Below, piece by piece: positions 1-64,000 of a stretch of 64,000 nucleotides of DNA. The notes beneath the pieces were generated by a model, which saw only the letters and a program-made list of their open reading frames with translations, was not told the origin of the DNA and ran no database searches. Made by a program: the position numbers and the translations under genes. Source of the DNA: Anaerolineales bacterium (GTDB taxonomy: Bacteria > Chloroflexota > Anaerolineae > Anaerolineales > Villigracilaceae); the NCBI GenBank assembly GCA_026928255.1, contig JAIXKJ010000008.1, forward strand, positions 535,298 through 599,297, given 5' to 3'. Positions within the stretch are counted from its first letter, which is position 1. Each line of letters begins with the position of its first letter.

Positions 1-2543
1 ATCCCGTCGGCAATTTATTAGACGCGAACAACGTCAATGTGGCTGCGGCGCTCCCCGTCGGGTTGACTTATATTTCAAATGCCGCTACGCAGGGAAGTTA
101 CGACCCGGCAACGGGCGTGTGGTCGGTTGGCAATATCCCCGTCGGTTCGAGCGCCGAACTGGCGTTGACGGCAAAAGTGATTAACAGCGCGCCCTCCGTT
201 TTTGCCGCCGTCGCAACGTCCGACGAATATTTAGACGTTTCCGCCTCGCAAACCTTCGCGCCGACTCCGCTTTCAGGTTCGGCGGAATTGGCGCTGACTC
301 AAACCTTCGCCATACGAACCGACGCCCCCAGTCAAGTTGACGTTACCGTTTTGCTGATCAACAACGGATTAGACTCCGCGACGAACGTGAAAGTCCGCGA
401 TTTGCTGCCTTCGGGTTTGACCTACGTCTCGCATTCGCAATCCAACGGAAGTTACGACCGAACGAGCGGAATTTGGACGCTCAACTCGTTGGCGAACGGC
501 GCGACGGCGACGCTGAAACTCACCGTCAAGGTGGCGGCGAGCGGAACGTCCACCAAGAACACGGCGCAAATTATCGCTTCCGACCAATACGACACGGACT
601 TAAGCAACAACCTCTTCGCGCTGGAAGTTCCCATCGCCGACGTCAGCCTGACGCAATGGCTGGACCAAACGCCGACCACCGCCATCTTCACCGTTACCGC
701 AACCAACAGCGGACCCGACCCCGTGACCCTGAAAATTCAATCCAACCTGCCGACTCTTTCGTCGTACGTTTTCGTCTCTGCGGGCGCTTCGTCGGGGACG
801 TATGACCCCGCGAGCGGAATATGGGACTTGACGCTGGCAAACGCGACGAGCGCCACGCTCACGCTGACGACCAACCTCGTCGGCGCGTTGCAATCGCACG
901 TTGTCGAAGTCGTTTCCTCCGACGCGCCCGACCCCGACTCGATTCCCAACAATCACGTCCGCGCCGAAGACGACATGAGCGGGCTTCCCTACGCCGACCT
1001 AAGCCTGACGCAAACCGCCAGCAAAACCAACCCCAGCGTCGGCGAAAACGTCGCGTTGACGATAAAAGTCAAAAATAGCGGCGCGTCAAACGTCGGCGGC
1101 GTTCAAGTCAAAACGCAGTTGCCGAGCGGACTCGCCTACGTCGCTTCCTCTGCGACCCACGGAAGTTACAACGCGGCGAGCGGAATTTGGAACGTCGGCT
1201 CGTTGGCGAACGGCGCGACGGCGACGCTGACGCTGACCGTCAACGTGTCCGTTGGCGGCGCGTTCGTCGTTCAATCGGAAATCTCCGCCGCCAACCTTTA
1301 CGACCCCGACTCGACTCCCAATAACGGAGAAGGCGACGAAGACGACATCGCCAAAACGACGCTGACCACGCCGTCGGCGCTTCGTTCGGTCATTATCAAC
1401 GAAGTGGCGTGGGCGGGAACGTCGTCCGCGCTGAGCGACGACGAATGGATCGAACTGTACAACCCGACCAATTTCGCCGTCAACATCACAGGCTGGACTC
1501 TCAAAGCCGCCGACGGGACTCCCTCCATCACGCTCAGCGGAAGCATCCCCGCGCATGGATTTTTCCTGCTCGAACAAGGCGACGACCACACCGTCTCCGA
1601 CATCGCCGCCGACCAAATTTACAGCGGGACGATGTCCAACAGCGGCGAGAGCCTCGTCCTGCGCGACGGCGCAAACGCGATCATAGATACCGCAAACGGC
1701 AACGGCGGAATGTGGCCCGCTGGCAGCGCGTCCACCTACGGGACGATGGAGCGCGTCGGCGTTACGGCGGAAAGCGACGTCGTTTGGCGCACGAACACGG
1801 GCGTAATCAAAAACGGAAAGAACGCCAACGGCGGCGACATTTGGGGAACGCCCAAACGCGCCAACTCCGCCAACCTTTTGCCGACGCCGACGGGAACGCC
1901 CTACAAAGGTCCGACGTTAACGCCCACCGCCGCGATTCCGCCGCGCCCGATCTTCAACGAAATCCTCGCCCGCCCGGGCTTTGACTGGAATCAAGACGGC
2001 GACCTCGACGCCTTTGACGAATTCATCGAAATCAAAAACCTAACGGCGATTGAAATCTCGCTGACGAATTGGAAAATCAAAACGCTCAAAGGCGGCGTAT
2101 TTACTTTTGCAAACGTCAACCTCGCGCCCGGCGAACGCAAAGTCTTTTACGGCAAAGAAACCAATTTGCGCTTAAGCGACGGCGGCGAAACGCTGACCCT
2201 CGTCAGCCCGCAAGGGAAAATCTACGACACGTTTTCCTACTCCTTCGCGCGGACGGAGAATCAATCCTTCTGCCGCCTGCCCGACGGCAGTCCCGCCGAC
2301 AACGCCTGGCGCGAAGATTGCATCCCCACGCCCAACCTCTCTAACACCCGCGAAGGCAAAGCGCCCGTCGCGCCTGCGCCCGCGGCGGACGTCTGCAATT
2401 TGCCCGACAGCATCCCCCTCGACTTCTTCCTCGCCGACTGCCGCGCATACGGCGCGGGAATTTGGAATCCGCGCCATTGGCTGCAACCGCTTCCGCGCTG
2501 GCTTGTCAGTCAAACCTCCAAATGGGATTCGTTTATTGAGTAA
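1..2543 (+). CDS. DUF11 / lamin-tail-domain surface protein (5' end outside window)
   Basis: The frame is open to the left edge, so the N-terminus is missing and about 847 residues are seen. The first ~450 residues are DUF11-type beta repeats; phrases such as SNGSYDRTSGIW and LANGATATL recur about every 120 residues. Two lamin-tail (LTD) domains follow, near NEVAWAGTSSALSDDEWIEL and IFNEILARPGFDW. The second contains an EF-hand-like loop, DWNQDGDLDAFDE, that may bind calcium. These folds are typical of large exported cell-surface proteins. No C-terminal anchor is visible; the tail has two late cysteines. The partner or ligand is unknown. Confidence 0.85.
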   Translation, partial: PVGNLLDANNVNVAAALPVGLTYISNAATQGSYDPATGVWSVGNIPVGSSAELALTAKVINSAPSVFAAVATSDEYLDVSASQTFAPTPLSGSAELALTQTFAIRTDAPSQVDVTVLLINNGLDSATNVKVRDLLPSGLTYVSHSQSNGSYDRTSGIWTLNSLANGATATLKLTVKVAASGTSTKNTAQIIASDQYDTDLSNNLFALEVPIADVSLTQWLDQTPTTAIFTVTATNSGPDPVTLKIQSNLPTLSSYVFVSAGASSGTYDPASGIWDLTLANATSATLTLTTNLVGALQSHVVEVVSSDAPDPDSIPNNHVRAEDDMSGLPYADLSLTQTASKTNPSVGENVALTIKVKNSGASNVGGVQVKTQLPSGLAYVASSATHGSYNAASGIWNVGSLANGATATLTLTVNVSVGGAFVVQSEISAANLYDPDSTPNNGEGDEDDIAKTTLTTPSALRSVIINEVAWAGTSSALSDDEWIELYNPTNFAVNITGWTLKAADGTPSITLSGSIPAHGFFLLEQGDDHTVSDIAADQIYSGTMSNSGESLVLRDGANAIIDTANGNGGMWPAGSASTYGTMERVGVTAESDVVWRTNTGVIKNGKNANGGDIWGTPKRANSANLLPTPTGTPYKGPTLTPTAAIPPRPIFNEILARPGFDWNQDGDLDAFDEFIEIKNLTAIEISLTNWKIKTLKGGVFTFANVNLAPGERKVFYGKETNLRLSDGGETLTLVSPQGKIYDTFSYSFARTENQSFCRLPDGSPADNAWREDCIPTPNLSNTREGKAPVAPAPAADVCNLPDSIPLDFFLADCRAYGAGIWNPRHWLQPLPRWLVSQTSKWDSFIE

Positions 2544-2584
2544 TCCGCTTTATACGGCTCGCAACAACAAACTTTCAGGAGACT

Positions 2585-3397
2585 ATGGAAACCTTTTTCT
2601 CTTTGCTTGAAAAACGCGCGGACGATTGCTCCTCGCTTTTGTGCGTGGGACTCGACCCGCACCTTGACGAGTTGCCGACTCCCAGCCCCGCCGCCGCGCT
2701 GACCTTTTGCCTTAACCTGATTCAACAAACCGCCCCCTACGCCGCAGCCTTTAAGCCCAACGCGGCGTTCTTTGAAATCTTCGGCGCGGAAGGTTGGACG
2801 GCGTTGAAGCGCGTCGTCGAAGCCGTCGGCGAAGAATCAAGCCGCTTGGGTTCGCGCATCCCCGTCGTCTTGGACGCGAAGCGCGGCGACATTTCGTCCA
2901 CCGCCGAAGCCTACGCCCAATCCGCATTTGAAGAACTCGGAGCGGACTGCGTTACCTTAAGCCCCTATCTTGGCAAAGATTCGATTGACCCGTTTTTGAG
3001 TTATAAAGAAAAAGGCGTTTTTCTCTTGTGTAAAACCTCCAACAAAGGGTCGGGCGATTTGCAAGACGTCGCCCTCGCCGACGGCGACTTGCTCTACGAG
3101 CGCGTGGCAAAATTGGCGGAGACGTGGAACGAGAAAAATAACGTCGGCTTAGTGGTTGGCGCGACGCACCCCGAAGCGATGAAGCGTGTCCGCGTCGCCG
3201 CGCCGAACTTGTGGTTTCTCGCGCCGGGAGTCGGGGCGCAGGGCGGCGAACTGCAAGCGGCGTTGCGGGCGGGTCTGCGAAAGGACGGCAAAGGTCTGCT
3301 CTTGCCGATGTCGCGTTCGATTGCCCGCGCCGAAAATCCGCGCAAAGCGGCGGCGCAAATCCGCGACGAGATTTTGCGAATTAAGGGCGAATTATGA
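2585..3397 (+). CDS. pyrF: Orotidine 5'-phosphate decarboxylase (type 2)
   Basis: Decarboxylates OMP to UMP, the last step of de novo pyrimidine synthesis, in the cytoplasm. The 270-residue TIM barrel has the signature DAKRGDI with the catalytic Lys/Asp pair, an early FKPNAAFFE motif, and APGVGAQGG near the phosphate-binding end, as in the longer type 2 (mycobacterial-like) family. CAGGAGACTATG gives a good ribosome-binding site. It heads a pyrF-pyrE-pyrD cluster on one strand, so the last steps of UMP synthesis are probably co-expressed. Confidence 0.95.
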   Translation: METFFSLLEKRADDCSSLLCVGLDPHLDELPTPSPAAALTFCLNLIQQTAPYAAAFKPNAAFFEIFGAEGWTALKRVVEAVGEESSRLGSRIPVVLDAKRGDISSTAEAYAQSAFEELGADCVTLSPYLGKDSIDPFLSYKEKGVFLLCKTSNKGSGDLQDVALADGDLLYERVAKLAETWNEKNNVGLVVGATHPEAMKRVRVAAPNLWFLAPGVGAQGGELQAALRAGLRKDGKGLLLPMSRSIARAENPRKAAAQIRDEILRIKGEL

Positions 3398-3432
3398 ATT
3401 ATGAAAAAAACTTTTGTGGTAAAAAATAAAGT

Positions 3433-4038
3433 ATGAATCAATTGCCAACTGCCAACCGCCAACTCGCCGACGCTTTGCTCGAAGCGGGCTGCATCAAGTT
3501 CGGAAATTTCACCCTTAAATCGGGGCTAAAATCGCCAATCTATATTGATTTGCGTTACATCATTTCCTTTCCGAAATTGCTCGAACAAGTCGGCGCGGCG
3601 TATTTGCCCCTGCTGGAAAAATTAACTTTCAACCGCCTGGCGGGCTTGCCTTACGCCGCCATTCCGATAGCGACTGCCATCTCTTTGCAAGGAAATTACC
3701 CGATGATTTATCCGCGCAAGGAAGTCAAAGATTACGGCACAAAAGCGGACATCGAAGGCGAATACCGCGTCGGCGAGACGGCGGTTGTGATTGACGACCT
3801 CGCCACCACCGGCGGAAGCAAATTTGAAGCCATCGAAAAACTGACCTCCGCTGGTTTAATCATCAAAGACATTGTCGTTTTGGTAGACCGCCAATCGGGC
3901 GCGAAGGAATCGTTAGAGGCGGCGGGCTGCGCCTTTCACGCCGTGTTGACCATTTCGCAAGCGCTGAATCATTGGGAAGCGACCGGCAAAGTCGAAAAAG
4001 AAAAAATCGCGGAGACGCGAGCGTTTTTGGCGAAGTAA
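3433..4038 (+). CDS. pyrE: Orotate phosphoribosyltransferase
   Basis: Joins orotate and PRPP to give OMP, the substrate of the neighbouring PyrF. The PRPP-binding motif AVVIDDLATTGGS and the orotate-site region YPRKEVKDYGTKA are both present, and 201 residues is normal length. Residues about 4-12 are encoded by a run of 7-bp repeats (3442-3469), so the extreme N-terminus may be recently acquired or the true start may lie slightly later. pyrD starts 2 bases after this stop, which suggests translational coupling. Confidence 0.95.
   Translation: MNQLPTANRQLADALLEAGCIKFGNFTLKSGLKSPIYIDLRYIISFPKLLEQVGAAYLPLLEKLTFNRLAGLPYAAIPIATAISLQGNYPMIYPRKEVKDYGTKADIEGEYRVGETAVVIDDLATTGGSKFEAIEKLTSAGLIIKDIVVLVDRQSGAKESLEAAGCAFHAVLTISQALNHWEATGKVEKEKIAETRAFLAK
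3442..3469 (+). repeat. Heptamer run inside the pyrE start
   Basis: Four 7-base units (TTGCCAA, CTGCCAA, CCGCCAA, then CTCGCC) lie inside codons of the pyrE N-terminus. They resemble the heptamer arrays seen between genes elsewhere in the window. Confidence 0.55.
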
Positions 4039-4040
4039 TC

Positions 4041-5114
4041 GTGTATTCCATTCTTCGTCCGCTGCTCTTTCGCCTCGACGCTGAACTCGCGCATGGACTC
4101 TCCCTTCAAGCCTTGCGCTTCGCTGGAAATTTTTCCCCGTCAAGAAAACTGCTCGAATGGATTTATCATGCCCCGCCTCAGCCTGTGGACGTCTTCGGGT
4201 TGACGTTCAAAAATCCGCTAGGGCTGGCGGCGGGTTATGACAAAGACGCCGTCGCCGCGCGCGGAATCGCCGCCTTAGGATTCGGTCATCTGGAAGTTGG
4301 CACGGTAACGCTCAAAGCGCAAGCGGGCAACCCCAAGCCGCGCGTCTTTCGTCTCGTCGAAGACGAAGCCGTAATCAATCGCATGGGTTTTCCTTCGCGC
4401 GGTTCGGAGTTTATGCAAAAACAGTTGACGATTACGCCGCGCCCGCATCCGCTGAAAGTGATGTTGCAAGGGTTTCGTCCGCAGTCGGCGAAGCGGTTGA
4501 AGTTGGACGCGATTCTCGGCGTGAACATCGGCAAAAATAAAGATACGCCCAACGAAGAAGCCGTCTTCGATTACCTTGCCTTGTTGCAAAATTTTGCCAA
4601 CATCGCGGACTACATCACGGTCAACGTCAGTTCGCCCAACACGGTGGGACTGCGCGATTTGCAAGGGCGCGCCGCGCTCGAAGCGCTGTTGACGCAGCTG
4701 CATCATCAACGACGAATAGAAGAGGACGCGCTGAAAAAGCGTCTGCCGATTCTCGTCAAACTTGCGCCCGATTTGTCCGACGCCGAATTGGACGACGCGC
4801 TCGAAGCCGTCGTTCGCGCGCGCATGGATGGCGTGATTGTTGCGAACACGACGTTAAGCCGCGAAGGGCTGAAGTCAAATGATCGGGGAGAAGCGGGCGG
4901 CTTAAGCGGGAGTCCGCTTAGGGTTAAGAGCGAAGCGTTTCTTCGTCAAACGCTGAAACGGTTGGACGGAGAAATTCCGGTCGTCAGCGCGGGTGGAATT
5001 ATGACTCCCGACGACGCCAAACGCCGACTCGATTGGGGCGCGTCGTTGATTCAAATTTATTCGGGGATGATTTATCGCGGTCCGCGTTTGGCGAAGGAAA
5101 TTTTGGTTTCGTAA
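4041..5114 (+). CDS. pyrD: Dihydroorotate dehydrogenase (quinone, class 2)
   Basis: Oxidises dihydroorotate to orotate with FMN and passes electrons to membrane quinone. I start it at GTG 4041 (VYSILRPLLFRLDAE), because the N-terminal amphipathic helix that inserts in the membrane begins there. An upstream in-frame ATG at 3972 would read through pyrE. Class 2 is indicated by this N-terminal extension and the catalytic serine in NVSSPNT. Other landmarks are GLAAGYDKD, the lysine-containing VKLAPDLSD, and SAGGIM. Its stop directly abuts the stop of the convergent kinase gene, with no room for a terminator. Confidence 0.93.
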   Translation: MYSILRPLLFRLDAELAHGLSLQALRFAGNFSPSRKLLEWIYHAPPQPVDVFGLTFKNPLGLAAGYDKDAVAARGIAALGFGHLEVGTVTLKAQAGNPKPRVFRLVEDEAVINRMGFPSRGSEFMQKQLTITPRPHPLKVMLQGFRPQSAKRLKLDAILGVNIGKNKDTPNEEAVFDYLALLQNFANIADYITVNVSSPNTVGLRDLQGRAALEALLTQLHHQRRIEEDALKKRLPILVKLAPDLSDAELDDALEAVVRARMDGVIVANTTLSREGLKSNDRGEAGGLSGSPLRVKSEAFLRQTLKRLDGEIPVVSAGGIMTPDDAKRRLDWGASLIQIYSGMIYRGPRLAKEILVS

Positions 5115-7199
5115 TCATTGCGCGGGGCGCATGACGGGTTGCGGCGCTTCGTCGCGTTTGGCGAAAAAATCGTCGGGCAAAAGCGGCGTTAACTTGCGCG
5201 GCGCGGAAAGCGAATCGGCGGGGACGATGTAAAGGTTAATCGGGCTTTGGCTGCCGAGTCGAATGTCTTGAAAGGCGAAGAGGGCTTGCGTTCCGTCGGG
5301 GCTGAAGGTCGCGTCGCGGTAACAGCAGTTGTTTTCGTAGGGCGCGGCTTTTTCGGCTTTGTGGGTGAAGAGGTTGTAAAACGCCAAATCGCCGAATCCG
5401 CCGTTGCGGATGGCGCTGGTGAGGAAGAAGAGCAAATCGCCGTCCCAATTAAAGCTGGAAATATTTTTAGAGAACTTAAAACGAATGGCGGGAAATTCGT
5501 CTATTTTTGCGTTGGGCAGATTGTCGCAATTGGAAACGTCGTACAGGCGAATCGTGTCGGCGTACGCGCCGCCGTCGTTGGCGATAAATTGAATGGCAAG
5601 TTTCGTTCCGTCGTCCGACCATTGCGCTTTTTGAATCATCAATTTGTTGAAGAAACATCCGCCCATTGCGAGCAAGGCGCTTTTGCGGTCGGCGGCGCGC
5701 AATTTTTCCGCGTCGAAAGGCGCGATGAATAATTCGCGGTTAAGGCTGATGGCGACTTGCTTCCCGTCGGGCGAAACGCTGAAACTTTCAAAATATTCGG
5801 CGGAGAGGAAGGTCGTCAAAATGTCTTCCACTTCGGTTTCGACGTTGACTGTTTTGACCGATTTTCCGCTCATGTAAAGGACGGTTTTTCCGTCGGGCAG
5901 CCATTGCAAATTAAACTTCGGCAGCCCGTCGTTGGTGAGTTGTTGCGCGTCGCTGCCGTCCACGTTGACGGTCCAGATGTCGCTCTCTTTGACGAAGGCG
6001 ATTTTGTCCGCGCCGCCGACGACGGGCAGGCTGGATGCGCTTTCAGTCGGCGCGGATTCCGCTGTGGGCGTTTCGGTTTCGGGCGCGGCGCTCGGCTCGG
6101 AAGTTGGCGCTTCGGTTTCCGTCGCGGCGAGAGTCGGCGCGGCGGTGTCCGCAATGACGGGGGCGGTCGGCTCGACGGGCGTTTGCGGCGCGGTCGGCGC
6201 GGCGAATACTTTCCCTAAACTGACGACGATTATTGCGCCGATGATAACGACAGCGACGCCCGACCAAATCCACGCGCGGCTTAGCGAGCGAGACGACGGC
6301 TGCGCGGGTTGAGTCGGCGCGGCGTTTTTGCGTTTGGACATTTGCGTCGCGCTGACCGATTCCGTCAGCGGGTTTTCTCCGCGCAGGCAGGCTTTGACGG
6401 TTTCGACCATTTCCACAGCGGAGGAGAAGCGGTCGTGCGGGTCTTTCGCCAGCGCTCTGGAAATGACTTTTTCCATCCAACTCGGCAAGTTCGGATTCGC
6501 GTCGAGGATGTGCGGCACGGGTTCGGTGAGATGTTTTAGCGCCAAGCCGAGCGGCGTGTCTGCGGTGAAGGGCTGTTTGCCAACCAACATTTCGTAGAGG
6601 ATGACCCCGAAAGCGTATAAATCGGAGCGCCCGTCTATCGGGTCGCCGGAGGCTTGTTCGGGCGACATATAAGCGGGCGTGCCGATAATGGCCGAGCCGG
6701 TCAAGTCGCTGGCGTTGTCGCCTTGCGTAAATTTTGCGATGCCAAAATCCGAAATGAGCGGGACGTTGTTTTCGGTGAAGAGGATATTGGCGGGTTTTAA
6801 GTCGCGGTGGACGATGCCTTTTGAGTGCGCTTCGTCTAATCCGGGCGCGATGGCTTCTAAAATTTTGACGGCGTCTTCGACGTTGTACGGTTTTTCTTTG
6901 ATGCGCTCCGAAAGCGAACCGCCGCCCATATAGCGCATGACGAAATATGGCTGTTCGTCTTCCGCGCTGACGTCGTACACGGGCACAATCGAAGGGTGTT
7001 CCAACTGAGCGATAATCTTCGCTTCGTGTTGAAAGCGCAGGCGAAACTTCGGGTCGGAATGTTGCAATTCCAGCGGAAGGAATTTAATCGCCACCTCGCG
7101 CTCAAAGCGCGGATCGTATGCGCGGTACACGGTGGCGAATCCGCCGCGCCCCAGTTCGCCTTTGACTTCGTAACGACCGATTTTCTCTGGAATAGGCAT
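5115..7199 (-). CDS. Membrane Ser/Thr protein kinase with extracellular TolB-like propeller
   Basis: Residues 10-270 form a Hanks-type kinase: glycine loop GELGRGGFATV, Lys39 in VAIK, HRDLKPAN at 131-138, DFG at 151-153 and GTPAYMSPEQ. A single membrane helix follows (about 309-332), then a Thr/Pro/Ala-rich linker to about 395. A C-terminal domain with repeats such as PDGKTVLYM, SPDGKQVAI and SPDGTQALF reads as a TolB/WD40-type propeller. The kinase would be inside and the propeller outside, as in PknB-like sensors. ATG 7199 is preferred over the upstream codons because the kinase fold begins there. The ligand is unknown. Its downstream neighbour is pyrD on the opposite strand. Confidence 0.9.
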   Translation of the reverse strand: MPIPEKIGRYEVKGELGRGGFATVYRAYDPRFEREVAIKFLPLELQHSDPKFRLRFQHEAKIIAQLEHPSIVPVYDVSAEDEQPYFVMRYMGGGSLSERIKEKPYNVEDAVKILEAIAPGLDEAHSKGIVHRDLKPANILFTENNVPLISDFGIAKFTQGDNASDLTGSAIIGTPAYMSPEQASGDPIDGRSDLYAFGVILYEMLVGKQPFTADTPLGLALKHLTEPVPHILDANPNLPSWMEKVISRALAKDPHDRFSSAVEMVETVKACLRGENPLTESVSATQMSKRKNAAPTQPAQPSSRSLSRAWIWSGVAVVIIGAIIVVSLGKVFAAPTAPQTPVEPTAPVIADTAAPTLAATETEAPTSEPSAAPETETPTAESAPTESASSLPVVGGADKIAFVKESDIWTVNVDGSDAQQLTNDGLPKFNLQWLPDGKTVLYMSGKSVKTVNVETEVEDILTTFLSAEYFESFSVSPDGKQVAISLNRELFIAPFDAEKLRAADRKSALLAMGGCFFNKLMIQKAQWSDDGTKLAIQFIANDGGAYADTIRLYDVSNCDNLPNAKIDEFPAIRFKFSKNISSFNWDGDLLFFLTSAIRNGGFGDLAFYNLFTHKAEKAAPYENNCCYRDATFSPDGTQALFAFQDIRLGSQSPINLYIVPADSLSAPRKLTPLLPDDFFAKRDEAPQPVMRPAQ

Positions 7200-7333
7200 A
7201 AAGGCAAGTATAACGATTTCGGGAATATTCCGCCATTGCAATTTGATGGCGCAACCTCCGTTTGCCAATTCTGATAAATTTCTGAAACAATTAATTCGAC
7301 CAAATGTGGTATATTCCCGCGCAGGTAAATCTT

Positions 7334-7699
7334 ATGGACGATAGAATCACAATCATCGAAGGACCGCCCCCCGTTTTTGAGCACGTCAACGACGGCTGGG
7401 CAATGGGCTTGAACGAAAGCCCCAATCACACCATCCCCGCGCTGACGCGCCTGCGAACCTTCAACGGACCCGCGCTGGTCGAACGGTGCTACAACGCTTG
7501 GCGCAACCAATCTTCCATCCGCCTGCATTACCGCAACGAAAGCGGGCTGGAACAAACCGCGCCCATCCTCGCCGCCCGCAACGTGGACACGCCCGAAGGA
7601 CACGTCTTGCTGTTGTGGGTTTATCTCGACGGCGAAGCGGTGGAATACGAGATAGACGATTCCCTCGACGACGACCTCGACGACTTTCTCGACGAATAA
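7334..7699 (+). CDS. Conserved-looking acidic hypothetical protein
   Basis: I do not recognise the family. The 121-residue protein starts at ATG 7334, with GCAGG about 8 bases upstream; an earlier in-frame codon at 7304 lacks such a site. It is soluble with no signal or membrane segment, and has a very acidic tail rich in Asp (DDSLDDDLDDFLDE). It is divergent from the kinase gene and ends just before a strong terminator, so it is probably a single-gene unit. A TATATT box near 7311 could be its -10. Confidence 0.7.
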   Translation: MDDRITIIEGPPPVFEHVNDGWAMGLNESPNHTIPALTRLRTFNGPALVERCYNAWRNQSSIRLHYRNESGLEQTAPILAARNVDTPEGHVLLLWVYLDGEAVEYEIDDSLDDDLDDFLDE

Positions 7700-7711
7700 A
7701 CGGTACAATGG

Positions 7712-7750
7712 ATGACAGTCATCGGCAAGATGGCTGTCATTTTTTTATTT
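7712..7750 (+). terminator. Rho-independent terminator
   Basis: Stem ATGACAG(T)CATC pairs with GATG(G)CTGTCAT and is followed by a T-rich run, directly after the acidic hypothetical gene and before the crotonase gene. Confidence 0.85.
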
Positions 7751-7760
7751 TAGGATGCTT

Positions 7761-8522
7761 ATGACCTCGCTTCAAACGGACCTGAAAGATTCGACTCTCT
7801 ATCTGACTCTTAACCGCCCCGAACGCGCCAACGCCTTCAACTTTGAAATGACTCAAGCTTTGCAAAACGCCTTGACCGAAGCCGAGCGCGATTCGCAAGT
7901 CCGCTGCGCGGTGATTACGGGCGCGGGAAAAACCTTCAGCGCCGGGCAAGATATCCGCGAGATGAAAGAATATAGCGGCGAAATTTCCTACGCCGAGCAT
8001 TTAGAGAAAACCTACAACCCGCTCATCTTGCAATTGCGAGAGATGGGCAAACCTGTAATTGCCGCCGTCAACGGGGCGTGCGCGGGCGCGGCATTTGGCA
8101 TTGCGCTGGCGTGTGATTTGCGCGTGGCGCACGTCCGCTCGTATTTTGTCGTCGGATTTAGCGGCATTGCCCTCGCGCCCGATTCGGGCGTTTCGCTGCT
8201 TTTGCCTGCGCTCGTCGGGCTGGGACGCGCTCAGGAATATTTCTACACCAACCAACCCATCTTCGCCTACGAAGCGCGGAAGTTGGGCATCGTCAATCGC
8301 GTGGGCGAACTCGGCTTTCAGCGGACGGTCAGGCAAACGGCGCAGGAACTGGTTCAAGGTCCGAGCGAGGCGTTTGCGTTGGGCAAGCGCGCCTTCAACG
8401 AAGCGGCGTTGCCGAATCTGGCTCAAGTCCTGCGCGGAGAGGGAATTCTGCAAGAGCAAGCGGGAAGAAGCGACGAGCATCGTCTGGCGGTGAAAGCGTT
8501 TTTTGAGAAGCGCAAGAAATAG
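7761..8522 (+). CDS. Enoyl-CoA hydratase/isomerase family protein (PaaG-like)
   Basis: A crotonase-fold enzyme acting on acyl-CoA thioesters. It shows the oxyanion-hole segments SAGQDIREM and NGACAGAAFGIALACDLRVA, then GIALAPDSGVSLLLP. That last segment resembles PaaG-type isomerases: an Asp stands where classical hydratases have the second catalytic Glu, so isomerase or epoxidase-ring chemistry is as likely as hydration. I chose ATG 7761, which has AGGA at a good distance, over ATG 7755. It may work with the gcdH product 2 kb downstream in acyl-CoA breakdown; this is inference. Confidence 0.85.
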   Translation: MTSLQTDLKDSTLYLTLNRPERANAFNFEMTQALQNALTEAERDSQVRCAVITGAGKTFSAGQDIREMKEYSGEISYAEHLEKTYNPLILQLREMGKPVIAAVNGACAGAAFGIALACDLRVAHVRSYFVVGFSGIALAPDSGVSLLLPALVGLGRAQEYFYTNQPIFAYEARKLGIVNRVGELGFQRTVRQTAQELVQGPSEAFALGKRAFNEAALPNLAQVLRGEGILQEQAGRSDEHRLAVKAFFEKRKK

Positions 8523-8538
8523 CGAGCGCTTAATCGCA

Positions 8539-8567
8539 TTGACGCAAACTTGAATCTCTTGTATAGT
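8539..8567 (+). promoter_or_regulatory. Sigma-70-type promoter for gdhA leader
   Basis: TTGACG at 8539-8544, a 17-base spacer, and TATAGT at 8562-8567. Transcription would start near 8574, about 105 bases before the gdhA start codon. Confidence 0.7.
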
Positions 8568-8616
8568 TTGAGCGGAATCGCGGATATGAGAATTATCAAA
8601 AACCATACGCGGCAAA

Positions 8617-8656
8617 ATAAGCGGGCTTCCTTGCGAGGCGTCCGCTTATATTTTTT
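8617..8656 (+). terminator. Terminator-like hairpin in the gdhA leader
   Basis: ATAAGCGG (8617-8624) pairs with CCGCTTAT (8642-8649), followed by ATTTTTT. It lies between the promoter at 8539 and the gdhA ribosome-binding site. It could be an attenuator, the end of a short leader RNA, or read-through protection from the upstream gene. Confidence 0.65.
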
Positions 8657-8679
8657 CCAAAACCTCTGAGGAGCATACA

Positions 8680-9978
8680 ATGTCAGGACAGATTAATGCG
8701 TTTGAGATGGCGCAAAAGCAATTTGACACAGTCGCCAAGCAGTTGCAACTCGACGCCGGCGTTTCGGAAGTGTTGCGCTGGCCCATGCGCGAGTACGCTT
8801 TTCGCATTCCGGTGCGGATGGACGACGGCTCGCTCAAAGTCTTTCAAGGCTTTCGCGTGCAACACAACGACGCGCGCGGACCGAACAAGGGCGGCATTCG
8901 CTTTCACCCCGCCGAGACGATTGACACCGTCCGTGCGCTCGCCACATGGATGACCTGGAAATGCGCCGTGGCGGATATTCCGCTGGGCGGCGGCAAAGGC
9001 GGCGTGGTGGTGGATCCTGCCGCGCTGTCGGTGCGCGAAAAAGAGGAACTTTGTCGCGGCTGGGTTCGCGCCATGTGGAAGAACATCGGTCCGCGCAACG
9101 ACGTTCCCGCGCCGGACGTCGGCACGACTCCGCAGATGATGGGCTGGATGATGGACGAATATTCGCGCCTCGTCGGCGAGTACACGCCGGGCGTGTTTAC
9201 CGGAAAACCAGTCGGCGGCGGCGGTTCGTTGGGGCGCACCGAAGCGACGGGTTTCGGCGTGGTGTATTCCATCCGCGAAGCGATGAAGCGCATTAACATG
9301 GATCCCAAGAAAGCGGTTGCGTCTATTCAAGGGTTTGGCAACGTCGCGCAATACGCCTCTATCGGATTTATCGAGATTCTCGGCGGCACGGTAGCCTGCG
9401 TCTCATGCTATGACCGCCACGACAAGAAAGCCTACACGTACAGCAAAAAAGGCGGCATTGATCCGCATTTCTTGAAATCCATCGCCGATCAATACGGCAC
9501 GATTGACAAAGCGAAGGCGCAGGATGCGGGCTATCAAGTCGGCGATGCGGACGCCTGGCTCTCCGCCGAAGCGGATGTGTTAATCCCCGCCGCGCTTGAA
9601 GGGCAAATTAACGGCGACTCGATACAGAAAATTTCTAAGGGCGTCAAACTGATGGCGGAAGCGGCGAACGGTCCGACCACGCCCGAAGCGGACGAAGTCA
9701 TCAAGAAAAATAAAATTTTCGACATCCCCGATTTTCTTTGCAATTCGGGCGGCGTAACGTGTTCGTACTTCGAGCAGGTGCAAAACGATATGAACTTCTA
9801 CTGGCACAAAGACGAAGTGCTGGAAAAACTCGACCAGAAGATGACCTCCGCTTTTCACAGCGTAGTGGACATGGCCGAAGAAAGAAAAGTGTACACGCGC
9901 GACGCGGCGTACATGGTCGCCATTGACCGCGTGGTCAAGGCGATGGAACTGCGCGGCTGGCTTTCGGCGGGCGCGTAG
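8680..9978 (+). CDS. gdhA: Glutamate dehydrogenase
   Basis: Interconverts glutamate and 2-oxoglutarate plus ammonia using NAD(P). At 432 residues it matches the hexameric bacterial/archaeal type. Signatures are PNKGGIRFHP, the substrate lysine region DIPLGGGKGG, catalytic Asp in PAPDVGT, and the Rossmann-type stretch ASIQGFGNVAQYA. GAGGAG lies 7 bases before ATG 8680. A promoter and a terminator-like hairpin in its leader suggest control of elongation, and a strong terminator follows the gene. Confidence 0.95.
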   Translation: MSGQINAFEMAQKQFDTVAKQLQLDAGVSEVLRWPMREYAFRIPVRMDDGSLKVFQGFRVQHNDARGPNKGGIRFHPAETIDTVRALATWMTWKCAVADIPLGGGKGGVVVDPAALSVREKEELCRGWVRAMWKNIGPRNDVPAPDVGTTPQMMGWMMDEYSRLVGEYTPGVFTGKPVGGGGSLGRTEATGFGVVYSIREAMKRINMDPKKAVASIQGFGNVAQYASIGFIEILGGTVACVSCYDRHDKKAYTYSKKGGIDPHFLKSIADQYGTIDKAKAQDAGYQVGDADAWLSAEADVLIPAALEGQINGDSIQKISKGVKLMAEAANGPTTPEADEVIKKNKIFDIPDFLCNSGGVTCSYFEQVQNDMNFYWHKDEVLEKLDQKMTSAFHSVVDMAEERKVYTRDAAYMVAIDRVVKAMELRGWLSAGA

Positions 9979-9997
9979 ATTCGCAATTGGCAATCGA

Positions 9998-10035
9998 GAA
10001 CTCGGAAGTTTTCAAAACTTCCGAGTTCTTTTTGT
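9998..10035 (+). terminator. gdhA terminator
   Basis: A near-perfect 15-bp stem, GAACTCGGAAGTTTT with AAAACTTCCGAGTTC, and a tiny loop, followed by TTTTTG. Confidence 0.9.
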
Positions 10036-10140
10036 TGATACAATACCTAATCCCTAATTATCCATTACCTAATCTACGAGGTTTTTATATACAAGCCAAC
10101 TTTCAATCGGAGTATAATCGCCGATATAAGCGAGGCAGCC

Positions 10141-10371
10141 ATGACAAATTTAGAACAGACTATTATGTTTGAAATTTCTTCTCTACAAGAAGCGCAGCTT
10201 GAAGATGTTTTGAAGTACGTTCGCTATGTTAAATTTGGCATGTTGGATAGCGGAGAAATCGAAAGGCGTTTTGACGAATCTTGGGCGCGGGTACGCGCGC
10301 GCGCGAAAGAGTTAAACATCACCCAAGCGGATATCGAGGCTGAAATTCGCGCCGTCCGAGAAGGCAGATAA
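10141..10371 (+). CDS. Putative antitoxin of PIN-family module
   Basis: A 76-residue, highly charged, helical protein. Its stop overlaps the start of the PIN-domain gene by one base (TAATG), the usual antitoxin-toxin order. It has no recognisable ribbon-helix-helix or AbrB motif, so family assignment rests on context. A TATAAT box at 10113-10118 and GAGG about 9 bases before ATG support expression. The antitoxin would bind and block the downstream nuclease and may repress the operon. Base use is more AT-rich than its neighbours, fitting an acquired cassette. Confidence 0.7.
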   Translation: MTNLEQTIMFEISSLQEAQLEDVLKYVRYVKFGMLDSGEIERRFDESWARVRARAKELNITQADIEAEIRAVREGR

Positions 10372-10775
10372 TGCGTGTCGTTTTAGACACAAATATCATT
10401 GTCTCAGGATATTTGGGCGGTTATTTAGAAGCAATTATCGTAGCGTGGAAATCGGGGGAGTTTACTTTGGTCGTGAGCGATACGATTGTAAACGAGTATT
10501 TGAAGGTTTTAAAACGACCCAAATTCAAAATTGAAAAAATCGAAATTGATGATTTTTCAGCCCTGCTGATTGATAAAGCGGAGTTTGTCATCCCTTTGGA
10601 GGAAATTACTGCAATTTCAGCGGATGAAACCGATAATAAATTTCTTGAAGCGGCGGTTGCCGGTAAAGTTAATGTGATTGTCAGCGGAGACGATCATTTG
10701 TTAGACCTTAAAAATTTTAGAGATATTCCCATCCTTTCAGCCAAAGAGTTTCTTAAACAATTGAATAAAATTTAA
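10371..10775 (+). CDS. PIN-domain toxin (COG1569-type RNase)
   Basis: A 134-residue PIN-fold protein. The first acidic residue is in VVLDTNIIVSG, further acids are in NEYLKVLKR and SADETDNKFLEAA, and the last in IVSGDDHLL: the usual four-acid metal site of PIN ribonucleases. It resembles the 'toxin component, PIN family' proteins more than classical VapC. It overlaps the putative antitoxin gene by one base. It sits between gdhA and gcdH with no metabolic link to either, so it is probably a mobile toxin-antitoxin cassette. Confidence 0.85.
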   Translation: MRVVLDTNIIVSGYLGGYLEAIIVAWKSGEFTLVVSDTIVNEYLKVLKRPKFKIEKIEIDDFSALLIDKAEFVIPLEEITAISADETDNKFLEAAVAGKVNVIVSGDDHLLDLKNFRDIPILSAKEFLKQLNKI

Positions 10776-10796
10776 TTACAACTATCTGAGGAATTT

Positions 10797-11969
10797 ATGA
10801 AACCCGCCTTCAAATGGAACGACCCCTTCCTGCTCGACGACCAACTCACCGATGAAGAGCGCATGATCCGCGACGCGGCGCGCAAGTATTGTCAGGAAAA
10901 ACTCATGCCGCGCATTCTCGAAGCGAATCGCAACGAAATCTTCCACCGCGAGATCATGAACGAGATGGGCGCGTTGGGTTTGCTCGGCTCGACCGTCGCG
11001 GAGGAATACGGCGGCGCGGGCTTGAACTCCGTCGCCTACGGGTTAATCGCCCGCGAGGTCGAGCGCGTGGACAGCGGCTACCGCTCCGCGATGAGCGTGC
11101 AATCGTCGCTGGTGATGTATCCCATCGAAACCTACGGCACGGAAGAACAGCGTCAGAAATATTTGCCCAAACTCGCCAGCGGCGAATGGGTCGGCTGTTT
11201 CGGGCTGACCGAGCCGAATCACGGCAGCGACCCCGCCAGCATGGAAACCCGCGCCAAAAAAGCGGGCGGCGGCTACACCCTGCACGGCAACAAAATGTGG
11301 ATCACCAACTCGCCCATCGCAGACGTCTTCGTCGTCTGGGCGAAACTCGACGGCGAGATTCGCGGCTTCATTTTGGAGAAGGGCATGAAGGGCTTGTCCG
11401 CGCCGAAGATTGAGGGCAAGTTCAGCCTGCGGGCGAGCGCGACGGGCGAGATCGTCATGGACGAGGTTTTCGTCCCCGCAGAAAATATTTTCCCCGAAGT
11501 GAAAGGCTTGAAGGGTCCCTTCGGCTGTTTGAACAAGGCGCGCTACGGCATCGCCTGGGGCGCGTTGGGCGCGGCGGAATTTTGCTGGCACGCGGCGCGT
11601 CAATACGCGCTCGACCGCCCGCAGTTTGGGCGTCCGCTGGCGGCGAATCAAATCATTCAATTGAAATTAGCCAACATGATGACTGAAATTACATTGGGTT
11701 TACAAGGCGCGTTGCGCGTCGGCAGATTGATGGATGAAAATAAATCCACGCCTGAAATGATTTCGCTGGTCAAGCGCAACTCGTGCGGCAAAGCGTTGGA
11801 GATTGCCCGCGTCGCCCGCGACATTCACGGCGGCAACGGCATCTCGGACGAATTTCACGTCATCCGCCACGCCATGAATTTGGAAGCGGTCAACACCTAC
11901 GAAGGCACGCACGACATCCACGCGCTGATTCTGGGCAGAGCGCAGACGGGGATTCAGGCGTTTTCGTAA
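10797..11969 (+). CDS. gcdH: Glutaryl-CoA dehydrogenase
   Basis: An FAD acyl-CoA dehydrogenase that oxidises and decarboxylates glutaryl-CoA to crotonyl-CoA in lysine/tryptophan or aromatic breakdown. The 390-residue sequence closely follows the family. The catalytic Glu is in [17 protein letters not shown], the substrate-binding Arg in [14 protein letters not shown], and FAD-site segments are [14 protein letters not shown] and [21 protein letters not shown] gives the start. The last 17 bases of the gene plus 9 more are duplicated 1.39 kb downstream, beyond an AbiE pair; the likely original terminator is also beyond it. Confidence 0.93.
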
Positions 11970-11978
11970 ATGAAAAAA
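11953..11978 (+). repeat. 26-bp direct repeat, copy 1 (gcdH 3' end)
   Basis: Runs from TTCAGGCG through the gcdH stop codon to the A-run after it. It is identical to 13343-13368 and brackets the AbiE pair like attachment-site or target-site copies. Confidence 0.85.
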
Positions 11979-12010
11979 TCGCGGCGTTCTTATAGAGTCT
12001 AATTCCCCGC

Positions 12011-12038
12011 TTGACATTTCCCTGAAAAACGATATATT
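12011..12038 (+). promoter_or_regulatory. Promoter of the AbiE pair
   Basis: TTGACA at 12011-12016, a 16-base spacer, and TATATT at 12033-12038. The -10 overlaps the left arm of the operator-like palindrome. Confidence 0.7.
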
Positions 12039-12077
12039 TGAACTGTAAGTTAGATTAAACCTAATGTACAGTTCAAA
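12037..12077 (+). promoter_or_regulatory. Operator-like 41-bp inverted repeat
   Basis: TTTGAACTGTA (12037-12047) and TACAGTTCAAA (12067-12077) are perfect 11-bp arms. An inner TTAG/CTAA pair lies symmetrically between them. It covers the -10, the transcription start and the bases up to the ATG. AbiEi antitoxins are known to repress their own promoters through inverted repeats, so this is the expected site. Confidence 0.7.
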
Positions 12078-12079
12078 TT

Positions 12080-12649
12080 ATGAAAAAAGGCGACTACCTA
12101 AACCTCATCCTCAGATCAGACAAGACAATTTTCACGCTCAAAGAGATTATTTTGCTTTGGCGCGAAGAAAATACGGACGCGGCTCGCGTGCGATTAAATT
12201 ACTACGTCAAAAACGGGGATTTATACAGAATCCGCAAAGGCATATACGCTAAAAACAAGGGCTACAACAAATCTGAATTGGCGACTCGCATTTTTACTCC
12301 CGCTTACATCAGTTTTGAAACGGTTTTGGCGAGAGAAGGTTTGATTTTTCAATTTCAAACGGCGCTTACCGTCGCTTCATACTTGACGCGAAACGTGAGC
12401 ATTGACGGACAGACCTATTCTTACAGAAGAATAAAAGATACGATTCTAACCAACCCAATTGGAGTGAATCAGGAAAATAGTCTCTCTATCGCTACTAAAG
12501 AGCGCGCTTTTTTAGACGCGCTTTACAATCATTCAGATTATTATTTTGACAACTTGCGTCCGCTAAACTGGGATTTGGTTTTTTCTATATTGCCTTTATA
12601 TCGCAATAAAAAAATGAATCGAAGAGCGCGGGAATTAAGCCAATTATGA
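12080..12649 (+). CDS. AbiEi-type antitoxin / transcriptional regulator
   Basis: A 189-residue protein with an N-terminal winged-helix-like region (LNYYVKNGDLYRIRKGIYA) and a C-terminal domain with SIATKERAFLDALY, both typical of AbiEi-like antitoxins of type IV toxin-antitoxin systems. It probably binds the palindrome directly upstream and counteracts the nucleotidyltransferase toxin. No Shine-Dalgarno is visible before ATG 12080. The gene is AT-rich compared with its neighbours and overlaps the toxin gene by ATGA. AbiE systems act in phage abortive infection or plasmid stability in other bacteria. Confidence 0.82.
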   Translation: MKKGDYLNLILRSDKTIFTLKEIILLWREENTDAARVRLNYYVKNGDLYRIRKGIYAKNKGYNKSELATRIFTPAYISFETVLAREGLIFQFQTALTVASYLTRNVSIDGQTYSYRRIKDTILTNPIGVNQENSLSIATKERAFLDALYNHSDYYFDNLRPLNWDLVFSILPLYRNKKMNRRARELSQL

Positions 12650-13335
12650 AATTAGATATATCCGTCCACAAAACAATTTTGTTTCAGATTTTGAAAGATA
12701 TATATTCCGACACGAGCATTTCTCCATTTTTGGGATTCAAAGGCGGAACGGCGGCTCTGATGTTTTACGGCTTAGATCGCTTCTCGGTTGATTTGGATTT
12801 TGACCTGCTGAATGAATCCAAAGAAGACGTCGTCTTTGAGCGAATTTTGAAGATAGTTCAAAAATATGGCATCGTAAGAGAATCGTATAGGAAAAAATAC
12901 AATTTATTCTATTTGCTTTCTTATGAAGATAAGTCTCACAACATTAAAGTTGAAATTAATCGCCGTCAGTTTGGTTCAAATTATGAAATAAAAACCTATT
13001 TGGGCGTTTCTGTGCTCGTTATGACAAAAGAAGATATGTTCGCGCATAAACTTGTAGCCATGTATGAAAGGGCGGGCAAAACGAGCCGTGATATTTACGA
13101 CGTTTGGTTCTTCTTAAATAATCGTTTTCCAATTAATAAAGGAATCGTCGAGCGGCGGGCGGAGACGTCTTTTGATAATTTTATTGACCTATGCATTAAT
13201 CAACTAGCGGAAATGAGCAATCGCCACATTCTGCGCGGCGTGGGCGAACTCTTAACTGAGAATCAAAAAAATTGGGCGAGAGCGAATCTGCGCGAAGAGA
13301 CCATCGCTTTGTTGAAATTACGGCGAAGCGTTTGA
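12646..13335 (+). CDS. AbiEii-type nucleotidyltransferase toxin
   Basis: A 229-residue DUF1814/AbiEii nucleotidyltransferase. The motifs are the G-[GS]-like FKGGTAAL, the metal-binding DxD in FSVDLDFD, a third acidic strand KVEINRR, and the family-specific HKLVAMYERAGKTSRDIYDVWFF. Related toxins transfer nucleotides to tRNA or other targets and stop growth. It is translationally coupled to the antitoxin (ATGA overlap). The pair is bounded by 26-bp direct repeats that copy the end of gcdH. Confidence 0.87.
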   Translation: MKLDISVHKTILFQILKDIYSDTSISPFLGFKGGTAALMFYGLDRFSVDLDFDLLNESKEDVVFERILKIVQKYGIVRESYRKKYNLFYLLSYEDKSHNIKVEINRRQFGSNYEIKTYLGVSVLVMTKEDMFAHKLVAMYERAGKTSRDIYDVWFFLNNRFPINKGIVERRAETSFDNFIDLCINQLAEMSNRHILRGVGELLTENQKNWARANLREETIALLKLRRSV

Positions 13336-13342
13336 ATTTCTG

Positions 13343-13368
13343 TTCAGGCGTTTTCGTAAATGAAAAAA
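13343..13368 (+). repeat. 26-bp direct repeat, copy 2
   Basis: Perfect copy of 11953-11978, placed 8 bases after the AbiEii stop and directly before a terminator hairpin. Confidence 0.85.
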
Positions 13369-13372
13369 GCAA

Positions 13373-13401
13373 ACCTCCGAGTTCTTCAAAAACTCGGAGG
13401 T
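13373..13401. terminator. Bidirectional terminator hairpin
   Basis: ACCTCCGAGTT pairs with AACTCGGAGGT across a 7-base loop. It serves the AbiE pair on the + strand (and probably gcdH originally) and the rhodanese gene on the - strand. Confidence 0.75.
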
Positions 13402-13418
13402 CTAAATTTCGGGGGTTT

Positions 13419-13886
13419 TTATCGCGGCTCGATGGGGTAACCCGCCTCTTGCCAGGCGGCGAATCCGCCGAGCAAGGCTTGCACATTTTCATAACCGTTA
13501 TGCAAAAGTAAGAACGCCGCACGGGCGCTCGTGTGTTCGTTCCGTCAGGTGCAGTAGGTGATGATCCGCTGATTCTTGTCGAGCGAGAGATTTTCAATCT
13601 GCGTTTCAAATTTTTCCAGCGGAATGGACAGGGCGCCGCGAATGTGCCGTCGGACGTAAGCCTCCGCGCCGCGCGTGTCCACGAAGAGGGCGGACGCGGA
13701 GTCGTAGGCGGCTTTGGCGTCGGCGAGAGAAATGCGCGGGACGTCCGCTTCGGAGCGCGGCAGGTTCGAGGGAGAAATCGGCGTCTGGATAGAATCCGCT
13801 TGGGGCGGAGTCTGCGGCGAAGCGATGGCGTTGCAGGCGAGAGTCGTCAGAAAAAATATCGCGGTTAAGAGAATCGGTTTTTTCAT
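13419..13886 (-). CDS. Rhodanese-like lipoprotein with in-frame UGA at the catalytic position (candidate selenoprotein)
   Basis: Conceptually 155 residues if UGA at 13547-13545 (codon 114) is read as selenocysteine. It begins with a lipoprotein signal (FLTTLAC), so it is anchored outside the membrane. The rhodanese domain includes LFVDTRG, HIRGALSIPLEKF, then IITYCT-UGA-RNEHTSARAA and GYENVQALLGGFAAWQEAGYP. In relatives with the pattern YCxCPNExTSAR the second Cys is catalytic; UGA sits exactly there and the reading frame is intact for 41 more codons. A hairpin just after the UGA resembles a bacterial SECIS element. The alternative is a nonsense mutation, but no other decay is seen. Confidence 0.75.
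13512..13542 (-). promoter_or_regulatory. Putative bacterial SECIS hairpin in rhodanese mRNA
   Basis: Starting 3 bases after the UGA, GAACG pairs with CGUUC. Inside it CACG pairs with CGUG across the loop AGCGCC, whose second base is G. The loop begins at the 16th base after UGA. This approximately fits the bacterial SECIS pattern as I recall it. Confidence 0.5.
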
Positions 13887-13906
13887 GATCAATTTCACTA
13901 TTAGCC

Positions 13907-13982
13907 TGTCATCTCGACGAACGAAGCGAGGAGAAATCTGCGCTTAAGATTTCTCAGTCGCTGACGCTCCTTCGAAATGACA
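13907..13982. repeat. Inverted pair of dispersed TGTCATTTCGA-type repeat
   Basis: TGTCATCTCGACGAACG...GAGAAATCT is followed by its degenerate inverse AGATTTCTC...TTCGAAATGACA. Single or partial copies occur near 15845, 47796, 49434 and 49564. It is a dispersed intergenic repeat, able to fold into a long hairpin here. Confidence 0.7.
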
Positions 13983-14005
13983 AGGCGGTTTCGGCGGCCT
14001 TGCTT

Positions 14006-15808
14006 TTACAGTTTGCAAAAACGCTCGACGCGCTCGCCGATGATCGCCAAACTGTCGTCCCAGAATTTGCGCGTGGTGATATCAATGCCGAAGCGCTGGG
14101 CGAGTTTGGCGGCGGTCTCTTCGCCGGTCGAAGCCAGCAGCGCTTTGTAGGCGGGGATAAAATCGGCGCCGCGCTGTTGATAGACGGCGTACAAGCCGGT
14201 GGCGAAGAGCAGACCGAAGGCGTAGGGGTAATTGTAGAACGAGAAGCCCGACGAGTAGTAATGCGGTTTCCAAGTCCACATGTATTTTTGCAGGAATTTG
14301 GCGTCCAGCCCGTCGCCGTAGGTTTCTTTTTGGGCGCGTTCCATGATGTCGTTGATTTCGTCGGCGGAGAGTTCGGATTTGGCGCGGCGCTCGAAGACTT
14401 CCTTCTCGAACAGGTAGCGCGAGTAGATGTCCACCACCACTTGCGAGGCGTTGTTCAGTTGCGCTTCGAGGATGGCGAGAATCTCTTGCTTGTCGGTCGC
14501 TGTGGAAAGCGCCGCTTCGGTAATGATGGTCTCGCACATGATGGAGGCGGTTTCGGCGAGCGTCATCGGCGTGGACTGTTGCAGTTCGGTTTTGCCCGCC
14601 TGATAGGCGCATTCGTTGTGGAAGGCGTGCCCCAGTTCGTGCGCCAGCGTGCTGACTTGGTCGAAGGAGCCGTCGTAGTTGCTCATGATGCGGCTTTCCT
14701 TAACGGCTGGCACGCCCATGCAGAACGCGCCGCCGCGTTTGCCTTCGCGCTGTTCGCCGTCAATCCAGTTTTTGTCGAAGGCGCGTTGGGCGAAGGCGCC
14801 GAGTTCGGGCGAGAAGCGGTTGAAGTTTTCGACGATGAAGGCGTTGGCTTGCTTCCACGAGTAAGTTTTGTCGGTCTTGCCGAGCGGCGCGAAGAGGTCC
14901 CACCAGGCGAGTTTTTTCTTGCCGAGCAATTTGGCTTTGTGTTTGAAGTAGCGGCGGAAGGTCGGAAAGGAATCGCGCATGGCGGCGAGCATGGCGTCGA
15001 GCGTGGCGCGGTCCATGCGGGCGGCGTCGATGGAGGCGCGCAGGTTGTCTTCGCGCCCGCGCTTGCGGTCGAGGGTGATGGTCTCGCCTTTGACTCCGTT
15101 CAAGCAGGCGGCGAGCGCCTCTTGCGCGGATTGCCAGGCGACGTTTTCGGCTTCGTAGGCGCGGCGGCGCACGGACGCATCCGGGTGCGAGCGCAGGTTA
15201 ATCAGCGCGGGCATGGGCAATTTTTGCGTCTTGCCGTTCAGTTCAAAGTCCGCGCTCATTTGCGAAGTCAGCGTGCCTTGCAGTTTGCCGAAGGCGCTGC
15301 CGCCGCTGAGGGTCAGTTCGGCGGCGAGGGTTTCTTCGGCGGGGCTCATCAGATATTTGGATTGTTGCGCCGCTTCGAGCAGGATGAAGAGGTGCGCCTG
15401 CGCTTCGGGGGCGGTCTGCGCCGCTTTGCGGATGGCGGCTTTGCCGAGCGTCCCCGCCCAGGCGCTGAAGCGCGTTTGCAGAACGCTGGCTTGCACGTTG
15501 ATTTGTTGAAATTCGGAGTAGGCGCGCATGGCGTCCGCGTTGCGCGAATCGGTGGAGATGAAGGAGTGCAGGTAGGCGCCGAGCGTGCCAGCCAGTTCAA
15601 ACAGTTCGTTCAGCCGCCGCACGGATTCGCCGAGCAGTTTGCCCAGTTTCTTCGGGTCTGTTTTGGCGTCCGTTTTTTCGGCTTTTTGCAGGAAGACGCT
15701 CAACTCGTCTAACAGGGATTGATAGCGTTTGACGGCGCTTTTGAATTTCTTTGAATCGAGAGAGGGGTATACGTTGGTCATGTCCCAACGCGGCGCGGAT
15801 ACGGGCAT
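14006..15808 (-). CDS. pepF: Oligoendopeptidase F (M3 family)
   Basis: A zinc metallopeptidase that degrades medium-length peptides in the cytoplasm. The 600-residue sequence has the M3 zinc motif in STLAHELGHAFHNE, a downstream glutamate in ETASIMCETI, and the substrate-closing segment YYSSGFSFYNYPYAFGLL near the C-terminus, as in PepF/PepB enzymes. I start it at ATG 15808 (MPVSAPRW), with AAGGAG about 8 bases before, rather than at the earlier in-frame ATG. The long + strand frame across the same bases is a shadow. Confidence 0.93.
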   Translation of the reverse strand: MPVSAPRWDMTNVYPSLDSKKFKSAVKRYQSLLDELSVFLQKAEKTDAKTDPKKLGKLLGESVRRLNELFELAGTLGAYLHSFISTDSRNADAMRAYSEFQQINVQASVLQTRFSAWAGTLGKAAIRKAAQTAPEAQAHLFILLEAAQQSKYLMSPAEETLAAELTLSGGSAFGKLQGTLTSQMSADFELNGKTQKLPMPALINLRSHPDASVRRRAYEAENVAWQSAQEALAACLNGVKGETITLDRKRGREDNLRASIDAARMDRATLDAMLAAMRDSFPTFRRYFKHKAKLLGKKKLAWWDLFAPLGKTDKTYSWKQANAFIVENFNRFSPELGAFAQRAFDKNWIDGEQREGKRGGAFCMGVPAVKESRIMSNYDGSFDQVSTLAHELGHAFHNECAYQAGKTELQQSTPMTLAETASIMCETIITEAALSTATDKQEILAILEAQLNNASQVVVDIYSRYLFEKEVFERRAKSELSADEINDIMERAQKETYGDGLDAKFLQKYMWTWKPHYYSSGFSFYNYPYAFGLLFATGLYAVYQQRGADFIPAYKALLASTGEETAAKLAQRFGIDITTRKFWDDSLAIIGERVERFCKL

Positions 15809-15976
15809 AGAAGTCTCCTTGTGGATGTGTGTTTTAAGATTTTTCATTTCGAGCGAAACGAGAAATCTTTTCGCGTAAACGAAGTATACCGCCGACGAGA
15901 ACGACTCGCGAATATAAATTAGGGATAGACGGGGATATTTTTTCGTCGCCGCAGGTTTGGGTTTATAACAATAACG

Positions 15977-16013
15977 AAAGCGTCCCGAAGGTTCAAAACC
16001 TTCGGGACGCTTT
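15977..16013. terminator. 17-bp-stem hairpin (repeat copy 1)
   Basis: AAAGCGTCCCGAAGGTT pairs perfectly with AACCTTCGGGACGCTTT around a 3-base loop, flanked by A/T runs that would let it terminate in both directions. An almost identical hairpin lies at 17758-17795. Confidence 0.8.
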
Positions 16014-16286
16014 GCCGCAGGCGTAACCTGACTGACAATATTTCACGCCAGGGATGCATTCTTTCGCTGAATTATCTGTTTCGACGCAGGTGCCTGGTCT
16101 TTGACGAATATCACAATAACCAGATTGTAAACTACAATAAGCCCCCCAACCACAGGGACTATCATCACAACACCGATCTCCGATATTAGCAATAACTTGG
16201 GAGTAGTGTTTGGATATTGAAAGTAAAAACAAAAACACTAAAAGTAGCAATGAGATTTTCTTAACTCTGTGCCAAAATATCACCAT
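15993..16286 (-). CDS. Small secreted cysteine-rich protein
   Basis: I do not recognise this 97-residue protein. An N-terminal hydrophobic segment (ISLLLLVFLFLLS) looks like a signal peptide. The mature part has nine cysteines, with spacings such as RCCDDSPCGWGAYC and GVKYCQSGYAC, suggesting a disulfide-rich exported domain. The final residues, SRRF and the UGA stop, are encoded inside the terminator hairpin, which may mean an older stop was lost. Codons are more AT-rich than the neighbours. No ribosome-binding site is clear. It could be a remnant. Confidence 0.5.
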   Translation of the reverse strand: MVIFWHRVKKISLLLLVFLFLLSISKHYSQVIANIGDRCCDDSPCGWGAYCSLQSGYCDIRQRPGTCVETDNSAKECIPGVKYCQSGYACGKASRRF

Positions 16287-16323
16287 AAATATATGGTAAC
16301 AGATTACAGCTTTTATTCAACAA

Positions 16324-17601
16324 TTATTGATTCAAGAAATAAAAAAGTATCTTCTCCATTTCAGGCGTAATTTGCGCTTGTTCTTCATCATCTACTAATT
16401 TTTGGAGTAAGGCTTGTTTAGATGCCATACTTCCCTGAAATTGATTAACAGGATGTCGATACCAAAATATATTACCAATATCGCTTTGCTTTTCTATTGT
16501 AGAACTGAAAAATGAAGGAATGCGGTGAATCCCTGAATTATATTCTGTAAAGAACCAAAGATCTTCAGGATAAGCTCCATGTAGAATACCAATTGTTCCA
16601 TCAGGATTTTTGACTGCAAATCCTACCATTCCAAACTTGCGCCCAGCATATTTTGAGCCAAATATTTTACCGTCTAAAATCCCCGCTGATAGTAATTGAT
16701 CAGGCTCGCCTCCATCGGTAACGTTGAATATCGGTTCAATATAATTTCCATCATAATTGGCTTCTTTCGGAAACGGTCTTGCAGTCCACCCATAATTCTT
16801 TGACTTCTCAGGGATGACGAACTTCCCGCTTTGTAGCGCCTCTTTTTCGGCGGCGATCAACTGCGCCATAAAGCCTTCAAAGTCATCGCCGACCTCGTAC
16901 TCGATATATTTCCCGTCCTTGCGCTCTTCGTTTGAGATGGGCATAAAGACCATCCCCGCCTGCTCAGGCGACAGCCAAGCGTCGGCGTTGGGGTCGTAGA
17001 CGGTTTGCGCGTCGCCGCTTGCGTCGCGGAAGACCTGCCAGCCTTGCGCCACGCTTTCGGGCGGGACGCTCCACTGGTAGTTGACGCGGACTTTGCTCGT
17101 CAGTACCTCGTCGCCGACGACCAGCGCCGCAGGGATTTGGTCTGCGGGGATTTGCGCGACTTGGTCGAGACTCTCGCAGCGCTTGACCCACGCTCCGTTT
17201 TCAAGGTCGTAGTAAGCGTTGACTTCATTTCCATTTTCATCCGCGCCTGAATATTGGACGAGCGTCCCCCAACCTGCCTCGACGATGACGGGTTCGCTCC
17301 ACTCGACTTCTGCGCTTTGCAGGTCGGCGGGCATTTCGTCAGCGGATGGCGCTTGGGCGATTTTTTGCGCCTCGTCCATTGAGTCCAATTCCGCGCGAGA
17401 GAATGAAGGCAGAGGAGTCTCCGTCGGCGTGGGGGAAGATTCCCCTCTCCTTGTGGGACTTGTGTCCGTAAGGGTAGAGGGGTTAGGGGTGAGGGTCAGC
17501 GCGGGGGTAGATTTCTCCTGCGTCGAAATGACAGGCGTCTGCGTCGGCGCGGCGCAGGCGGCGAGGACGAAAATGACAAGGACGGGGAAGAGTCGTTTCA
17601 T
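16324..17601 (-). CDS. Large lipoprotein of unknown function
   Basis: A 425-residue exported lipoprotein: signal MKRLFPVLVIFVLAAC with lipobox LAAC, then a Thr/Pro/Ser-rich linker to about residue 65. A soluble domain follows with two related blocks (VEWSEPVIVEAGWGTLVQYS and VNYQWSVPPESVAQGW) that may be a repeat. The C-terminal half (AGRKFGMVGFAVKNPDGTIG) resembles no family I know. The linker contains a palindromic element in frame. The C-terminal third is more AT-rich than the N-terminal part, suggesting a mosaic. The 5' end of this gene is partly duplicated just upstream. Confidence 0.8.
   Translation of the reverse strand: MKRLFPVLVIFVLAACAAPTQTPVISTQEKSTPALTLTPNPSTLTDTSPTRRGESSPTPTETPLPSFSRAELDSMDEAQKIAQAPSADEMPADLQSAEVEWSEPVIVEAGWGTLVQYSGADENGNEVNAYYDLENGAWVKRCESLDQVAQIPADQIPAALVVGDEVLTSKVRVNYQWSVPPESVAQGWQVFRDASGDAQTVYDPNADAWLSPEQAGMVFMPISNEERKDGKYIEYEVGDDFEGFMAQLIAAEKEALQSGKFVIPEKSKNYGWTARPFPKEANYDGNYIEPIFNVTDGGEPDQLLSAGILDGKIFGSKYAGRKFGMVGFAVKNPDGTIGILHGAYPEDLWFFTEYNSGIHRIPSFFSSTIEKQSDIGNIFWYRHPVNQFQGSMASKQALLQKLVDDEEQAQITPEMEKILFYFLNQ
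17440..17496. repeat. Palindromic element inside lipoprotein linker
   Basis: CCCCTCTCCTT (17442-17452) pairs with AAGGGTAGAGGGG (17470-17482) and is followed by GGGGTGAGGG. The same sequence style is found at 42861-42943. It is translated in frame within a Thr/Pro-rich linker. Confidence 0.6.
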
Positions 17602-17773
17602 GGCAGCCTCCGCGTTGATTATATGGCAAAATCATCCCGAAGGGCTAACCGTCGGCGCGGCGCATACCACTTCGTGGCACATGTGCGGCGAGGACGAATA
17701 TGACAAGGATAGGAAAAATGCGTTTCATGGCAGAGCCTCCGCATGAATTATATGGCGAAAGCGTCCCGAAGGT
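17543..17773. repeat. Degenerate tandem duplication of the lipoprotein 5' end
   Basis: 17543-17643 and 17651-17773 share GTCGGCGCGGCGCA, GCGAGGACGAA, CGTTTCATGGCAG, CCTCCGC and ATTATATGGC in the same order. The upstream copy would encode a second signal peptide (MKRIFPILVIFVLAA) that loses the lipobox Cys after a 20-base insertion. Confidence 0.75.
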
Positions 17774-17795
17774 TCAAAAACCTTCGGGACGCTTT
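17758..17795. terminator. 17-bp-stem hairpin (repeat copy 2)
   Basis: Same arms as 15977-16013 (AAAGCGTCCCGAAGGTT and its complement) with a 4-base loop. No gene stops immediately before it on either strand, so it may be repeat-borne rather than a working terminator. Confidence 0.65.
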
Positions 17796-17888
17796 GCAAG
17801 GATTCAGACTCTCCCTGCCCATGCCCCCTTTTTCCTATATTCAAATTCCGTCAATCTCATGTATAGTTAACGCACGGAGGCGCTTGCT

Positions 17889-18356
17889 ATGAAACAAGAT
17901 AAATTTCTGCTCGGCATTCTAATCGGCATCGGCGCGTTGATCGTCTTGGCGCTGACGCTCTTCTTCTTGCGGCAAAGTCCGCAAGAGTATTTGCCCGAAG
18001 ACGACCCCGCGGGCGTGGTTCACAATTACGCGCTGGCGGCCATCAATAAAGATTACCAAAAAGCCTACGGCTATCTCGCGGACTTGGAAAATAAACCGAC
18101 CTACGAAGATTTTCGCAAGTCCTTTTTGACGAATATGATCACGCCCGATAACGTCAGTTTGGACGTTGGCGAGACGACGATTACGGGAGCCAACGAAGCC
18201 ATCGTCAGCCTGACGACCTACTATTCCTACGGCGACCCGTTTTCTTCGCGCATCGGCAGTTCCGACAACGCGATTTTAGTCAAACAAAACGGCGCGTGGA
18301 AGTTGACCTCCATGCCTTATCAATTGTGGGATTGGAATTGGTATCAAAGCCAATAA
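17889..18356 (+). CDS. Membrane-anchored DUF4878/NTF2-like protein
   Basis: A 155-residue protein with one N-terminal membrane helix (FLLGILIGIGALIVLALTLFF) and an exported domain starting PAGVVHNYALAAINKDYQKAYGYLADL. That pattern is characteristic of DUF4878-like, NTF2-fold lumazine-binding-type domains. It lacks a lipobox. GGAGG precedes ATG 17889, and TATAGT near 17861 may be the -10. It is followed after 21 bases by the DUF5671 protein, probably in one transcript. The ligand is unknown. Confidence 0.75.
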   Translation: MKQDKFLLGILIGIGALIVLALTLFFLRQSPQEYLPEDDPAGVVHNYALAAINKDYQKAYGYLADLENKPTYEDFRKSFLTNMITPDNVSLDVGETTITGANEAIVSLTTYYSYGDPFSSRIGSSDNAILVKQNGAWKLTSMPYQLWDWNWYQSQ

Positions 18357-18377
18357 CGCAACGACAGGAGACCACTG

Positions 18378-20297
18378 ATGAAAACCGTCCGCCGTTTATA
18401 TTTTTACGCCGTCGCCGCCATTAGCGCGGAAGTTGTGCTGTGGGGCGTCGTCAACTTGTTGCGCTCTATCTTCGGTTCGCGCAGGTTCGTCAGCGGAGTC
18501 GGCGCGGGCGACCTCGCCGCCGCGTTGGCGCTGATTTTAGTCGGCATCCCCATCTTTGCCGTGCATTGGCTTTGGGCGCAGAAAACGTCGTCGCGGGAAG
18601 AAGAAGAGCGCTCGGCGGGAGTCCGCGCCGTGTTCTTGTACGGAATTCTGCTGGGGACGTTAATTCCCGTCGTACAAAATCTGCTGGCGTTGATCAACCG
18701 CCTCTTCCTGAATGTCGCGCATTTGCCGACAACTCGCGCGCTGTTCGGCGGAAATCAATCCTGGGCGGATAACCTCATCGCCGTCGTCGTCAACCTGCTC
18801 ATCGCCGCCTATTTCTGGAACGCCCTGCGCGCCGATTGGGCGCAGATTGCCGAGCGCGAAAGTTTTATCGAAGCGCGGCGTTTGTACCGCTTCGGCTGGC
18901 TGCTCTGCGGTTTGTGGATGACGCTCTACGGGGCGCAACAAGCCCTCTCTTATGCGTTCGCCTTTCAGACGACCACGCTCGGCGGAGCGGGGAACGCAAC
19001 CGCCATTAACGCGCTGGTCTTCCTTTTAGTCGGGACGCCGATTTGGGCGTACACCTGGAGCGTCTTACAAAATGCGCTCGGCGACTCTGACGAAAAAGAA
19101 TCCTACTTGCGCTTGGGGGCGCTCTACTTGCTCGCGTTGGGCGGCGTGATTGTTTTCCTCAGCGCCAGCGGAACGCTGCTTTATCAAATTTTGAATCAAA
19201 CGCTGGGCGACAGAAAGTCTGCAAGCGATTTCCTTCGCGGTTTAGGCGGCTCGCTTTCAATGGCGATTCCCTTCGGGACGCTCTGGGCGTATTACGGCAA
19301 ACATCTCAATTTGCAATTCGCCTTCGACGAAAACCTGCCGCGCCGCGCGGGCAAACGGCGTTTGTATATTTACGTCCTTTCGCTCTTGGGGCTTTCCGCC
19401 ACAATTTCGGGGACGTTGAGTCTCTTCGCAGCGCTGATTGATTTTATATTTGAGCGCTACCCTTTGAGCGGCAATCTTGGCGCAATGCTCGCTACCCCGC
19501 TGTCGCTTTTGGTCATCGGCTTGCCAGTCTGGTTGACAAATTGGAACGCGGCGCAGATTCAAGCCCGCGCCGACGACGAAGTGGGCGACCACGCCCGCCG
19601 CTCGCTGATTCGCAAAATCTACCTGTACTTCGTTTTGTTCGCGGCGGTCATCGGCGTGATGGCTTCGGCGGGGACGTTAATCTTCACGCTGGTCAACGCC
19701 GCGCTGGGCGGAAGCGCATCTTCCATTTTGAAATCCGTGTTGATTGAATTGACCGCGCTGGTCGTCTTCGCCGTAGCGCTGGGTTATCACCTGCTGGCTT
19801 TGCGCGCCGACGGCTCGGCCCGCGCCGACACGCTCGCCGAAAAACAATCGGCATATCGCGCGGCGATATTAGACGCGGACGGAAAATTTGGCGAGGCGCT
19901 GAAAGCGGCTTTCGCCAAACGCGCCCCAAACATCGCGCCGACGGTTGTCAACGTCAACGCCGATTTCCCCGCCGACTTGCAAGCCGACGCGGTCATCTTG
20001 CCCGGCTCGTTGGCGGTCAACACGCCCGAAAACGTCGAAGCGTGGCTGCGCTCGTTTAGCGGAAAAAAACTAATCGTCAGCGACGAAGCGGCGGGCGTGT
20101 TCTGGCTCGACGACTTCGAGCGCGCGGCGGATTTGTCGAAGGCGCTGGCGGAAGGTCAAAACCTGCGCCCGCAATCTTCCAAACGCATGAACTCGCTGTG
20201 GACTTACGTCGTTTACGTCGCCGCGGCGTTGTTCGCTTGTCAATTTTTAGCCGTATTAATCGGGTTGGGCGTAACGCTATTGTCGGGCGGTTTCTAG
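18378..20297 (+). CDS. Multi-repeat DUF5671 membrane protein
   Basis: A 639-residue polytopic membrane protein made of four DUF5671-like repeats of about 130-150 residues. Each opens with a phrase like RRLYFYAVAAISAEV, RRLYRFGWLLCGLW, RRLYIYVLSLLGLSA or IRKIYLYFVLFAAV, and each carries 3-4 helices. After residue ~500 a soluble domain (AYRAAILDADGKFGEALKAA through KKLIVSDEAAGVFWLDD) precedes a final helix. The function is unknown; it may be a scaffold or sensor in the membrane. It follows the DUF4878-like gene and precedes dnaN. Confidence 0.82.
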   Translation: MKTVRRLYFYAVAAISAEVVLWGVVNLLRSIFGSRRFVSGVGAGDLAAALALILVGIPIFAVHWLWAQKTSSREEEERSAGVRAVFLYGILLGTLIPVVQNLLALINRLFLNVAHLPTTRALFGGNQSWADNLIAVVVNLLIAAYFWNALRADWAQIAERESFIEARRLYRFGWLLCGLWMTLYGAQQALSYAFAFQTTTLGGAGNATAINALVFLLVGTPIWAYTWSVLQNALGDSDEKESYLRLGALYLLALGGVIVFLSASGTLLYQILNQTLGDRKSASDFLRGLGGSLSMAIPFGTLWAYYGKHLNLQFAFDENLPRRAGKRRLYIYVLSLLGLSATISGTLSLFAALIDFIFERYPLSGNLGAMLATPLSLLVIGLPVWLTNWNAAQIQARADDEVGDHARRSLIRKIYLYFVLFAAVIGVMASAGTLIFTLVNAALGGSASSILKSVLIELTALVVFAVALGYHLLALRADGSARADTLAEKQSAYRAAILDADGKFGEALKAAFAKRAPNIAPTVVNVNADFPADLQADAVILPGSLAVNTPENVEAWLRSFSGKKLIVSDEAAGVFWLDDFERAADLSKALAEGQNLRPQSSKRMNSLWTYVVYVAAALFACQFLAVLIGLGVTLLSGGF

Positions 20298-20339
20298 GTT
20301 AATGATATACTTTCAAAAAAATTATTAAGCGAGGCGCAG

Positions 20340-21473
20340 ATGAAAGTAACCGTCCTTCAAGAAAATTTGGCTCGCGGACTTAGCGTGGTTGCGCGCGCGG
20401 TTTCTTCGCGCAGCACCCTGCCCGTTTTATCGAACATTTTGATCGCCACCGACGAGGGGCGTTTGCGGCTTTCCGCCACCAATTTGGAATTGGGCATCAC
20501 CTGCTGGATCGCGGCGCGCATCGAAGAGGAAGGCTCGACCACCGTGCCTTCGCGCACCTTTTCGGATTTGGTCAACACCTTGCCGAGCGATCAAGTCGAG
20601 TTGACGTTGGACGCGAAGACGCAGAGTTTGCACGTCAAATGCGGCGCGTCGAACAACGACATCAAATGCATTGACGCGCAGGAATTTCCGCCCATGCCCG
20701 CGCCCGAAATGAAAGACGCCGTTCAACTGAACGTGGCGGATTTCAAAGAGATGATTCAACAAGTCGCCTTCGCCGCTTCCTCCGACGAAGCCCGCCCGGT
20801 GTTGATGGGCGTTCTGATGAACGCCGAAAAAGACAAACTGACTCTGGCGGCGGCGGACGGTTTTCGTTTGTCGGTTCGCAAGGGACAACTTTCGCAGGCG
20901 GTGAAAGAGGCGATTAACATCATCATCCCTTCGCGGGCGTTAAGCGAATTGGCGCGAGTCGCCCACGACGGCGAAGAGCCGATTTATATGGTCGTCCCCA
21001 AACAGCGCGGACAAGTCCTCTTCCGCGTCAAAGACGTGGAAGTCGTCTCGCAGTTGATTGACGGCGCGTTTCCCGATTATCAGCAAATCATTCCGCGCAG
21101 TTACAAATCGCGCACGCTGGTTTCGACGGCGGCAATGCTCAAAGCCTGCAAGCAAGCCGAAATTTTCGCCCGCGAAGGCTCGAACGTGGCGCGTTTGGAC
21201 ATCAAAGAATCCAAAGGCGAGATGCAGCCGAGCGAAGTAGAAATTTCCGCGACGTCGGAAGAGACCGGCAAAAACGAAACCATCGTCGAGGCGACGGTGG
21301 ACGGCGGCGGCGTGCTGATCGCCTTCAACGTCAAATTTTTGCGCGAGGCGCTGGAAGCCGTCAAAACGCCGAACGTGGCGCTGGAAACGACGGCGCAAAA
21401 CGCGCCGGGCGTCATCCGCCCGGTCGGCGACGAGGACTTTTTGCAAGTCATCATGCCCATGCATTTGGGGTAG
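20340..21473 (+). CDS. dnaN: DNA polymerase III beta subunit (sliding clamp)
   Basis: Forms the ring that tethers polymerase III to DNA. The 377-residue, three-domain sequence has the typical start MKVTVLQENLARGLSVVARAVSSRSTLPVLSNI, here cited as adjacent blocks, and ends IMPMHLG, matching the C-terminal clamp consensus (usually IMPMRL). GCGAGGCGCAG precedes ATG. dnaN usually lies near the replication origin; dnaA is not in this window, but two parS-like sites lie about 3.4 and 4.1 kb downstream. A strong terminator follows. Confidence 0.95.
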   Translation: MKVTVLQENLARGLSVVARAVSSRSTLPVLSNILIATDEGRLRLSATNLELGITCWIAARIEEEGSTTVPSRTFSDLVNTLPSDQVELTLDAKTQSLHVKCGASNNDIKCIDAQEFPPMPAPEMKDAVQLNVADFKEMIQQVAFAASSDEARPVLMGVLMNAEKDKLTLAAADGFRLSVRKGQLSQAVKEAINIIIPSRALSELARVAHDGEEPIYMVVPKQRGQVLFRVKDVEVVSQLIDGAFPDYQQIIPRSYKSRTLVSTAAMLKACKQAEIFAREGSNVARLDIKESKGEMQPSEVEISATSEETGKNETIVEATVDGGGVLIAFNVKFLREALEAVKTPNVALETTAQNAPGVIRPVGDEDFLQVIMPMHLG

Positions 21474-21490
21474 CAACGCGCATGTCATGC

Positions 21491-21525
21491 AAAATCCGTC
21501 AGAGTTGACTCTGGCGGATTTTTTG
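21491..21525 (+). terminator. dnaN terminator
   Basis: AAAATCCG(T)CAGAGT pairs with ACTCTG(G)CGGATTTT, then a T run. Confidence 0.88.
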
Positions 21526-21551
21526 TTATAAAATCGGACAAAGGAAAAATT

Positions 21552-23897
21552 ATGACTCTCCCCAGCGCTTCGATGGACAACGTATTGCGGATTCTGATTG
21601 CGTTGAGTCAGTATCCCATTCTCAGCGGACGCATTCGTCATCAAATGCGGAAGACGCTCTACTCGCGCGGCATCGTCCCCAAAGAGGCGTTCAACGCGGA
21701 AGTGAAGCGCAAAGCCGTCGAATCGCAAACGCTGGAAGGGCTGAAAAACCCGCTGGCGGACGAGTCGAACGAAATTTGGCAGTTGCGCCTTTCGCGCGTC
21801 AAAGATTCGCTGACCGATTTTTACTTCGCCTACAACCTGCCCTACTCCGAATTTGAAAACGTCGTCCGCGCCGTGCTGGCGGAACGAGGCCATCTTGACG
21901 CGGACTTCGTTTGGATCAACCCCGAACTCGCGCCGCAAGAAGTTCTCTTCGAGCAAGCGGAGATGATCGAATCCATGCCCGAAGCGGACCGAAAAAAATA
22001 CACGGCGCGATTGCAAGCCGTCATCGCCGTGTTGATTCGCACGATGATCAGCGATCAATTGAAGTACATCAAAATCGCGCGTCAATGGCTGACGGTGAAA
22101 GACCTGCGCGAAGTCAGCCGACGCAAAATCGGCGGCGGAAAAATCGGCGGAAAAGCGGCGGGCATGTTGCTCGCCATGTGCGTCCTGCGCGAGACCGCGC
22201 CGCAAGAAATCCGCGAGCGTTTTCGTTTGCCCGTCTCCTATTATCTCGGCTCGGACGTGTACTATAACTTTATGGCGCTGAACGAACTCAGCGGCTGGAA
22301 CGGGCAGAAATATAAAACTGAAGAACAAATGCGCGCGGACTTTCCGCAGTTGTGCGAAGATTTTGAAAAAGGACAATTCGCGCCCGAAGTCATCGAAAGC
22401 CTCAGCCGCGTTTTGGAAGAAGTCGGCGAACGCCCGCTGATCGTGCGCTCGTCCAGTTTGCTCGAAGACAACTTCGGCGCGTCCTTCGCCGGGAAATACG
22501 AAAGCATTTTTCTGCCCAATCAAGGCGCGTTAGACGAGCGCCTCGCTGCGTTGACGCAAGCCATCGCCAAAGTGTACGCCAGCGTGATGAACCCCGACGC
22601 GCTCATTTATCGCCACACCCGCGACCTCGCCGATTACGACGAGCGCATCGGCATTTTGATTCAAATTGTCGAAGGCGAAAAAGTCGGCAGATATTATTTT
22701 CCGCACGGCGCGGGCGTCGCCTTCAGCCGCAACCTCTTCCGCTGGTCGCCGCAAATCAAACGCGACGAAGGCTTTTTGCGACTCGTCTGCGGGCTCGGCA
22801 CGCGCGCGGTGGATATGGTCGCCGACGATTACCCGCGCTTGGTGGCGCTCAGTCATCCGCGTTTGCACTCGTCGTCCGACATCCGCGCCATTCAGCGCTA
22901 TTCGCAACACAACCTCGACGCGATTGACTTGCAAGCCAACGCCTTCGTTACCGTGTCGGCGCGCGAAGCGCTTCAAGCGGATTTTGCCCCGCTGCGTTTC
23001 ATCGCTCAAATTGAAAAAGACGGATACCTCGCGCCGATTCGCTCGCGCCTCGACTCCGCCGAAAATTTGACCGTTACCTTCGACGGCTTGCTCTCGCGGA
23101 CGCCTTTCGCCGAGTCCATGCGCGTCGCGTTGAATCTGCTCGAAAAGCATTACGGCTCGCCAGTGGACACCGAATTTACGGTGGAAATCGTCAACGCCGA
23201 TTCTCAGCCCGACGTGCAAATCGTCATCTTGCAATGTCGTCCGCAAAGCCGCATCCGCGAAGCGGACGAAGTTTCAATTCCCAAAGATTTGGCGAAGCAA
23301 GACTTAATTTTTTCGTCGCAGACGATGGTGCCGCTCGGCGCGGTGGAAAATATCGAATACGTTTTATTCGTTCCGTCCAAAGGATATTTTTCTCTCGAAT
23401 CCGAATCTGAACGCGCTCAATTAGAACGCGCTATCGGTCAACTCAACGCCGCGCTGAAAGGCAAAACTTTTATCGCCGTCGGCCCGGGTCGTTGGGGAAC
23501 GTCCTCGCCCGATTTGGGCGTGCGCGTCGCCTACGGCGATATTTACAACTCGCGCGCGTTGGTCGAATTGGCGGGCGAAGAAATCGGCGCTTCGCCCGAA
23601 CCGTCCTTCGGCACGCATTTTTTTCAAGATTTGATGGAAGCCAATATTTACCCGCTCGGCGTTTTTCTCGACGAGCCGCAAACGGTTTTCAACCGCGCCT
23701 TTTTCTACGACACGCCCAACCGCCTCTCCGAATTTTTCACGGTAGAAAACCCGCGAGTCGCCGCCGCGTTGAAATTAATCGCCGTCGCAGACTATCGCGC
23801 CGACGCCCGCATGAATTTGATCATGGACGGGAACAAGAGTCAGGCGGCGGCGTTCCTTGTGGAAGAGGACGCAGAGAAAATAAAAGACGAAGACTAA
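21552..23897 (+). CDS. PEP/pyruvate-binding (PPDK N-domain-like) protein
   Basis: A 781-residue protein whose middle (about 190-570) is the ATP-grasp PEP/pyruvate-binding domain of PEP synthase/PPDK enzymes: IGGKAAGMLLA, RPLIVRSSSLLEDNFGASFAGKYES and FTVEIVN...VILQCRPQS. It lacks the phosphohistidine swivel domain and the C-terminal TIM barrel. Instead it has an N-terminal helical region and a C-terminal domain with VGPGRWGTSSPDLGVRVAYG. It therefore cannot run the full PEP synthase reaction; it may phosphorylate another protein or RNA-related substrate. AAAGGAAAAATTATG gives the start. Confidence 0.85.
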   Translation: MTLPSASMDNVLRILIALSQYPILSGRIRHQMRKTLYSRGIVPKEAFNAEVKRKAVESQTLEGLKNPLADESNEIWQLRLSRVKDSLTDFYFAYNLPYSEFENVVRAVLAERGHLDADFVWINPELAPQEVLFEQAEMIESMPEADRKKYTARLQAVIAVLIRTMISDQLKYIKIARQWLTVKDLREVSRRKIGGGKIGGKAAGMLLAMCVLRETAPQEIRERFRLPVSYYLGSDVYYNFMALNELSGWNGQKYKTEEQMRADFPQLCEDFEKGQFAPEVIESLSRVLEEVGERPLIVRSSSLLEDNFGASFAGKYESIFLPNQGALDERLAALTQAIAKVYASVMNPDALIYRHTRDLADYDERIGILIQIVEGEKVGRYYFPHGAGVAFSRNLFRWSPQIKRDEGFLRLVCGLGTRAVDMVADDYPRLVALSHPRLHSSSDIRAIQRYSQHNLDAIDLQANAFVTVSAREALQADFAPLRFIAQIEKDGYLAPIRSRLDSAENLTVTFDGLLSRTPFAESMRVALNLLEKHYGSPVDTEFTVEIVNADSQPDVQIVILQCRPQSRIREADEVSIPKDLAKQDLIFSSQTMVPLGAVENIEYVLFVPSKGYFSLESESERAQLERAIGQLNAALKGKTFIAVGPGRWGTSSPDLGVRVAYGDIYNSRALVELAGEEIGASPEPSFGTHFFQDLMEANIYPLGVFLDEPQTVFNRAFFYDTPNRLSEFFTVENPRVAAALKLIAVADYRADARMNLIMDGNKSQAAAFLVEEDAEKIKDED

Positions 23898-23902
23898 AAA
23901 CA

Positions 23903-23932
23903 AAATGGGCGACTTGACATCGCCCATTTTTT
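23903..23932 (+). terminator. Rho-independent terminator
   Basis: AATGGGCGA pairs with TCGCCCATT across a 6-7 base loop and is followed by TTTT, just after the PEP/pyruvate-binding gene. Confidence 0.88.
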
Positions 23933-23973
23933 ACGCCTTGCGACAAGAACAGATGTTCTAATTTGCATTCGCC

Positions 23974-24762
23974 TCAAACTGGACTTATCGCTTGACCTTC
24001 CCCGTCAAGTTGATTCTCCGCCGAAGAAAAAAGTTCGTGCAGCCAAATCACAATTCCAACGCTGGCGATGGCGAACAACCCGATAAAGGATTCGAGAATC
24101 AGCGCATTCACTTTTTGCGCGAAATACACGGCGACCGCGTCCAACGCCGTGTGCCATAAAACCGCCAGCCAATACCAATAGGCTTTCTTGCTGACCAAGC
24201 CGTACAAGACCATCGTCGAAAGCGCGAGATGCGCGCAAATGGCGAAAACGCGCTCGGCCAATCCCAACAGCGTGTGATACCACGGCACAGACCAATACAT
24301 TGCGATTTGTTGTTTCGCCAATTCCAACTGTTCAGGCGGAACGCTCGCTAAAGCGGACGAATCCATCGAACGATACGCCAACATTCCGATAAAAGTCGCG
24401 GCGCTGATAACGCCGAGCAGAATCGCTTCCGTCCCGCCGTGTCCCAAACCGACGAAGAATCCTTCCTTCCACGAGCGGCTGTTTTTGAGAATGAACTTGA
24501 ACAAAACGTAACGCGCCGTCTCTTCAAAGAGTCCGGCGAGGAGACCCAGAATCAAGGCGGTGGCGACCAGCCCCAACGATTGAAGCGTCGCGTTGAGCGC
24601 CATCACCAGCGGAATGTGCGGAATCTGCGAGGCGATGAACGTCAGTCCGCCCGCTAAAAACAACTTCCACGAGAGGTTGAATTTGCGCGAGAAATACCAG
24701 CCCGCCAAAAGCGGAAGCAGAATCATCCCCAAAAAACTGATTGGATAAAAAACAGTAAGCAT
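23974..24762 (-). CDS. YhfC-family putative intramembrane glutamic protease
   Basis: A 262-residue protein with about seven membrane helices. The motif EETARY, with paired glutamates in a helix, then GLGHGGTEA and WHTALDA, match YhfC/CPBP-like membrane endopeptidases that cut within the bilayer. The substrate is unknown. The start ATG 24762 has weak upstream signals; a heptamer-repeat array and a parS-like site lie directly upstream. It is convergent with the PEP/pyruvate-binding gene, separated by that gene's terminator. Confidence 0.82.
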   Translation of the reverse strand: MLTVFYPISFLGMILLPLLAGWYFSRKFNLSWKLFLAGGLTFIASQIPHIPLVMALNATLQSLGLVATALILGLLAGLFEETARYVLFKFILKNSRSWKEGFFVGLGHGGTEAILLGVISAATFIGMLAYRSMDSSALASVPPEQLELAKQQIAMYWSVPWYHTLLGLAERVFAICAHLALSTMVLYGLVSKKAYWYWLAVLWHTALDAVAVYFAQKVNALILESFIGLFAIASVGIVIWLHELFSSAENQLDGEGQAISPV

Positions 24763-24784
24763 GACGACCTTTCTTTTATGGCTG

Positions 24785-24889
24785 ATGGTTTAAGGTTACA
24801 GGTTGAAAGTTTAAGGTTGAAGGTTGTAACTTTCAACTTGCAACCTGTAACCTACAACCCGTAACCTATAACCTGTAACCTGCAATCCA
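24785..24889. repeat. Inverted heptamer-repeat array 1
   Basis: A strict 7-base period: units like GGTTTAA, GGTTACA, GGTTGAA to about 24829, then the complementary units CAACTTG, CAACCTG, TAACCTA, TAACCTG to 24889. The two halves could fold into a long hairpin. Confidence 0.85.
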
Positions 24890-24890
24890 A

Positions 24891-24906
24891 TGTTCCACGT
24901 GAAACT
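24891..24906. promoter_or_regulatory. parS-like site 1
   Basis: TGTTCCACGTGAAACT matches the ParB-binding consensus TGTTNCACGTGAAACA at every fixed position except the last base. Confidence 0.7.
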
Positions 24907-25556
24907 TAACTGCGCGTCTCGGCGCGGTAAAGGATGTACGAGTAAACGACCAAGCCGATGACGAAAACAATCAGCGGGACGATAAGAAGCCAAAACGCGA
25001 ACGCTCCGCCGATGAAACTGCCGAGCAGCGCCAATCCGCCCGCGAGCATGAATAACGTCGAGCCGAGTTGATGCGTCTTATCCCAAACCGAATCGCTGGA
25101 AAGCGTCCACGGCGTGCGAATGCCGACGAACCAATTGCGTTTCACCTTTCGCAGCATCCAGCCGATGAGGATAAACAAAACGCCGAGCGGCGACAGCATG
25201 GCGGCGCCCATTTTGAAATTTTGATAACCGAGATTCCACGCCAACGTCAGCCCGTGGGCGTAAAGTAGAAAGGCGACGATGAAGGCGATGAACAAGTTGA
25301 ACTCGCGGCGAAATTGCGCGATGTTGGCTTTGAGCGGGTCAAGATTGGGGATGACAAGGAACAACGCCAACATGCCCAGCGTGATTAGCGGCATCATCAA
25401 AACGCCCCAAAATTTAGACATGTACCCGTCCGCCTGATCGTTGACGTTCCAATGCGAAGCCATCGAATTGGGCAGTTGATTCCAAAACGCAAGCCCCGCG
25501 ACGACGGCGACAGCAATCAAAATTAGAGACCAAATAACCGTATTTTTTGTAGACAT
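24906..25556 (-). CDS. SdpI-family membrane protein with DUF1648 domain
   Basis: A 216-residue membrane protein with six helices. The N-terminal DUF1648 signature appears as FWNQLPNSMASHWNVNDQADGYMSK, given here as adjacent motifs. The C-terminal SdpI-like half has WFVGIRTPWTLSSDSVWDKTH, diagnostic for the family. In Bacillus SdpI gives immunity to a secreted toxin and regulates signalling. I start it at ATG 25556 (MSTKNTV) because the upstream MFHVKR codons arise from the parS palindrome. It lies exactly between two parS-like sites and two heptamer arrays. Confidence 0.87.
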   Translation of the reverse strand: MSTKNTVIWSLILIAVAVVAGLAFWNQLPNSMASHWNVNDQADGYMSKFWGVLMMPLITLGMLALFLVIPNLDPLKANIAQFRREFNLFIAFIVAFLLYAHGLTLAWNLGYQNFKMGAAMLSPLGVLFILIGWMLRKVKRNWFVGIRTPWTLSSDSVWDKTHQLGSTLFMLAGGLALLGSFIGGAFAFWLLIVPLIVFVIGLVVYSYILYRAETRS

Positions 25557-25569
25557 GATTTTCTCTTTT

Positions 25570-25585
25570 CGTTTCACGTGAAACA
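25570..25585. promoter_or_regulatory. parS-like site 2
   Basis: CGTTTCACGTGAAACA differs from the ParB consensus TGTTNCACGTGAAACA only at the first base. It contains the perfect 14-bp palindrome GTTTCACGTGAAAC. Confidence 0.75.
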
Positions 25586-25587
25586 AC

Positions 25588-25662
25588 GGGTCGTAAGTTG
25601 CAAGTTACAGGGTGCAAGTTTTTATCTGCAACCTTCACCTTTCAACCTGAAACCTGAAACCC
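25588..25662. repeat. Inverted heptamer-repeat array 2
   Basis: A 7-base period with units AGTTGCA, AGTTACA, GGGTGCA, AGTTTTT, then ACCTTCA, ACCTGAA, ACCTGAA, ACCCTCA. It ends at the slipin stop codon and begins right next to parS-like site 2. Confidence 0.8.
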
Positions 25663-26589
25663 TCAATCGTCCTTCGGCAAATTCTGCGCCAGCGAAACCA
25701 TGCCGCTCAACCCGCCGAGATTCATCGTGTCCACCGCCGAGCTGGGGACGATGACCAACGCGCCTTTTTCTTTCAGCCCTTCAAAGAGCATATTCATAGC
25801 GCGCAAATGCAACGCCGTCGGGTTGTTGATGTAGGCTTGCGAGGCTTCGGCAAACGACGCGGCAATCTGCTTTTCGGATTCGCCCAAAATTACCCGCGCT
25901 TGGCGTTCGCGTTCCGCCTGCGCCTGACGCGACATCGCGTCTTCCAAATCCTGCGGGATGACAATATCGCGGATTTCCACCGACTGCACGGTTACGCCCC
26001 AAGGCGTTGTGCGCTCGTCAATGACGGATTGCAACTCTTGGTCAATGGCGCTGCGCCCGACCAAAATATCCGCCAGCATCTTTTTGCCGATGATGTCGCG
26101 CAACGCGGTCTGCGCCGCCCAATCCACAGCGGCGCGGTAATCTTCCACTTCCAGCGCGGCTTTTTCCGCGTCCCAAACGACCCAAAACAAAACGGCGTCC
26201 ACATCCACTGGCACGGTATCCTGCGTCAGCGTTTTTTGCGCGGCGAACGGCGTAACCATCACGCGGTGATCAATCCACGTCGCAATCGTGTCCACCATTG
26301 GGAAGATCCAAAACAGCCCCGCGCCTTTCAAACCTTTGAATTTCCCCAGCCGCAAGACCACCGCTTTTTCCCACTGCGCGGCGACTTTGACGGCAAATAA
26401 AACGTAAACGGCAATCAACATCCAAACCGTCAGCCAAACGGCGATGAGCGCGTCCGCAACTTTTCCGTCGCCAAGCGCCACGCCCAAAATAGCGACGAGC
26501 AATAACGCGCCAAACGTCAGACCCGCGATTGGCGGGATATGTTGGTCGTTCTTTTTGGATTGGAAGATCGAACTAAATTTTGCATTCAT
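25663..26589 (-). CDS. Slipin / SPFH (band 7) membrane protein
   Basis: A 308-residue stomatin-like protein. Two N-terminal hydrophobic segments (about 22-65) are followed by an SPFH domain with AVVLRLGKFKGLKGAGLFWIFP-type and VPVDVDAVLFW motifs, an ERTTPWGVTVQSVEIRDI segment typical of slipins, and a helical C-terminal region with QAQAERERQARVILGES. Such proteins form oligomeric scaffolds in membrane microdomains. A GntR regulator starts upstream and may control it. The stop falls at the edge of a heptamer array. Confidence 0.9.
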   Translation of the reverse strand: MNAKFSSIFQSKKNDQHIPPIAGLTFGALLLVAILGVALGDGKVADALIAVWLTVWMLIAVYVLFAVKVAAQWEKAVVLRLGKFKGLKGAGLFWIFPMVDTIATWIDHRVMVTPFAAQKTLTQDTVPVDVDAVLFWVVWDAEKAALEVEDYRAAVDWAAQTALRDIIGKKMLADILVGRSAIDQELQSVIDERTTPWGVTVQSVEIRDIVIPQDLEDAMSRQAQAERERQARVILGESEKQIAASFAEASQAYINNPTALHLRAMNMLFEGLKEKGALVIVPSSAVDTMNLGGLSGMVSLAQNLPKDD

Positions 26590-26610
26590 GGAATTTTCTC
26601 CTAATTGGAT

Positions 26611-27012
26611 TTACGCCTCTTCCTGCGACTTCAAAATTTCTCTCACCATCTGGCGGATTTCTCGCCCCAAGAATCCCAGCCGCAACGCCTCGTTGACGAA
26701 ACGCTCCGTCAACTCGGACAGCGCTTCGTGGCGCAATTTCTCGGCGGCGTCTGCGCTTGGGATTTCTACGATGAACGTGCCGCGCCCTTGCTGCGTGGAA
26801 ATAATCCGCGCCTCGTCCAATATGCGATACGCCCGCGCAATCGTGTTAAAGTTGACGCGCAATTCTTCCGCCAACGCGCGCACGGTGGGCAGTTGATCGC
26901 CCGGCTTCAAAATTCCGTTAGCGAGCTGACTTTGAATCTGATTCACAACCTGCGTGTAAATCGGCAGACCCGAATGAAAATCAAGGTGGAGGGTGAGGCG
27001 TTTATTCGTCAT
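26611..27012 (-). CDS. GntR-family regulator (YtrA-like)
   Basis: A 133-residue repressor-type protein: N-terminal winged helix (LPIYTQVVNQIQSQLANGILK, GDQLPTVRALAEELRVNFNT, GRGTFIVE) and a short helical dimerisation tail, the size and build of the YtrA subfamily. These usually regulate their own operon, often with membrane transport genes. It lies 21 bases upstream of the slipin gene on the same strand, then SdpI-like and YhfC-like genes, so it probably controls a cell-envelope stress unit. The effector is unknown. Confidence 0.9.
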   Translation of the reverse strand: MTNKRLTLHLDFHSGLPIYTQVVNQIQSQLANGILKPGDQLPTVRALAEELRVNFNTIARAYRILDEARIISTQQGRGTFIVEIPSADAAEKLRHEALSELTERFVNEALRLGFLGREIRQMVREILKSQEEA

Positions 27013-27199
27013 AGTTTATTGTACTAATTGTATCAATGAATGCATTGTAGCGCTTAAAAGGCTTTTGTCAAGGAATAAAATTGCCGCGCAATTTTACATT
27101 CTCCGCGAAAAAAAACTGCGAATTTCAACGTCTGACCTTGTCTAAACTTATAGAATAACAAGGATCGGCATGGTAGAATCATAGAAAGGAGCGAAACAA

Positions 27200-28087
27200 A
27201 TGGAAGCAAAGAAAAGCACGTGGACGGAAAAAAAGGGCTTAGCCCAAATGCTTAAAGGCGGCGTAATCATGGACGTGGTCAACGCCGAGCAAGCCAAAAT
27301 CGCGGAAGAAGCCGGCGCCTGCGCGGTCATGGCGTTGGAGCGCGTCCCCGCCGACATCCGCGCCGACGGCGGCGTGGCGCGCATGAGCGACCCCGACATG
27401 ATTTTGAAAATCATGGACGCGGTAACGATTCCCGTCATGGCAAAATGCCGCATTGGTCATTTTGTCGAAGCGCAGATTCTCGAATCCATCGGCGTGGATT
27501 ACATTGACGAATCCGAAGTGTTGACTCCCGCCGACGAAGAACATCACATTTTGAAGCACAACTTCAACGTGCCGTTTGTCTGCGGTTGCCGCAACATTGG
27601 CGAAGCGCTGCGCCGCATTGGCGAAGGCGCGGCGATGATGCGAACCAAAGGCGAAGCGGGCACCGGCGACGTGGTCGAAGCCGTGCGCCACGCGCGCAGC
27701 GTCATCGGCGACATCAAAAGAATTTCCGCAATGGAAGAAGAAGAATTGATGACCTTTGCCAAGAACAACGGCGCGCCTTACGAATTGGTAAAAGAAATTA
27801 AAGAATTGGGGCGCTTGCCAGTCGTCAACTTTGCGGCGGGCGGAGTCGCCACTCCCGCCGACGCGGCGCTGATGATGCAACTCGGCGTGGACGGCGTCTT
27901 CGTCGGTTCGGGCATTTTCAAATCTGGCGACCCCGCCAAACGCGCCGCCGCCATCGTCAAAGCCGTAACGCATTATCAAGATGCGTCCATTCTCGCCGAA
28001 GTGAGCAAGAACCTCGGCGAAGCGATGGTCGGGCGCAACGTCTCGCAAATGCCGGAAAGCGAACGCCTCGCTGGGCGCGGGTGGTAG
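27200..28087 (+). CDS. pdxS: Pyridoxal 5'-phosphate synthase, lyase subunit
   Basis: Condenses ribose/ribulose 5-phosphate, glyceraldehyde 3-phosphate and ammonia to PLP. The 295-residue TIM barrel has [30 protein letters not shown] and the catalytic-lysine segment [11 protein letters not shown], plus the phosphate site [24 protein letters not shown] precedes ATG, and TAGAAT at 27174 may be the -10. PdxT, the ammonia-supplying partner, starts 10 bases downstream. Confidence 0.97.
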
Positions 28088-28097
28088 TTTAGGAAGC

Positions 28098-28676
28098 ATG
28101 AAAATTGGCGTTTTAGCGTTACAAGGCGATTTTGCCGAACACCTCGCCATGCTGAAAAAAATCGGCGCGGACGCGGTCGAGGTTCGCTTGCCCGAACACC
28201 TCGACGGCTTAAACGGGCTAATCATCCCTGGCGGCGAATCTACGACAATTGGCAAACTGTCCGTTCATTATCATCTCATCGAACCCTTGCGCGAGTTTGG
28301 AAAATCCCGCGCCATTTGGGGAACTTGCGCGGGCATGATTTTCCTCTCCAACGACGCGGGGCGCGACCAGCCCTTGCTCGGCTTGATGGACGTGCAAGTC
28401 AAGCGCAACGCCTTCGGGCGACAGTTGGATTCGTTTGAGACAGATTTGCAGATTGACGAATTAAGCGAAGCGACGAAAGACGACGCGCCCTATCACGCCG
28501 TCTTCATCCGCGCCCCGATTATTGAATCTGTCGGCGCGGAGGTGAAAGTCCTCGCCGCTTTGGCGGACGGGCGCATCGTCGCCGCGCGACAAGGGCGTTT
28601 GCTTGCAACTTCGTTTCATCCCGAATTAACGGACGATTCGCGCTTTCACAAATACTTTCTTTCGCTGGCGGCGTGA
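28098..28676 (+). CDS. pdxT: Pyridoxal 5'-phosphate synthase, glutaminase subunit
   Basis: A class I glutamine amidotransferase that releases ammonia from glutamine and channels it to PdxS in the 12+12 PLP synthase complex. At 192 residues it has GGESTT, the nucleophile in WGTCAGMIFL, and the catalytic His/Glu in SFHPELTDD. It starts 10 bases after pdxS, and the UGA stop is clean. This is the DXP-independent vitamin B6 route. Confidence 0.97.
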   Translation: MKIGVLALQGDFAEHLAMLKKIGADAVEVRLPEHLDGLNGLIIPGGESTTIGKLSVHYHLIEPLREFGKSRAIWGTCAGMIFLSNDAGRDQPLLGLMDVQVKRNAFGRQLDSFETDLQIDELSEATKDDAPYHAVFIRAPIIESVGAEVKVLAALADGRIVAARQGRLLATSFHPELTDDSRFHKYFLSLAA

Positions 28677-28684
28677 TATAGTTA

Positions 28685-28710
28685 TGGAGGCGGGGGAAAC
28701 TCCGCCTTCA
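28685..28710 (+). other. Hairpin between pdxT and GNAT-like gene
   Basis: AGGCGG (28688-28693) pairs with CCGCCT (28702-28707). It folds up the only Shine-Dalgarno-like GGAGG before the downstream ATG, so it could limit translation or act as a weak terminator. Confidence 0.45.
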
Positions 28711-28714
28711 TGCA

Positions 28715-29629
28715 ATGACCATTCGCCCGCTCACTTTATTCGACTTGCCGCTCGTTCGGCGTTACCGCGACGACGCGCTCACCTTAGACCACATTCGCGC
28801 CCTCACACGCGGACATCCGCTGGGCGCGACGGGGTTGCTGGCATACGTCAACCCCCTGCGCCACATTTATTCCGCGTTGATAGACGACGACGCGCCGCTC
28901 TTGGGCGGAATCATCCAGACTCGCGGCGAGCCGTTCGCCAAATTGCTTTACCTCGCGCCGACTTCCCATTTTGACAACCCGCAACTGCCCGCGCTGCTCG
29001 AACGCCTCGTCGTTCGGGCGGGGAAGTGGGGCGCTTTTCACGTCATCGCCGAGACGGACGAAAGCGGCGCGGCGTTTAGCGCGCTGCGCCAAACGGGATT
29101 CGCCGTCTACGCTTGGCAGCGAGTCTGGGACGCGAGTCTGATTCAGAACGCCGACTCCGCCCCAAAGTCCGGATGGCGGCGCGCGCAATCTTTCGACTTG
29201 CCCGCCGTGCGGCGCATCCATTATCAAATCGTCCCGCAACTGCTTCATCCCGTCGACCCCGCGCCAAAACGCCCAAACGGATTTATTCACGCCGACGGTT
29301 CGTGTTTTGCCAGCGTCTCTTACGGCGCGTACGGCGCGGCGCTGACGCCGTGGATTTTGCCAAACGAGAGCGACGCGGCTGAAAAAATTTCTTCGCTCAT
29401 CGCCAGCCTGCCGCCGCAACACGGACGCCCGCTCTATATCAACGTGCGCTCGTATCAAGCCTGGCTCGAACCCGCGCTGGAAGATCTCGGCGCGAAGGCT
29501 TCGCCGCGCCAAGCGGTGATGGTGAAATATTTATCTCGATTGATTAAGGACGAAGCGCCCGCTCGCGCTCCGCTTTCGACGGCGCGCGCTCAGCCGACGC
29601 AAATGAGCAGAATGGACACCGATGAGTAA
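28715..29629 (+). CDS. GNAT-like two-domain hypothetical protein
   Basis: A 304-residue soluble protein. The start TIRPLTLFDLPLVRRYRDD and the AETDESGAAFSALRQTGFAVYAWQRVW block resemble the N-terminal acetyltransferase fold. A second, similar half begins RRAQSFDLPAVRRIHYQIVPQ, suggesting tandem degenerate GNAT domains. The classical acetyl-CoA loop (Q/RxxGxG/A) is not clear, so activity is uncertain. The last 8 bases overlap the next gene. It follows pdxT but has no obvious B6 link. Confidence 0.7.
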   Translation: MTIRPLTLFDLPLVRRYRDDALTLDHIRALTRGHPLGATGLLAYVNPLRHIYSALIDDDAPLLGGIIQTRGEPFAKLLYLAPTSHFDNPQLPALLERLVVRAGKWGAFHVIAETDESGAAFSALRQTGFAVYAWQRVWDASLIQNADSAPKSGWRRAQSFDLPAVRRIHYQIVPQLLHPVDPAPKRPNGFIHADGSCFASVSYGAYGAALTPWILPNESDAAEKISSLIASLPPQHGRPLYINVRSYQAWLEPALEDLGAKASPRQAVMVKYLSRLIKDEAPARAPLSTARAQPTQMSRMDTDE

Positions 29630-29924
29630 TTGGAAAAAACATGACGACGGAAAAACGGCGGGCGGGGCGCTGATTGTTGCCGACGAACAGTACGGCGACG
29701 GCGCGCGCATCACGTTGAAGCGCGGCGCGGACTTTTACTCCATTTCGTTGCAATTGCGCGGGTGGATCGAACACACCTCTTTTGCCCCAACCGAAGCCGA
29801 CGCGCGGCGCGAATATCGCGCCATGCGCTCCGCCGCGCTGCCGATTGTCGAGCTGATTGACGCGGGCGTGAGCGACATCAAAGTTTGGGAAGCGATCTCG
29901 GAGTTTGTGCGAAAGTTTTCGTAA
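29622..29924 (+). CDS. Small soluble hypothetical protein
   Basis: A 100-residue protein that overlaps the preceding gene by 8 bases, so it is translationally coupled. The sequence (GGALIVADEQYGDGARITLKR, then a region ending in charged helices) is compact, with no signal, membrane segment or known motif. The pattern suggests a small beta-alpha domain. It lies between the GNAT-like protein and a HAD phosphatase and is probably cotranscribed with both. Confidence 0.65.
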   Translation: MSNWKKHDDGKTAGGALIVADEQYGDGARITLKRGADFYSISLQLRGWIEHTSFAPTEADARREYRAMRSAALPIVELIDAGVSDIKVWEAISEFVRKFS

Positions 29925-29949
29925 GAGACGAAGGATGAAAAGGCAATTT

Positions 29950-30612
29950 ATGTTAAAAGCGCTGATCTTTGATTTCGACGGGCTGATACTCGACACCGAA
30001 ACGCCCGAATTTTTGGTCTGGCAGGGGATGTACCGCGAGCTGGGACTTGAACTGCCAATGGACGAATGGCGGCGCGTCGTCGGCGGGTATGGCGTGGCGC
30101 GTTTTGACCCCGCCGAAGATTTAGTCCGCCTTTCGCACGGGCGTTTGGATTACGAATCCTTGCGCGAACGCTACCGCGCCGAATCGAGCGCCATCATCCA
30201 GTCCGCGCCGATGTTGCCCGGCGTAACCAACTGGCTCGACGAAGCGCAAACGCGCGGACTGCGCCTCGCCATCGGATCAAGTTCCTCGCACGACTGGGTG
30301 GACGGCAACACGCAACGACTCGGCATTTACGACCGCTTCGATTTCATCGTCTGCAACGACGACGTGGCGCCCGGTCAAACCAAACCGCACCCCGACATTT
30401 ATTTGAAAGCGCTCGAACTGCTGCAAGTGAAAAGTAGCGAAGCCGTCGTCTTTGAAGATTCGCTCAACGGCGTGGCGGCGGCGCGCGCGGCCGGAATTTT
30501 CGCCGTCGCCGTCCCCAACCCGCTCACCGCGCAAATGGGAGTCAGCGGCGATTTGACTCTCTCTTCGTTGGCGGATTTGACCTTGCCCGAATTGGAAGAA
30601 AATCTAAAATAG
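29950..30612 (+). CDS. HAD-family phosphatase / beta-phosphoglucomutase-like
   Basis: A 220-residue HAD hydrolase of subfamily IA. Motif I is FDFDGLILDTE (two catalytic Asp), motif II GSSSSHDW, motif III the lysine in TKPHPDIYLKAL, and motif IV VFEDSLNGVAAA. An alpha-helical cap sits between motifs I and II. It removes phosphate from a small metabolite or isomerises a sugar phosphate; the substrate is not predictable. ATG 29950 has AAAAGG 6 bases upstream; ATG 29935 in frame is possible but its AAGG is too close. Confidence 0.9.
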   Translation: MLKALIFDFDGLILDTETPEFLVWQGMYRELGLELPMDEWRRVVGGYGVARFDPAEDLVRLSHGRLDYESLRERYRAESSAIIQSAPMLPGVTNWLDEAQTRGLRLAIGSSSSHDWVDGNTQRLGIYDRFDFIVCNDDVAPGQTKPHPDIYLKALELLQVKSSEAVVFEDSLNGVAAARAAGIFAVAVPNPLTAQMGVSGDLTLSSLADLTLPELEENLK

Positions 30613-30687
30613 AACGCTCCTGATACCTTTTGAGAGACTTCGCCAGCCTCGCAAAGTTACACTCGGAAAAATTTTCAAGGAGACGCA

Positions 30688-32268
30688 ATGAAAAACAAAC
30701 TCGCAAAACTTTGGATTTCTTCCCTCGCGCTCGGCTGGCTGTTTGACTTCCTCTTTTGGGACAAAGGGTTCGGAATCAACTTCGCCGCTTTTTTTACGGC
30801 TTGCTTAATCGTCGGGCTGTATTTTCTCCTCAGCGACGGCATTCGTCCGCGCCGCGCCGCCCTTTGGCTGATTCCGCTTTTCGGCTTTTTCGCAGCCGTA
30901 ACCTTTATCCGCGCCGAAACGCTGACCGTTTTCCTCGCCGTCGTTTTTTCTCTCTTCACGTTGACTCTCTTCGCCGTCGCTTATCGCGGCAAAAATTGGA
31001 CGCGCTATTCCTTCGCGGATTACGTCGTCAAATACGCAAAGGCGTTATTGGGCATGGCAGTCAGCCCGATTACGGCGAGCGTCCAAGCGCGTAAATCAGC
31101 GGACAAAGAACCTTCGGCAAAAGTCAACGCCATGCCCTTTCTGCGCGGACTGCTCATCGCAATTCCCATTCTGTTAATTTTCACCTCTCTGCTTTCCGAC
31201 GCCGACTTAATCTTCAGCCAAAAATTAAACAACTTATTAAATATCTTCAACGTCGAAAAGCTGCCCGAATATATCTTCCGCTTGTTTTATATTCTCGTGT
31301 TGGGCTATTTCTTGACTGGAACAATTTTGCGCGCCGCAACTCAACCCGCCGACGAAAAACTCATCGGCGAAGAGAAACCGCTCCTTCCGCCTTTTCTCGG
31401 CTTCACCGAATCGTCCATTGTGCTGGGCGGCGTGGTCGCGCTCTTCGCCGCATTCGTGTTGATTCAATTCCGCTACTTTTTCGGCGGCGAAACCAACATC
31501 CATTTAGACGGCTTCACCTACGCCCAATACGCCCGTCGCGGCTTTGGCGAATTAAACACAACCGCCTTCCTCGCTTTGCTTTTGCTGCTTGCGCTCAGTT
31601 CAATTACAAAACGCGAAAACGAATCGCAACGCAAAACTTTTTCCGCGCTCGGCGTCGCGCTGGTCGGCTTGTTGCTCGTCATGCTTTATTCCGCTTATCG
31701 GCGGCTGGTTTTGTACGAAGCCGCTTACGGTTTTTCGCAACTGCGAACCTACGCCCACGTTTTCTTAATTTGGATCGGCTTGCTTTTGATTGCGACCATC
31801 GCCCTTGAAATTTTACGCAAGGAGCGCTTCTTCGCGTTTGCCGCGCTCGTCGCCGCCGTCGGATTTTCCGCCACGCTGCCGATTCTCAACGTGGACGCTT
31901 TCATCGTCCGCCAGAATATTCAACGCGCCGCCTCTTTCTCCGCCGACGATTTCGACTCGCCCTATTTCGTCGAACTCAGCGACGACTCTATTCCGCCGTT
32001 GGTTGCCGCTTTGCAGGATTCTTCGTTGAGCACTTCCATTCGTCAGCAGGTGGGCGCTTCGTTGGCTTGTGTCCGCTATCGGCGGGAAAGCGGCGATGAA
32101 TCCGCTTGGCAAGCCTTTCATCTCTCGCGTCATCGCGCGAACGCGGCGCTTCAATCCGTCGCTTCGCAATTGGATGCGTTTGAAATTAGCGAAACCTATC
32201 CGACGAAAGCCGTTGCCGCCGACGGCGCGGAATTTTACTGCTCGCCCTATTATTACGACGCGAGGTAA
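30688..32268 (+). CDS. DUF4173 polytopic membrane protein
   Basis: A 526-residue protein with about 11 membrane helices in the first ~400 residues. The phrase DGFTYAQYARRGFGEL is characteristic of the DUF4173 family, as is the helix-rich middle with RRLVLYEAAYGFSQLRTYAH. A C-terminal soluble part (about 400-526) carries a short helical repeat-like region. The function is unknown in the family. CAAGGAGACGCA gives a strong ribosome-binding site. Confidence 0.85.
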   Translation: MKNKLAKLWISSLALGWLFDFLFWDKGFGINFAAFFTACLIVGLYFLLSDGIRPRRAALWLIPLFGFFAAVTFIRAETLTVFLAVVFSLFTLTLFAVAYRGKNWTRYSFADYVVKYAKALLGMAVSPITASVQARKSADKEPSAKVNAMPFLRGLLIAIPILLIFTSLLSDADLIFSQKLNNLLNIFNVEKLPEYIFRLFYILVLGYFLTGTILRAATQPADEKLIGEEKPLLPPFLGFTESSIVLGGVVALFAAFVLIQFRYFFGGETNIHLDGFTYAQYARRGFGELNTTAFLALLLLLALSSITKRENESQRKTFSALGVALVGLLLVMLYSAYRRLVLYEAAYGFSQLRTYAHVFLIWIGLLLIATIALEILRKERFFAFAALVAAVGFSATLPILNVDAFIVRQNIQRAASFSADDFDSPYFVELSDDSIPPLVAALQDSSLSTSIRQQVGASLACVRYRRESGDESAWQAFHLSRHRANAALQSVASQLDAFEISETYPTKAVAADGAEFYCSPYYYDAR

Positions 32269-32325
32269 GAAGACCGCTAATTTGCCTGTCTATAAAAATA
32301 TTAAAGTTTTTTCAAAGGACATCCA

Positions 32326-32931
32326 ATGGATTTCAAACTGACGATTTACTCGGACTATATATGACCTTGGTGTTATGTCGGCCAGGGTGTGGTCGAGGGG
32401 CTTAAGCAGGAACATAACGTAGAGGTGGATTGGCGTCCGTATTATTTGCGTCCCGACACGCCGCCCGAAGGCATGGAGCTGCCCGATTACATCAAGCGGG
32501 CGCACGCCAGCGGCTCGGAGGAACGTCTGCGCGCCATTGCTGATTTATACGGCATGACCTACCGCTCGTTGACGCGCATTTACAACACGCGCCTAGCGCA
32601 TGAGGCGACGGAGTACGCGCGTCAAAAAGGGAAAGCCAACGAATTTCATCATGTCGTCTTCCGCAAGGTTTACGCGGAAGGGCAAGACCCTTCGCTGTGG
32701 GCGACTCTGCGCGCCGCCGCCGAAGAGGTCGGCTTAAACGCGGACGACGCGCAAAGCATCGTCGAGAGCGGAGAATACACCGCCGAAGTTGCCGAGCAAG
32801 TTAAACACGCGCAAGCCATCGGCGTAACGGGCGTGCCGACGTATGTGATTAACGACCAATACGCCATCGTCGGCGCGCAACCCTACGAAGCGTTCCAAAA
32901 CGCGCTGGCGCAGATTGCGGGCGGGAAATAA
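32326..32931 (+). CDS. DsbA-family (FrnE-like) oxidoreductase with UGA at the first active-site position (candidate selenoprotein)
   Basis: If UGA at 32362-32364 (codon 13) is selenocysteine, the protein is 201 residues and starts MDFKLTIYSDYI-U-PWCYVGQG. The family consensus here is SDY(V/I)CPWCYVG, so UGA replaces exactly the first Cys of CPWC. AAGGA lies 6 bases before ATG 32326. Downstream landmarks are YYLRPDTPPEG, the family's helical insert, and the cis-proline segment GVPTYVINDQYAIVGAQPYE. A 6-bp hairpin 19 bases after UGA fits the bacterial SECIS pattern well. Starting instead at GTG 32389 would remove the strand and catalytic motif that define the fold. Confidence 0.85.
32378..32396 (+). 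promoter_or_regulatory. Putative bacterial SECIS hairpin in DsbA-like mRNA
   Basis: UCGGCC (32378-32383) pairs with GGUCGA (32391-32396), including one G-U pair, across the loop AGGGUGU. The loop opens 19 bases after the UGA and has G in its second position, in agreement with the bacterial SECIS model as I recall it. Confidence 0.6.
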
Positions 32932-32936
32932 AATTA

Positions 32937-32962
32937 CACGAGCCGCGTAAGCGGCTCGCGTA
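32937..32962. terminator. Bidirectional hairpin terminator
   Basis: CGAGCCGC pairs with GCGGCTCG across GTAA, between the convergent DsbA-like and HNH genes. Confidence 0.75.
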
Positions 32963-32975
32963 GTTTTAAGGGCGG

Positions 32976-33554
32976 TTAGGGTTTCCATTTAATATGACCG
33001 TTAACGCCGTATTTTTCAAATACCGCAAGAATGTCGGCGCAAAAATTCATTATGAATGAGTCGTCTTTAGATTTTGCCAACTCGTACAAACGGATAAACA
33101 TCTTCTTTCCCGTTTCGGTTTGCTTATAATTTTTCTTTCTGAAATTATGTTCGGCGCAAAGCGTTTGACCGTTTACAACTTCTGCTTTGCCGCCTTTATC
33201 TTTTGGCATAATGTGGTCGGCGTGAATTTCCACGCCGTCTTCTCTTCCGCGTCCGCAAATAACGCATTGATAATGGTCGCGGCGAAAAATTTCTTCTTTT
33301 TGTTCCGACGTGAAATTTTCAAGTTCTCGACGAGCCACCGCTTGCGGATCGTATTTATAAACGCCTTTTCTAACTTTGATTAAAACGCCTTCTTGATGCA
33401 ATAAACGAATTGCCCGCCACGGATCTCTGGGCGGCATTTTGTGTTCTGATAGCCACTGCGCCGTTACCCAATCCACGACGGGTCCGTGTTCAAATTCTTG
33501 ATTTGGATGGCTGAAAAAGAATTCAAGAACTAATTCGCGAATGGAACGAGTCAT
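32976..33554 (-). CDS. HNH restriction endonuclease with winged-helix N-terminus
   Basis: A 192-residue nuclease. The N-terminal ~75 residues look like a winged helix ([24 protein letters not shown]). The HNH core has two zinc-type cysteine pairs (CVICG, and C...H in [15 protein letters not shown]) and the catalytic histidine in [15 protein letters not shown]. It overlaps the methyltransferase gene by ATGA. A nuclease coupled to a DNA methylase is a type II restriction-modification pair; the recognition sequence cannot be read from the gene. Codon use is AT-rich relative to neighbours. Confidence 0.85.
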
Positions 33555-34357
33555 GGGGTTTCCTGCAAAGCCTCAAAGGCTTCTTGCGTCGCCGCCGTTA
33601 AATTAATAATTCGTTTCCTTGATAACTCGCAATAATTTTCATCCACTTCAATTCCCACGCCCTTTCTTTTATTTTGAACGGCGGCGATGACCGTCGTGCC
33701 GCTTCCGCTGAACGGGTCGAGAATCGTATCGCCGACGTAACTAAACATCTTCACGCAACGTTTTGGCAGTTCCAGCGGAAACGGCGCAGGGTGTCCGATG
33801 CGTTTTTTGCTTTCGCCGTTAAACGTCCAAACGCCGTTTGTCCATTCCATGAACTCGGTTTTTGTAATGTCCGATTCTTTGCTTCCGCTAACTTTCTTCC
33901 ATTGCTTTTTATAGAGGATGACGATTAATTCAACGGGCGCGATGACGTAAGGGGCGGACGCGCTCATCCACGAACCCCAAGCCGTGCGGCGAGAGATGTT
34001 CCCTTCGTTCCAAATAACGGTGGAATGATATTGAAAACCGATTTCTTTAGCGAGAGTAGTAATATCCGCGCCGACGCTTTGTTGCCCGCCTTTGTTTTTA
34101 TCGAGCGGAATGTTTAAACAAAATCGTCCGTCGTCTTTTAACCAACTGAAACAGCGGCTCATCCATTGCCGAGTAAATTCTAAATAGTCCGCATAAGAAA
34201 TATCGTCTTTGTGGGAATTATATTGAATGTCCACATTATAAGGCGGAGAAGTAACGATTAAATCAATGCTGTTATCTTCAATAAGGCGAGTCGTAATTAC
34301 GTCGTCATTTACGATTTTTGCCGAATTGTTGTCAAAAAAAATATTGGGGTTTGTCAT
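33551..34357 (-). CDS. DNA methyltransferase (beta-class, N4-cytosine/N6-adenine)
   Basis: A 268-residue methylase. The catalytic motif [10 protein letters not shown], comes first and the SAM-binding motif [14 protein letters not shown], is near the C-terminus: the beta-class order. SPPY is shared by N4-cytosine and some N6-adenine enzymes, so the base is undecided. It protects host DNA from the co-encoded HNH nuclease. Transcription runs methylase first, then nuclease, so protection would precede cutting. No strong Shine-Dalgarno is seen before ATG 34357. Confidence 0.92.
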
Positions 34358-34406
34358 TAGGGTTTTCTACTTCTTTCTAATTTCTCGTCATTATAAACCG
34401 CGCGCA

Positions 34407-35252
34407 CTATTTTCTTTTATAACGCGCCGTCATCACTGGACAAGGCGCTCGCTCCATCACTTCCGACGTAACGTTCGACGAATACTTTTGCCGCAGCGAC
34501 ATTCCGCTATAGGACGAGCCCATGCACAAAAGGTCGTAATCGCCTTCCGCCGCCTCTTTCAGAATCTCTTCCACAATCTGTCCTTGTCGCGCTTTGACCG
34601 AAGCCGCAACGCCCGCCGTCCGCGCCGCCTCTAACGACTCGCGCAAATTGCGTCCAATAGGCGTGTCCGTTTCAGTTAAGGTCTGCCAATTTTTCGCCAC
34701 CGTTTCCGCCGTCGGGTAATTAAAATCAATCGGCGGGACGACATGCAACAAGGTCAGTTCCGCGCCGCGCTTCATCGCAATCTGCATCGCAATATCTTCC
34801 GCGCTCACCTCGTAGCCCAGCCCGCCCACGCTAATCAAAATTTTTTGCGCGGGGATTTTCGCCTTCGTCGCATAAAACAGCGGCTGCTCCACCGCCTCGA
34901 TAAAATCTCGAATGGAACGCCCCTTCACCCAATGCTGAATTGGCGAACGCCCCATCGGCGACAAGACGACAATGGAATCGTCCTCGCGCGCTCGTTTCGG
35001 CACAATTTCTTCCGCGCCGCCATTCTGGACTTCGAGTTTATATTCCGCGCCGCGAGCCTTAAACAAGCCGACGGCTTTTTCAAAAATCTCTGTCAGCGGA
35101 TAGGCGTCGTCAATTGCGGCGGGGTTGTCCTCTTCGTTGATTCCCAACAGCGTGATTTTTCCTTGCAGCGTTTCAGCGAGCCACGCGCCTTGTTCGAGCG
35201 CCGCAAAACTTTCTCGATTTCCGTTTGTAACGATTAGAAGATTAACAGACAT
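34407..35252 (-). CDS. Tandem universal stress protein
   Basis: A 281-residue protein with two UspA domains, about 1-130 and 135-281. The second has the nucleotide-binding style KILISVGGLGYE and GSSYSGMSLRQKYSSNVTSEVM, where G-x2-G-x9-G binds ATP in relatives; the first, degenerate, has VVLSPMGRSPIQHWVKGRSIRDF. I start it at ATG 35252 (MSVNLLIV). It ends an operon ogt - chromate transporter halves - usp, with 11 bases to the transporter gene. The role is probably stress survival; the trigger is unknown. Confidence 0.87.
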   Translation of the reverse strand: MSVNLLIVTNGNRESFAALEQGAWLAETLQGKITLLGINEEDNPAAIDDAYPLTEIFEKAVGLFKARGAEYKLEVQNGGAEEIVPKRAREDDSIVVLSPMGRSPIQHWVKGRSIRDFIEAVEQPLFYATKAKIPAQKILISVGGLGYEVSAEDIAMQIAMKRGAELTLLHVVPPIDFNYPTAETVAKNWQTLTETDTPIGRNLRESLEAARTAGVAASVKARQGQIVEEILKEAAEGDYDLLCMGSSYSGMSLRQKYSSNVTSEVMERAPCPVMTARYKRK

Positions 35253-35263
35253 GACCCATCCCA

Positions 35264-35803
35264 TTAACGAAATAATAGCACGCCCAAAATTCCCGCGCCC
35301 AACAACACCAGCGGGGAGGGAACGTCCAGCCAAAAGGCGACGGCGCTTAACGCCGCGATGAACAAAGCGCGTTTATCCGCAACTTTATTTTTTCCCACGC
35401 GGAATAATTCCCACGCGACCATAACAATCAACGCCGCTACGGCCGGGCTCATCCCCGCGACGAAACCGGTCAGCCAATTTTCATGTTGAATTTGCCGTAA
35501 AACCAAAGACAGCGCAAGCATCATCACCGTCGGCGGCAGGACAGCGCCCAACAGGGCGATGAAAACTCCCGTTACGCCGCTGGCGGCATGTCCGATGAAC
35601 ATTGCCAATTTCAGCGCTTCGCTGCCCGGCAAAAAATTGGAGAATCCGACCGCTTCGACAAAGCGCTCTTCGGTCATCAACGAGCCGACGGATTCTTTGT
35701 ACAACAATCCAATCGAAGCGGGACCCGAAGGGGAAATTAAATTAACTTTGAGAAACATCCAGAATAACTGGAAATGTTTTGAGGATTTCAACCAATTTCT
35801 CAT
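35264..35803 (-). CDS. Chromate transporter, short-chain CHR subunit
   Basis: A 179-residue CHR-family half-protein with about six helices. Family marks are FLKVNLISPSGPASIGLLYKE, the VGFSNFLPGSEALKLAMFIG block and PP near VLPPTVMM. Short CHR proteins work as pairs encoded side by side; the first half overlaps this gene by ATGA. They export chromate or related anions driven by the membrane potential. Substrate by homology only. Confidence 0.88.
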   Translation of the reverse strand: MRNWLKSSKHFQLFWMFLKVNLISPSGPASIGLLYKESVGSLMTEERFVEAVGFSNFLPGSEALKLAMFIGHAASGVTGVFIALLGAVLPPTVMMLALSLVLRQIQHENWLTGFVAGMSPAVAALIVMVAWELFRVGKNKVADKRALFIAALSAVAFWLDVPSPLVLLGAGILGVLLFR

Positions 35804-36321
35804 AGGTTAGATAAAAACAGCGCCCCGATAATTCCGGCGATGACAATCACGAATCGTTCGGGAATTTTTCGATACATGGCGATAAAACTTGCCAACGCCA
35901 ACCCGCTGCCGACCCAACTTATTCCGCCGCCTTTTTCAAAAATCTTCCAGGCGGTAAAAACCATCAAGACCGAGATGGCGGGAGTCAACCCTTCGACGAA
36001 ACTGCCAATCCACGCTTCGCGCCGTAGGCGATGCAAAACCAGCGTTACGCCGAGAATAATCAGCGTCGGCGGGAGGATGGAGGCAATCAGCGCGACTAAA
36101 CCGCCGAGTATGCCATGCGCCGCATAGCCGACGTACATGGCGAGTTGCAGCGCGTCGCTGCCCGGCAACACGGACGAAAAACCGACCGCTTGCACAAATT
36201 GCTCTTCGGTTACGAAACGCCCAACCGCTTCGTGATACAGCAATCCAACCGACGCGGGGCCGGAGGTGCTAAGCAAATTAACTTTTAGGAACGTCCAAAA
36301 CAATAACAGGAGTTCGTTCAT
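35800..36321 (-). CDS. Chromate transporter, short-chain CHR subunit
   Basis: A 173-residue partner of the preceding CHR half, about as related to it as paired subunits usually are: FLKVNLLSTSGPASVGLLYHE, VGFSSVLPGSDALQLAMYVGYAAHG, ILPPTL. About six helices. It starts inside the ogt stop (ATGA) and ends inside the start of the second half. Coupling of all three genes by four-base overlaps implies one transcript with fixed stoichiometry. Confidence 0.88.
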   Translation of the reverse strand: MNELLLLFWTFLKVNLLSTSGPASVGLLYHEAVGRFVTEEQFVQAVGFSSVLPGSDALQLAMYVGYAAHGILGGLVALIASILPPTLIILGVTLVLHRLRREAWIGSFVEGLTPAISVLMVFTAWKIFEKGGGISWVGSGLALASFIAMYRKIPERFVIVIAGIIGALFLSNL

Positions 36322-36845
36322 TCGCCGAAGTGTATCACGCCTTCTAACGCCAATAGACGAATTTTAGTCGGCAGCCCGTCGCCGCCGCCGTAGCCGTGAA
36401 GTTTGCCGTCCGAGCCGAGAATGCGATGACACGGCACGACGATTGGCACGGGGTTGGTCGCGTTGGCAGAGCCGACGGCGCGGTAGGCGTTGGGATGTCC
36501 GATCTTTTGGGCGATGTCTTTATACGTCCGCGTTTCGCCGTAGGGGACGCGGAAAACCGCTTGCAAGGCTTTGCGTTGAAACGGCGTAAACGGCGACCAA
36601 TCAATTGGCGCGCTAAATTCTTTTCGTTTGCCGCTGAAATATTCGCGCAGTTCTTTGACGTAGGGCGCGAGTTTCTTTTGATTTGGAATAAATTCGCCTT
36701 TGAATTTCTGCAAGTAGGAATCCAGCTCGGGCTGACGATCCGCCCACTCGACGGCGATTAAGCCCGCGTCGGTGGCGGCGAGGCGGAAGTCGCCAAAGGG
36801 CGTTCCGTTTAATTCTCCAAGATAAATTTTGAAAGTTGTCATCAT
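36318..36845 (-). CDS. ogt: Methylated-DNA--[protein]-cysteine S-methyltransferase
   Basis: Repairs O6-alkylguanine by transferring the alkyl group to its own cysteine. The acceptor is in PIVVPCHRILGSDGKLHGY, and the DNA-binding helix region is TYKDIAQKIGHPNAYRAVG with the arginine finger. At 175 residues the sequence fits Ogt-type enzymes. GGAG lies 7 bases before ATG 36845; the earlier frame start would lack it. It leads an operon with chromate transport and stress proteins, a plausible DNA-damage/oxyanion defence set. Confidence 0.93.
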   Translation of the reverse strand: MMTTFKIYLGELNGTPFGDFRLAATDAGLIAVEWADRQPELDSYLQKFKGEFIPNQKKLAPYVKELREYFSGKRKEFSAPIDWSPFTPFQRKALQAVFRVPYGETRTYKDIAQKIGHPNAYRAVGSANATNPVPIVVPCHRILGSDGKLHGYGGGDGLPTKIRLLALEGVIHFGE

Positions 36846-37001
36846 GTTTTCTCCGTCAACCTTAAGCATACCCAAAAACGTTTACAGACTTGTAAGTTAT
36901 CGAACAATCGTAGGGCAATCGTAGGTTAATCGTCAAGTTGCTTTTTGAGAAGGGTGATAAATTTGAGCGCATAAGGTGATTTCTCTTCTCCTCCTTTCAA
37001 A

Positions 37002-37030
37002 GAGAACCGCGGTCGGCGTCCGCGGTTCTC
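37002..37030. terminator. 11-bp-stem hairpin
   Basis: GAGAACCGCGG pairs perfectly with CCGCGGTTCTC across a 7-base loop, upstream of the GIY-YIG gene. There is no T-run, so it may be a structural repeat or a boundary element. Confidence 0.55.
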
Positions 37031-37043
37031 GCATTTAACGGAA

Positions 37044-37049
37044 TATAAT
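37044..37049 (+). promoter_or_regulatory. -10 box of a probable leaderless mRNA
   Basis: TATAAT lies 6 bases before ATG 37056, with no Shine-Dalgarno, so transcription should begin at or near the start codon. Confidence 0.6.
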
Positions 37050-37055
37050 TTTGCG

Positions 37056-37301
37056 ATGGGATTTTTTTGCTACATCCTCGAATGCGCGGACGGGACGTTT
37101 TACACAGGTTGGACGACCGACCCCGAACGGCGCGTGGCGCAACATAATCGCGGAGTCGGCGCGAGGTACACGAAAACTCGCCGACCGGTGAAGTTGGTTT
37201 ATCTCGAAGAACAAGCGGACAAAATTTGCGCGTTAAAAAGGGAGAGAGCGATTAAGGCGCTCTCTCGAAAAAAGAAAATGGACTTGCTCGCGCCTGAATA
37301 A
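37056..37301 (+). CDS. GIY-YIG nuclease-domain protein (YhbQ/UPF0213-like)
   Basis: An 81-residue, single-domain protein: [16 protein letters not shown] matches the GIY and YIG strands. The catalytic Arg follows in PERRVAQHN, and the Glu is in the region [19 protein letters not shown]. Stand-alone members are widespread; some have nuclease activity, but their biological role is unsettled. A TATAAT box 6 bases before ATG and no Shine-Dalgarno suggest a leaderless transcript. It converges with the phosphoribosyltransferase gene with a 4-base gap. Confidence 0.9.
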
Positions 37302-37305
37302 AATC

Positions 37306-37857
37306 TTAATCCGTAAATAGCGGCAAATGTCCCAACGAGCGGATGTTCATCCACTGCGAGCGGTCGCCTTCGGTGAGGATTGCCGCCTCGCCGACCGCCG
37401 TCGCCTCGGCTTTGTCAATCACCATTCGCATTCCTTGCAGCGTCGAACCTGTGCTGATGACGTCGTCCACAATTAGAACTTTTTTGCCTTTGATCAAAGC
37501 GCGGTCTTTCTCGTCTAAGAGCAGCGTCTGCGGTTGACCGGTGGTAATCGAAAGCGTCTCGGCGCGCAGGACGTCGCCCATATAAGGCTTGTACGTTTTC
37601 CGCAAAACGACATACGGTTTTTGCGTCTCTACCGCCAGCGCGTGAGCGATGGGAATGGACTTCGCTTCGGCGGTAACGAGCAAATCAAACTCGATGTCTT
37701 TCACTTGTTCGGCGAGGGCGCGCGCGCTGGCTTGCACCAATTCCACGTCGCCCAAAATGTTAAGGATGGCGATTCGCAAACCGGGTTTAATTTCAAACAG
37801 GCGCAGATCGCGCTTCACGCCCGCAATTTCGATGGAATAAACGTCGTGTTGAGTCAT
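37306..37857 (-). CDS. Purine-type phosphoribosyltransferase
   Basis: A 183-residue class I PRTase: PRPP motif KVLIVDDVISTGSTL, N-terminal half LLVTAEAKSIPIAHALA, and flexible-loop region YVVLRKTYKPYMGDVL. It is nearest to adenine/xanthine PRTases that lack the canonical APRT ends, so the base (adenine, xanthine or a regulatory ligand) is uncertain. GGAG 8 bases before ATG 37857 sets the start. Salvage of a nucleobase with PRPP is the likely role. Confidence 0.85.
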   Translation of the reverse strand: MTQHDVYSIEIAGVKRDLRLFEIKPGLRIAILNILGDVELVQASARALAEQVKDIEFDLLVTAEAKSIPIAHALAVETQKPYVVLRKTYKPYMGDVLRAETLSITTGQPQTLLLDEKDRALIKGKKVLIVDDVISTGSTLQGMRMVIDKAEATAVGEAAILTEGDRSQWMNIRSLGHLPLFTD

Positions 37858-37918
37858 AGGAATTCTCCGCAAAAAATCGCTGAAAGTTTATCACGAATTT
37901 CAATTAGAAAATTTGTGC

Positions 37919-37924
37919 TATACT
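37919..37924 (+). promoter_or_regulatory. -10 box of a probable leaderless mRNA
   Basis: TATACT lies 6 bases before ATG 37931; no Shine-Dalgarno is present. Confidence 0.55.
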
Positions 37925-37930
37925 TTGTTC

Positions 37931-38164
37931 ATGCGCCCTATTCGTTCCTCTGAAATCGGCTCGTATCTTTATTGTCGTCGCGCTTGGTATTATCGCAAGA
38001 GCGGCGTGGAATCAAAAAACCGCGCGGAGATGGACGCTGGCACGGCGCTTCATCGTCGGCACGGACGGCAAGTCTTCGCCGCTTCGCTCACGCGGACTTT
38101 GGGCTGGCTTCTGCTCGCCGCCGCCATCCTCGCGCTGACGGCGTATATCGCTTTCCAATTATGA
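37931..38164 (+). CDS. Cas4/Dna2-like nuclease, N-terminal part with membrane helix
   Basis: A 77-residue protein. RSSEIGSYLYCRRAWYYRKSG is the N-terminal block of Cas4-like nucleases, with the first iron-sulfur Cys followed by the RRAWYY motif. AEMDAGTALHRRHGRQV carries the conserved His. It ends with a membrane helix (LGWLLLAAAILALTAYIAF). The stop overlaps the ATG of the next gene (ATGA). It is in a different frame, so the nuclease is made as two proteins or by a frameshift. The remaining Cys and catalytic residues are in the next gene. Confidence 0.8.
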   Translation: MRPIRSSEIGSYLYCRRAWYYRKSGVESKNRAEMDAGTALHRRHGRQVFAASLTRTLGWLLLAAAILALTAYIAFQL

Positions 38165-38676
38165 CCGCGATTGTCTTTGTCCTCTTTTTTCTGGCGCTGA
38201 TTTTTTTCTGGCAGTCGGGGCGGCAGCGCAAAGCGGCGGGCTTGCCCGGCGGACGAGTCGTCTATTCCGACACGCGCGCTTGGAGCAACATCGCCAAACC
38301 GTTGTATTATCCCGCGCTCGGCTTAACGGGCAAGCCCGATTATCTCATCCAGAAAAAAGGGGCGATTATTCCCGTCGAAGTCAAATCGGGGCGCGCGCCC
38401 GAAGCGCCGTACGATTCGCACATCTTTCAATTGGCGTCTTATTGCTTGCTTGTGGAAAAGACCTACGGCTTTCGCCCGCCGTATGGAATCATCCATTACG
38501 AAAACCGCGACTTCGCCGTAGATTACACCCGCGAGTTGGAAGCCGCGTTAATTGAATTGCTCGCCGACATGCGCGAAGACGACTTGCGCGGCGGCGAAGT
38601 GAATCGCTCGCACAACCAACCCGCCCGCTGCCGCGCCTGCGGCTTCCGCGACGTCTGCGACCAACGGCTGGCGTAA
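38161..38676 (+). CDS. Cas4/Dna2-like PD-(D/E)XK nuclease, C-terminal part with membrane helix
   Basis: A 171-residue protein starting with a membrane helix (TAIVFVLFFLALIFFW). The nuclease core has GKPDYLIQKKGAIIPVEVKSGRAP (D...ExK catalytic motif), then HIFQLASYCLLVEKTYG with the QxxxY motif. The Cys-rich tail ARCRACGFRDVCDQ supplies the other three iron-sulfur ligands. Together with the preceding small protein it rebuilds a complete Cas4-like fold held at the membrane. No CRISPR array or other cas gene is in the window, so this is a stand-alone nuclease of unknown role. Confidence 0.85.
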   Translation: MTAIVFVLFFLALIFFWQSGRQRKAAGLPGGRVVYSDTRAWSNIAKPLYYPALGLTGKPDYLIQKKGAIIPVEVKSGRAPEAPYDSHIFQLASYCLLVEKTYGFRPPYGIIHYENRDFAVDYTRELEAALIELLADMREDDLRGGEVNRSHNQPARCRACGFRDVCDQRLA

Positions 38677-38700
38677 ATTTTCAAGGCGAAAGACAAAAGG

Positions 38701-38706
38701 TATAAT
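38701..38706 (+). promoter_or_regulatory. -10 box of a probable leaderless nadK mRNA
   Basis: TATAAT lies 6 bases before ATG 38713; TTTTCA 17 bases upstream is a weak -35. Confidence 0.6.
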
Positions 38707-38712
38707 TCGCGC

Positions 38713-39573
38713 ATGTCTTCGCCGTTTACCCCCAAACGCATCCTCGTCGCGGCTTACCCGAAAATGAAACCCGCCTTCGTCGAAGCGGAAGCGATGTCCG
38801 CGTTTTTTAAGGAAAAAGGAATCGCCAGCGCTTTCGGCTCGCTTTACGATGAAGAACTTCGCAAGCGCGTCAAAGGCGGCGAGTTTGATTTGCTGGTCGC
38901 CGTCGGCGGCGACGGGACGATGTTGCGCGCCGGGCATCTCTGCGCGCCGTCGGGCGTGCCGATTCTCGGCGTCAACTTGGGGCGCATCGGTTTCCTCATT
39001 CAAATTGAACGCGGCGAATGGCGCGATTATTTCGTCAAATTGTTGAGCGGCGAATCGTGGATCGAACAACGGATGATGTTGCGCGCCGAACACAGCCGCG
39101 CTGGCGAAAAACTGCATTCGTCGCTGGCGTTGAACGAAGTCGTCGTCGGGCGCGGACAATATCTGCGCCCCGTGCAACTGAACGTTTTTGTAGATCAGCG
39201 CGAACTGACTCGTTACGTCGCCGACGGCTTAATCGCCGCCACCGCCACCGGCTCGACAGCCTACGCCCTCGCCGCTGGCGGACCAATCCTTCCGCCCGAT
39301 TTACGCAACATCTTGCTCGTGCCGATTGCGCCGCACCTCTCCGTCGATCGCACCGTCGTCCTCTCCGAAGGCGCGGCGGTCAACGTCTTCGCTCAGAGCG
39401 AAAACGCCATTTTCAGCGTGGACGGTCAGCCGCCCATTCCGCTCATGGAAGACGACCTAGTCAGCATTTCGGCGGCGGACGTAACCGCGCAGTTTGTGCG
39501 CTTTGGCGACCCTGGCTATTTTTATCGCAACGTAACCATGCACCTTAACGAAAACTCTTTAGGACAATTATGA
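38713..39573 (+). CDS. nadK: NAD kinase
   Basis: Phosphorylates NAD to NADP. The 286-residue sequence has the catalytic GGDGT motif (VAVGGDGTMLRAGH), the conserved LGVNLGRIGFL, the NE motif in LALNEVVVGRG, and the DGLIAATATGSTAYALAAGGPI block that binds substrate. There is no Shine-Dalgarno and the -10 sits 6 bases before ATG. It heads nadK - B-box membrane protein - recN, linked by an ATGA overlap and a 3-base gap. Confidence 0.95.
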   Translation: MSSPFTPKRILVAAYPKMKPAFVEAEAMSAFFKEKGIASAFGSLYDEELRKRVKGGEFDLLVAVGGDGTMLRAGHLCAPSGVPILGVNLGRIGFLIQIERGEWRDYFVKLLSGESWIEQRMMLRAEHSRAGEKLHSSLALNEVVVGRGQYLRPVQLNVFVDQRELTRYVADGLIAATATGSTAYALAAGGPILPPDLRNILLVPIAPHLSVDRTVVLSEGAAVNVFAQSENAIFSVDGQPPIPLMEDDLVSISAADVTAQFVRFGDPGYFYRNVTMHLNENSLGQL

Positions 39574-40091
39574 GCGAACCGACAACCTTATACTGCTACG
39601 CTCACCCCGACCGCGAAACGACCTTGCGCTGCAAACGCTGCGAACGCCCGATTTGCGTCTCCTGCGCCGTTTCCACGCCGACCGGCTACATGTGCAAAGA
39701 CTGCGTCCGCCAGCGGCAAAAAACCTTTGACACGGCGCTGACTCAAGATTTTATTTTAGGTTTCGTCGTCGCTGCCGCGCTTTCGGGCGTCGCCTCTTTT
39801 CTGGCGACTTTCGTCGGCGGGCTAGGCTTTATCGGCTGGTTTTTGATTATTTTCGGCGCGCCAATTGCCGGCGGAATCATCGCCGAAGCCGTCCGCGCCG
39901 TTACCAAACGCCGACGTTCCCGCGCTTTATTTCTCACCGTCGGCGCGGGCGTAATCGTCGGCGCGTTGCCGATGATTCTCATCATGCTGTTTAGCATGAA
40001 TCTTTTCGGCTTAATTTTTCAAGGCATTTACTTGTTCATCGCCGCGCCGCTGGTTTACGCGCGTCTTTCTGGAATCCAACTTTCACGGTAG
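39570..40091 (+). CDS. B-box-type zinc-finger membrane protein
   Basis: A 173-residue protein. The N-terminal ~50 residues form a B-box-like zinc ribbon: C/H ligands in CYAHPDRETTLRCKRCERPICVSC and CKDC, cited here as blocks. Four membrane helices follow (about 60-170). Such B-box/membrane proteins are common in Chloroflexi and Actinobacteria, sometimes fused to rhomboid or Yip1-like domains; the function is unknown. It is coupled to nadK by ATGA and precedes recN by 3 bases. Confidence 0.82.
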   Translation: MSEPTTLYCYAHPDRETTLRCKRCERPICVSCAVSTPTGYMCKDCVRQRQKTFDTALTQDFILGFVVAAALSGVASFLATFVGGLGFIGWFLIIFGAPIAGGIIAEAVRAVTKRRRSRALFLTVGAGVIVGALPMILIMLFSMNLFGLIFQGIYLFIAAPLVYARLSGIQLSR

Positions 40092-40094
40092 CCT

Positions 40095-41831
40095 ATGCTC
40101 GTCGAACTTCGCATTCAAAATTTTGCCATTATAGACAAACTCGACCTGCGCTTCGGCGGCGGATTAATTATCCTCACCGGCGAAACAGGCGCGGGGAAAT
40201 CCATCATCCTCGACGCGATGCTGCTCTTGCTCGGCGGCAAAGCGGACGCGGCTTTCGTCCGCGCCGAATCAGAGGCGGCGTTTGTCGAAGGGGCGTTTCA
40301 ACTCAAAGGGGCGGAGCGCGAAGCGATTCACGAAATCCTCAAGCGCGAAGAACTGCTCGACGATCCCGATTACGTTACCCTCGCGCGCGAAGTCCGCAAG
40401 GAAGGGCGCAGCGTGGCGCGAGTTAATGGGCGCGCGGCGAGCGCGAGTTTGCTCAAAGAACTTGGCGCGTTGTTGATTGACATTCACGGGCAAGCCGAAC
40501 ACCTTTCGCTGCTCGACCCGCGCGCGCATCTCGGTCTGCTGGATCGCTACGCCGACGTCGCCAAACCGTTGAGCGAGTACCGCCAAACCTATCACGCGCT
40601 GACGGCTTTGCGCCGCGAGTTGAGCGACTTGCGCTCTGCTCAAGCGGATTCAGAACGGCGCGTTGAAATGTTGACCTATCAAGCGGACGAAATTGAATCG
40701 GCGCGGTTGAAAGTCGGCGAAGAAGAAGAATTGCGAAAAGAGCGCGACCGACTCGCCAACGCCGAAACGCTGGCGCAAAACGCGCAAGAAGCGCTCGTCG
40801 TCCTCGACGAAGGCTCGCCCGAAACGCCCGCCGCCAGCGACCTCTTTGGGCAGGCGGCGCAAGCCCTTTCCGCGTTGGCGAAAATTGACAAAGAGCAAAG
40901 CGAGTTGGCGAATCAAGCCGAGTCCATGCTCGAAGCGCTGGCGGATATCGTCCGCGATTTGCGCGATTACCTCGAAGAAATCGAGTTCAACCCCAAGCGT
41001 TTGGACGAAGTAGAAGAGCGGTTGGATTTGATTCACTCGCTCAATCGAAAATACGGCGGCAGCGTTTCCGCCGTCCTCGCGCGCGGCGCGGAAGCGAAGC
41101 GTCAACTGGAAAACATCAGCGGCGCGACGGAGCGCATCGCCGAGTTGGAGTCGCAAGAGTCCAAACTGCTGCAAACGCTCGCCGCGCAAGGCGACGCGCT
41201 TTCCGCCAAACGCAAGTCTGCCGCGCAGACCTTGAGTCAAGGCATCGAAGCGGAGTTGAACGATCTGAGAATGGAATCCGCCAAATTTGGCGCGGACTTC
41301 CAAACCAAACCCGACGCAAACGGCATTCCGCTGGCGGACGGAACGCGCCTCGCCTTTGACCAAAACGGATTCGACCGCGTGGAATTTCTCGTCGCCCCAA
41401 ACGTCGGCGAAGGGTTGAAGCCGTTGGCGAAGATCGCTTCCGGCGGCGAAACGTCGCGCTTAATGCTCGGTTTGAAAAACGTCATGGCGCGCGCCGACGA
41501 AGTCCCTTCGCTCATCTTCGACGAAATTGATCAAGGAATTGGCGGGCGCGTGGGCATGACCGTCGGACAAAAACTTTGGAATCTCTCGCGCAGTCATCAA
41601 GTCTTTTGCGTAACGCATCTTCCGCAATTGGCGGTCTTTGGCGCGGAACACTATCAGGTGCAAAAAATGACTGACAAGGGGCGCACGCTGACGCGCGTAA
41701 CGCGCCTCGAAGGCGAAGCGCGGCTGTTGGAACTTTCGCAAATGCTGGGCGAAGTCGGCGAAGGGACGTTGCGCTCCGCGCATGAGTTGTTGCAAAGCGC
41801 ACATAAATTTATTCAAGAAAAAGGGAAATAA
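40095..41831 (+). CDS. recN: DNA repair protein RecN (SMC-like ATPase)
   Basis: Assists double-strand break repair and sister-chromatid cohesion. The 578-residue, full-length protein has Walker A GETGAGKSI near residue 30. A long coiled coil with a central hinge (about 150-400) follows, then the signature IASGGETSRLMLGLK and Walker B LIFDEIDQGIGGRVG. The start MLVELRIQNFAIIDKLDL is typical. It is the last gene of the nadK unit and is followed at once by a terminator. Confidence 0.95.
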   Translation: MLVELRIQNFAIIDKLDLRFGGGLIILTGETGAGKSIILDAMLLLLGGKADAAFVRAESEAAFVEGAFQLKGAEREAIHEILKREELLDDPDYVTLAREVRKEGRSVARVNGRAASASLLKELGALLIDIHGQAEHLSLLDPRAHLGLLDRYADVAKPLSEYRQTYHALTALRRELSDLRSAQADSERRVEMLTYQADEIESARLKVGEEEELRKERDRLANAETLAQNAQEALVVLDEGSPETPAASDLFGQAAQALSALAKIDKEQSELANQAESMLEALADIVRDLRDYLEEIEFNPKRLDEVEERLDLIHSLNRKYGGSVSAVLARGAEAKRQLENISGATERIAELESQESKLLQTLAAQGDALSAKRKSAAQTLSQGIEAELNDLRMESAKFGADFQTKPDANGIPLADGTRLAFDQNGFDRVEFLVAPNVGEGLKPLAKIASGGETSRLMLGLKNVMARADEVPSLIFDEIDQGIGGRVGMTVGQKLWNLSRSHQVFCVTHLPQLAVFGAEHYQVQKMTDKGRTLTRVTRLEGEARLLELSQMLGEVGEGTLRSAHELLQSAHKFIQEKGK

Positions 41832-41856
41832 AAAACGCTCTCGATGAGCGTTTTTG
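41831..41856 (+). terminator. recN terminator
   Basis: AAAAACGCTC pairs with GAGCGTTTTT across a 5-base loop, overlapping the recN stop codon by one base. Confidence 0.88.
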
Positions 41857-41866
41857 GCTATTAAAT

Positions 41867-41905
41867 GTTGAACGCCAGGGTGAGGGGGGCACCCTAGCGG
41901 TCAAC
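41867..41905. other. Long imperfect hairpin near tRNA-Arg
   Basis: GTTGA-CGC-AGGGTG pairs with CACCCT-GCG-TCAAC, with three symmetrical single-base mismatches, around a G-rich 7-base loop. It lies 70 bases downstream of the tRNA-Arg 3' end (minus strand). It could be a processing or termination structure, or a small repeat element. Confidence 0.5.
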
Positions 41906-41976
41906 GATTGGAATCTTACACTGGGCGGCGTTAAAAGTCAAGAATCATAGAATAAGAAAATGTTAAGAATTCAAGA

Positions 41977-42048
41977 TGCCCTGAGCGGGGATCGAACCCA
42001 CATCTAAGCCTTAGGAGTGCCTTGTTCTATCCGTTGAACTATCAGGGC
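41977..42048 (-). tRNA. tRNA-Arg (anticodon CCU)
   Basis: Cloverleaf on the minus strand: acceptor stem GCCCTGA/TCAGGGC, D stem GTTC/GAAC, anticodon loop CTCCTAA (anticodon CCU, reading AGG), and T loop TTCGATC with stem GTGGG/CCCGC. CCA is not encoded. The anticodon stem AGGCA/GGCTT has a G-U pair and an A-G mismatch next to the loop, slightly irregular. Confidence 0.9.
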
Positions 42049-42058
42049 GACAGGAAGA

Positions 42059-43621
42059 TTATACTAAAATTTTCGCCGCGTTGCGTCCCGCCGCGCCGCT
42101 GATTCCGCCCCCGCCATGCGCGCCGCTGCCGCAGAGATAGAGATTATCAATCGGCGTTTTGTGATTCGACCAACCCGGAATGGGGCGCATAAAGAGGAAT
42201 TGATCGAGCATGAGTTGTCCGTGATTAATGTCGCCTTCGGTTAAGCCGTAGGTTTCTTCCAAATCTTTGGGCGTGATAATACGGCAATTGGTAATGAGCG
42301 ATTGGAGATTGGGGAAATATTCGGCGAGCGTATGAATGGCTAAATCTTTTAACTTCTCGCGTTCCACGTCCCACGTTCCATGTTTCAGGTTGTACGGCGC
42401 AAATTGAAAATGAATGCTGACAACGGACTCTTTCGCGGACTCGCGGACGGGAACGGACGTAATCTCCAAATACGGCTTCTCGGAAATCTCGCCATACTTC
42501 GCCGCGTCGTAGGCTTTCTCCAAATATTTGACGGACGGCGCGACGCATAACGTCCCTGCGGGGATGCCGTGATCTCCGCCAACTTGCAAATGAACCTTCG
42601 CAACCGATCCGCGCATTTTGATGGATTGCGCGTTCCAGACAAATTCGGGCGGAAGTTCGCGCGCGCCGACGAGCTTCAGCAGCGTATGCTTCGGGTCGGC
42701 GGATGAGAGAACCGCGTCCGCTGAAATTTCTTCGCCGTTCGCTAAAACGATTCCTTTGGCGCTTTGATTTTCAATTTTGATTTGGGAGACTTCGGCGTTA
42801 GTCCGAATCTCGCCGCCAAACGATTTGACCGCGTTCGCCAGCGCGGATGTGATTTCGCCGATTCCCCTCACCCCTGACTCCTCTCCCTCTCCCCCAACCC
42901 CTCTCCCACTGGGAGAGGGGAGCCGAAGGCGGGGTGAGGGAATGAGCGCCAGCCCGCCGCGATTCAACCAGTTATGAATAAGCGTGTACCCCGTCCCCGC
43001 GGACATCGGTCCCAGCGTCGAGCCGTGAATCGCCACCGAAGCAATTGCCGCCTTGACGACTTCCGACTCAAAATATTCTTCCGCCAATTCCTGCGCGGAC
43101 ATCGGCAAGGCGCGGATGAAGTTGAGCATGTCCTTGCGCCCAGCCAGCCGTAATTCGAGTCCCAATTCCAAAAGCCCGTAGCCCTCGCGCAGATTCAGGT
43201 TCTTTGGCAGGCGCGGCATAATGGTCGCATAAGCGACGTCCAAAATATCCGCGCATTGATTCATAAAGCGGATGAACTCGTTCCAGCGTGAAGCGTCTTT
43301 CTCGGAAAATTTCCGGATCGATTCTTCGTTCAAGGTTAAATGATTTCCGTCCGCTTGCAGAGAAATAAAATCGGATTTTTCCGTAGCCGCTGGAAGCGAC
43401 AATTTCAAATCTTTGATAATGTCGGGGCGCAGCCTTCCGCCTGTTTGCACGGAATCAACAGCGAAACCTTCGCCGAAAGATTCGGTAACAACCGTCCCGC
43501 CGACGATGGCACGGCGTTCGAGAACCAGAACCTTTTTGCCGCGCTTCGCCAAATACGCGGCGGCGACCAGTCCGTTATGCCCCGCGCCGATGATGATTGC
43601 GTTGTAATGGTTTTGCGTCAT
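42059..43621 (-). CDS. Phytoene-desaturase-like FAD oxidoreductase (PYROXD2-like)
   Basis: A 520-residue flavoprotein. The N-terminal dinucleotide-binding motif is AIIIGAGHNGLVAAAYLAKRGKKVLVLE, cited as consecutive parts. It has the family's ...GGTVVTESF turn and a C-terminal FAD-contact segment LYLCGSGAHGGGGISGAAGRNAA. It belongs with the CrtI/PYROXD2 'phytoene dehydrogenase-related' group whose substrates are mostly unknown. Residues near 230-257 (IPSPRLRLPSPSGRGVGGEG...) are encoded by an inserted palindromic element absent from the paralog upstream. That paralog lies 0.7 kb away, beyond a VapBC module. Confidence 0.88.
   Translation of the reverse strand: MTQNHYNAIIIGAGHNGLVAAAYLAKRGKKVLVLERRAIVGGTVVTESFGEGFAVDSVQTGGRLRPDIIKDLKLSLPAATEKSDFISLQADGNHLTLNEESIRKFSEKDASRWNEFIRFMNQCADILDVAYATIMPRLPKNLNLREGYGLLELGLELRLAGRKDMLNFIRALPMSAQELAEEYFESEVVKAAIASVAIHGSTLGPMSAGTGYTLIHNWLNRGGLALIPSPRLRLPSPSGRGVGGEGEESGVRGIGEITSALANAVKSFGGEIRTNAEVSQIKIENQSAKGIVLANGEEISADAVLSSADPKHTLLKLVGARELPPEFVWNAQSIKMRGSVAKVHLQVGGDHGIPAGTLCVAPSVKYLEKAYDAAKYGEISEKPYLEITSVPVRESAKESVVSIHFQFAPYNLKHGTWDVEREKLKDLAIHTLAEYFPNLQSLITNCRIITPKDLEETYGLTEGDINHGQLMLDQFLFMRPIPGWSNHKTPIDNLYLCGSGAHGGGGISGAAGRNAAKILV
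42861..42943. repeat. Palindromic element inserted in frame in an oxidoreductase gene
   Basis: Nested inverted repeats: outer ATTCCCCTCACCCC (42861-42874) with GGGGTGAGGGAAT (42931-42943), inner CCCCTCTCCC with GGGAGAGGGG (42898-42920). It adds about 28 codons without breaking the frame. Confidence 0.8.
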
Positions 43622-43641
43622 AGAATATTTCCTTCTTCGGC

Positions 43642-43647
43642 TATAAT
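43642..43647 (+). promoter_or_regulatory. -10 box for vapBC
   Basis: TATAAT about 40 bases before the VapB-like start codon; the -35 is not clear. Confidence 0.45.
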
Positions 43648-43687
43648 CCTTTTGTTAGGCTGACATCCTTCAAGGCAGGAGGTCGAA

Positions 43688-43912
43688 ATGAATGCTATTG
43701 TTGAAAAGGTCGTCGAACAATTACAGTTTTTGCCGCAAGAATTGCAATGGCGCGTTTTAGAATTTACGCGCACGTTGGCGGCTTCCAATCTGCAAGGCGT
43801 TGCGGGTTCGCAGTTGCTTCGATTTGCGGGAGCGATTCCCATGAGCGACGTTCAGATTATGAGCGAAACCATCGAACAAGGTTGCGGGCGAGTGGATGCG
43901 GATGAGTGGTAA
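43688..43912 (+). CDS. VapB-type antitoxin
   Basis: A 74-residue protein with no strong DNA-binding motif. The start (MNAIVEKVVEQLQFLPQELQWRVLEFTRTL) is the amphipathic region of DUF2281-like antitoxins that pair with PIN toxins. AGGAGG lies 6 bases before ATG. It overlaps the VapC gene by 11 bases. It would neutralise VapC and help repress the pair. The module is inserted in the opposite orientation between two paralogous oxidoreductase genes. Confidence 0.8.
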   Translation: MNAIVEKVVEQLQFLPQELQWRVLEFTRTLAASNLQGVAGSQLLRFAGAIPMSDVQIMSETIEQGCGRVDADEW

Positions 43913-44291
43913 ATATTTGCTAGACACCAACATCGTAATCGCTCTTTTTGCCAACGACGCTTCGGTTTTGGAAAACCTTGAACAAGCGGCGGAAGTTTTT
44001 ATTCCAAGCGTAGTCATTGGCGAATTATTTTTCGGCGCGCATAAATCAGTTCGCGCAAAAGACAACCTTTCTCATATTGACGATTTCGCTTCCAGCAATC
44101 TCGTTCTCGGATGCGATGTGGAAACTGCTCGTATTTACGGCGAGATTAAGAATAATTTGCGAGTTAAAGGTCGCCCGATTCCAGAGAACGATATTTGGAT
44201 TGCGGCGATCGCGGTTCAACATCATTTGACGTTAATTTCACGAGACGGACATTTTAGCGAAATTGAAAATTTAGAAGTTCTTGTGTGGTGA
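43902..44291 (+). CDS. VapC-type PIN ribonuclease toxin
   Basis: A 129-residue classical VapC. Acidic metal ligands are in KYLLDTNIVIALF, in VVIGELFFGAHKS (Glu), and in IPENDIWIAAIAVQHHLTLISRDGHF (two Asp and the final SRDxHF motif), cited as blocks. These toxins cut tRNA or rRNA when VapB is lost. ATG 43902 (MSGKYLLDTN) fits the family; ATG 43896 in frame adds two residues. It converges with the second oxidoreductase gene. Confidence 0.92.
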   Translation: MSGKYLLDTNIVIALFANDASVLENLEQAAEVFIPSVVIGELFFGAHKSVRAKDNLSHIDDFASSNLVLGCDVETARIYGEIKNNLRVKGRPIPENDIWIAAIAVQHHLTLISRDGHFSEIENLEVLVW

Positions 44292-44330
44292 ACTTCGGTC
44301 AAAGAGAAAATTTCGTCCATTCTTCGTTCC

Positions 44331-45929
44331 CTAAAATCCATCCTTCAACATTTCCTTCGCCGCCAACATGCCGGGCGCGCCCATCACCCCGCCGCCGGGA
44401 TGCGCTCCGCTCGCGCCGAAATAATAGCCTTTGAGCGGCGTGCGGAAGTCCGCCCATTGCGGCACGGGGCGCAGGAAAAAGATTTGATGCAGCAGCAGCT
44501 CGCCGTGGAAAATATTTCCGCCCGTGATGCCCGCGATGCGCTCGATGTCCTTCGGCGAAATGACTTGCATTCCCACAATGCACTCGCGGATGTTCGGCGC
44601 GTATTCTTCAATCGTCGAAATCACCGCTTCGCCCAAATCGTTCCGTCGCTCGTCGTTCCAGCCGCTTTCCAAATCATAAGGCGCGTACTGCACAAAGCAC
44701 GACATCACATGCTGACCAGGCGGCGCCATGTCGGGGTCAATCATCGAAGGGAAGATCATATCAATATACGGACGCTTTGAAATCTGCCCATACTTCGCGT
44801 CGTCGTAGGCGCGTTCGATGTAATCAATGCTCGGGCTAATCGAAACCGCGCCGCGATGCAAGACCGAGTCCGCGCCATTTCCTTGATACGGCAACGCGCT
44901 GAAATTCGGCAGTTTGCTCAACGCGATGTTGACCTTGCCCGACGAGCCGCGCGTGCGGAAATTTTGAATGGACGTTACAAAATCATCGGGCAGATATTTT
45001 TGCTCGACGAATTGCAAAAACGTCCGCTTCGGGTCGGCGGCGGACATCACGACTTTGGAATCGATCTCGTCGCCGTTTTCTAAGACCACGCCCACCGCGC
45101 GTCCGCCCTTGATCTTGACCTGCTTCACCGACGCTTCGACTCGAATCTCCACTCCCAGCGCTTGCGCCGAATTCAAAATCGCGCCGCTGACTCCGCCCGA
45201 ACCGTTTTTGGCAAAACCCCAAGCGCGGAACGCCCCGTCAATTTCGCCCATGTAATGGTGCAACAACACGTACGCCGTGCCAGGCGAGCGCGGACCGAGA
45301 AACGTGCCGATGATTCCGCTGGCGGCTTTTGTGCCTTTTAGCGCGTCGGTCTCAAACCACTCTTCGAGCAAATCCGCCGACGATTGCGTGGCGAGTTTGG
45401 CGATTCGGTACAACTCCTTTTCGGAAAGCGACGCCGCGTACTGACCGACTTTCAGCAAGCCGAGCATGTCGCGCAGACTTAACGACGACGGGTCGGGCGG
45501 AATCAAATTGATGAGCGGCTTAATCGCTTTGGCGGCGCGCGCCATGACGCGGGCGTACTCGTCGTAGGCTTCCGCGTCCTTCGGCGAGTGGCGATAAATT
45601 TCGCGGCGCGTTACGTCGTGGTCGTCCCACGCGGCGAGGTAGTCGCCGTTTTCCATTGGCGTGAACGTGCTGGGCAAGGGCAGGATTTTTAACCCGTGTT
45701 TGGGCAATTCCAAATCGCGGATGATTTCAGGGCGCAGCAGACTGACCACATACGAAAACTCGGTGAATTTATAGCCAGGAAAAATTTCTTCCGTCACCGC
45801 CGCGCCGCCGATGATGGGACGGCGTTCCAGCACAACGACCTTCTTCCCAGCGCGGGCGAGATACGCGGCGGCGACCAGTCCGTTATGCCCGCCGCCGATG
45901 ATGATTGCGTCGTATTGATTTGATGTCAT
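44331..45929 (-). CDS. Phytoene-desaturase-like FAD oxidoreductase (PYROXD2-like), paralog
   Basis: A 532-residue flavoprotein with the same architecture as the gene at 42.1 kb: AIIIGGGHNGLVAAAYLARAG, GGAAVTEEIF, and a C-terminal FAD segment YYFGASGAHPGGGVMGAPG. I start it at ATG 45929 (MTSNQYDAII), since the upstream codons come from a heptamer array. A GcvT-like gene is upstream on the same strand and the paralog downstream, so the three probably once formed a continuous unit for oxidising a related set of substrates. No palindromic insert is present in this copy. Confidence 0.88.
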   Translation of the reverse strand: MTSNQYDAIIIGGGHNGLVAAAYLARAGKKVVVLERRPIIGGAAVTEEIFPGYKFTEFSYVVSLLRPEIIRDLELPKHGLKILPLPSTFTPMENGDYLAAWDDHDVTRREIYRHSPKDAEAYDEYARVMARAAKAIKPLINLIPPDPSSLSLRDMLGLLKVGQYAASLSEKELYRIAKLATQSSADLLEEWFETDALKGTKAASGIIGTFLGPRSPGTAYVLLHHYMGEIDGAFRAWGFAKNGSGGVSGAILNSAQALGVEIRVEASVKQVKIKGGRAVGVVLENGDEIDSKVVMSAADPKRTFLQFVEQKYLPDDFVTSIQNFRTRGSSGKVNIALSKLPNFSALPYQGNGADSVLHRGAVSISPSIDYIERAYDDAKYGQISKRPYIDMIFPSMIDPDMAPPGQHVMSCFVQYAPYDLESGWNDERRNDLGEAVISTIEEYAPNIRECIVGMQVISPKDIERIAGITGGNIFHGELLLHQIFFLRPVPQWADFRTPLKGYYFGASGAHPGGGVMGAPGMLAAKEMLKDGF

Positions 45930-45943
45930 AGTTTTTCTTTTCT

Positions 45944-46027
45944 GGTTGTAAGTTACAGGTTGCAGGTTACAAGTTGAAGGTTTTTTAACTTTCAACATTC
46001 AACCTGTAACCTTGAACCTTAAACCAA
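45944..46027. repeat. Inverted heptamer-repeat array 3
   Basis: Units GGTTGTA, AGTTACA, GGTTGCA, GGTTACA, AGTTGAA, then the opposite-strand type TAACTTT, CAACATT, CAACCTG, TAACCTT, GAACCTT. It fills the gap between the GcvT-like stop and the oxidoreductase start. Confidence 0.85.
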
Positions 46028-46028
46028 A

Positions 46029-47243
46029 TTACTTCCGCTTCCACTCTGGATCATAAAACGGCAACTTGACTACCTTTGCGGGCGCGTGTTGACGGTGATG
46101 CTCGACGGTGATTTCCATTCTTACATCTGTACCAATTTCATAATACGGCTTTTGCAAATGGGCGAGCGCGATGTAAGTTTTCAACAATGGCGACCACGTG
46201 GACGTGGATGCGTAGCCGACCTGCACATTGCCCCCTGAAAGGGGGTTGCCCGAAAGAATCGGTAGGCTTCCGCGCACAGCCATACTCGGAATTTGCGGCG
46301 GCAAACCGACTCGCTTGAAAATCTTTTCCATGCCGACCCAATCCACTGCCAAGCCGACCATTTTCCACGCCGAGCCTTCGCGTTTTTCTTTTTCCAACGC
46401 GCGCCGCCCGACGAAGTAGCCAGGCTTGTCGAGCGCGACCGTCCAATCCAACCCCAATTCAAACGGCGACGACTTTTGCGATTCAACCCACGCGTGAGTC
46501 GCGGACGTGTAATCCACGTCGAGCATGAACAAGCCCGCTTCGACTCGCGCCATGTCCATCGCCAAAATGCCGACGGGCGCAATGCCGTAATCCGCGCCGA
46601 CGCTCATCAGCGCGTCCCAAATTTTGAGCGCGTCTTTGGCGTCCATCCAAATTTCGTAGCCGAGATCGCCCGTGTAACCCGTGCGCGAAATCGTAACGTC
46701 CGCGCCGCGAATTTTATTTTTCATCATGCGGAAATATTTCAGCCCGTCCAACGATTCTTCCGCAACCAGATTTAATATCTTGCGCGTGTTCGGTCCCTGA
46801 AAACTCAACGCCGCCACGTCGTCGGTAACTTCTTGAATCGCCGCGTCCATGCCGACGGCGTTCATCGTCAGCCAGCGCAGATTTGGTTCGGCGGCGGTCA
46901 GGCGGAAGGTCGAATCGTCGAGGCGCGTGATCGTGCCGTCGTCAATCATCTTGCCGTCTTCGTCGCACCAGCCCGTGTAAGCGACTTGTCCCGTTTTCAT
47001 TTTATAAACGTCGCGCGTGGTAACGCGATGCAGAAGCGCCGCCGCGTCTTTGCCCGTGATGACGTACTTCATCAGCGGCGAGACGTCAATCAGCGCCGCC
47101 GCGTTGCGGATCGCCCAATACTCGCGGTCGAGCGTGTGTTCGTACGAGCCCGCGGCGAAATATCCCGCCCACTTGCGCCAGTTCTGCGGCTGGCACAGCG
47201 CGGACGTTCGTTCGTGAAACGGAGTAGTTTTGAGGTTGAGCAT
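46029..47243 (-). CDS. GcvT-like aminomethyltransferase family protein
   Basis: A 404-residue folate-binding T-protein fold: YWAIRNAAALIDVSPLMKY, VAALSFQGPNTRKIL, ISRTGYTGDLGYEIW, and a C-terminal barrel with GYASTSTWSPLLKTYIALA. Members demethylate or cleave small amines (glycine, dimethylglycine, sarcosine) using tetrahydrofolate. No other glycine-cleavage gene is near, so a catabolic GcvT homolog is likelier than true GcvT. ATG 47243 has AAGGAA 6 bases upstream; the open frame to 47801 is not coding. The segment SGNPLSGGN near the C-terminus is encoded by a small CCCCCT/AGGGGG palindrome. Confidence 0.88.
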   Translation of the reverse strand: MLNLKTTPFHERTSALCQPQNWRKWAGYFAAGSYEHTLDREYWAIRNAAALIDVSPLMKYVITGKDAAALLHRVTTRDVYKMKTGQVAYTGWCDEDGKMIDDGTITRLDDSTFRLTAAEPNLRWLTMNAVGMDAAIQEVTDDVAALSFQGPNTRKILNLVAEESLDGLKYFRMMKNKIRGADVTISRTGYTGDLGYEIWMDAKDALKIWDALMSVGADYGIAPVGILAMDMARVEAGLFMLDVDYTSATHAWVESQKSSPFELGLDWTVALDKPGYFVGRRALEKEKREGSAWKMVGLAVDWVGMEKIFKRVGLPPQIPSMAVRGSLPILSGNPLSGGNVQVGYASTSTWSPLLKTYIALAHLQKPYYEIGTDVRMEITVEHHRQHAPAKVVKLPFYDPEWKRK

Positions 47244-47310
47244 AAGAATTTCCTTGTGAAGGAAGATTGTACACCCGCGCCTAATTCTACAACAATGAGA
47301 GATTAAACAA

Positions 47311-47340
47311 AAAACGGGCTGTTCTTTCAGCCCGTTTTTT
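47311..47340. terminator. Strong bidirectional terminator
   Basis: AAAACGGGCTG pairs with CAGCCCGTTTT across a 6-base loop, with A and T runs at both ends. It ends the small membrane gene at 47360 (minus strand). Confidence 0.88.
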
Positions 47341-47359
47341 GTTTGCAGAGCGTTCAGTG

Positions 47360-47743
47360 TTAAATGATAATCGCCACGCCGACGAAAATCAACACAAAGG
47401 CGGCGAGGATGCAAAAAAGCGCGTTGCGAAAGCGGACGGAATCCGCCGCGCCTTTCCAGCGGGCGGGGAGATGTCCGAGAACCGCCGCGACGATCATAAT
47501 CAAGCCGTGCGCCGCGCGTTGCCAAGCGAACTCCGCGCCGCCGACCGCCATCCAAATTAAGAGGGCGATTCCCAGCGTGGCTTGCAAATCCATCAAACCG
47601 CTGAACGCCGCCGACAACCCGCGGTCCATGCCTTTGAACGCGCCGCCTTTTAACCAGCCCAACGCAAATTTGACGATGGCGACCAGCGCGACCAAAACGA
47701 TCAGCCAGCGCAAGAACAAATGAATGCTGTATAGAATTTCCAT
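47360..47743 (-). CDS. Small four-helix membrane protein
   Basis: A 127-residue hydrophobic protein with four predicted helices: IHLFLRWLIVLVALVAIVKF, LGIALLIWMAVG, GLIMIVAAVLGHLPA and LFCILAAFVLIFVGVAIII. A conserved-looking His in the first and third helices recalls small cytochrome-like or DUF families, but I cannot name it. GGAGG lies 6 bases before ATG 47743. A terminator follows it, separating it from the GcvT-like gene. Confidence 0.75.
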   Translation of the reverse strand: MEILYSIHLFLRWLIVLVALVAIVKFALGWLKGGAFKGMDRGLSAAFSGLMDLQATLGIALLIWMAVGGAEFAWQRAAHGLIMIVAAVLGHLPARWKGAADSVRFRNALFCILAAFVLIFVGVAIII

Positions 47744-47795
47744 CAAAGCCTCCGTAACACGAGTAAAAGATTTGGCTATTATACTTGTGTCGAAC

Positions 47796-47828
47796 TGTCA
47801 TTTCGACGAATGAAACGACGAGAAATCT
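47796..47828. repeat. Dispersed TGTCATTTCGA-type repeat
   Basis: TGTCATTTCGACGAATG...GAGAAATCTT, a single copy of the repeat seen as an inverted pair at 13907-13982. Confidence 0.65.
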
Positions 47829-47881
47829 TTTTCAGTTGAAATGCCGCTTTATAATACCTTTTTTACATCTTGGAGGAACGC

Positions 47882-48655
47882 ATGACATACGAAAACATTA
47901 TCACCGAAATTCGCGGGCGCGTGGGCGTCGTGCAACTTAACCGTCCAAAGGCGATGAACGCCTTCAACCTCGCCATGTTGCGCGAAGTTTTCAACGCGCT
48001 GGACGCTTTCGACAGCGACGCAAACGTCGGCGCGATGGTCGTTACCGGCAACGAAAAAGCCTTCGCCGCCGGCGCGGACATCAAAGAAATGGCTGAGCAA
48101 TCCTTTGTCGAGATTCTCGCCAACGAACACCTTAAGATTTGGGATCACATTCGCGCCATCCGCAAGCCGGTCGTCGCCGCGGTTTCGGGTTGGGCGCTGG
48201 GCGGCGGGTGCGAATTCGTCCTCTCTTGCGATTTAGTCGTCGCCAGCGAAAGCGCAAAATTTGGTCAGCCCGAAATCACCATCGGCGTCATCCCTGGCGC
48301 GGGCGGCACGCAACGGCTGGCGCGTCTGGTTGGCAAACATCTGGCGATGGAAATGGTTCTCAACAACCGAACGCTTTCCGCGCAAGAAGCCGAGCGCTTC
48401 GGTTTGGTCAACCGCGTCGTGCCGACTGCAGACTATCTCGACGCCGCCGTTGCCTTCGCGCAAGAGATTGCCGCGCGCGCGCCCGTCGCCGTCCGCATGG
48501 CGAAGGACGCCGTCAACGCCGCGTTTGAAACCACGCTCACTGAAGGGCTCGCCGTCGAGAAGCGCGACTTCTACGCGCTCTTCGCCACCGAAGATCAGAA
48601 AGAAGGGATGAGCGCCTTCATCGAAAAGCGACCCGCGCAATGGAAGGGCAAGTAG
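47882..48655 (+). CDS. Enoyl-CoA hydratase
   Basis: A 257-residue crotonase. Both catalytic glutamates are present: GGGCEFVLSCDLV (first) and FGQPEITIGVIPGAGGTQRLARLVG (second), with oxyanion-hole segment FAAGADIKEM. It therefore should hydrate 2-enoyl-CoA in beta-oxidation or the crotonyl-CoA step after GcdH. GGAGG precedes ATG 47882, so the upstream MEER codons are excluded. The next gene starts 3 bases after its stop. Confidence 0.93.
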   Translation: MTYENIITEIRGRVGVVQLNRPKAMNAFNLAMLREVFNALDAFDSDANVGAMVVTGNEKAFAAGADIKEMAEQSFVEILANEHLKIWDHIRAIRKPVVAAVSGWALGGGCEFVLSCDLVVASESAKFGQPEITIGVIPGAGGTQRLARLVGKHLAMEMVLNNRTLSAQEAERFGLVNRVVPTADYLDAAVAFAQEIAARAPVAVRMAKDAVNAAFETTLTEGLAVEKRDFYALFATEDQKEGMSAFIEKRPAQWKGK

Positions 48656-48658
48656 CGC

Positions 48659-49408
48659 GTGCCCGCCGCTTTTTCGGACCTCAAACCTGCGCTTGCCGAC
48701 CTGAGCCTGAGCAAACGCTTCGTCCTCGTCCACGCCTCGCCGACGATTGACGCAAACTCGTTGCTTGAATCTCTGCTCGCAACCACGTGCGGATTCATCA
48801 CGCCGACCTTTACGCCCAAAACGCTGTTGCCGTTTGACTATCACCCCGCAACCTCTTCGGCGGACGCCGCCCTCTCCGCCGAAATTTTTTCTTCGTCCGC
48901 GCCGACAGACGAAGCGCTGGGCGCTTTCCCCGAACTCGTCCGCCAACACGTCAAAGCGAAACGCTCCGCGCATCCAGTTTTTTCGTTTGCCGGCCTCGAC
49001 GCCGATTTTGCGCTAAACACGCAAACGCTCTTCGACGTGTACGCTCCCATTGCCGCCCTCGCGCAGGAGGAAGGAGTCGTCCTGTTGGTCGGGTTGGATC
49101 AGCGCGTTAATTTCAGCGTTCATTACGGAGAGAAATTAGCGGGGCGCACGCAATTCGTCCGCTGGGCGCGCGCCGAAAGCGGCATTGTCGAATGCCCAAA
49201 CTTCCCCGGCGATTCGGAAGGCTTCAACGCCGTTGCGCTTTCGTTGAGACCCTTTACCCGTCAAGCGGAAGTTGGCGGCGTAATCATTCAAGCGATTCCG
49301 CTCAAAGATTTATTGCGAACGGTCGTCAACAAAATTCACGAAGACGCCTATTCGTTGCTTTGCGCCCGCCCCGATTGCGAACGCTGCGAAGCCGTGCGCT
49401 GGGGATGA
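48659..49408 (+). CDS. AAC(3)-family-like acetyltransferase (divergent)
   Basis: A 249-residue protein beginning at GTG 48659. Segments FVLVHASPTIDANSLLESLL, TPTFTPKT, RSAHPVFSFAGLDADF and EGVVLLVGLDQRVNFSVHYGEKLAG follow the antibiotic N-acetyltransferase (AAC(3)) fold, including the His of HPVFSFAG. Overall similarity looks distant and there is no reason to assume antibiotic resistance; many homologs act on other amines. The Cys-rich C-terminus (CARPDCERCEA) is unusual. It is probably cotranscribed with the hydratase. Confidence 0.7.
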   Translation: MPAAFSDLKPALADLSLSKRFVLVHASPTIDANSLLESLLATTCGFITPTFTPKTLLPFDYHPATSSADAALSAEIFSSSAPTDEALGAFPELVRQHVKAKRSAHPVFSFAGLDADFALNTQTLFDVYAPIAALAQEEGVVLLVGLDQRVNFSVHYGEKLAGRTQFVRWARAESGIVECPNFPGDSEGFNAVALSLRPFTRQAEVGGVIIQAIPLKDLLRTVVNKIHEDAYSLLCARPDCERCEAVRWG

Positions 49409-49433
49409 ACGGAGAAATTTTCCTTCATGGCAA

Positions 49434-49656
49434 AGATTTCTCGCCAGCGCTCGAAATGACAAATTGAATGATTGCAAAACAAAAAGACTCCCAAGTGGGA
49501 GTCTTGTGAGCGCGGAGGGGCTCGAATACATCCCTCGATGGGGCGCAAAACAAATTATGACTAAGATTTCTCGCTGACGTTCGAAATGACAAATTGAACG
49601 ATTGCAAAACAAAAAGACTCCCAGTTGGGAGTCTTGTGAGCGCGGAGGGGCTCGAA
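49434..49656. repeat. 130-bp tandem duplication including the tRNA-Lys 3' end
   Basis: 49434-49526 and 49564-49656 match closely with a 130-base offset. Each copy contains a TTTCTCG...CGAAATGAC repeat, the run GCAAAACAAAAAGACTCCC, a CTCCCA/TGGGAG hairpin and the tRNA 3' end GAGCGCGGAGGGGCTCGAA. The outer copy of the tRNA is only a fragment. Confidence 0.85.
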
Positions 49657-49708
49657 CCCTCAACAAACGGCTTAAAAGGCCGCTGCTCTACCATTGAGCT
49701 ACGCGCCC
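49637..49708 (-). tRNA. tRNA-Lys (anticodon UUU)
   Basis: Cloverleaf on the minus strand: acceptor GGGCGCG/CGCGCTC with one G-U pair, D arm GCTC/GAGC, anticodon loop CTTTTAA, and T loop TTCGAGC with stem GAGGG/CCCTC. No CCA is encoded. The ~20-base 3' end is repeated 130 bases further downstream. Confidence 0.95.
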
Positions 49709-49799
49709 GTTGCCAAAGCGGTTTGCATTCTATCACGACAACAAGCGAGAGTCAACGTAATTAACGGAGCAAACGGCGCGTCTATTCGGCGGAGGCGCC

Positions 49800-50123
49800 A
49801 TGAGCGAAGTTAAATATATTACCGAACAAGAATTTCAAGAAGAAGTCGTCAACTCGCAAATTCCCGTTTTAGTGGATTTTACGGCGGGTTGGTGTCAGCC
49901 GTGCAAAATGCTCGCGCCTATCGTCGAAGATTTGGCGGAACAGTGGAAAGGCAAAGTCAAAGTCCTCAAAGTGGACGTAGACCAAAATCAAGGCGCGGCG
50001 ATGCAATACAGCGTGATGAGCATTCCGACTCTGATTTTCTTCAAAGGCGGCGAAGTCAAAGAGCGGATGACGGGCTACGCGCCCAAAGATAAAATCGAAG
50101 GCAAGTTCGCGCCGCATTTCTAA
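49800..50123 (+). CDS. trxA: Thioredoxin
   Basis: A 107-residue thioredoxin fold. The active site is WCQPCK rather than the usual WCGPC, the buried Asp is in VLVDFTAGW, and the cis-proline is in MSIPTLIFF. It reduces disulfides in cytoplasmic proteins. Gln in place of Gly between the cysteines should shift its redox potential. Upstream GGCGGAGGCGCC gives the ribosome-binding site. A terminator follows. Confidence 0.95.
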   Translation: MSEVKYITEQEFQEEVVNSQIPVLVDFTAGWCQPCKMLAPIVEDLAEQWKGKVKVLKVDVDQNQGAAMQYSVMSIPTLIFFKGGEVKERMTGYAPKDKIEGKFAPHF

Positions 50124-50148
50124 GCCGACCATTTGACTCTCTTCGAGA

Positions 50149-50176
50149 GACGACCGCCCAAACGACGGTCGTCTTT
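50149..50176 (+). terminator. trxA terminator
   Basis: GACGACCG pairs with CGGTCGTC, followed by TTTT. Confidence 0.8.
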
Positions 50177-50179
50177 TCG

Positions 50180-50208
50180 TTGACGAGACGCGCCCCTTCT
50201 GGTATCAT
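50180..50208 (+). promoter_or_regulatory. Promoter of infC-rpmI-rplT
   Basis: TTGACG (50180-50185), 17-base spacer, TATCAT (50203-50208). A small AACCAGC/GCTGGGTT hairpin follows in the leader (50221-50241). Confidence 0.7.
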
Positions 50209-50268
50209 TACGCCCGCTAAAAACCAGCCTGCGCTGGGTTTGTTGTTTATTAAGAAGAGGAGAAACAC

Positions 50269-50838
50269 ATAAGCGCCAACGAATTTCGAGTGAATGAAGG
50301 CATCCGCGTTGCGGAAGTGCGCCTAATCGGTCCCGACGGGGGCAACGTCGGCGTCGTCTCTATTAAAGAGGCGCTCCGAATCGCCCGCGAAGCGGACTTA
50401 GATCTTGTCGAGGTCTCGCCCAGCGCCAACCCGCCCGTCTGCCGCGTGATGGATTTTGGAAAATTCATCTACGAGAAGGCAAAGAAAGAACGCGAAGCCA
50501 AGCGATCGCAAACCAAGATCGAGGTGAAGGAAATCCGTCTGCGCCCGAAGACCAACTCGGCGCATCGCGGCTTCAAAGTGGACGACGCGCGCCGCTGGCT
50601 TTTGCAGGGACACAAAGTGCGCGTTACCGTCAAATTTCGCGGGCGCGAGATGGATTACCCTGAAATCGCGCTGGAAGATTTGAAAGAAATCGCCCTCGAC
50701 CTTTCCGACATTGCGGTTGTGGAAGTTCCGCCGCAAATGGAAGGACGCACGATGTTGGTTGTCATGGCGCCCGCTAAGGCTGCGGCGGCGAAAAAGAAAG
50801 AGAAAGCCGAATCCGCCGACGTTAAGAATGAGGCGTAA
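50269..50838 (+). CDS. infC: Translation initiation factor IF-3 (AUA start)
   Basis: Binds the 30S subunit and checks the start codon-fMet-tRNA pairing. The 189-residue protein begins ISANEFRVNEGIRVAEVRLIG when started at ATA 50269, matching the conserved IF-3 N-terminus. AGAGGAGA lies 6 bases upstream, exactly where it should be. The next in-frame candidate, GTG 50290, would cut off conserved residues. Both IF-3 domains and the linker (FGKFIYEKAKKEREAKRSQ) are present. Rare start codons on infC allow IF-3 to repress itself. rpmI and rplT follow. Confidence 0.93.
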   Translation: MSANEFRVNEGIRVAEVRLIGPDGGNVGVVSIKEALRIAREADLDLVEVSPSANPPVCRVMDFGKFIYEKAKKEREAKRSQTKIEVKEIRLRPKTNSAHRGFKVDDARRWLLQGHKVRVTVKFRGREMDYPEIALEDLKEIALDLSDIAVVEVPPQMEGRTMLVVMAPAKAAAAKKKEKAESADVKNEA

Positions 50839-50867
50839 ATCGAGAACGAGCAAGACCCCAAGACGCG

Positions 50868-50910
50868 AAACTCTGCGGGCGTAAAAAAACATCCGCAGTT
50901 TATTTTTTTT
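50868..50910 (+). terminator. Attenuator-like terminator between infC and rpmI
   Basis: AAACTCTGCGG pairs with CCGCAGTTT (one bulged C) and is followed by eight T. It lies inside the operon, so partial termination or ribosomal-protein control is likely. Confidence 0.7.
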
Positions 50911-50927
50911 GAAAGGAGCGATACGCG

Positions 50928-51158
50928 ATGCCACGCAAAGCAAAAACCGGCAAATTTAAGTTGAAAACCCACAAGGCGACTTCCAAACGATTCCGCTTGA
51001 CGGGTTCCGGCGTGTTGGTTCGCACAAAGGGCGGAAAAAGCCATTTGCGCCGCCGCACGTCCGACCGCACGAAGGCTCTCTTGAGCAAGACGATTGTGGT
51101 GCAAGGTCGCAAGTTCATCAAACGCATTAAGCGCTTGGCGCCGAATATGGAAGGCTAA
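50928..51158 (+). CDS. rpmI: 50S ribosomal protein L35
   Basis: A 76-residue, strongly basic protein. It opens MPRKAKTGKFKLKTHKATSKR with the L35 core motif KTHKATSKRFRLTGSG, then HLRRRTSDRTKALLSK. The size is slightly longer than the usual ~65 because of a C-terminal RKFIKRIKRLAPNMEG. GAAAGGAGCG precedes ATG. It follows an intrinsic terminator-like hairpin in the infC operon. Confidence 0.97.
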   Translation: MPRKAKTGKFKLKTHKATSKRFRLTGSGVLVRTKGGKSHLRRRTSDRTKALLSKTIVVQGRKFIKRIKRLAPNMEG

Positions 51159-51180
51159 CCTTCCGGTGATTGTCGAATGA

Positions 51181-51225
51181 GTTGCGGCTTTCGGGTGTTC
51201 GCAACTGCCGCGTCCATAGCGCGGC
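51181..51225 (+). promoter_or_regulatory. Structured rpmI-rplT intergenic RNA
   Basis: Two adjacent hairpins, GTTGCG/CGCAAC and GCCGCG/CGCGGC, lie before the rplT ribosome-binding site. They could form an L20 binding site as in other bacteria; this is inference from position only. Confidence 0.4.
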
Positions 51226-51255
51226 GACGCCCGCGAGTTTGCAGGAGGTTTAGAT

Positions 51256-51597
51256 ATGCGCGTTAAAGGAGGCCCGCAAGGGCATCTACGTCACAAGAAA
51301 GTTTTGAAATTTACAAAAGGGCAGCGCGGAAGCAAACATCTTTTGTTCCGCCGCGCCAACGAGGCGATGCTGAAAAGCCTGTGGTACGCCACGCGCGATC
51401 GCCGCGTCCGCAAGCGCGATTTACGCAAGTTGTGGATTGCCCGCATCAACGCCGCGGCGCGTTTGAACGGCACGACGTACAGCCGTTTGGTGGCGTCGCT
51501 GCGAAAGGCGAAGATTGAGATCAATCGCAAAATGCTCGCCGACATTGCGGTGAGAAATCCGCAAGCCTTTGCCGCCGTTGTGGCGCAAGCGAAGTAA
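51256..51597 (+). CDS. rplT: 50S ribosomal protein L20
   Basis: A 113-residue basic protein, an early 23S rRNA-binding assembly factor. [42 protein letters not shown] and [16 protein letters not shown] are typical L20 blocks. GCAGGAGG lies before ATG 51256. The last gene of the infC operon, followed by a terminator. L20 often represses its own operon through the leader RNA. Confidence 0.97.
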
Positions 51598-51603
51598 ATT
51601 TGA

Positions 51604-51633
51604 GAGGCGACCGAAGAGGTCGTCTCTTTTTTT
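51604..51633 (+). terminator. infC-rpmI-rplT operon terminator
   Basis: GAGGCGACC pairs with GGTCGTCTC across 5 bases and is followed by a run of seven or more T. Confidence 0.9.
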
Positions 51634-51690
51634 AGGGGTACAATGGACGCATGAATTCGGTAGTTGTTTATTTTTATAATTCATCCTTTT

Positions 51691-52473
51691 ATGATTCTCT
51701 CGCGTCAAAATTCAAAAATTAAATTCGTTCGCGCTTTGTTAGGACGCGCCAAAGAGCGCCGCGAGGCGGGCGCGTTCGTCGTGGAAGGCGTGCGTCTGGC
51801 GGAAGAGGCGGCGAAAGCCGATTGGAAATTTCGCTTTGTCTTGCACGACGAGACGTTAAGCGAACGCGGGAAAGCGTTGGTTGAGAGGTTAAGGTCAAAA
51901 GGCGCGGACGCGGAGGAAGTCTCTGTCGAGGTGATGAAATCCGTCAGCGAGACGGAAGCGCCGCAGGGCATTCTCGCCGTTGTGGATTTTGCTAATTTGC
52001 CGATTCCAAAGCAGCCCGATTTGATTCTCATTCCTGACCAAATCCGCGACCCTGGCAACTTGGGAACGCTGCTTCGTTCGGCGGCGGCGGCGGGAGTTAA
52101 GGCGGCGCTGATTCCGCCCGAAACGGCGGACGCATTTTCGCCGAAAGTTTTGCGCGCGGGAATGGGCGCGCATTTTCGTTTGCCCGTCCGCGAGACGAGT
52201 TGGAAAGAGATTCGTCAAATTGCGGAATTAAACAGCCTGCAAGTTTTAATCGCGGATATGGACGGCGCGTCTTGTTGGCAAAGCGACTTGACCCAGCCGA
52301 CGGCGCTCATCGTCGGCGGCGAAGCGGGCGGCGCGAGCGAGTCTGCGCGGGGGTTGGCGGATGGGAAAATCAGCATCCCCATGGCCGACGAAACCGAATC
52401 GCTCAACGCGGGAGCGGCGGGGTCTATACTTATGTTTGAGGCGTTGAGACAGAGGACGGAAGACGAAGGATGA
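51691..52473 (+). CDS. TrmH/SpoU-family RNA 2'-O-methyltransferase
   Basis: A 260-residue SPOUT methylase acting on rRNA or tRNA ribose. An N-terminal substrate-binding domain (SRQNSKIKFVRALLGRAKER) comes first. Then come the three SpoU motifs: IPDQIRDPGNLGTLLRSA, LIVGGEAGGASESARG, and ISIPMADETESLNAGAAGSI with the Ser/Asn-rich SAM knot. ATG 51691 is chosen; upstream codons are AT-rich and lack homology. No clear Shine-Dalgarno; TACAAT at 51639 may be a -10. Target nucleotide not predictable. It overlaps the DUF711 gene by ATGA. Confidence 0.9.
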   Translation: MILSRQNSKIKFVRALLGRAKERREAGAFVVEGVRLAEEAAKADWKFRFVLHDETLSERGKALVERLRSKGADAEEVSVEVMKSVSETEAPQGILAVVDFANLPIPKQPDLILIPDQIRDPGNLGTLLRSAAAAGVKAALIPPETADAFSPKVLRAGMGAHFRLPVRETSWKEIRQIAELNSLQVLIADMDGASCWQSDLTQPTALIVGGEAGGASESARGLADGKISIPMADETESLNAGAAGSILMFEALRQRTEDEG

Positions 52474-53693
52474 AAATTCGTTCCATCACTTATTTCTGCA
52501 ACCCAAAATTTCCGCTGGATGAAAAAGTTTTGCGCGAGGCGGGGAATTTTTTAGCGCGCGCGAAATCCGCTTATGAAGCCGATGGCTGCGAAGTGCAAAC
52601 CGTCCGCGTGGCGACGACTTCGTTCGCTCAAATTTTAGGCGAGAAGCAAATTGACCAAACGCCAAAATATGCCGAACAATTAATTAACGCGTTGAAAGAA
52701 ATCGGCGTGAATTACGCGGCGTTGGGGCCGGCGCTTCCGCAAATTCCGCGCAGTTATGAAATCATTCCCGAAGCGATTTCCGTCAGCAAGGACGTTTTCT
52801 TCGGTGGCGTGATGGCGGATTCGCAAACGATGTACATGAAACAAATCAAAGCCTGCGCGGAGGTCATCGTTAAATCCGCGCCGCTTGAAGCGAACGGATT
52901 CGCCAATCTGCAATTTGCGGCGTTGGCGAACGTCGGCGCAGGCGCGCCGTTTTTTCCCGCCGCTTATCACGACGCGAGTCAACCCGCTTTTGCCGTCGCA
53001 ACCGAAGCGGCAGATTTGGCGGTCAATGCGTTTGAAGGGCAAAAGACGATGGAGGAAGGACGAAGGACGCTGGTCGCCGACATTGAAAAACACGGTCAAG
53101 CGTTGGCGCGGATTGCGAAAGACGAACTCGCGCAAATTCGTTTTCTCGGCGCGGATTTCTCGCTCGCGCCCTTCCCCGACGACGCGCATTCGCTGGGAAA
53201 CGCCGTCGAGCAGATGGGCGCGGCGAAAATTGGCTTGCACGGTTCGCTCGCCGCCGCCGCGCTTCTCGCCGAAGCAATCGAACGCGCCAATTTTCCGCGC
53301 GTCGGTTTTAGCGGATTTATGCAACCGATTTTGGAAGATTCAATTTTGGCAAAACGCGCCGCCGAAGGGACGCTGACCGTCAAAGACGCGCTGCTGTACT
53401 CCGCCGTCTGCGGCACAGGTTTGGACACGATTCCGCTGGCGGGCGACGTCCGCGCCGACGAACTCGCGCCGCTGTTGCTGGACGTCTGCGCGTTGGCGCT
53501 GCGTTTGAACAAACCGCTCACGGCGCGGCTGATGCCCGTGCCCGGCAAAAAGGTCGGCGACGCGACGAATTTTGATTTCGCCTTTTTTGCCAACAGCAAA
53601 GTCATGGCGTTAGACAGCGAGCCGTTGAAAAATTCTCTCGCGGACGACGCGCCCGTTTCGCTCCGCGCGCGCGGCGGCGCGGATATTTTTTAA
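52470..53693 (+). CDS. DUF711 family protein
   Basis: A 407-residue protein of the DUF711/UPF0210 group, related to glycyl-radical-independent PFL-like folds. The start RSITYFCNPKFPLDEKVLREAGNFL and the middle segments GFANLQFAALANVGAGAPFFPAAYH, FLGADFSLAPFPDD and SAVCGTGLDTIPLAGDV (cited as blocks) are family-like. Biochemical function is unknown in general. Translation is coupled to the RNA methylase gene. The protein is cytoplasmic with no membrane segment. Confidence 0.87.
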   Translation: MKIRSITYFCNPKFPLDEKVLREAGNFLARAKSAYEADGCEVQTVRVATTSFAQILGEKQIDQTPKYAEQLINALKEIGVNYAALGPALPQIPRSYEIIPEAISVSKDVFFGGVMADSQTMYMKQIKACAEVIVKSAPLEANGFANLQFAALANVGAGAPFFPAAYHDASQPAFAVATEAADLAVNAFEGQKTMEEGRRTLVADIEKHGQALARIAKDELAQIRFLGADFSLAPFPDDAHSLGNAVEQMGAAKIGLHGSLAAAALLAEAIERANFPRVGFSGFMQPILEDSILAKRAAEGTLTVKDALLYSAVCGTGLDTIPLAGDVRADELAPLLLDVCALALRLNKPLTARLMPVPGKKVGDATNFDFAFFANSKVMALDSEPLKNSLADDAPVSLRARGGADIF

Positions 53694-53769
53694 GGAAGCC
53701 AATCACGCGAGTCGGTGTTATAACTAGCGGCGCAAGTCTCGACATCAAATCAACTTAGAGGAGGCGTTA

Positions 53770-54687
53770 GTGGACCTAACGAAGCACGCTTTTTTTGAGG
53801 GAAAAATCATCCCATTGGGCGAAGCGAACATCAACATCGCCACACACGGATTTTTATACGGCACCGCCGTCTTTGGCGGCGTGCGCGGTTATTGGAACGA
53901 AGAGAAGAAACGTCTCTTCGTTTTTCGTCCCTACGACCATTTTTATCGTTTGATTAATTCGGGGCGCATGTTGGCGATGAACATTCCGCAAGACGAAAAC
54001 GCGCTGACTCAACTGCTGCTCGATTTGTTGCGAATTGACGGCTGGCAACAGGACGTTTACATCCGCCCGACGATTTACAAAGCGGATTTAGGAATCGGCG
54101 TGCGTTTGCACAATTTGAAAGACGAACTTAATATGTTCGTCATCGCCTACGAACCGTACGTCAAAAACGACGCGAACGCGCATGTAACCGTCTCTTCGTG
54201 GCGGCGCATTGACGACAACGTCATCCCTGCGCGCGGAAAGGTGGCGGGCGCCTACGCCAACTCCGCGTTGATTAAGACCGACGCCAACCGCGCAGGCTTC
54301 GACGAAGCCATTGTGTTGGACAACAACGGGCACGTCTCCGAAGGCTCGGCGATGAATATCTTTATGATGCGAAACGGGCAGTTGGTCACGCCGCCAATTA
54401 CGGACAACATCCTCGAAGGAATCACGCGCCGCTCGATTATGGAAATTGCCCGCCGCGAGTTGAATTTAGAAGTCGTCGAGCGAACGATTGACCGCACCGA
54501 ACTTTTCCTCGCCGACGAAGTGTTTATGACCGGCACCGCCGCGCAAGTCGTCGCCGTTACGCGAGTGGACTATCGCAACGTCGGCGGCGGCGAAATGGGC
54601 GAAGTTACTTCCAAATTGCGGACTCTCTTCGACGACATTGTGCGGGCGAAAAATCCCGCTTATTCGGATTGGAACGTAGGGGTATAG
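53770..54687 (+). CDS. ilvE: Branched-chain amino acid aminotransferase
   Basis: PLP enzyme for the last step of Leu/Ile/Val synthesis, or the first of their breakdown. At 305 residues it is a class IV fold. ATHGFLYGTAVFGGVRGYW is the N-terminal signature, the PLP lysine is in AYANSALIKTDANRAGFDEAI, and the C-terminal FMTGTAAQVVAVTRVD block closes the cofactor site. GAGGAGG lies 5 bases before GTG 53770. It converges with a hypothetical gene across a shared terminator. Confidence 0.94.
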   Translation: MDLTKHAFFEGKIIPLGEANINIATHGFLYGTAVFGGVRGYWNEEKKRLFVFRPYDHFYRLINSGRMLAMNIPQDENALTQLLLDLLRIDGWQQDVYIRPTIYKADLGIGVRLHNLKDELNMFVIAYEPYVKNDANAHVTVSSWRRIDDNVIPARGKVAGAYANSALIKTDANRAGFDEAIVLDNNGHVSEGSAMNIFMMRNGQLVTPPITDNILEGITRRSIMEIARRELNLEVVERTIDRTELFLADEVFMTGTAAQVVAVTRVDYRNVGGGEMGEVTSKLRTLFDDIVRAKNPAYSDWNVGV

Positions 54688-54704
54688 GTTAGGAAGCGGA
54701 GAAC

Positions 54705-54745
54705 AGAGAATAGACGAACGGATTGCTCGTCTATTCTCTATTTTT
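54705..54745. terminator. Bidirectional terminator after ilvE
   Basis: AGAGAATAGACGA pairs perfectly with TCGTCTATTCTCT across a 9-base loop, then ATTTTTATTT. Confidence 0.9.
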
Positions 54746-55505
54746 ATTTCGCGTTTTCTTTGAACTTAACTAAAATCAAATTTTTTCCGCAGTCGGCGTA
54801 GGTGTTGATGGGGATGGCGTCTGAAAGCGGAATCGCCGATTGATCGAGAATCTGAATCGTCAGCAGGTTGTTGGAATTTTGCGGCGTCGTCCCTAAGAAA
54901 AACTCAAAGCCCGATTTGCCGTAAGCGGGCGCAATGCCGCTGACGGTTAATTCGCTTTTGGTTTTGCTGTCGTAATAACCGACTAAGCGAACGGTAACGC
55001 CGATCATGTCTGCGCCTTTGGCGTTGAGAATCGTCCCCGCGACGCCTTGCCAATTGCAAGCCGCTTCGGGGTGGATGATGGAACTGTCAATGTAAGTAAC
55101 CGTTCCAGAGAAGGGCGCTTTGGGCGTGGCGGTCGGCGTGGGCGGAATCGGCGTGACGGAAGGCGTGATGAGCGAGACGACGGTCGGCGAGGCTTCCAGC
55201 GTAAACGTCGGCATGGGGGTGGGGAAAGGCGTTTCCGTCGGTCCGAGCGGCGTGGGCGTCCAGGTGGCGGGCGGTTGAATCTGCGTAATGGTCGCCGTCG
55301 GCGGAAGGTCGCGTATGGGGTTGAGCGGGTTGAACGGCGCGGTAGGCGAAGAGAAAACGGCGAGGGCGTAAATTGCGACGCCGACGATCGCCAGAATTAC
55401 GAGGATGCTTAACATATCCCACACGTCGAGATGAAAAGAAGACAAAGACGGTTTTTTGGACGAGGGGGAGTAATCGTCGTCGTAATCGTAGTCATATTTG
55501 CTCAT
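54744..55505 (-). CDS. Single-pass membrane protein with Pro/Thr linker
   Basis: A 253-residue protein. The acidic/tyrosine-rich cytoplasmic start (SKYDYDYDDDYSPS) is followed by one membrane helix (about 32-53). A long Thr/Pro-rich linker with PTPTATP-like runs extends to ~130. An exported C-terminal domain with two cysteines (AACNWQGVAGTIL, TYADCGKNLILVKF) follows, probably disulfide-bonded. That domain looks like a small beta sandwich (CarboxypepD-reg/FxLYD style); no firm family. Upstream is a secreted foldase gene on the same strand. Confidence 0.75.
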   Translation of the reverse strand: MSKYDYDYDDDYSPSSKKPSLSSFHLDVWDMLSILVILAIVGVAIYALAVFSSPTAPFNPLNPIRDLPPTATITQIQPPATWTPTPLGPTETPFPTPMPTFTLEASPTVVSLITPSVTPIPPTPTATPKAPFSGTVTYIDSSIIHPEAACNWQGVAGTILNAKGADMIGVTVRLVGYYDSKTKSELTVSGIAPAYGKSGFEFFLGTTPQNSNNLLTIQILDQSAIPLSDAIPINTYADCGKNLILVKFKENAK

Positions 55506-55523
55506 AAAATCGCTCCAAATGCG

Positions 55524-56408
55524 CTAAGGCGCGAGAATAACAATGTCGCCATTTTGGCGTTGTTCCGTAATCCAATTTTGCAAAGCGCGTTCTTGCATTA
55601 ATAAAAGCGCGTCGGGCGAAAGCGGATGTTCGCCGCGCTCGACGGCTTTGAAGATGTGAAAGCCCGCGTCGGTGCGAATGACGGCGCTCGTTTCGCCGAC
55701 GTTTAGCGCGAAGGCGGCTTCGTCGGCTTTGGGGTCGAGCAGATAGCCTTGCGGAATCCAGCCCAATTCGCCGCCGGTCAGCGGGTCGTAACGCGCCGCG
55801 AGTTTGTCGAAGTCGGCTCCCGCTTGCAATTCGGCTAAGGCGCTTTGCGCGTCCGCTTCATTGTAAGTCAAGATTTGACGCAGGTGAATCTGTTCCGTTG
55901 ATGTCGGCGTGTCGGCGGCGATTTTGTCGCGCATTCGCGCAGACTCTATCGAGCGCTTCAATGCGGCGCGGAAGGTTTCTTCGTCGTACCCATGCGCGGA
56001 CTGCCACTGACGGAGCGCGTCCGCGCCGCCGAGTTGATTCGCCAGCGCGTTTATGCGCGTTTGCAAATCTGCGTCGTCGGCTTCTAGGCTCGCTTTTCGC
56101 GCCGCTTGGCTGAGCAAAATTTGCGCGACGAGGTCGTCGAGGACGACGGTTTTCGCGTCGTTGGCGGAACGTCCCAGCGCGGTTTGGGCGGCGCGATAGC
56201 GCTCGACTTCCGCTTCAAATTCGGCGATGGAAAGGTACTCTCCGTTGACGATGGCAATCGAAGGCGGGGGCGTGGCAGTCGGCGGAATCGGCGTGGCGGA
56301 AGGCGTCGTTGGCGCGGGCGTTTCCGTCGCGGAAGGCTGCGCCGCGCCGCAGGCGGTCAACGTCAAAGCGAAGAAGAGCGCAATCAATAATATTCGGTTG
56401 GACGACAT
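55524..56408 (-). CDS. SurA/PrsA-like lipoprotein foldase (PpiC-type)
   Basis: A 294-residue lipoprotein. The signal ends LTLTACGAAQ; a Thr/Pro linker to about 50 follows, then a SurA-N-like helical region (NGEYLSIAEFEAEVERY, EIL-type helices to ~165). A parvulin domain comes next (IHLRQILTYNEADAQSALAELQAGADFDKLAARY, GGELGWIPQGYL, ETSAVIRTDAGFHIFKAVE, cited as separate motifs). It should help exported proteins fold outside the membrane. ATG 56408 lies 7 bases after a TATAAT box, implying a leaderless mRNA. Confidence 0.87.
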   Translation of the reverse strand: MSSNRILLIALFFALTLTACGAAQPSATETPAPTTPSATPIPPTATPPPSIAIVNGEYLSIAEFEAEVERYRAAQTALGRSANDAKTVVLDDLVAQILLSQAARKASLEADDADLQTRINALANQLGGADALRQWQSAHGYDEETFRAALKRSIESARMRDKIAADTPTSTEQIHLRQILTYNEADAQSALAELQAGADFDKLAARYDPLTGGELGWIPQGYLLDPKADEAAFALNVGETSAVIRTDAGFHIFKAVERGEHPLSPDALLLMQERALQNWITEQRQNGDIVILAP

Positions 56409-56415
56409 TGGCAAG

Positions 56416-56421
56416 ATTATA
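56416..56421 (-). promoter_or_regulatory. -10 box of a probable leaderless foldase mRNA
   Basis: TATAAT on the minus strand, 7 bases before ATG 56408. Confidence 0.55.
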
Positions 56422-56440
56422 CCCGTTTGGGAATAAAAAA

Positions 56441-56472
56441 ATGCAGGGACGACGGCTGCCGTCCCTGCATTT
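56441..56472. terminator. groEL terminator
   Basis: ATGCAGGGACG pairs with CGTCCCTGCAT across an 8-base loop, flanked by A and T runs. It lies between groEL and the foldase gene's promoter region. Confidence 0.85.
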
Positions 56473-56486
56473 TCGATAAGCGGATT

Positions 56487-58142
56487 TTAGTAATCCATGC
56501 CCATGCCGCCCGGAGGCATGGCGGGAGCCTTGTCTTTTTCGGGCAGGTCGGTGATGAGCACGTCGGTGGTGAGGATCATCGCGGCAATGGAGGCGGCGTT
56601 TTCGAGCGCGCCGCGCACGACTTTGACGGGGTCAATCACGCCCGCTTTGATCATGTCCACGTATTCGTCGGTGAGGACGTTGTAGCCGATGTTGACGTTT
56701 TTCTTCTCGGCGGCGGTGCGGCGCACGGTGTCAATGATGACCGAGCCGTCTTGGCCGGCGTTGGCGGCGAGTTTGCGAATCGGGGCTTCGAGCGCTTTCT
56801 TGACGATGTTGATGCCGACTTTGACTTCTTCGGCTTCGTCGTCTTGCGCCTTCGCTAATTTGTCCAACTTGGCGGAAGCGTTGATGAGGGAAATTTCGCC
56901 GCCCGGCACGATGCCTTCTTCGACGGCGGCGCGCGCGGCGGAGAGGGCGTCTTCGACGCGGTGTTTCTTTTCCTTCATTTCAGTTTCGGTCGCCGCGCCG
57001 ACGCGGATGATGGCGACGCCGCCGCTCAACTTGGCAAGGCGTTCTTGCAGTTTTTCTTTGTCGTAATCGCTGGTGGATTTGTCAATCTCGATGCGGATTT
57101 CTTTGGTGCGCGCTTCAATGCCCGACTTTTTGCCTTTGCCGCCGACGATGGTGGTGTTTTCTTTGTCGGAGACGATGCGGTCGGCGCGTCCTAAATCTTG
57201 GACGGTGGCGCTTTCCAATTTGCGTCCCATTTCTTCGGAGATGACTTCTCCGCCGGTGAGGACGGCGATGTCTTGCAGCATGGCTTTGCGGCGGTCGCCG
57301 AAGCCGGGGGCTTTGACGGCGAGCACGTTAATCATGCCGCGAATTTTGTTGAGGATGAGGGTGGCGAGCGCTTCGCCGTCCACGTCTTCGGCGATGATGA
57401 CCAATTCGCGCTTGCCGACTTGGACGAGTTTTTCCAACAGCGGGACGATGTCTTGCGCGGCGGAGATTTTCTTATCGTAAATCAAAACGTAAGCGTCGCT
57501 GATTTGGGCTTCCATCTGTTCGGCGTTGGTGATGAAGTACGGCGAGAGGTAGCCGCGGTCAAATTGCATGCCTTCGACGAATTCGGTTTCAAACTGCATC
57601 GTCTTGGACTCTTCGACGGTAATCACGCCGTCTTTGCCGACTTTGTCCATCACGTCCGCAATCAGTTGACCGATTTCGGCGTCTGCGGCGGAGTTGGTGG
57701 CGACGGAGGCAATTTCTTCTTTGGTGTCAATCTTGGTGGAGTTCTTTTTCAACTCGGCGACGATGGTTTCGGTGGCGAGTTCGATTCCGCGTTTGAGGAG
57801 CATCGGGTTGTAGCCCGCTTCGAGCGCCTTTAAGCCTTCGTTGACGATGGCGTGGGCGAGGACGGTCGAGGTGGTCGTGCCGTCGCCCGCGATGTCGTTG
57901 GTTTTTGAGGCGGCTTCCTTCAAAAGTTGCGCGCCCATGTTCTCAAACGGGTCTTCGAGTTCGATTTCTTTGGCGACGGAAACGCCGTCATGGGTGATGG
58001 TGGGCGAGCCGAATTTGCGGTCAATCGCCACATTGCGTCCCTTCGGTCCGAGCGTGGCGGAAACCGCGTTGGCAACGACGTTCATGCCGTTGCGTAACTT
58101 GCGGCGCGCCTCTTCGGAAAATACTAATTGTTTTGCTGCCAT
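56487..58142 (-). CDS. groL: 60 kDa chaperonin GroEL
   Basis: ATP-driven folding chamber. The 551-residue sequence is canonical: [37 protein letters not shown] with the catalytic Asp region, [10 protein letters not shown], and the GGMGMDY-type flexible tail seen in many GroELs. It is downstream of groES by 52 bases, with AAGGAAGTG before ATG. Regulated with groES by the CIRCE operator upstream. Confidence 0.98.
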
Positions 58143-58194
58143 AATTTCACTTCCTTTTTCGGGGTGTTATTTTTTGTTTGATAAAGAAAAAGAG

Positions 58195-58491
58195 TTAGCC
58201 GACGATGCCGAGAATGTCGTTTTCGCGCAAAATGAGCAATTTCTTGCCGCTCATTTTGACTTCGGTGCCGGAATATTTGGCGAACAAAACGATGTCGCCC
58301 ACGTTCACGTCCATTTCGACGCGCTCGCCTTTATCGTTGCGGTCGCCCGCGCCTACCGCCAACACTTTGCCCTGCTGAGGTTTTTCCTTCGCCGTTTCGG
58401 GGAGGATGATGCCGCTCGCGGTGGTTTCCTCTTGTTCAACGGGCTCGATCAGCGCGCGGCTGCCGAGGGGTTTGAACGAAATCTTTGCCAT
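58195..58491 (-). CDS. groS: 10 kDa co-chaperonin GroES
   Basis: Seven-fold cap of GroEL. The 98-residue sequence has [17 protein letters not shown] with the mobile loop [18 protein letters not shown] that contacts GroEL, and the roof segment [32 protein letters not shown] precedes ATG 58491. The gene is first in groES-groEL, behind a sigma-70-type promoter and a CIRCE repeat. Confidence 0.98.
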
Positions 58492-58529
58492 TTTTGATCT
58501 CCTGTACGATTTTAGTTGTTATCATCAAT

Positions 58530-58556
58530 TTAGCGCTCAACCTTCATGAGCACTAA
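58530..58556 (-). promoter_or_regulatory. CIRCE operator of groES-groEL
   Basis: Forward strand TTAGCGCTC, 9 bases, GAGCACTAA; the consensus is TTAGCACTC-N9-GAGTGCTAA. It lies at the expected transcription start, so HrcA repression relieved by heat is expected. Confidence 0.88.
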
Positions 58557-58563
58557 TAACCGT

Positions 58564-58592
58564 ATCTTACACAGTTAAAAAGGCAAAGTCAA
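58564..58592 (-). promoter_or_regulatory. groES-groEL promoter
   Basis: On the minus strand TTGACT (58592-58587), 17-base spacer, TAAGAT (58569-58564). The start point falls at the edge of the CIRCE repeat. Confidence 0.8.
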
Positions 58593-58663
58593 GGGACTTT
58601 ATTAATATTCTTATATTTTTCTGACGATGTTTTCGCCCCTCTTTTTTGAAATGTCGTATTCGC

Positions 58664-60085
58664 CTACGGCGTGGGCGTCGGCTCGACTGTCGGCGCGGGC
58701 GTGGGGGCGAAACTGCAAATCGTCCGCACCACCGCCATATCCGCCGCGATGTTCGGGTCTTGGACGTATTCCGATTTCTCGATTCGCGCCGCCACCGCCA
58801 GCGCTTGCGGACATTTGTTATTCTTCGGCGTGCTTAGCGCCGCCAACTCCGAAGCGAGGATGTCAAAATAGTAAACCGTGCTTCCGTCTAATTCCAACGG
58901 CTTAACTTGCGCTTCCACGTCGTTGGGTCCGCATTCGCCGCGCGCGGGGCAGGACTCTTGCGGCGTGCAGCCGTCCACCGCGCAACCGAGCGCGAGGATG
59001 CCCGTCTCGTAGTTGCGGTTCTTGTGATACAGCACGCCCAACTCGCCGTACAGCACCGCGTTGTCCGGCTCGAACTCAATCGCCTTTTGGATGTTGCGAA
59101 TGGCGATGAAGAACTCGCCCATCTGCGAGTAAGTTTTGGCGATGGAAATATACGGCGCGGGGTCTTTGACTCCCAATTGGGTGTTGATGCGCGCCGTCTG
59201 CGCGAAGTATTCCAGCGATTTTTCAAATAGGTCTTTTTGCACTTGCTCGTTCGGGCTTTCAAACGCCAGCCGCCGATAGCCCGCGCCCGCCCGCAGATAA
59301 AGGAAGGTCATATTCGGCGCGATGGCGATGGCTTTGTCGTAGGCTTCGATAGCGAGCGCGTATTCGCCCAACGACTCCAACACCGAAGCGTGGACGCGAT
59401 GCACGTCCATCAGCGAGGAATCCGCCGCGAGCGCTTGTTCGATGATTTGTTGCGCTTGCGCCCACTTTTGCTGATCCACTAAAATTTCGGCGTAAAAGGC
59501 TTGCGCGAGGACGTTGGTATTATCGAGCAGCATGGCGCGGGTGGCTTGTTGTTCTGCGTCTTGCAAAAGCGATTGGCGCTGACGGGCGTCCGTTACATAG
59601 GACGCTTTCCAGTCCAGCGCAAAGGCGTACACGGCGTGCGCGTCGCTGCTGTCGGGGTTGATTTCAATGGCTTTCTGCGCGGATTCAATGGCTTCGTCGA
59701 GGCGGGCGAGCAAAGCGGGGCGTTGAACGATGAGCGCGGTGGAATACACTTGCGCGCGCGCCAACTGCGACCAAATTTCCGCGTTGCCTTCGTCCACGAG
59801 GGCGGCTTGTTTGTAGGAGGTAATCGCGCCCGGCACAATGTGTCCGTTTGCGTCTTTGGAGTCTTCCAATTTGCCGGCGGTGAAGAGCGCGTCGCCTTCT
59901 AATGTGTAAGAGACGGAAGAGCGCGTGGGCGTGGCGGTGGGCAGGAAGAGCGGCTTAACGTCGCCTTGTTGCACCGAGCGGATGAGCCAAATGCCGCCGA
60001 GAATGAGCAAGACAAAAAGGAACACGCGATAGACTCGCGTTCCGTTGCGTTGACGGAATAGGTTGCGTCGGTTGTAGATGTTCAT
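58664..60085 (-). CDS. Membrane-anchored TPR protein 1
   Basis: A 473-residue protein: a basic start, one membrane helix (VYRVFLFVLLILGGIWLI, about 19-36) and a Thr-rich spacer. At least six tetratricopeptide repeats follow between about 60 and 360 (for example AIEAYDKAIAIAPN, AIRNIQKAIEFEPDNAVLYGELG). Near 365-395 a cysteine cluster (CAVDGCTPQESCPARGEC) suggests disulfides, so the repeats are probably outside the cell. It ends with a Pro/Thr tail. It overlaps the second TPR gene upstream by ATGA. A scaffold for an unknown envelope complex. Confidence 0.85.
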   Translation of the reverse strand: MNIYNRRNLFRQRNGTRVYRVFLFVLLILGGIWLIRSVQQGDVKPLFLPTATPTRSSVSYTLEGDALFTAGKLEDSKDANGHIVPGAITSYKQAALVDEGNAEIWSQLARAQVYSTALIVQRPALLARLDEAIESAQKAIEINPDSSDAHAVYAFALDWKASYVTDARQRQSLLQDAEQQATRAMLLDNTNVLAQAFYAEILVDQQKWAQAQQIIEQALAADSSLMDVHRVHASVLESLGEYALAIEAYDKAIAIAPNMTFLYLRAGAGYRRLAFESPNEQVQKDLFEKSLEYFAQTARINTQLGVKDPAPYISIAKTYSQMGEFFIAIRNIQKAIEFEPDNAVLYGELGVLYHKNRNYETGILALGCAVDGCTPQESCPARGECGPNDVEAQVKPLELDGSTVYYFDILASELAALSTPKNNKCPQALAVAARIEKSEYVQDPNIAADMAVVRTICSFAPTPAPTVEPTPTP

Positions 60086-61335
60086 GGTTCGAGCGTGGAT
60101 TCAGTTCCGGGTTCGGGAGTCCCTGTCGGCGGGGCGGGCGGCGCGTTCAAATTCTGTTGGCAGCGTTCGTTAATCGCCGCGACGTTGTCCATTGCTAATT
60201 CGTCGTTGGGGATGCGCGAAGCGATCAACTGCGCGATTTGCACGGCTTCGCCGCATTGGTTGACGCGAGCCAGCGCCAAGCCGTAGGTGAAGTAATATTC
60301 GGCGATGCGCGGCGAATTGGGCGCGAGGTTGATGGATTTGATTTCTTTGCCTTTTTCAGACGTTCCGCCTTTGACGACGAAGGCAAGTTCGACGACGGAT
60401 TCTTCGTAGTAGGCGTTGCGGTAGAGCATAACGCCGTAGTTGCCGCGCAGGTTGGCGTCGGCGGAATCGTTGCTGACGGCGGATTCGGCGAATTGCATGG
60501 CTTTGCCGTATTCGCCGACGGTGGCGTAGGTGCGCGAGAGCAGCAGGTCGGGGTTGGGGTCTTCGGGGTTGAGGGCGTCGGCGCGGGTGAAGGAATCAAT
60601 CGCTTTGTCGTAGATGCCGAGAATGCGGTAGTTTCTTCCGAGCGCTAAATATAAATCGGGGATGTTGGCGTTGATGTTGAGCGCTTGTTGATATTCGCCG
60701 ATGGCTTCTTCGTAGTTGCCGGTCGCTTCCAACAGGTAGCCGCGCGCGCGGTGCGTTTCGAGCAGATTGGGCGCGAGCGCCTGCGCGACTTTGGATTCTT
60801 CGATGGCTTTTTCCAAGCCGTCGAAAGCGCCCAAGCCGCTGTAATATAAATCCACGAGGGTTTCGGTGTAGTAGGCGTGCGCCAGCGCGTTGTTCGGGTC
60901 GAGTTCCAACGCGCGTTTGATGCTGGATTCGGCTTCGACGTATTGCTCTTGAAAGTTGAGCGCCCAGCCGCGCACGGCGTGCGCCATCGAGTTGGACGGG
61001 TTGAGCAGCAGCGCGTCTTCGGCGGCGGTTTGCGCCTCTTTGTATTTGCCCGCGAAGACTAAAGTCCGCGCCAGCGTGATGCGGATGACGGGGTCGTTCG
61101 GCTGCGCGGCGAGCGCTTGTTTGTAAAGGTCAATGGCTGGCAATAATTTCCCTTGCGCGAACATTTCGTCGCCTTGCGCCATGAGCGTAACGGGCGAAGT
61201 AGTCGGCGTGGGCGTCAACGCGCCGATGGGGTTAATGTTGACGACGACGTAACGGTTGACGTACGCCGCGCCCAAAATTAAGAGACTCAACAACGCCAGC
61301 CGAAACCAGTTTGGTCGGTTGCGGCGTTTGTTCAT
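60082..61335 (-). CDS. Membrane-anchored TPR protein 2
   Basis: A 417-residue paralog-like partner: basic start, one membrane helix (LALLSLLILGAAYVNRYVVV), a Thr/Pro spacer, then about eight TPR units (AIDLYKQALAAQPNDP, AESSIKRALELDPNNALAH, AIGEYQQALNINANIPDLYLALG). Two cysteines near the end and a Pro/Thr tail resemble protein 1. ATG 61335 is chosen over the upstream MYLRG start; the ribosome-binding site is weak. The two genes overlap by four bases and are probably expressed together. Confidence 0.83.
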   Translation of the reverse strand: MNKRRNRPNWFRLALLSLLILGAAYVNRYVVVNINPIGALTPTPTTSPVTLMAQGDEMFAQGKLLPAIDLYKQALAAQPNDPVIRITLARTLVFAGKYKEAQTAAEDALLLNPSNSMAHAVRGWALNFQEQYVEAESSIKRALELDPNNALAHAYYTETLVDLYYSGLGAFDGLEKAIEESKVAQALAPNLLETHRARGYLLEATGNYEEAIGEYQQALNINANIPDLYLALGRNYRILGIYDKAIDSFTRADALNPEDPNPDLLLSRTYATVGEYGKAMQFAESAVSNDSADANLRGNYGVMLYRNAYYEESVVELAFVVKGGTSEKGKEIKSINLAPNSPRIAEYYFTYGLALARVNQCGEAVQIAQLIASRIPNDELAMDNVAAINERCQQNLNAPPAPPTGTPEPGTESTLEP

Positions 61336-61457
61336 GCTCCATTTGCTTCCTCTTAAATACATAAATTCATATTACCATAGACGATTAAAACTTCTGTGAG
61401 AGGGGAAAATTTGCCTTTCGTTTTTCGCTAACGCTCAAAATGGCAAACCTTATGTGC

Positions 61458-61463
61458 TAAAAT
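61458..61463 (+). promoter_or_regulatory. -10 box of a probable leaderless trmD mRNA
   Basis: TGCTAAAAT (extended -10) ends 6 bases before ATG 61470; no Shine-Dalgarno is visible. Confidence 0.5.
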
Positions 61464-61469
61464 CGCGCC

Positions 61470-62216
61470 ATGCAATTTGAGGTCTTCACCCTCCTGCCCG
61501 AAGTTTTCCCTTCTTATCTTGAAACCAGCATTCTTAAACGCGCCCGCGAACGCGGACTGATTCGCGTCAACGTCCACAACATCCGCGATTACGCGCATGA
61601 CAAACATCACACCACCGACGATCAACCTTACGGCGGCGGCGGCGGAATGGTGATGAAACCCGAACCAGTCTTTGAAGCCGTCGAAAGCGCGTTGGGGACG
61701 TCCGCGCCGGGTTCGGAGATTCCGGTCATTCTGCTCACTCCGCAAGGGCGCGTCTTCAATCAAGAAGTTGCCAAAGAACTTTCGCAACATCCGCGCCTGG
61801 CGCTCTTGTGCGGACGTTACGAAGGCGTGGACGAGCGCATCCGTCAGCGCTTGGCGACCGACGAAATTTCCATCGGCGATTATGTGCTGACCGGCGGCGA
61901 ACTCCCCGCGCTGATTTTGATAGACGCGGTCTCGCGTCTGCTGCCGAACGTGCTGGGCGACCCGACCGGCGCGGAAGACGACTCGCACGCCATGGGCTTG
62001 CTCGAATATCCGCATTACACTCGCCCGCCCGTTTTTCGCGGAGACGCCGTCCCCGAAGCTTTGCTTTCGGGCGACCACAAACGCATTGACCGTTGGCGCA
62101 GAGAGCAAGCGCTCGAACGCACCTTCCGCAAACGCCCCGACATGCTCGAACGCGCCGACTTAAGCGACGCGGATCGGAAGTTCCTTAAAAGTCTAACCAG
62201 CAACTTGCAACCTTAA
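61470..62216 (+). CDS. trmD: tRNA (guanine37-N1)-methyltransferase
   Basis: Methylates G37 next to the anticodon, preventing frameshifts. At 248 residues it is a SPOUT enzyme with [42 protein letters not shown] (cited as blocks), [13 protein letters not shown] and [17 protein letters not shown], which form the SAM knot and catalytic Asp region. The last codons (LTSNLQP and UAA) are supplied by a heptamer array that overlaps the gene end, so the native C-terminus may be altered. Confidence 0.95.
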
Positions 62217-62256
62217 ACCCACAACCTTCAACCTTAAACCTGCAACCTTAAACCCG
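62194..62256 (+). repeat. Heptamer-repeat array 4, overlapping trmD
   Basis: Nine 7-base units in a row: TAACCAG, CAACTTG, CAACCTT, AAACCCA, CAACCTT, CAACCTT, AAACCTG, CAACCTT, AAACCCG. The trmD stop lies in the third and fourth units. Only one orientation is present here. Confidence 0.9.
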
Positions 62257-62288
62257 TCGCAACCCCTTTCACACTCGCGGAGGAAACA

Positions 62289-63569
62289 ATGACCAGATTG
62301 AATTACGGAAAGACCTTCTTGCTCGGTTTTGGCTTTTTCGGCGTCAGCATTATTTGGGGCGTGTACAACGCTTTCGTCCCTATTTTTCTCGCCAACAAAT
62401 TTGACCTTTCGCCGGCCATCATCGGCTTCTTTATGACGCTCGACAACATCGCCGCGCTGTTCATTCAGCCGCCGGTCGGCGCTTGGTCCGATCGCCTGCG
62501 GACTCCGTTGGGGCGGCGCATTCCGTTCATCATCGTCGGCGCGCCGATTTCCGCCGTCGCCTTCGGCTTGATTCCTCTCGCGGCGGCGCTTCCGCTTTTT
62601 GTGGCTTGCACAAGCACGCTGCTGCTCAGCGCCGCGCTTTGGCGCACGCCCATCGTCGCGCTCATGCCCGACATCACCCCGTCCAAATTTCTGTCAAAGG
62701 CGAACGGCATCATCAACTTCATGGGCGGAATTGGCGCCATCGTCGCCTTGCAAACGGGCGGAATTTTGTACAAGATAAATCCCAGTTTCCCCTTTTGGCT
62801 GGGTTCGATTTTAGTCATCGTCGCCGCGCTAATCGTTTTTCTCTTCATCGAAGAGCCGAAAGAATATGCGGAAAGCGAAGAACAGCCGGGCATCATCGCC
62901 AGTTTGAAGGAAGTCTTCAACGACCCCGACAAAAGCGGCTTGCGAATTTTATTCGCCATCTTCTTTTGGTTTGTCGGCTACTCGGCAGTGGAGACCTTCT
63001 TCACGCTCTACGCTCATAACCATCTCCGCTTAAGCGAAGGCGACAGCGCGACTTTACTTTCCGTCTTGCCGCTCTTCTTCGTCTTATCCGCCATTCCGGC
63101 GGGCATGGTCGCCGAAAAGATCGGGCGGCGCACGACCATTTCCATCGGGCTGATTATCTTATCCATTATGTTATTTTTGCTTTACATCACCCCCGCCGAC
63201 GCGCTGCTAGTCGGCGTTGCGCCGTTGCCGCTGGTCGGCATTCCGCTCGTCGAAGGCGGAACGCGCATGTTGACTCTCGCGGGCGTGTTGCTCGTCTTCG
63301 GCGGCATTGGCTGGGCGTTCATCAACATCAACTCGCTGCCCATGATCGTAGACTTAACCAGCGCGGCGCGCATCGGCACGTTTACCGGCTTATATTATCT
63401 TTTCTCCACCTTTTCCGCCATCGTCGGACCCAACCTAAACGGCTGGGCGGTGCAACTGACGGGCGGCAACTACAACACCATTATGCTCATCGCGCCTTTC
63501 TTTATGCTGGCGGCGCTGGCGCTAATGACGGGCGTGAGAAAAGGCGAAGCAATTATCAACGAAGCCTGA
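62289..63569 (+). CDS. MFS transporter (GPH/sugar-cation symporter-like)
   Basis: A 426-residue protein with 12 predicted helices. The start FGFFGVSIIWGVYNAFVPIFL, the cytoplasmic motif QPPVGAWSDRLRTPLGRRIPF (motif A-like), and the 6-7 loop with RISLKEVFNDPDKS-like charges fit SLC45/GPH-type sugar transporters. The substrate is unknown. CGGAGGAAACA gives a strong ribosome-binding site. A BMP-type lipoprotein gene begins 7 bases after its stop and is probably coupled. Confidence 0.87.
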   Translation: MTRLNYGKTFLLGFGFFGVSIIWGVYNAFVPIFLANKFDLSPAIIGFFMTLDNIAALFIQPPVGAWSDRLRTPLGRRIPFIIVGAPISAVAFGLIPLAAALPLFVACTSTLLLSAALWRTPIVALMPDITPSKFLSKANGIINFMGGIGAIVALQTGGILYKINPSFPFWLGSILVIVAALIVFLFIEEPKEYAESEEQPGIIASLKEVFNDPDKSGLRILFAIFFWFVGYSAVETFFTLYAHNHLRLSEGDSATLLSVLPLFFVLSAIPAGMVAEKIGRRTTISIGLIILSIMLFLLYITPADALLVGVAPLPLVGIPLVEGGTRMLTLAGVLLVFGGIGWAFININSLPMIVDLTSAARIGTFTGLYYLFSTFSAIVGPNLNGWAVQLTGGNYNTIMLIAPFFMLAALALMTGVRKGEAIINEA

Positions 63570-63576
63570 CATTAAT

Positions 63577-64000
63577 TTGCTTCGCCGCATTTTCTTGACC
63601 TTGACTTTCTTCTCCGTTCTGACGGCTTGTTCTTCGCCGACAGATTGTTCGCGCGCGGACGTCTTCTGCGCGGCGCTCGTTACCGACACCTTAGGCTTGG
63701 ACGATAACGGCTTAAACTCCGCCTCTTGGGCGGGACTGCGCCGAGCGGAAGAGGACGGAATCATTAATCAACTTGATTTCATCGCCTCGACAGATTCCCG
63801 CGATTACCCAAAAAATCTCGCTTACTTCGTCCAGCGCAAATACGACCTAATCGTCGCCTCCGGCGTTTCGTTGAGCAAAGCAACCTTCGCCGCCGCCGAA
63901 TCAAACCCGCAAATCGTTTTCGTCGGCGTCAATCAAACCTTCGACGAAACGCTTCCCAATTTAGTATCTGTTACCTTTCCCGAAGACCAAATGGGCTTCG
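63577..64000 (+). CDS. BMP-family lipoprotein (nucleoside-type ABC binding protein), 3' end outside window
   Basis: The frame from TTG 63577 runs open to the right edge for 141 codons. It encodes LRRIFLTLTFFSVLTAC, a lipoprotein signal with lipobox LTAC, then ADVFCAALVTDTLGLDDNGLNSASWAGLRRAEED and later YDLIVASGVSLSKAT and IVFVGVNQTF, cited in parts. This is the start of a BMP/Med-type binding protein (PnrA-like), normally part of a nucleoside or nucleobase ABC importer. No ATG is available; an ATT at 63571 is the only other nearby codon in frame. It probably relies on coupling to the MFS gene. Confidence 0.8.
   Translation, partial: MLRRIFLTLTFFSVLTACSSPTDCSRADVFCAALVTDTLGLDDNGLNSASWAGLRRAEEDGIINQLDFIASTDSRDYPKNLAYFVQRKYDLIVASGVSLSKATFAAAESNPQIVFVGVNQTFDETLPNLVSVTFPEDQMGF

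Follow-up and report, generated by a model that had tools for sequence, protein, structure and literature searches.

A predicted selenoprotein of the FrnE/DsbA type in Anaerolineae: exchange of UGA and cysteine, and candidate SECIS hairpins at two distances from the UGA

DsbA-like selenoproteins with a UXXC motif have been recorded from several sources. A 2005 study of the Sargasso Sea described nine such sequences and assigned them to COG2761 (PMC1088965); further members were later listed from bacterial genomes, including Anaeromyxobacter, Desulfovibrio desulfuricans and Desulfotomaculum (PMC1794560), and from the GOS data under the name 'DsbA 1' (PMC2398784). The family was included in a 2022 review (PMC9312934), and it appears in a 2026 review as 'DsbA-like protein form 1', including Asgard archaea (PMC13188914). 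In Chloroflexi, 3 selenoproteins of 3 families were counted (PMC1794560), and words beginning with Chloroflex- or Anaerolin- are absent from the main text of the 2026 review (PMC13188914). Among titles and opening lines of abstracts in the open-licence literature on selenoproteins, FrnE/DsbA, SECIS and Chloroflexi, no report of the family in Anaerolineae was found.

According to published work, the cysteine-containing FrnE of Deinococcus radiodurans (DrFrnE) is a disulfide reductase of the cytoplasm that in vitro also shows isomerase activity and reduces insulin, and its mutant is sensitive to cadmium and diamide (PMC8945050). DrFrnE carries a C-terminal CXXXXC motif that is thought to recharge the active site, and the FrnE proteins of D. 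maricopensis and S. roseofulvus lack this tail (PMC8945050).

In the present study, a gene of an Anaerolineales bacterium was analysed within a window of DNA, that is, the whole stretch of 64,000 nucleotides examined. The protein shares with the known DsbA-like selenoproteins (COG2761/PF01323) the PF01323 domain, a UxxC motif in which U replaces the first cysteine, and a predicted bacterial hairpin after the UGA; to COG2761 itself it is likened by the Pfam family and the UxxC motif alone. The known members come, as far as the sources cited above describe them, from marine metagenomes, bacterial genomes and Asgard archaea, whereas the present ones belong to a class of Chloroflexota and have hairpins at two positions. 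The selenocysteine (Sec)-containing DsbA-like protein is thus a type already known; the additions made here are the frequency of the UGA form in the class (24 of 26 matching genomes, with 199 sampled) and the two hairpin designs.

The gene, its reading frame and its protein family

The reading frame opens with an ATG and twelve codons, after which codon 13 is an in-frame UGA in the context SDYI-U-PWC; 188 residues follow, beginning PWCYVG, up to a TAA stop at 32929-32931. The earlier note on this DNA, made from the sequence alone, had described the AAGGA, the ATG, the twelve codons, the UGA, PWCYVG and the 188 clean codons, and every one of these was confirmed to the base. The features, all on the plus strand, are as follows.

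32315 to 32319, plus strand: AAGGA, Shine-Dalgarno-like, 6 bases 5' of the ATG; read from the sequence, with a presumed function
32326 to 32931, plus strand: whole gene, 201 residues with UGA taken as Sec; FrnE/DsbA-type thiol-disulfide oxidoreductase by PF01323, the FrnE chains of PDB and the model fold
32362 to 32364, plus strand: UGA (codon 13), a predicted selenocysteine where CPWC has its first Cys; from UGA/Cys exchange in orthologs
32371 to 32373, plus strand: Cys16, predicted resolving residue and the gene's only cysteine codon; invariant in 23 aligned proteins
32378 to 32396, plus strand: predicted bacterial SECIS hairpin UCGGCC-AGGGUGU-GGUCGA, from comparative evidence in orthologs
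32389 to 32931, plus strand: shortened open reading frame from GTG, 180 aa, without the active site, the choice of automatic calling; from the list of open reading frames and database copy P0002
32836 to 32838, plus strand: Pro171 in GVPTYV, predicted to face the active site as a cis-proline; the proline is invariant in 23 aligned proteins

The protein matched PF01323 (DSBA) with 140.5 bits and carries the N-terminal C/U-P-W-C motif of the FrnE/DsbA type. The nearest solved sequences were the D. radiodurans FrnE chains of PDB (6.5e-28). Moreover, an AlphaFold2 model, built with 23 aligned relatives and Cys in place of Sec, had a mean pLDDT of 94.1, and its best Foldseek matches were five D. 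radiodurans FrnE structures with TM values of 0.84-0.88, among them 5co3 at 0.88. The DsbA/FrnE-type identity that had been proposed from the letters is therefore upheld by both sequence and fold. In the model, residue 13 lies directly before the first helix (14-18); in the thioredoxin-like fold of the DsbA/FrnE type, the nucleophile sits just before the first helix. Pro171 we take to be the cis-proline, a role known from the thioredoxin fold generally.

The D. radiodurans enzyme (DR_0659; PDB 5cnw, 5co3) is thus the closest solved relative in sequence as well as in fold, and there are two differences. Its active site is CP(W/F)C with a cysteine in first position, whereas the present protein has a predicted Sec there; and the C-terminal CXXXXC tail is missing from the present protein, whose sole cysteine codon is that of Cys16. 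A weaker likeness was noted to NF041057, the Rcas_1661 family of thioredoxin-like (seleno)lipoproteins, which is also a thioredoxin-like (seleno)protein family and matches residues 89-196; membership was rejected at 43.6 bits against a cut-off of 190, and no NF041057 members over the cut-off were found in the host genome.

Taken together, the gene at 32326-32931 is very probably a genuine selenoprotein gene, predicted from sequence comparison to be read through the UGA as Sec and to encode a likely cytoplasmic thiol-disulfide oxidoreductase of the FrnE/DsbA type with a Sec-Pro-Trp-Cys centre. SelB with Sec-tRNA(Sec) would deliver Sec at codon 13 by binding the hairpin, which begins 13-14 bases behind the UGA. 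The Sec selenolate may then attack a substrate disulfide, and the mixed selenenyl-sulfide would be resolved by Cys16. The Sec13/Cys16 pair would presumably be recharged by thioredoxin or a small thiol, because the protein has no other cysteine and hence no C-terminal CXXXXC.

In the neighbourhood, an upstream DUF4153-type gene adjoins the FrnE-type gene in 5 of 13 named related loci. On the minus strand of the window, at 32976-34357, two genes that share four bases, one with an HNH domain and one for an N6_N4 DNA methyltransferase, face the FrnE-type gene; they are possibly a small restriction-modification pair. In two Mesolinea-titled loci, another DsbA-like open reading frame with a CVWC motif lies downstream of the Cys form (L062 4229-4933, L063 2855-3460); it gave matches in several loci.

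Exchange of UGA and cysteine, and the decoding of the UGA

A protein database search returned 2267 relatives, and the best 120 were examined in detail. The copy of the present protein in the database, P0002, is a 180-residue truncation that starts at GTG 32389, which bears out the expectation that automated calling would choose this start inside the hairpin loop and lose the active site. Of the best 120 of the 2267 relatives, 66 are likewise 178-182 aa long, begin 3' of the active site and have no PWC part; descent of such short copies from UGA genes was tested for the own genome's copy only. Cysteine stands at the codon in a further 49 of these 120 (48 CPWC and 1 CSWC), so the Cys form is not rare and is well represented among the best 120. 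In 5 of the 120 (P0006, P0009, P0015, P0024, P0055) tryptophan was found at the codon as WPWC, and these copies may perhaps stem from gene callers set to a code in which TGA means W. Gene calling thereby hides the active site of the enzyme: the own copy and 66 of the best 120 relatives are cut, and 5 have Trp.

Such short copies are what would be seen if the UGA were a true stop, in which case the gene would be a pseudogene or, alternatively, a leader of 12 codons would precede a functional protein begun at GTG 32389, the start that automatic callers chose. A relative of the same genus, G001, retains only a remnant of the gene, which also speaks for a true stop. The orthologs argue in the other direction. 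Among 61 genomes (the own genome and 60 relatives), 47 had a match at a threshold of 1e-10, some of them partial. Within the genus (37 genomes), the UGA form is present in 28 and TGC for cysteine in 2 (G012, G024), and in 7 the gene is absent or a fragment; 7 further genomes of the order, outside the genus, have UGA at the same codon. Furthermore, 39 related loci on named genome contigs from several phyla have TGA in 8 cases and TGC or TGT in 31.

The close orthologs comprised 46 distinct sequences (49 less 3 duplicates), 37 with UGA and 9 with Cys, and the alignment places the swap at exactly codon 13. A sequencing error, which the earlier note had considered as a possible source of the UGA, does not explain its presence in 37 distinct orthologs. 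No other stop stands in the aligned frame of any of these 37, and a frame change disrupts the copy of G017. When all UGA forms were compared pairwise, codons 2-12 showed 2724 synonymous against 1021 amino-acid differences; this excess of synonymous change indicates that the codons upstream of the UGA are coding, and their conservation at the protein level argues against a stop at codon 13. A protein started at the GTG would, according to the model, miss the first strand and the CxxC of the fold. With UGA kept throughout the 37 orthologs and cysteine at the codon in the other 9, a true stop is given very little probability.

Decayed copies in close relatives had been named beforehand as something that would speak against a selenoprotein. 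Such copies do occur in G001 and G017, and G032 and G034, of the same genus and at least 95% complete, gave no match to the gene; set against this, 28 of the 37 genomes keep the UGA form. In G001 only the last ~30 residues are left (L101 1540-1629, minus strand), directly behind a 395-aa open reading frame that is ATPase-like in appearance. In G005 and G017, the UGA copy has close by it an extra FrnE-like gene piece that contains an in-frame stop (L092 859-984, L100 891-1016).

A tree of the 46 close orthologs with 4 outgroups required 6 changes of the UGA state, at least 4 of them forced by well-supported branches, with the Cys rows nested among the UGA rows. The simplest reading of this tree may be that Sec gave way to Cys several times and that the hairpin was lost in the process. 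Sec/Cys ortholog pairs, up to 92% identical, offer a route to what Sec gives a disulfide enzyme, and the same pairs a route to the speed of SECIS decay after a switch to Cys.

The host genome (2.7 Mb, 13 contigs, 99.4% complete) contains SelA (436.5 bits), SelB (337.7 bits against a cut-off of 242.25), a tRNA-Sec (74.1 bits, anticodon TCA) and SelD (363.2 bits, with one in-frame TGA). The search for selA, selB, selC and selD that had been proposed as a check thus detected all four, and the absence of selB or selC, which would have told against Sec, is not what the genome shows. The UGA form occurs in 35 genomes, 28 of the genus and 7 others of the order, and SelA was found in 34 of them; the remaining one, G038, is 93% complete and gave no SelA match. 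Across all 61 genomes SelA exceeded the cut-off in 52. As a discriminator of UGA from Cys genomes, the presence of SelA was rejected, since G012 and G024, the Cys genomes of the genus, also have it. The UGA of SelD (L019 2401-2403, minus strand, on contig C2 of the host genome) lies in the context STCAG-UGA-ASK and is itself a predicted Sec codon. As to formate dehydrogenase as another user of Sec, none in the host genome exceeded the FdhA cut-off, and the weaker matches have no internal stop.

The UGA might also be decoded as tryptophan or cysteine, through a changed code or a suppressor, and the Trp at the codon in 5 of the best 120 of 2267 relatives is in keeping with this. In the 64-kb window, however, of the 30 open stretches with 300 codons or more, 5 end in TGA, so that TGA is an ordinary stop elsewhere in the window; a tRNA-Sec with anticodon TCA is present with the whole Sec pathway; the alternative residue is Cys in all 9 other close orthologs; and a selected hairpin would be needless. 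Decoding as Trp or Cys was consequently judged the least probable of the alternatives, and extremely so. Insertion of Sec is the preferred reading, and the Sec-x-x-Cys redox centre proposed in the earlier note is supported as a prediction by the exchange, by the machinery and by a synonymous constraint found in UGA forms only.

The hairpin behind the UGA in close orthologs

The hairpin consists of UCGGCC (32378-32383), the loop AGGGUGU (32384-32390) and GGUCGA (32391-32396). A 6-bp hairpin with this loop had been described as opening 19 bases after the UGA; the hairpin is present as described, and the 19 bases lead to the loop, the stem beginning after 13. In the consensus fold, 32379-32384 pair with 32390-32395 around a loop GGGUG.

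The comparative evidence came from synonymous sites and from pairing. In UGA forms, mean synonymous diversity fell to 0.081 for codons 17-23, the lowest of 106 windows of 7 scorable codons, compared with 0.523 for 103 scorable codons outside this stretch; in Cys forms it was 0.502 in codons 17-23 (5 scorable) against 0.565 elsewhere. GTC18, GGC19 and GTG22 are the sole codons for their residues in UGA forms, and several codons serve in Cys forms. All 37 UGA forms, and none of the 9 Cys forms, have the five inner pairs of the hairpin. Likewise, RNAalifold recovered these five pairs, with A-U closing the loop, for the UGA set (-8.4 kcal/mol), and did not find them for the Cys set. Variation within the hairpin among UGA orthologs was limited to G-C and G-U exchange without double changes, and the outermost pair was open in 6 of 37.

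Three UGA/Cys pairs, which through their common history are partly dependent on one another, gave a further comparison. L046 (UGA) and L085 (Cys), with 92% identical protein, differ at 6 of 8 comparable codons in 16-24 against 54 of 165 elsewhere, and L044 and L056 at 6 of 7 against 52 of 153. L029 and its Cys counterpart L052 differ at 2 of 8 against 49 of 151, so that change was not faster there in this pair. The nucleotides after the UGA thus show selection at synonymous sites, in UGA forms only.

Folding of the single sequence 32362-32410 (49 bases) gave a z of -0.94, and the minimum-energy structure was another hairpin; single-sequence folding was therefore rejected as proof of the hairpin. 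The other hairpin pairs bases right after the UGA and, judged by eye, needs CCT or CCC at codon 14, which is most often CCG (24 of 37 UGA forms). A 26-base piece reached a z of -3.39, the piece having been selected. Rfam at gathering scores showed no SECIS family and nothing at the element; with a loose threshold no SECIS family appeared either, and the single match was a chance snoRNA (E 6.6). The putative SECIS element is accordingly supported by comparison and not by single-sequence folding.

The different minimum-energy fold would fit a selenoprotein whose SECIS lies elsewhere, with the conserved nucleotides after the UGA serving mRNA stability or a rare internal start. The constraint, however, vanishes exactly in the Cys forms, and in the class-level set a hairpin whose loop begins with G lies about as far from the UGA and covaries; a SECIS located elsewhere is considered highly improbable. 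The close set, together with covariation in the distant set described below, instead bears out comparatively the earlier proposal of a SECIS-like hairpin behind the UGA with a G in its apical loop.

The class Anaerolineae, a second hairpin design and a second UGA-bearing gene

In a sample of 199 genomes of Anaerolineae, 26 had a match at a threshold of 1e-20 and 173 had none. Codon 13 in these 26 genomes was UGA in 24 and TGC in 2 (G229, G141). In the copy of G143, one TAG also appears in the search alignment.

A distant set of 23 UGA copies (27-34% identity; 18 from the class sample and 5 from the order) revealed a hairpin five bases further on than that of the close orthologs, with its loop, GUU or GUC, 25 bases after the UGA. 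Its five pairs were formed in 95.7% of cells, and changes on both sides occurred in 4 of 5 pairs, in 12 cells altogether. The covariation score was 0.402 against 0.169 (sd 0.032) in shuffles, with 0 of 500 shuffles as high, a score favoured by the structure having been read from the same 23 sequences in which it was tested. Slid versions of the hairpin reached at most 0.141; this control keeps relatedness, whereas the shuffles ignore it. Some of the double changes accompany amino-acid changes, the codons TCC, TTC, TTG and GCC being found at one place.

In a quick tree, the Cys lineages fell between the two UGA clades with 32% support; when the two UGA clades were constrained together, the log-likelihood was 5.25 higher and p-AU was 0.606. 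On balance, we lean slightly towards the view that the Sec form is the usual form of FrnE in Anaerolineae, an old class-wide selenoprotein whose two clades carry two different SECIS hairpins, not equally far from the UGA, either as two inventions or as one moved element, with repeated Sec/Cys switches at the tips and loss of the hairpin. If this is true, the class would provide a natural experiment on the origin and decay of SECIS elements.

The pattern TGACCNTGGTGYTAYGT occurs at exactly two places in the host genome, the present gene and a second DsbA-like UGA gene, and nowhere when read backwards. The second gene, a further predicted selenoprotein with MTEKIPEIWEWAEYY-UGA-PWCYV, lies at 496688-497359 of contig C5 of the host genome (G000:C5; L105 1480-2151). 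Folding showed no SECIS element for it, its fold being ordinary. Matches to this second gene were found in 4 of the 37 genomes searched; in relatives the codon is Cys in G012 and G010 and UGA in G005. The gene is flanked by a PEP-mutase-like gene and a gene of the carboxymuconolactone-decarboxylase family.
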